Assembly (NCBI GenBank): GCA_023129805.1
Contig: JAGMBK010000075.1
Coordinates: 1 to 9,160, forward strand
Direction of reading: 5' to 3'
DNA from: Candidatus Zixiibacteriota bacterium
GTDB taxonomy: Bacteria > Zixibacteria > MSB-5A5 > SM1-73
DNA: 9,160 nucleotides
Shown here: one piece after another, positions 1 through 9,160 of the stretch
Position numbering within the stretch: position 1 is the first letter of the stretch
Layout: each line of letters starts with the position of its first letter
Program-made: the position numbers and the translations under genes
The notes under the pieces: model-generated
Told to the model about the DNA's origin: nothing
The model's input: only the letters and a program-made list of their open reading frames with translations
Databases searched by the model: none

Positions 1-58
1 TCAAATCCTTCAGTTGTGTTATCGAGCAAAAGGAAACTGAGTTGGCAACCATCAATTA

Positions 59-120
59 CTGACATTTTTAATTTGCAAAAAATTCGTATGAATGCTTCGC
101 ACCTGACATTTTTAATTTGC
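59..120. repeat. 18-bp direct repeat pair upstream of tldD
   Basis: The sequence CTGACATTTTTAATTTGC occurs exactly at 59-76 and again at 103-120, 44 bp apart start to start. The spacer holds AATTCGTATGAATGC (81-95), whose exact reverse complement recurs at 3878-3892, next to another palindromic repeat. Two identical 18-mers this close are very unlikely by chance. They could be a repeated operator or the flanks of a small intergenic element. The second copy ends just before a TTGACA at 122, so an effect on tldD transcription is possible but not shown. Confidence 0.6.
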
Positions 121-121
121 G

Positions 122-165
122 TTGACATTCCTATTTTATTGGCTTGACAAACTTGGAGGTATAAT
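122..165 (+). promoter_or_regulatory. Candidate promoter region of tldD-tldE
   Basis: The stretch contains TTGACA at 122-127, TTGACA at 144-149 and a perfect TATAAT at 160-165. No TTGACA sits at the ideal 17-bp spacing from the TATAAT: the nearer is 10 bp away and the farther 32 bp. A TTGGCT at 139-144 gives 15 bp. The -10 box is convincing in itself, the -35 assignment is open, and the lineage may use a different -35 consensus. The site lies about 70 bp upstream of the tldD start, a sensible distance. Confidence 0.35.
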
Positions 166-222
166 GTAAGTTAAATAATTCAAAGCTAAATGAATTTATG
201 GATAAATAAATGGCTTGGGTGA

Positions 223-229
223 AAGGAGG
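223..229 (+). promoter_or_regulatory. Strong ribosome binding site fixing the TTG start of tldD
   Basis: AAGGAGG is an ideal Shine-Dalgarno sequence ending 5 nt before the TTG at 235. No in-frame ATG or GTG lies nearby upstream, and the ATG at 210 is in another frame and stops after 11 codons at 245. This ribosome site therefore decides in favour of TTG as the initiation codon. Confidence 0.8.
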
Positions 230-234
230 GAATT

Positions 235-1677
235 TTGAAAGATAGAATAAAGGAACTAATCGACTATTTGAAAAAAAAGAAGGTTGATTACGCGGATATC
301 AGGCATCAGAGGTCCAGCACAGAAGATGTCAAGGTGAAAAATGGAAACGTGGAGGCTTTATCCCGTAGTGACGACCAGGGATTCGGGATACGAGTCATTG
401 CCAACGGTGCCTGGGGCTTTGCCGCCAGTTCCATCCTTAGCTCAGAGGAGATGAGACGGGTGGCTGAGGCCGCGATTGAGATTGCCAAAGCTTCCGCTCT
501 GACTAAAAAGGAAGATGTCAGGCTGACACCCACAGAAATCCATCAGGATAGATACAGAAGCCTCCATGATGTCGATCCCTTTGAGGTTTCCATAGACAGA
601 AAGATAGGCCTTCTTTTAGATGCCTGCGCAATAATCCAAAAGAACCCAAAAATAAAGGTGGCAGAAGGTTCCATGCAGTTTTTTAAAACCGATAAAATCT
701 TTGCCTCCACCGAAGGCGCTTTTATAGAACAATCAATAGTGGAGAGTGGTGCTGGGATCTACGCCACTGCGGTGGAGGGCTCTGAGGCACAAAGGCGATC
801 TTACCCCAATTCCCATGGGGGCGGTTATGCCGCTAGAGGTTATGAGTTTGTGGAGGAGTTGAAGCTCTTGGAGCACGCCGAAAGAGTTAAAGAGGAAGCC
901 GTAGAGCTCCTTTCCGCACCACCTCTACCTGAAATGGAGACCACCATCATCATCTCCGGCAACCAGATGGCACTTCAGGTGCACGAATCTTGTGGACATC
1001 CCACCGAGTTGGATCGGGTTTTGGGAACGGAGATAAGTCTGGCTGGTGGAAGCTTTTTAACCTTAGACAAACGGAATAAGCTGAAATATGGTTCTGAAAA
1101 GGTCACCATAGTTGCTGATGCTACCATACCCGGAGGGTTAGGTAGCTTTGGATATGATGATGAAGGGGTCAAAGCTCAACGAGTATTTCTGGTAAAAAAT
1201 GGTCTGTTTGTGGGATATCAAACCTCTCGAGAGACTGCGGCTGTTTTGAACCTGCAAAGCAACGGCACCATGCGGGCAAACGGGTGGAATCGAATCCCCT
1301 TGATTCGAATGACCAATATAAATTTAGAACCCGGAGAATGGGATTTGGAGGATCTGATCGGAGATACCAAAGATGGGGTGTTTCTGGATACCAACAAAAG
1401 CTGGAGCATAGATGACAGGCGGCTGAATTTCCAATTCGGGGTGGAGGCGGCCTGGGAGATCAAAGGAGGCAAATTAGGAAGGATGTTCAAAAATGCCACC
1501 TATACTGGAATCACCCCTCAGTTTTGGAATAGCTGTGATGCCGTGTGCAATCGTAAATCCTGGCATATCTGGGGAGTGCCCAACTGTGGAAAAGGTGAGC
1601 CCATGCAAACCATGCACGTGGCACATGGAACCTCACCCACAAGATTTCGCAACGTTAAAGTGGGAGTAAGCAAATGA
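235..1677 (+). CDS. tldD: TldD, catalytic subunit of the TldD/TldE zinc metalloprotease
   Basis: This is the zinc-bearing subunit of the cytoplasmic TldD/TldE heterodimeric peptidase, known from E. coli for trimming the microcin B17 leader and degrading the CcdA antitoxin. The 480-residue length matches the family (about 480). The metal motif is plain: HESCGH at residues 250-255 gives two histidines and the catalytic Glu251, followed by PTELDRVLG. Near the C-terminus VPNCGKGEP places Cys451 where the third zinc ligand of the family lies. The start is TTG at 235, supported by AAGGAGG 5 nt upstream. There is no signal peptide. The stop overlaps the ATG of the next gene (ATGA), so the two subunits are probably translationally coupled. 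The native substrate is unknown, and no precursor-peptide gene or antitoxin is visible nearby. The family call is near certain. Confidence 0.96.
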   Translation: MKDRIKELIDYLKKKKVDYADIRHQRSSTEDVKVKNGNVEALSRSDDQGFGIRVIANGAWGFAASSILSSEEMRRVAEAAIEIAKASALTKKEDVRLTPTEIHQDRYRSLHDVDPFEVSIDRKIGLLLDACAIIQKNPKIKVAEGSMQFFKTDKIFASTEGAFIEQSIVESGAGIYATAVEGSEAQRRSYPNSHGGGYAARGYEFVEELKLLEHAERVKEEAVELLSAPPLPEMETTIIISGNQMALQVHESCGHPTELDRVLGTEISLAGGSFLTLDKRNKLKYGSEKVTIVADATIPGGLGSFGYDDEGVKAQRVFLVKNGLFVGYQTSRETAAVLNLQSNGTMRANGWNRIPLIRMTNINLEPGEWDLEDLIGDTKDGVFLDTNKSWSIDDRRLNFQFGVEAAWEIKGGKLGRMFKNATYTGITPQFWNSCDAVCNRKSWHIWGVPNCGKGEPMQTMHVAHGTSPTRFRNVKVGVSK

Positions 1678-3023
1678 TCGGAAAAGACAATATTCTTACT
1701 TTACTGACCGCGGTTTTAAAAAAATCTGAGGCGGATCAAACCGAAGCGGTCTACATTGGCGGCGAAAGCGGACTCACCCGCTTTGCCAACTCCGCCATCC
1801 ATCAAAACGTTTCCGAGCGGAACAGCAGGGTATATTTCCGGGCCGCCTTGGGGAAAAAGATCGGGGTGGCATCCACCAACTCTTTTATCAAGGAAGACTT
1901 GGAAAAAGCCCTTTTTGATGCAACGGAGATCGCCAGAAACCAGAGGGAGAATCCTGATTTTCCCGGTCTCCCCACCAAGCAAGAATTCACAAAGCTTGAT
2001 ACCTATTTTGAGAAGGCCGCGCACTTTTCCCCCACTCAAAGGGCGGAGGCGGTCAAAAAGATCTTTGATAAGGCAAAAGCTTTGCAACTTACTTGCGCTG
2101 GATCTTTTTCCACCGGTGATTCTGAGATAGCGGTGGTCAATACCAAAGGCGTTGCCTGTTATCAGCCGCTCACCTCCGCCTACCTTAATTTGATAGTGAT
2201 GGGAGATAACAGCTCTGGTTATGCGGATCAGCTCTCCAGAGATGTGGACTTAATCGAGGTGGATAATCTGGCTGAAGTTGCTATCAAAAAATGTATGGAG
2301 AGCAAAGATCCAAAAGATCTTGATCCCGGAGAGTATCAGGTGATATTAGAGCCATCAGCCGTGGCGGCTTTGGTGGAATGGATGAATTACATCGGGTTTG
2401 GCTCGAAGTCATTTCAAGAGGAGACCAGCTTTCTTTCCAATCGGATCGGGAAGAAGATCATGAGTGAGAACGTGACCATGTATGATGACGGCATCGATGA
2501 GAGCGCAATCGCCTTCCCCTTCGACTTTGAAGGCGTGCCCAAACAGAAGGTGATGCTGATAGAGCGGGGGATAGCGAAAGGAGTGGTGTATGATTCTGCC
2601 TCCGCTTACAGGGAGGGGAAGAGATCAACCGGTCATGCCCTTACTCCGGATAACGCCGAGGGAACTTTTGCAATGAACCTTTTCATCCAGGGCGGTGACT
2701 CCTCTCTGGATAAAATGATAGAATCGGTAAAGAAAGGGATCTTGGTGACCAGGTTTCATTACATAAACGGGCTTCTGGATACCATCAATGCGCTCTTAAC
2801 CGGAATGACCAGAGACGGCACCTTCTGGGTAGAGGAGGGAAAGATCAAGCACGGGATTAAGAACTTGCGCTTCACCGAGAGCATGCTGAAAGCATTTTCC
2901 AATGTCCAGCAGGTCTCGAAGGAGAGAAAAATCGTTGCCTCCTGGTGGGAAGACGTAGGGTGTATAGTGGCTCCTGCCATGCTGATTGATAACTTTAAAT
3001 TCACCGGCAAGACCGAGTTCTAA
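1674..3023 (+). CDS. tldE: TldE (PmbA), non-catalytic partner subunit of TldD
   Basis: The 449-residue protein has the length and layout of TldE/PmbA (about 450 residues), paralogous to TldD but without the HExxxH metal motif; the equivalent helix reads EPSAVAALVEWMNYIGFG. In characterised systems TldE shapes the substrate tunnel and is required for activity, while zinc sits only in TldD. Family-like segments include GESGLTRFANSAIHQNVSE near the N-terminus, FDFEGVPKQKVMLIERGIAKGVVYDSASA in the middle, and a C-terminus ending APAMLIDNFKFTGKTEF. The ATG overlaps the tldD stop by 4 nt, giving a classic coupled pair with equal stoichiometry. The protein is cytoplasmic with no membrane segments. 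Nothing suggests truncation. The gene is followed directly by palindromic repeats that may end transcription or stabilise the mRNA. Confidence 0.94.
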   Translation: MIGKDNILTLLTAVLKKSEADQTEAVYIGGESGLTRFANSAIHQNVSERNSRVYFRAALGKKIGVASTNSFIKEDLEKALFDATEIARNQRENPDFPGLPTKQEFTKLDTYFEKAAHFSPTQRAEAVKKIFDKAKALQLTCAGSFSTGDSEIAVVNTKGVACYQPLTSAYLNLIVMGDNSSGYADQLSRDVDLIEVDNLAEVAIKKCMESKDPKDLDPGEYQVILEPSAVAALVEWMNYIGFGSKSFQEETSFLSNRIGKKIMSENVTMYDDGIDESAIAFPFDFEGVPKQKVMLIERGIAKGVVYDSASAYREGKRSTGHALTPDNAEGTFAMNLFIQGGDSSLDKMIESVKKGILVTRFHYINGLLDTINALLTGMTRDGTFWVEEGKIKHGIKNLRFTESMLKAFSNVQQVSKERKIVASWWEDVGCIVAPAMLIDNFKFTGKTEF

Positions 3024-3051
3024 GAAACAAACCAACCAGTAACCCCTCACC

Positions 3052-3093
3052 CCCGCCTATGGGGGGAACCATACGGTTCACCCCTGCGGCGGG
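3052..3093. repeat. Nested palindrome, copy 1 (CCCGCC/GGCGGG arms)
   Basis: Outer arms CCCGCC (3052-3057) and GGCGGG (3088-3093) pair perfectly. After a 3-nt internal loop on each side, an inner arm at 3061-3070 pairs with 3075-3084, with one mismatch, around the tetraloop ATAC (3071-3074). The core GAACCATACGGTTCA recurs almost exactly in the palindrome at 7967-8010, which has the same 3-nt internal loops, and the palindrome inside the amidase gene at 7360-7404 has the same outer arms. It lies 29 bp after the tldE stop and could protect or end the tldD-tldE transcript. Confidence 0.75.
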
Positions 3094-3105
3094 ATCTTCG
3101 ACTCT

Positions 3106-3130
3106 CTCCTCTCCCCAGAGGGGAGAGGAG
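3106..3130. repeat. 11-bp perfect hairpin after tldE
   Basis: CTCCTCTCCCC (3106-3116) and GGGGAGAGGAG (3120-3130) pair perfectly around the loop AGA. There is no T-run after it on either strand, so it is not a standard intrinsic terminator. It might act as an mRNA 3' stabiliser or be another mobile palindrome. Confidence 0.6.
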
Positions 3131-3238
3131 GAGCGGTTCCCCGGCTACCCAGGCGACACTGGCGGTTCTGGCCTTTCTGGAGCTCATTTTTGTTTTTTTA
3201 CCCTTCCTGCCTGCCGGGATTCTGTGCGTCAGCAGATT

Positions 3239-3283
3239 GTCGGGTAGCTCCCCCGCCTCCGGGGGGATCGCAACCCGACCTAC
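3239..3283 (-). repeat. REP-like hairpin 1 with GTAG head
   Basis: On the plus strand GTCGGGT (3239-3245) pairs with ACCCGAC (3273-3279), and an inner CCCCC/GGGGG hairpin lies between. CTAC at 3280-3283 follows directly, so read on the minus strand the element is GTAG, then a hairpin starting GTC and ending GAC. A conserved GTAG just 5' of a variable hairpin is the known hallmark of REP sequences mobilised by RAYT transposases. Confidence 0.6.
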
Positions 3284-3369
3284 AAACTGCGATACTGGGC
3301 TTTCTGGAGTTCATTTTCATTTTTTCTTTCACCCTTCCTGCCTGCTAGGATTCTGTGTGTCAGCAGATT

Positions 3370-3414
3370 GCCGGGTAGCTCCCCCGCCTCCGGGGGGATC
3401 GCAACCCGACCTAC
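3370..3414 (-). repeat. REP-like hairpin 2 with GTAG head
   Basis: This is the same element 131 bp further on, in the second array unit. The outer arm has one change (GCCGGGT at 3370-3376 against ACCCGAC at 3404-3410), leaving one mismatch in the stem. GTAG lies on the minus strand at 3411-3414. Confidence 0.6.
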
Positions 3415-3585
3415 AAACTGCGATACTGGGCTTTCTGGAGTTCATTTTCATTTTTTCTTTCACCCTTCCTGCCTGCTAGGATTCTGTGTGTCAGCAGGTT
3501 ACAAACTACGATACTGGCGGTTCTGGGCTTTCTGGGCTTTCTGGAGTTAATTTTCGTTTTTTTTCAGCCTTCCTGCCAGCAGATT

Positions 3586-3648
3586 GTCGGGTAGCTCCAG
3601 CGCCGTCAGCGGGATCGCCCACAGGCCTGTCCGGGGAACCCGACCTAC
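3586..3648 (-). repeat. REP-like hairpin 3, longer and diverged
   Basis: GTCGGGT (3586-3592) pairs with ACCCGAC (3638-3644), and GTAG lies on the minus strand at 3645-3648. The interior differs from copies 1 and 2: it is longer and contains the palindrome ACAGGCCTGT (3621-3630). The outer arms and head are conserved while the inside has changed. Confidence 0.55.
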
Positions 3649-3658
3649 AAACTGCTCG

Positions 3659-3679
3659 ACCCTTCGATAAACTCAGGGT
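3659..3679. repeat. Short hairpin with TCGA..ACTC loop
   Basis: ACCCT (3659-3663) pairs with AGGGT (3675-3679) around the loop TCGATAAACTC. It belongs to the widespread 'CCTTCGACAAGCTCAGG' type of intergenic repeat. The loop is close to that of the 21-bp tandem repeat at 4011-4115 (TCGAAACTC), but the arms differ and still pair. Confidence 0.55.
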
Positions 3680-3849
3680 GCTGGTCAAAATCGAAGCACA
3701 AGGGCCGGGATCTTCGACTTTCTTGTCTTCTGTATCAATTGTATGGTTCATATCGAATCTCTTTTCCGCATATCCAGGAGAGCATTCAATTGTCTGCATC
3801 GCCCGCCAGAAGAAGGAAGTGGATTCGGAAGTTGACAAATCCCCCTGAA

Positions 3850-3888
3850 TCCCCCTTTACTAAAGGGGGATGCGTATGCATTCATACG
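3850..3888. repeat. MITE/REP-like double hairpin (CCCCCTTTA type)
   Basis: TCCCCCTTTA (3850-3859) and TAAAGGGGGA (3861-3870) are perfect inverted repeats. CGTATG (3873-3878) and CATACG (3883-3888), with a 4-nt loop, form a second hairpin directly after. The first palindrome, preceded by CCCCCTGAA, is of a kind seen scattered in many bacterial genomes as small non-autonomous repeats. The bases at 3878-3892 are the exact reverse complement of 81-95 upstream of tldD, so part of this element occurs twice in the window. Confidence 0.6.
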
Positions 3889-4010
3889 AATTTCAAGACG
3901 AGCGGAAAACAAGATATGCTCTTCCATAAACGGTGGAGCTATCCTTTTCACCATCAAAGGTAAGGTATATTTGCTCTTTGTGGAAAGAGAGAATAGGGGT
4001 GAGGTATTAG

Positions 4011-4115
4011 AATGCTTCGAAACTCAGCATAAATGCTTCGAAACTCAGCATAAATGCTTCGAAACTCAGCACAAGTGGTTCGACGCTCACCATAAATGGT
4101 TCGAAACTCACCATA
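4011..4115. repeat. Five tandem 21-bp repeats with covarying hairpin arms
   Basis: Five contiguous 21-bp units start at 4011, 4032, 4053, 4074 and 4095, with a few bases of a sixth. Units 1-2 are identical (AATGCTTCGAAACTCAGCATA). Units 1-3 have TGCT/AGCA flanking TCGAAACTC, while units 4-5 have TGGT/ACCA flanking TCGACGCTC or TCGAAACTC. The C-G pair has become G-C in step, so the ability to pair is kept. This is not a CRISPR: there are no spacers. Confidence 0.85.
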
Positions 4116-4134
4116 AATGGGGTTTTATCTTGGT

Positions 4135-4161
4135 GTCAGGTGTTTAGGGCACCTGACCTAC
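4135..4161 (-). repeat. REP-like hairpin 4 with GTAG head
   Basis: GTCAGGTG (4135-4142) and CACCTGAC (4150-4157) pair perfectly around a 7-nt loop. CTAC at 4158-4161 gives GTAG at the minus-strand 5' end, as in the array hairpins. The stem sequence is different but still begins GTC and ends GAC. Confidence 0.6.
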
Positions 4162-4169
4162 CTGCTACC

Positions 4170-4184
4170 CCCGCCTTTGGCGGG
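4170..4184. repeat. Minimal CCCGCC/GGCGGG hairpin
   Basis: CCCGCC and GGCGGG pair around TTT. It looks like the outer arms of the nested palindromes at 3052 and 7360 without the inner hairpin, and may be a stripped-down relative. It could also simply be a short GC-rich hairpin. Confidence 0.4.
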
Positions 4185-4311
4185 ATTTTCAACCTGAGGC
4201 CGTAGGATGATAACGATCAAGCTCACGGGCGGCAATGGAGCGTAGCTAAATACCTGTCTGTGTGCATGCACTGGTCAGATGCTTCATATTCAGTGGTTGA
4301 CGGTCTTTTTC

Positions 4312-4341
4312 GTCAAGCAGGCTGCGCCATGCTTGACCTAC
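4312..4341 (-). repeat. REP-like hairpin 5 with GTAG head
   Basis: GTCAAGCA (4312-4319) pairs with TGCTTGAC (4330-4337), and GGC/GCC extends the stem inwards around TGC with one bulged A. GTAG lies on the minus strand at 4338-4341. It is the fifth element of this head-plus-hairpin form in the window and is 6 bp from the terminator that follows. Confidence 0.6.
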
Positions 4342-4347
4342 GAGCTG

Positions 4348-4394
4348 GGGCGCCTGTCCTGACCTAATTCCTGTTTGACAGGCGCCCTTTTTTT
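4348..4394 (+). terminator. Intrinsic terminator, copy A of a duplicated element
   Basis: GGGCGCCTGTC (4348-4358) pairs perfectly with GACAGGCGCCC (4377-4387) across an 18-nt loop and is followed by seven T (4388-4394). It is a strong plus-strand terminator 185 bp upstream of the PD40 gene. A close copy with an equal 18-nt loop and T7 lies at 8312-8358, and similarity continues about 35 bp past the T-run in both. Either it closes a transcript from upstream, or it is the 3' end of a small RNA. Confidence 0.75.
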
Positions 4395-4411
4395 CTCCGC
4401 TTGACCGTTTC

Positions 4412-4477
4412 GCCAAAGAGAAGGTAACCCACGAGTCGTCCGTTACCAACCGGAGGTGCCCCTCTACTGTCTTTGGC
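4412..4477 (+). ncRNA. Possible structured RNA (three-stem junction) ahead of the PD40 gene
   Basis: GCCAAAGA (4412-4419) pairs with TCTTTGGC (4470-4477). Inside lie GGTAAC (4423-4428) with GTTACC (4442-4447), and GAGG (4453-4456) with CCTC (4461-4464). All stems are perfect and nested, giving a three-way junction ending 101 bp before the start codon at 4579. It could be a cis-regulatory leader. I recognise no riboswitch class. The GCCAAAG and GGYAAC strands recur at 8375 and 8386 without their pairing partners, so it may instead be repeat-derived. Confidence 0.35.
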
Positions 4478-4578
4478 ATAAAAAATTTGATAAAATTGCT
4501 TGCCAAAATTCTTCAAAATGATTAAATTAGTAGAAAGCAATAATTCAAAAGGAACCTTTAAAGAAGGAGAAAGGTGAA

Positions 4579-5634
4579 ATGAGAGCCAAAAGTTTGATTG
4601 TTGGGCTGTTGTGCTTGTTTGTTCTGATGGTCGTTTTTTCCATAACCACCAACAGCCAAAAGCCATTGGAGGAGGCAGATTTTGAGGTCATTGAAATTGG
4701 CACTGGAGCTGATCCTCAGTGGTCGCCCGACGGCAAGAAGATCTCCTTTCTTTTGTATGGTTGGATGTATCTGGCCAATGCAGATGGGGAGGGAGAGATC
4801 CAAAAGCTATTCGAGATTCCCAAGACCGCTTACCGCTATCACTGGCTGGATTCAACCGAATTCCTCTTCCGAGAAACAGAACAACTGAGAGAGGAAGACG
4901 GAAGACTGCTGGAGATTACCAATAGGCTGACAGGTGTTTTGCTTCACGGGACGAAGAGAACGATAGTAGAAAGTAAACAGGATCTTGCTTCTCCTTTTGT
5001 CTTCTCCGCTCCAATATTCATGCCCGATGGGACGGTGGGATACTTTCAATTTCCGCCTGGAGAATCCTGGGTGTCGGATAATGCCGTATTCAAAGTCATA
5101 CACCAGGGTAAGCTCCCTCCTGATTCTGCCTTAAAACAGATGAGGGCAATCGTGATCCGAAGTGGACGGACTCTGTCCGGAGACATATGGCTTGAAAGTT
5201 TGGATAAATCGGTGAAAAAGAGAATTACGACAGGCGAGCTACATACATTCGTAGAACTCTCACCCGATGGGACTAAAATTCTTTCGGCATTATATGTAAT
5301 AGACTTGAAAGGAAACAAGACGCGTGTCGGGGAAAAAGGAGTAGACACTGCTGACATCTCAGAGAGTTCGATAGGAACTCCACAAGCAAAATGGTCACCA
5401 GATAGCAAAAAGATCGCTTATATGCGGCTTACTGCAAAAATCCTTGATTGGGACGGACAGGCTATCGAAAATATTGCAGGCGAGATACACATAGCAAACG
5501 CTGACGGCTCTGGTATCAAAGTCATTGATATCCCTGATGTAATTGAACTGAATCCAGTTTGGTCCCCTGACGGAACAAGGATTGCCTGCACTGGAGAGAA
5601 TACGGGCAAAGTATATGTTATAAAACTAAAGTGA
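4579..5634 (+). CDS. Secreted PD40/TolB-like beta-propeller protein
   Basis: The 351-residue protein starts with a signal peptide: MRAK, a hydrophobic stretch at residues 6-22, then small residues. It is either cleaved around residue 26 or a membrane anchor. The rest carries PD40 (WD40-like) propeller repeats with the WSPDG signature at residues 48-52, 227-231 (LSPDG), 272-276 (WSPDS) and 328-332; blades between are degenerate. 'ANADG' turns before the strands at two places are typical of TolB-type propellers. Such domains bind proteins or peptides, or appear as periplasmic or surface modules; no catalytic residues are evident, so no enzymatic role is claimed. AAGGAG at 4564-4569 precedes the ATG. 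The gene is 42 bp upstream of the preferred start of the amidase and probably cotranscribed. At about 350 residues it is shorter than full TolB (about 430) and lacks an obvious TolB N-terminal domain. Confidence 0.85.
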   Translation: MRAKSLIVGLLCLFVLMVVFSITTNSQKPLEEADFEVIEIGTGADPQWSPDGKKISFLLYGWMYLANADGEGEIQKLFEIPKTAYRYHWLDSTEFLFRETEQLREEDGRLLEITNRLTGVLLHGTKRTIVESKQDLASPFVFSAPIFMPDGTVGYFQFPPGESWVSDNAVFKVIHQGKLPPDSALKQMRAIVIRSGRTLSGDIWLESLDKSVKKRITTGELHTFVELSPDGTKILSALYVIDLKGNKTRVGEKGVDTADISESSIGTPQAKWSPDSKKIAYMRLTAKILDWDGQAIENIAGEIHIANADGSGIKVIDIPDVIELNPVWSPDGTRIACTGENTGKVYVIKLK

Positions 5635-5676
5635 TCCTCTATCCAAAAAATCGCTTTAATTATGAGGGGTGAAAAA

Positions 5677-7740
5677 ATGAAAAGGATATGGTTAATTTCG
5701 GTGGTGGCGCCGATTATTCTTATGTCGATGTCGGAAAGGTCGTTAGCTCCGCCATACAGCGTGGTATGTGTTGATCCAGGTCATGGCGGTCCCGGGGCTT
5801 CCAAATACGGACCTAATGGAGACGGGCATGGCACCTGTGGACCCGTGCTTCAATTATCTGAACAATGGGTCAACCTTCAAGTCGGCCTTGAGTTATACGA
5901 TTTAATATACTACATGGGAGGTGTAGGGTTCCCTGTAATTATGACTCGGGAAACTGAGCAGGCTGAAAATCTGCATTGGGAATTTGGATATTGGTATACA
6001 ATGTGGGAACGTGTTAACATAGCTAATTACGGGGATGATGGTACAGGTTTTCTTGTAACGCAATTTATTTCCGTTCACCACAATGACTACACGCCCACTC
6101 CGGGAAGCCAAGGGACAGAAGAGTGGTGGAGTTCCCAGACTTACACCGACAGCAGCTATCTACGAGATCGTGGTTATTGGCGGCCGGCTTACCAAGACTC
6201 GCTTCTCGCAATGAAAACTCAACTCCGACTCTTGGACTTATGGAATTATAGAGATCGTTGCATAACCCGTTGTCAGCCAGGTTCTGGAAGCAGTTTTTGT
6301 TGTGACGAAACCAGATTTGGACGATTGTTCGTTCTTTTCAATACCGTGATGCCCTCTGTGCTTTCGGAAGCTTCAAATCTCAAGGACACTACTGAAGAGC
6401 TACTTTTTGATGATCCCTATTCCGGGCACGCTGATTCCGAGGCCGTGGCGCTATACGATGGCTGGTATAGCCACGCAGATAACGCGGGTATTGCTATCGT
6501 TCGCAATAGCTATGCATCGGGTAATAAGGGAAAAGTTATTATTACTCCAGATTGGGGATGTGATGATGGTGATACGGTGTCCTCCCCCTTTATTTCCTGC
6601 TGGTTATTTGGTGAGTTCCATTGTCTCAAGGCAATGACTCCCCAGATTATCAGCGGGTATGAATACACCTTTCATCACTGGACCCATTTGAATCCAATGG
6701 GCGGGCAACTTGGAGACAATTGGTATGAGCCTGAATGGCGGATCATGGTGCAGGCAGAATATGATTACCACCGGTATGTGGCTTACTTTACTGGTGGACC
6801 CTATTCCGCCCAGGTTGATACTCCCAATGGGGGCCAGAACTGGTGTGTGGGGGAGCAAAGAACCATTGCTTGGACTGTTTCCCCAGGGGCTGACTCAACT
6901 ACCTATGTGGATGTCTTTTTGGACAGAAATGGGGGCAATGATGGCTATCCAGAACGAATAGTTGATAGCATACCGGGGGCATATTACTGGGGTTGGACCT
7001 GGACCGTGACGCCTCCCTATTCTACACATTGCCGAATAAAAGTAGTAGCTTACGATAGAGCAGGCAATTCCGCCGAGGATGTCTCTAATTATGATTTCAT
7101 CATCAGTGAATCCGGAAACAACAATCCGGTTATCGACTCTTATCTGCATTGCAAGTATCCTTACGATGAGTGCGCTGACTGCATCAAATATGGGGAAGCA
7201 GTAACCATCGAAATTCTGGCGCATGATCCGGATGGTGACTCTATCTTTTATGAATGGTACTGCTTTTTTGGGCATTTTGCCGAAAACGGGCAAAATACCA
7301 TAACCACTGCCGAAAACTTTGTTACCTATGTGGCGCCCACTAAAGGCAAAGCTGAAAGTCCCGCCCTTCGGTCTGAGCCCTCAGGGTCGAAGACCAACGG
7401 CGGGGAGGGAGAAGAAACACTTTTTGATGATTTCATATCAGTTGGAGTGATAGATGTTCGCGGGGGCGATAGCGTTACAGTTGGATGGCCCGAACTACAT
7501 GACCAGGAATACACCTGCCTTTGTGGGGATGCGAATGATGATTTGATAGTAAACCTTGGGGATATTGTTTACCTTGTCGGATATGTATTTAGAGGTGGAT
7601 CTCCACCGTACGACCCGTTTGAGCGGGGGGATGCAAATAACGATTGCGAAATTGATCTGGGGGATATTGTATATTTAACAAGTTATGTCTTTCAAGGTGG
7701 ACCTCCCCCTGAATGTTGCTGGTTTCCCCCTGAACAGTAG
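5677..7740 (+). CDS. Secreted N-acetylmuramoyl-L-alanine amidase with Ig-like domains and C-terminal dockerin
   Basis: This is an Amidase_3 family zinc enzyme (EC 3.5.1.28) that cuts the MurNAc-L-Ala bond of peptidoglycan. I chose ATG 5677 (687 residues) because GAGGGGTG ends 5 nt upstream; ATG 5662 has no ribosome site. Residues 1-25 form a signal peptide. The catalytic domain spans about 28-260: VDPGHGG (His36), SEQWVNL (Glu62), MTRET, SVHHN (His134), and the catalytic PSVLSEASNL (Glu231). A beta-rich linker follows to about 375, then two Ig-like segments (about 380-485 and 486-610). The dockerin lies at 614-683, with two calcium-loop repeats, GDANDDLIVNLGDIVYL and GDANNDCEIDLGDIVYL, each followed by an F.GG.PP stretch. 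Cysteines are numerous, suiting an oxidising compartment. Residues 562-576 are encoded by an in-frame palindromic element. It may anchor to a cohesin partner encoded elsewhere, but no cohesin is visible. Confidence 0.93.
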   Translation: MKRIWLISVVAPIILMSMSERSLAPPYSVVCVDPGHGGPGASKYGPNGDGHGTCGPVLQLSEQWVNLQVGLELYDLIYYMGGVGFPVIMTRETEQAENLHWEFGYWYTMWERVNIANYGDDGTGFLVTQFISVHHNDYTPTPGSQGTEEWWSSQTYTDSSYLRDRGYWRPAYQDSLLAMKTQLRLLDLWNYRDRCITRCQPGSGSSFCCDETRFGRLFVLFNTVMPSVLSEASNLKDTTEELLFDDPYSGHADSEAVALYDGWYSHADNAGIAIVRNSYASGNKGKVIITPDWGCDDGDTVSSPFISCWLFGEFHCLKAMTPQIISGYEYTFHHWTHLNPMGGQLGDNWYEPEWRIMVQAEYDYHRYVAYFTGGPYSAQVDTPNGGQNWCVGEQRTIAWTVSPGADSTTYVDVFLDRNGGNDGYPERIVDSIPGAYYWGWTWTVTPPYSTHCRIKVVAYDRAGNSAEDVSNYDFIISESGNNNPVIDSYLHCKYPYDECADCIKYGEAVTIEILAHDPDGDSIFYEWYCFFGHFAENGQNTITTAENFVTYVAPTKGKAESPALRSEPSGSKTNGGEGEETLFDDFISVGVIDVRGGDSVTVGWPELHDQEYTCLCGDANDDLIVNLGDIVYLVGYVFRGGSPPYDPFERGDANNDCEIDLGDIVYLTSYVFQGGPPPECCWFPPEQ
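7360..7404. repeat. In-frame palindromic element inside the amidase gene
   Basis: CCCGCC (7360-7365) pairs with GGCGGG (7399-7404). Further in, GGTCT (7370-7374) pairs with AGACC (7391-7395), and CCC/GGG form a small central hairpin. At 45 bp it is exactly 15 codons, begins on a codon boundary and encodes PALRSEPSGSKTNGG. It falls in a loop of the last Ig-like domain, between VAPTKGKAES and EGEETLFDDF. The nested architecture matches the intergenic palindromes at 3052-3093 and 7967-8010. Confidence 0.7.
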
Positions 7741-7744
7741 AAAC

Positions 7745-7761
7745 GCAAAGGTTGCTTTTTT
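7745..7761 (+). terminator. Weak intrinsic terminator after the amidase gene
   Basis: GCAA (7745-7748) pairs with TTGC (7752-7755) around AGG and is followed by six T (7756-7761). The stem is only 4 bp, so function is doubtful, but position right after the stop and the T-run fit. Confidence 0.3.
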
Positions 7762-7824
7762 GTAAGATTGCACAGGGCCAGATGGAATCGCAGAATTCTG
7801 AGACAACAACCATCTAAATTTGTT

Positions 7825-7965
7825 TTATCTCAAAAGCCGATTAAATTCCACGAACTTTTCATGCACCAGGCTCAAAGCTTCTTCTATTTTTTCATCGTTT
7901 GCCTTTTCACAGACATCTACCAATTCATAAACCGCATCTTTAACGGTTGCGTCGGGAGCCCTACT
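7825..7965 (-). pseudogene. 3' remnant of a minus-strand gene, start lost at a palindromic repeat
   Basis: Read on the minus strand, this gives 46 codons and TAA (7825-7827): the reading contains APDATVKDAVYELVDVCEKA, then a helical charged stretch ending FVEFNRLLR. The amphipathic composition, with many E/K/D/L/V residues, looks like a genuine protein C-terminus. The frame continues upstream through the palindrome at 7967-8010 and meets TGA at 8038-8040, with no ATG or GTG start and no ribosome site in between. A gene seems to have lost its 5' part, with repeats at the break. The family is not recognised. It is convergent with the amidase gene and lies in the same direction as the secretin. 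An alternative is a very short gene using a rare start, which I consider less likely. Confidence 0.5.
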
Positions 7966-7966
7966 C

Positions 7967-8010
7967 TTCCGCCTTTGGTATGAACCATACGGCTCATACC
8001 TCTGGCGGAA
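7967..8010. repeat. Nested palindrome, copy 2
   Basis: TTCCGCC (7967-7973) pairs with GGCGGAA (8004-8010). After symmetric 3-nt internal loops, GGTATGA (7977-7983) pairs with TCATACC (7994-8000), and CC/GG close the ATAC tetraloop after one mismatch. The core GAACCATACGG is shared with copy 1 at 3066-3076, and the arms differ in sequence yet pair. Confidence 0.75.
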
Positions 8011-8034
8011 TCCTGGTGACTGACGCTTTAACAG

Positions 8035-8113
8035 GTGTCAGGTCCGCAGGTCAGTTGACTTCCTATGGATCCAAATAGACAAATGAGATCCATAGGAACT
8101 GAGGTCCTGACAC
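8035..8113. repeat. Long imperfect inverted repeat
   Basis: GTGTCAGG (8035-8042) pairs with CCTGACAC (8106-8113), and TTCCTATGGATC (8060-8071) pairs perfectly with GATCCATAGGAA (8087-8098) around a 15-nt loop. The stretches between pair poorly. It resembles a small non-autonomous element with GTGTCAGG ends; TGTCAGGTG also opens the hairpin at 4135. Confidence 0.65.
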
Positions 8114-8174
8114 AACACAAAAAGTTCTATCTACTAAAGGGAAGAAAAATCACTTTTGTTTGCTGACTTCAATG

Positions 8175-8243
8175 CCCAGGCTAAAAGCGGAATCATGATC
8201 TCGTGGTGTCCGGTGAAGGAAAAACCCTGTCCGCTTTTCTGGG
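8175..8243. repeat. Long stem-loop with 14 paired bases
   Basis: CCCAG (8175-8179) pairs with CTGGG (8239-8243), and AAAAGCGGA (8183-8191) pairs perfectly with TCCGCTTTT (8230-8238). A 3-nt bulge lies on the left side and the loop is 38 nt, containing the palindrome ATCATGAT (8192-8199). It could be a repeat element or a structured RNA. Neither strand has a credible gene here. Confidence 0.5.
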
Positions 8244-8311
8244 TAGGGCGCAGGACCACATTCACATTTCGAGGACATAAACAAAAAGAAGTTTGAAAAA
8301 GAATTTATTTG

Positions 8312-8358
8312 GGGCGCCTGTCCTGACCACTGATTAGGCTGATAGGCGCCCTTTTTTT
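8312..8358 (+). terminator. Intrinsic terminator, copy B of a duplicated element
   Basis: GGGCGCCTGTC (8312-8322) pairs with GATAGGCGCCC (8341-8351), keeping a G-U wobble where copy A has a Watson-Crick pair, and is followed by seven T (8352-8358). The 18-nt loop has the same length as that of copy A but diverges after CTGACC. Downstream, CGCCAAAG and GAAGGCAAC match the sequence after copy A. It could stop plus-strand transcription running on from the amidase operon before it enters the convergent secretin gene. Confidence 0.7.
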
Positions 8359-8516
8359 CTGGTTCGTCCGTGACGCCAAAGTGAAGGCAACGGATTCATC
8401 CTGAACAGGTGAGTCGACCCTCCGTCAACAAATGAGAAAAAAGATCTTTCCACAGGGCCAGAAAGGATTTTAGGCAGAGGGGAGAGGCGGGGCTACGTTA
8501 TTGCATGCTCAGTTTA

Positions 8517-9160
8517 TTATTTATATGGTTCGTCTTTTCCACCTGTTGGCTCCTCGGTAAGAATATGTGGAGTTATGAAAATGACCGTCTCGATCTCAAC
8601 TACTCTTTTGTCAGTTCTACTAAATAAATACCCCAGTATTGGAATGTCACCCAAAAGCGGGATTTTTCGTCGCATAGTTGATTCATTTTTTTGAAGCAGA
8701 CCGCCAATTACGATAGTTTCACCGTCCTTCACCCTTATTTTGGTTGAGACGGATCTTTTGCTCACCACCGGTAGTCCGGTAGCACCTGTGCCCACCACAT
8801 CGCTTACCTCAGGTTGTATTTCAACAGTTATCTCACCTTTATCGGAAATATAGGGCACAATTTGCAAGGATACACCCACAGTGATCCTTTCCAAACGACC
8901 ATAATAATAAGGAGCAGCCCCTGTAGTTATAACATGATATTCTTCTTTTCCAATCAGAATAGTCGCTTTTTGACCCTCAAGAGTCGCAACTCTTGGATTG
9001 GCGCGGATGTTTACTTTACCATCCTGGACCAAAGCCTTCAACGTACCCTTAAACTCACCTAACCACCCTTCGACTTTCGCATCGGGCCTCAGGAACCTTA
9101 TGCCTAAGGTACTATCGAGCAAATCACCGAGTGGGACAATCACAGAAAGCTCTCGTCCGT
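8517..9160 (-). CDS. Secretin (GspD/PilQ family), C-terminal part
   Basis: Only the last 213 codons are inside the window; the frame is open to the right edge (GRELSVIVPLGDLLD...), so the true start lies beyond it and the GTG at 9143 is internal. Secretins form the multimeric outer-membrane gate of type II secretion, type III secretion or type IV pilus systems. The visible part is the conserved secretin beta-barrel domain: NIRANPRVATLEGQKATILIG, then VGVSLQIVPYISDKGEITVEIQPEVS, then KRSVSTKIRVKDGETIVIGGLL. The segment from GETIVIGGL through IPLLGDIPILGYLF matches the classical secretin signature, including the 11-residue gap, and ITPHI closes the domain. The tail EEPTGGKDEPYK is short, so no S-domain is visible. 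Without the N-domains I cannot say whether this is GspD or PilQ; the short C-terminus ending soon after ITPHI is compatible with PilQ. It is convergent with the amidase gene. Confidence 0.93.
   Translation of the reverse strand, partial: GRELSVIVPLGDLLDSTLGIRFLRPDAKVEGWLGEFKGTLKALVQDGKVNIRANPRVATLEGQKATILIGKEEYHVITTGAAPYYYGRLERITVGVSLQIVPYISDKGEITVEIQPEVSDVVGTGATGLPVVSKRSVSTKIRVKDGETIVIGGLLQKNESTMRRKIPLLGDIPILGYLFSRTDKRVVEIETVIFITPHILTEEPTGGKDEPYK

What the first reader, a model, noticed from the sequence alone, without database searches (positions are those of the whole stretch)
7360..7404. A palindromic repeat inserted in frame into a secreted amidase gene
The 45-bp nested palindrome (outer CCCGCC/GGCGGG, inner GGTCT/AGACC) encodes exactly 15 residues in a loop of the last Ig-like domain and has the design of two intergenic palindromes nearby. 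Palindromic elements that enter genes in frame and persist as extra peptide are known chiefly as Rickettsia palindromic elements. A comparable process here, in an exported cell-wall enzyme, would be unusual. The encoded residues are rich in P, S, G and K, a composition a surface loop can tolerate.
Basis: partly seen in the sequence, partly recalled or inferred. Interest (0 to 1): 0.72.

Follow-up and report, generated by a model that had tools for sequence, protein, structure and literature searches.

The report
Nested palindromic repeats inserted into genes
A small repeat palindrome, itself carrying a second palindrome in its loop, sits inside this bacterium's cell-wall amidase gene and adds 18 amino acids without breaking it; relatives carry the same element in many unrelated genes, a habit known best from Rickettsia.

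Summary
The 45-bp nested palindrome (7360-7404) is the core of a 54-bp insert (7351-7404): a 24-bp outer unit (consensus GTTGAAAATCCCGCC-NNN-GGCGGG) whose loop holds a 30-bp inner cassette. The host is a Zixibacteriota bacterium (inferred). Homologous amidases show the site with nothing, outer unit only, outer plus this cassette, or longer forms. Related genomes carry the element between genes and, in frame, inside unrelated genes: 15 interior sense-strand insertions in 14 genes were seen (LolA, DUF3857, ComEA, ComEC, NAD(P)H-hydrate dehydratase and others). Insert sizes match the units: 54 bp with cassette i in three genes, 63 bp with cassette ii in two. Cassette i is 30 bp in 5 of 5 gene-borne copies but a multiple of three in only 2 of 10 others, so the reading frame filters what persists. 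At the amidase site it occurs in proteins that cannot be one clade (AU p 6.6e-36): repeatedly gained, lost or exchanged there. In-frame palindromes are known (Rickettsia, Wolbachia, ERIC, some REPs); new here are the phylum, the modular palindrome-in-palindrome build and recurrence at one site. No mobilising enzyme was identified.

The parts
5662..7740 (+). Host gene: secreted N-acetylmuramoyl-L-alanine amidase (Amidase_3, Ig-like domains, dockerin-like C-terminal repeats); alternative start at 5677
   Evidence: ORF; Pfam PF01520 E 2e-12; homologues P0002-P0048; fold matches to amidases. The dockerin-like reading rests on the sequence and on PF00404 precomputed for homologues
7351..7404 (+). 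Whole 54-bp in-frame insert, residues 564-581 (AESPALRSEPSGSKTNGG)
   Evidence: Gap of 18 residues in insert-free homologues such as P0012; same net size in LolA and DUF3857
7351..7365 (+). Left part of the outer 24-bp unit (GCTGAAAGTCCCGCC)
   Evidence: Repeat family
7366..7395 (+). Inner cassette i, 30 bp, palindromic (CTTCGGTCTGAGCCCTCAGGGTCGAAGACC)
7396..7404 (+). Loop triplet AAC and right arm GGCGGG of the outer unit
3052..3102 (-). Intergenic copy: outer unit with cassette iii
4170..4193 (-). Intergenic copy: empty outer unit (GTTGAAAATCCCGCCAAAGGCGGG)
7969..8008 (-). Intergenic copy: cassette iii between CCGCC/GGCGG arms, outer left flank decayed

Best explanation
The segment is an in-frame insertion of a small, non-autonomous, two-layer palindromic repeat of Zixibacteriota that works like a Rickettsia palindromic element. 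A 24-bp outer palindrome enters a gene and adds 8 codons. Its loop, directly after CCCGCC, is the place where interchangeable inner palindromes of 27, 30 or 39 bp sit, so the element grows by nesting (24+30 = 54 bp here). Two of the three sense frames of the consensus are open and the peptide is hydrophilic (VENPA...GGEE or LKIPP..AG), so copies of frame-keeping size survive where a surface loop or a terminus tolerates them. Shown: insertion relative to homologues, unit sizes, nesting, in-frame presence in unrelated genes, a low-confidence loop in the amidase model, repeated change of state at one site. Inferred: mobility by an enzyme acting in trans, preference for the outer loop as a target, near-neutral effect on the enzyme.
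For: Four states of the amidase site; one-clade origin of cassette i rejected, p-AU 6.6e-36, 32 rows; insert 15-17 of 18 identical between the two amidase groups against 20-28 of 60 in the right flank, and 14-17 of 18 identical to inserts in three unrelated proteins; 15 interior sense insertions in 14 genes; insert-free orthologues with 54-bp or 63-bp differences as predicted; cassette i 30 bp in 5 of 5 gene copies but a multiple of three in 2 of 10 others; residues 563-588 pLDDT under 50 between two strands.
Against: No mobilising enzyme identified and no clear target-site duplication. DNA of the amidase homologues was not available, so their states are read from protein. Rows were labelled as carrying cassette i because they show its motif, which biases the identity comparison. 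Within the P0022-P0028 group the insert (14-17 of 18) is no more conserved than the left flank (50-54 of 59). Some insert-free sites vary in length for other reasons (NNR of G101/G102; LolA of G106).
Confidence: 0.88

Rival explanations
1. The patchy state of the amidase site comes mainly from recombination or gene conversion between amidase homologues: the element inserted once or a few times and the loop was then exchanged between genes.
For: Same site in all carriers; the group P0022, P0024, P0025, P0028 could share one event.
Against: The 60 residues to the right drop to 20-28 of 60 between groups, so an exchanged tract would have to be very short. It does not explain the copies in unrelated genes.
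Confidence: 0.3
2. The segment is ancestral in these amidases and was deleted repeatedly.
For: Parsimony on the tree cannot tell gain from loss.
Against: The peptide matches inserts in LolA, DUF3857 and a histidine kinase as well as it matches homologous amidases, and is far more similar between groups than its flanks.
Confidence: 0.05
3. The peptide itself is selected, for example as a flexible charged linker, and the DNA palindrome is incidental.
For: The encoded residues are hydrophilic and one frame dominates (11 of 15).
Against: Four of 15 use another frame with a different peptide; most copies are not in recognised genes (34 of 49 in G104 and G105); paired arms covary in cassette iii, though on only 8 sequences.
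Confidence: 0.06
4. A chance palindrome in a variable loop.
For: The folding z-score is modest.
Against: Copies in several genomes with control counts of 0; the same insert in several homologues.
Confidence: 0.01

Closest known systems
Rickettsia palindromic elements (RPE; original papers not held, known here through passages of PMC10969869, PMC2229807 and PMC3733652)
   Same: Palindromic repeat present between genes and, in frame, in unrelated protein genes, giving a recognisable peptide that is kept in the product
   Different: About 105-150 bp in the passages against 24-63 bp here; another phylum; RPE-4/-6 end in CGTC, this does not; interchangeable inner cassettes were not described in the passages seen
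GTAG- and CGTC-tagged REPs found inside genes (PMC3733652, passages)
   Same: Short hairpin repeats, some entirely inside ORFs of several species
   Different: No GTAG/CGTC tag near the ends in most rows (4 of 77 show any of these words or their complements); no element beside the 12 Y1_Tnp loci inspected
Bacterial MITEs such as ERIC and Correia (PMC2229807, passages)
   Same: Non-autonomous inverted repeats whose open frames fuse with host genes
   Different: Those are about 100-200 bp with terminal repeats and mostly a target duplication; here units are 24-39 bp and no clear duplication was seen
REPs as targets of insertion sequences (PMC1525189, passages)
   Same: A palindrome serves as entry site for another element
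   Different: There the incoming element is a whole IS; here it is another small palindrome and the host frame survives

Membership tests
Rickettsia palindromic elements (RPE) | Palindromic repeat inserted in frame in unrelated protein genes | tested here: met
   15 interior sense insertions in 14 genes
Rickettsia palindromic elements (RPE) | Element of about 105-150 bp | tested here: not met
   24, 54 or 63 bp by comparison with insert-free homologues; size of RPE from passages
Rickettsia palindromic elements (RPE) | Occurs in Rickettsia | tested here: not met
   Named relatives are Zixibacteriota
Rickettsia palindromic elements (RPE) | Sequence similarity to an RPE family | not tested
   No RPE sequence was fetched
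GTAG/CGTC REPs | GTAG or CGTC at one end of the hairpin | tested here: not met
   4 of 77 rows have GTAG, CTAC, CGTC or GACG within 6 bp of an end
GTAG/CGTC REPs | Association with a RAYT (Y1_Tnp) gene | tested here: inconclusive
   Y1_Tnp present in 10 of 10 genomes; 12 of 41 matches inspected, none with the element within about 1.5 kb where the contig allows
MITE | Target-site duplication | tested here: inconclusive
   Borders of four genes aligned, no clear duplication; loop triplets flank cassette iii on both sides in some copies
MITE | Cognate transposase with matching ends | not tested
   Only the Y1_Tnp family was searched

The most novel reading that the evidence does not exclude
The outer palindrome is a self-laid landing pad. 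Once in a gene, its loop repeatedly and site-specifically accepts, loses or exchanges inner palindromes, so homologous proteins gain blocks of 8 and then 10 or 13 residues at the same site in parallel: a modular, frame-safe, DNA-level way of growing protein loops.
Probability: 0.42. Interest if true: 0.78.

Novelty: new variant of a known kind. Interest (0 to 1): 0.64.

Why it matters
Protein-coding palindromes are described in the passages I saw mainly for intracellular bacteria and a few other groups. A family in an uncultured environmental phylum, with insert-free, outer-only and loaded homologues of one enzyme, makes the stepwise growth of protein loops by selfish DNA directly testable. 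It also warns that 18-21 residue blocks in Zixibacteriota proteins can be repeat DNA rather than function.

Tried and rejected
Chance palindrome: rejected by recurrence. CCCGCC-N(20,40)-GGCGGG as a generic search over 132 genomes was too loose: many genomes have as many or more control matches; an excess shows in G104, G105 and G107 (8/3, 14/1, 23/9 against control, forward strand). RAYT linkage: no element beside the 12 Y1_Tnp loci inspected. Cassette i in viruses: 0 exact matches in viral contigs. Rfam: no family reached its threshold in the window.

My first reading, that all units are multiples of three everywhere, was too strong. For outer units found by the GTTGAAAAT arm, internal length is a multiple of three in 24 of 24 gene rows (22 distinct copies; one PAS-kinase copy was seen three times) and 48 of 53 other rows, but 34 of those 53 are empty (NNN); among loaded ones it is 14 of 18, one non-multiple (L107) being a chance match. 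For cassette i in any flank it is 5 of 5 in genes and 2 of 10 elsewhere (one further 31-bp copy, L059, was missed by that script's pattern). By hand, such a split has probability 21/3003 = 0.007.

Rows dropped: 21 of 98 outer matches lacked an exact right arm and were left out of the 77 (listed), among them an RsmI-like N-terminal copy (L158). Antisense: one clear in-gene case (NHL-repeat protein, L060); other antisense open frames (for example L056, L150) were left unclassified. Genes were judged from open frames and Pfam by me, not by a gene caller. The covariance search scored at most 150 candidates per genome, so its counts are lower bounds.

Full report
What was checked. The window encodes a TldD/PmbA pair (235-1677, 1674-3023), a WD40-like protein (4579-5634), the amidase (5662-7740) and, on the other strand, the end of a secretin (8517-9158). 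The palindrome is at 7360-7404 as reported and lies in the amidase frame. No genome is held for the window. Named homologues (P0008, P0034, P0049) and the single genome-contig relative found, L001, are Zixibacteriota, so the host is taken to be of that phylum (inference).

The amidase site. An alignment of the window protein with P0002-P0048 (47 of the 106 proteins; several do not reach the site) shows four kinds of state at one position: no insert (for example P0003, P0004, P0006, P0008, P0012); outer unit only (P0007, P0014, P0016, P0017, P0020, P0023, P0026, P0034); outer plus cassette i (window, P0002, P0009, P0022, P0024, P0025, P0028); longer or different forms (P0015, P0040; P0040 reads like cassette ii with more material, judged from protein only). 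P0012 reads KGRQGEETLF where the window reads KGKAESPALRSEPSGSKTNGGEGEETLF: 18 residues, 54 bp. In an AlphaFold2 model (mean pLDDT 73.6) residues 563-588 have pLDDT under 50 and lie between strands 553-557 and 592-598, as expected of a flexible loop; other parts of the model, including most of 617-686, are also under 50.

Not inherited as one block. On a tree of 32 homologues built without the insert columns, holding the seven cassette-i proteins together is rejected (p-AU 6.6e-36), and cassette yes/no needs 6 changes (a 33-row version is). Between the two groups (window, P0002, P0009 against P0022, P0024, P0025, P0028) the 18 residues are 15-17 of 18 identical while the right 60 share 20-28 of 60 and the left share 34-40 of 59. 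The same 18 residues are 14-17 of 18 identical to inserts in LolA, DUF3857 and a histidine kinase. Within the second group the contrast vanishes (14-17 of 18 against 50-54 of 59 on the left), so that group may share one insertion. The carriers were picked by the motif, which favours high identity of the insert.

Copies elsewhere. The inner 26-mer (up to 3 mismatches) is in 3 of 132 genomes, nine places, reversed control 0. A covariance model found 19, 16 and 8 matches in G104, G105 and G107 at E up to 0.1, and at least one in 7 of 13 genomes; many low-scoring matches are other palindromes with similar parts. The copies share a plan: an outer unit GTTGAAAATCCCGCC-NNN-GGCGGG (with variants), empty or with cassette i (30 bp), ii (39 bp, CTTCGACAGGCTCAGGGTGGTGAGCGAAGTCGAACCACC) or iii (27 bp counted with one loop triplet, core GGTRTGAACC....GGTTCAYACC) directly after CCCGCC. 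Cassette i also occurs with other outer flanks, and a further palindrome inside cassette i is visible in DNA of G107 (two copies of 61 bp) and as 10 extra residues in protein P0111. The outer 15-mer gives 20 places in G104, 29 in G105 and 5-17 in the five other genomes tried; reversed controls 0-2. On eight cassette-iii copies 96.1% of cells pair (0 of 500 shuffles as high) and 3 pairs change on both sides (16 of 500 as high), so covariation is present but modest.

Inside genes. Of the 49 places in G104 and G105, 15 lie in sense in recognisable genes or long open frames (5 of 20 and 10 of 29), 11 interior and 4 at a terminus, judged from open frames and Pfam. With copies from other searches, 15 interior sense insertions in 14 genes were seen: amidase, GAF histidine kinase, LolA, DUF3857 protein, ComEA, a PAS histidine kinase (two), PQQ propeller, 5-FTHF cyclo-ligase, NAD(P)H-hydrate dehydratase (NNR), a 681-residue frame without a Pfam match, S8 peptidase, ComEC, a TPR membrane protein and a BNR/dockerin protein. 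Eleven use the frame VENPA...GG, four the frame LKIPP...AG; the third sense frame of the consensus has TGA. One clear antisense case was found (NHL protein); at most one antisense in 16 has probability 2.6e-4 under an even split, but ambiguous antisense frames were left out, so this is only suggestive. Copies at termini occur in LysS (G104 and G105), an NTP transferase, an FG-GAP protein and a radical SAM protein.

Sites without the insert. NNR: G104 carries 63 bp (24+39) that G100, G106, G107, G108, G109 and G110 lack (67-79% protein identity; G110 is two residues longer); G101 and G102 have an unrelated longer loop there, the G103 match stops before the site, and the partial G099 and G105 matches were not compared. 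The alignment to PDB 2ax3 breaks there, in the dehydratase domain. DUF3857: the 18-residue insert is in P0107 (named as strain SM1_73) and, enlarged by 10 residues, in P0111, and absent from 49 of the other 50 aligned homologues, P0157 being uninformative; six of the 49 (P0108-P0110, P0112-P0114) are 72-79% identical over their length. LolA: 54 bp absent from the G104 orthologue; other LolA orthologues vary in length at this signal-peptide junction. ComEC: 21 residues (63 bp) absent from all six compared orthologues, G104 included. S8 peptidase, outer unit only: two gaps totalling 8 residues in the closest homologue, L214. So cassette i gives 54 bp in three genes and cassette ii 63 bp in two, as the unit sizes predict.

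Reading frame. Cassette i is exactly 30 bp in 5 of 5 gene copies but a multiple of three in only 2 of 10 copies elsewhere (lengths 28-32 and 61); by hand, probability 21/3003 = 0.007. Outer units found by their left arm have an internal length divisible by three in 24 of 24 gene rows (22 distinct copies) and 48 of 53 other rows, 34 of which are empty. The empty unit is frame-keeping as it stands; loaded copies appear filtered by the frame.

Mechanism. Mobility is inferred. Y1_Tnp genes occur in 10 of 10 genomes searched but none of the 12 inspected loci carries the element nearby. GTAG/CGTC tags are absent near the ends in 73 of 77 rows. Target-site duplication is unclear. Insertion into palindromes is known for IS elements (PMC1525189, passages); here the incoming piece is itself a small palindrome.

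Prior art. Passages of PMC10969869, PMC3733652, PMC2229807 and PMC2996958 report in-frame palindromic or MITE inserts in Rickettsia, Wolbachia, M. jannaschii, enterobacteria, Neisseria and REP-rich genomes. PMC12306157 held none of my six words. PMC186582 was not held. Two searches pairing Zixibacteria terms with palindromic or repeat terms listed no paper whose title or abstract start concerns such an element in this phylum, and one for nested in-frame palindromes returned nothing. These cover only open-licence PMC papers.

Verdict. New are the host phylum, the nested modular build and the recurrence at one site. By the features tested it is neither an RPE (size, host) nor a GTAG/CGTC-tagged REP.

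Noticed in passing
window 3189-3500: Direct repeat of period 131 bp, two nearly full copies (95% identical) and a third partial one, in the same intergenic stretch as the palindromes.
   Followed up: no
window 4013-4119: Tandem array of 21-bp units (TGCTTCGAAACTCAGCATAAA).
   Followed up: no
window 4347-4396 and 8311-8360: Two similar GGGGCGCCTGTCCTGACC...AGGCGCCCTTTTTTTCT hairpins with T runs, terminator-like, seen by eye.
   Followed up: no
L066 (G105:C41), ComEA frame 1311-1949, minus strand: The ComEA frame seems to hold a second, more diverged insert upstream (NPMVRPFDRLMVLSEVEAQAHH).
   Followed up: no
L149 (G105:C289, about 344-1134): Five outer-unit places within about 800 bp, some lying antisense in a 284-residue open frame.
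   Followed up: partly
G103:C95 24039-24367: Three outer-unit places at exact 157-bp spacing, a tandem amplification.
   Followed up: no
L092 (G104:C94) and L097 (G105:C9): In both genomes lysyl-tRNA synthetase ends in an element-encoded tail (VENPAEG...), so that copy may predate the split of the two lineages.
   Followed up: partly
L007 (G104:C24) and L148 (G105:C429): Radical SAM homologues carry the outer unit at the same N-terminal place, with cassette i in one genome and without it (plus another small hairpin) in the other.
   Followed up: partly
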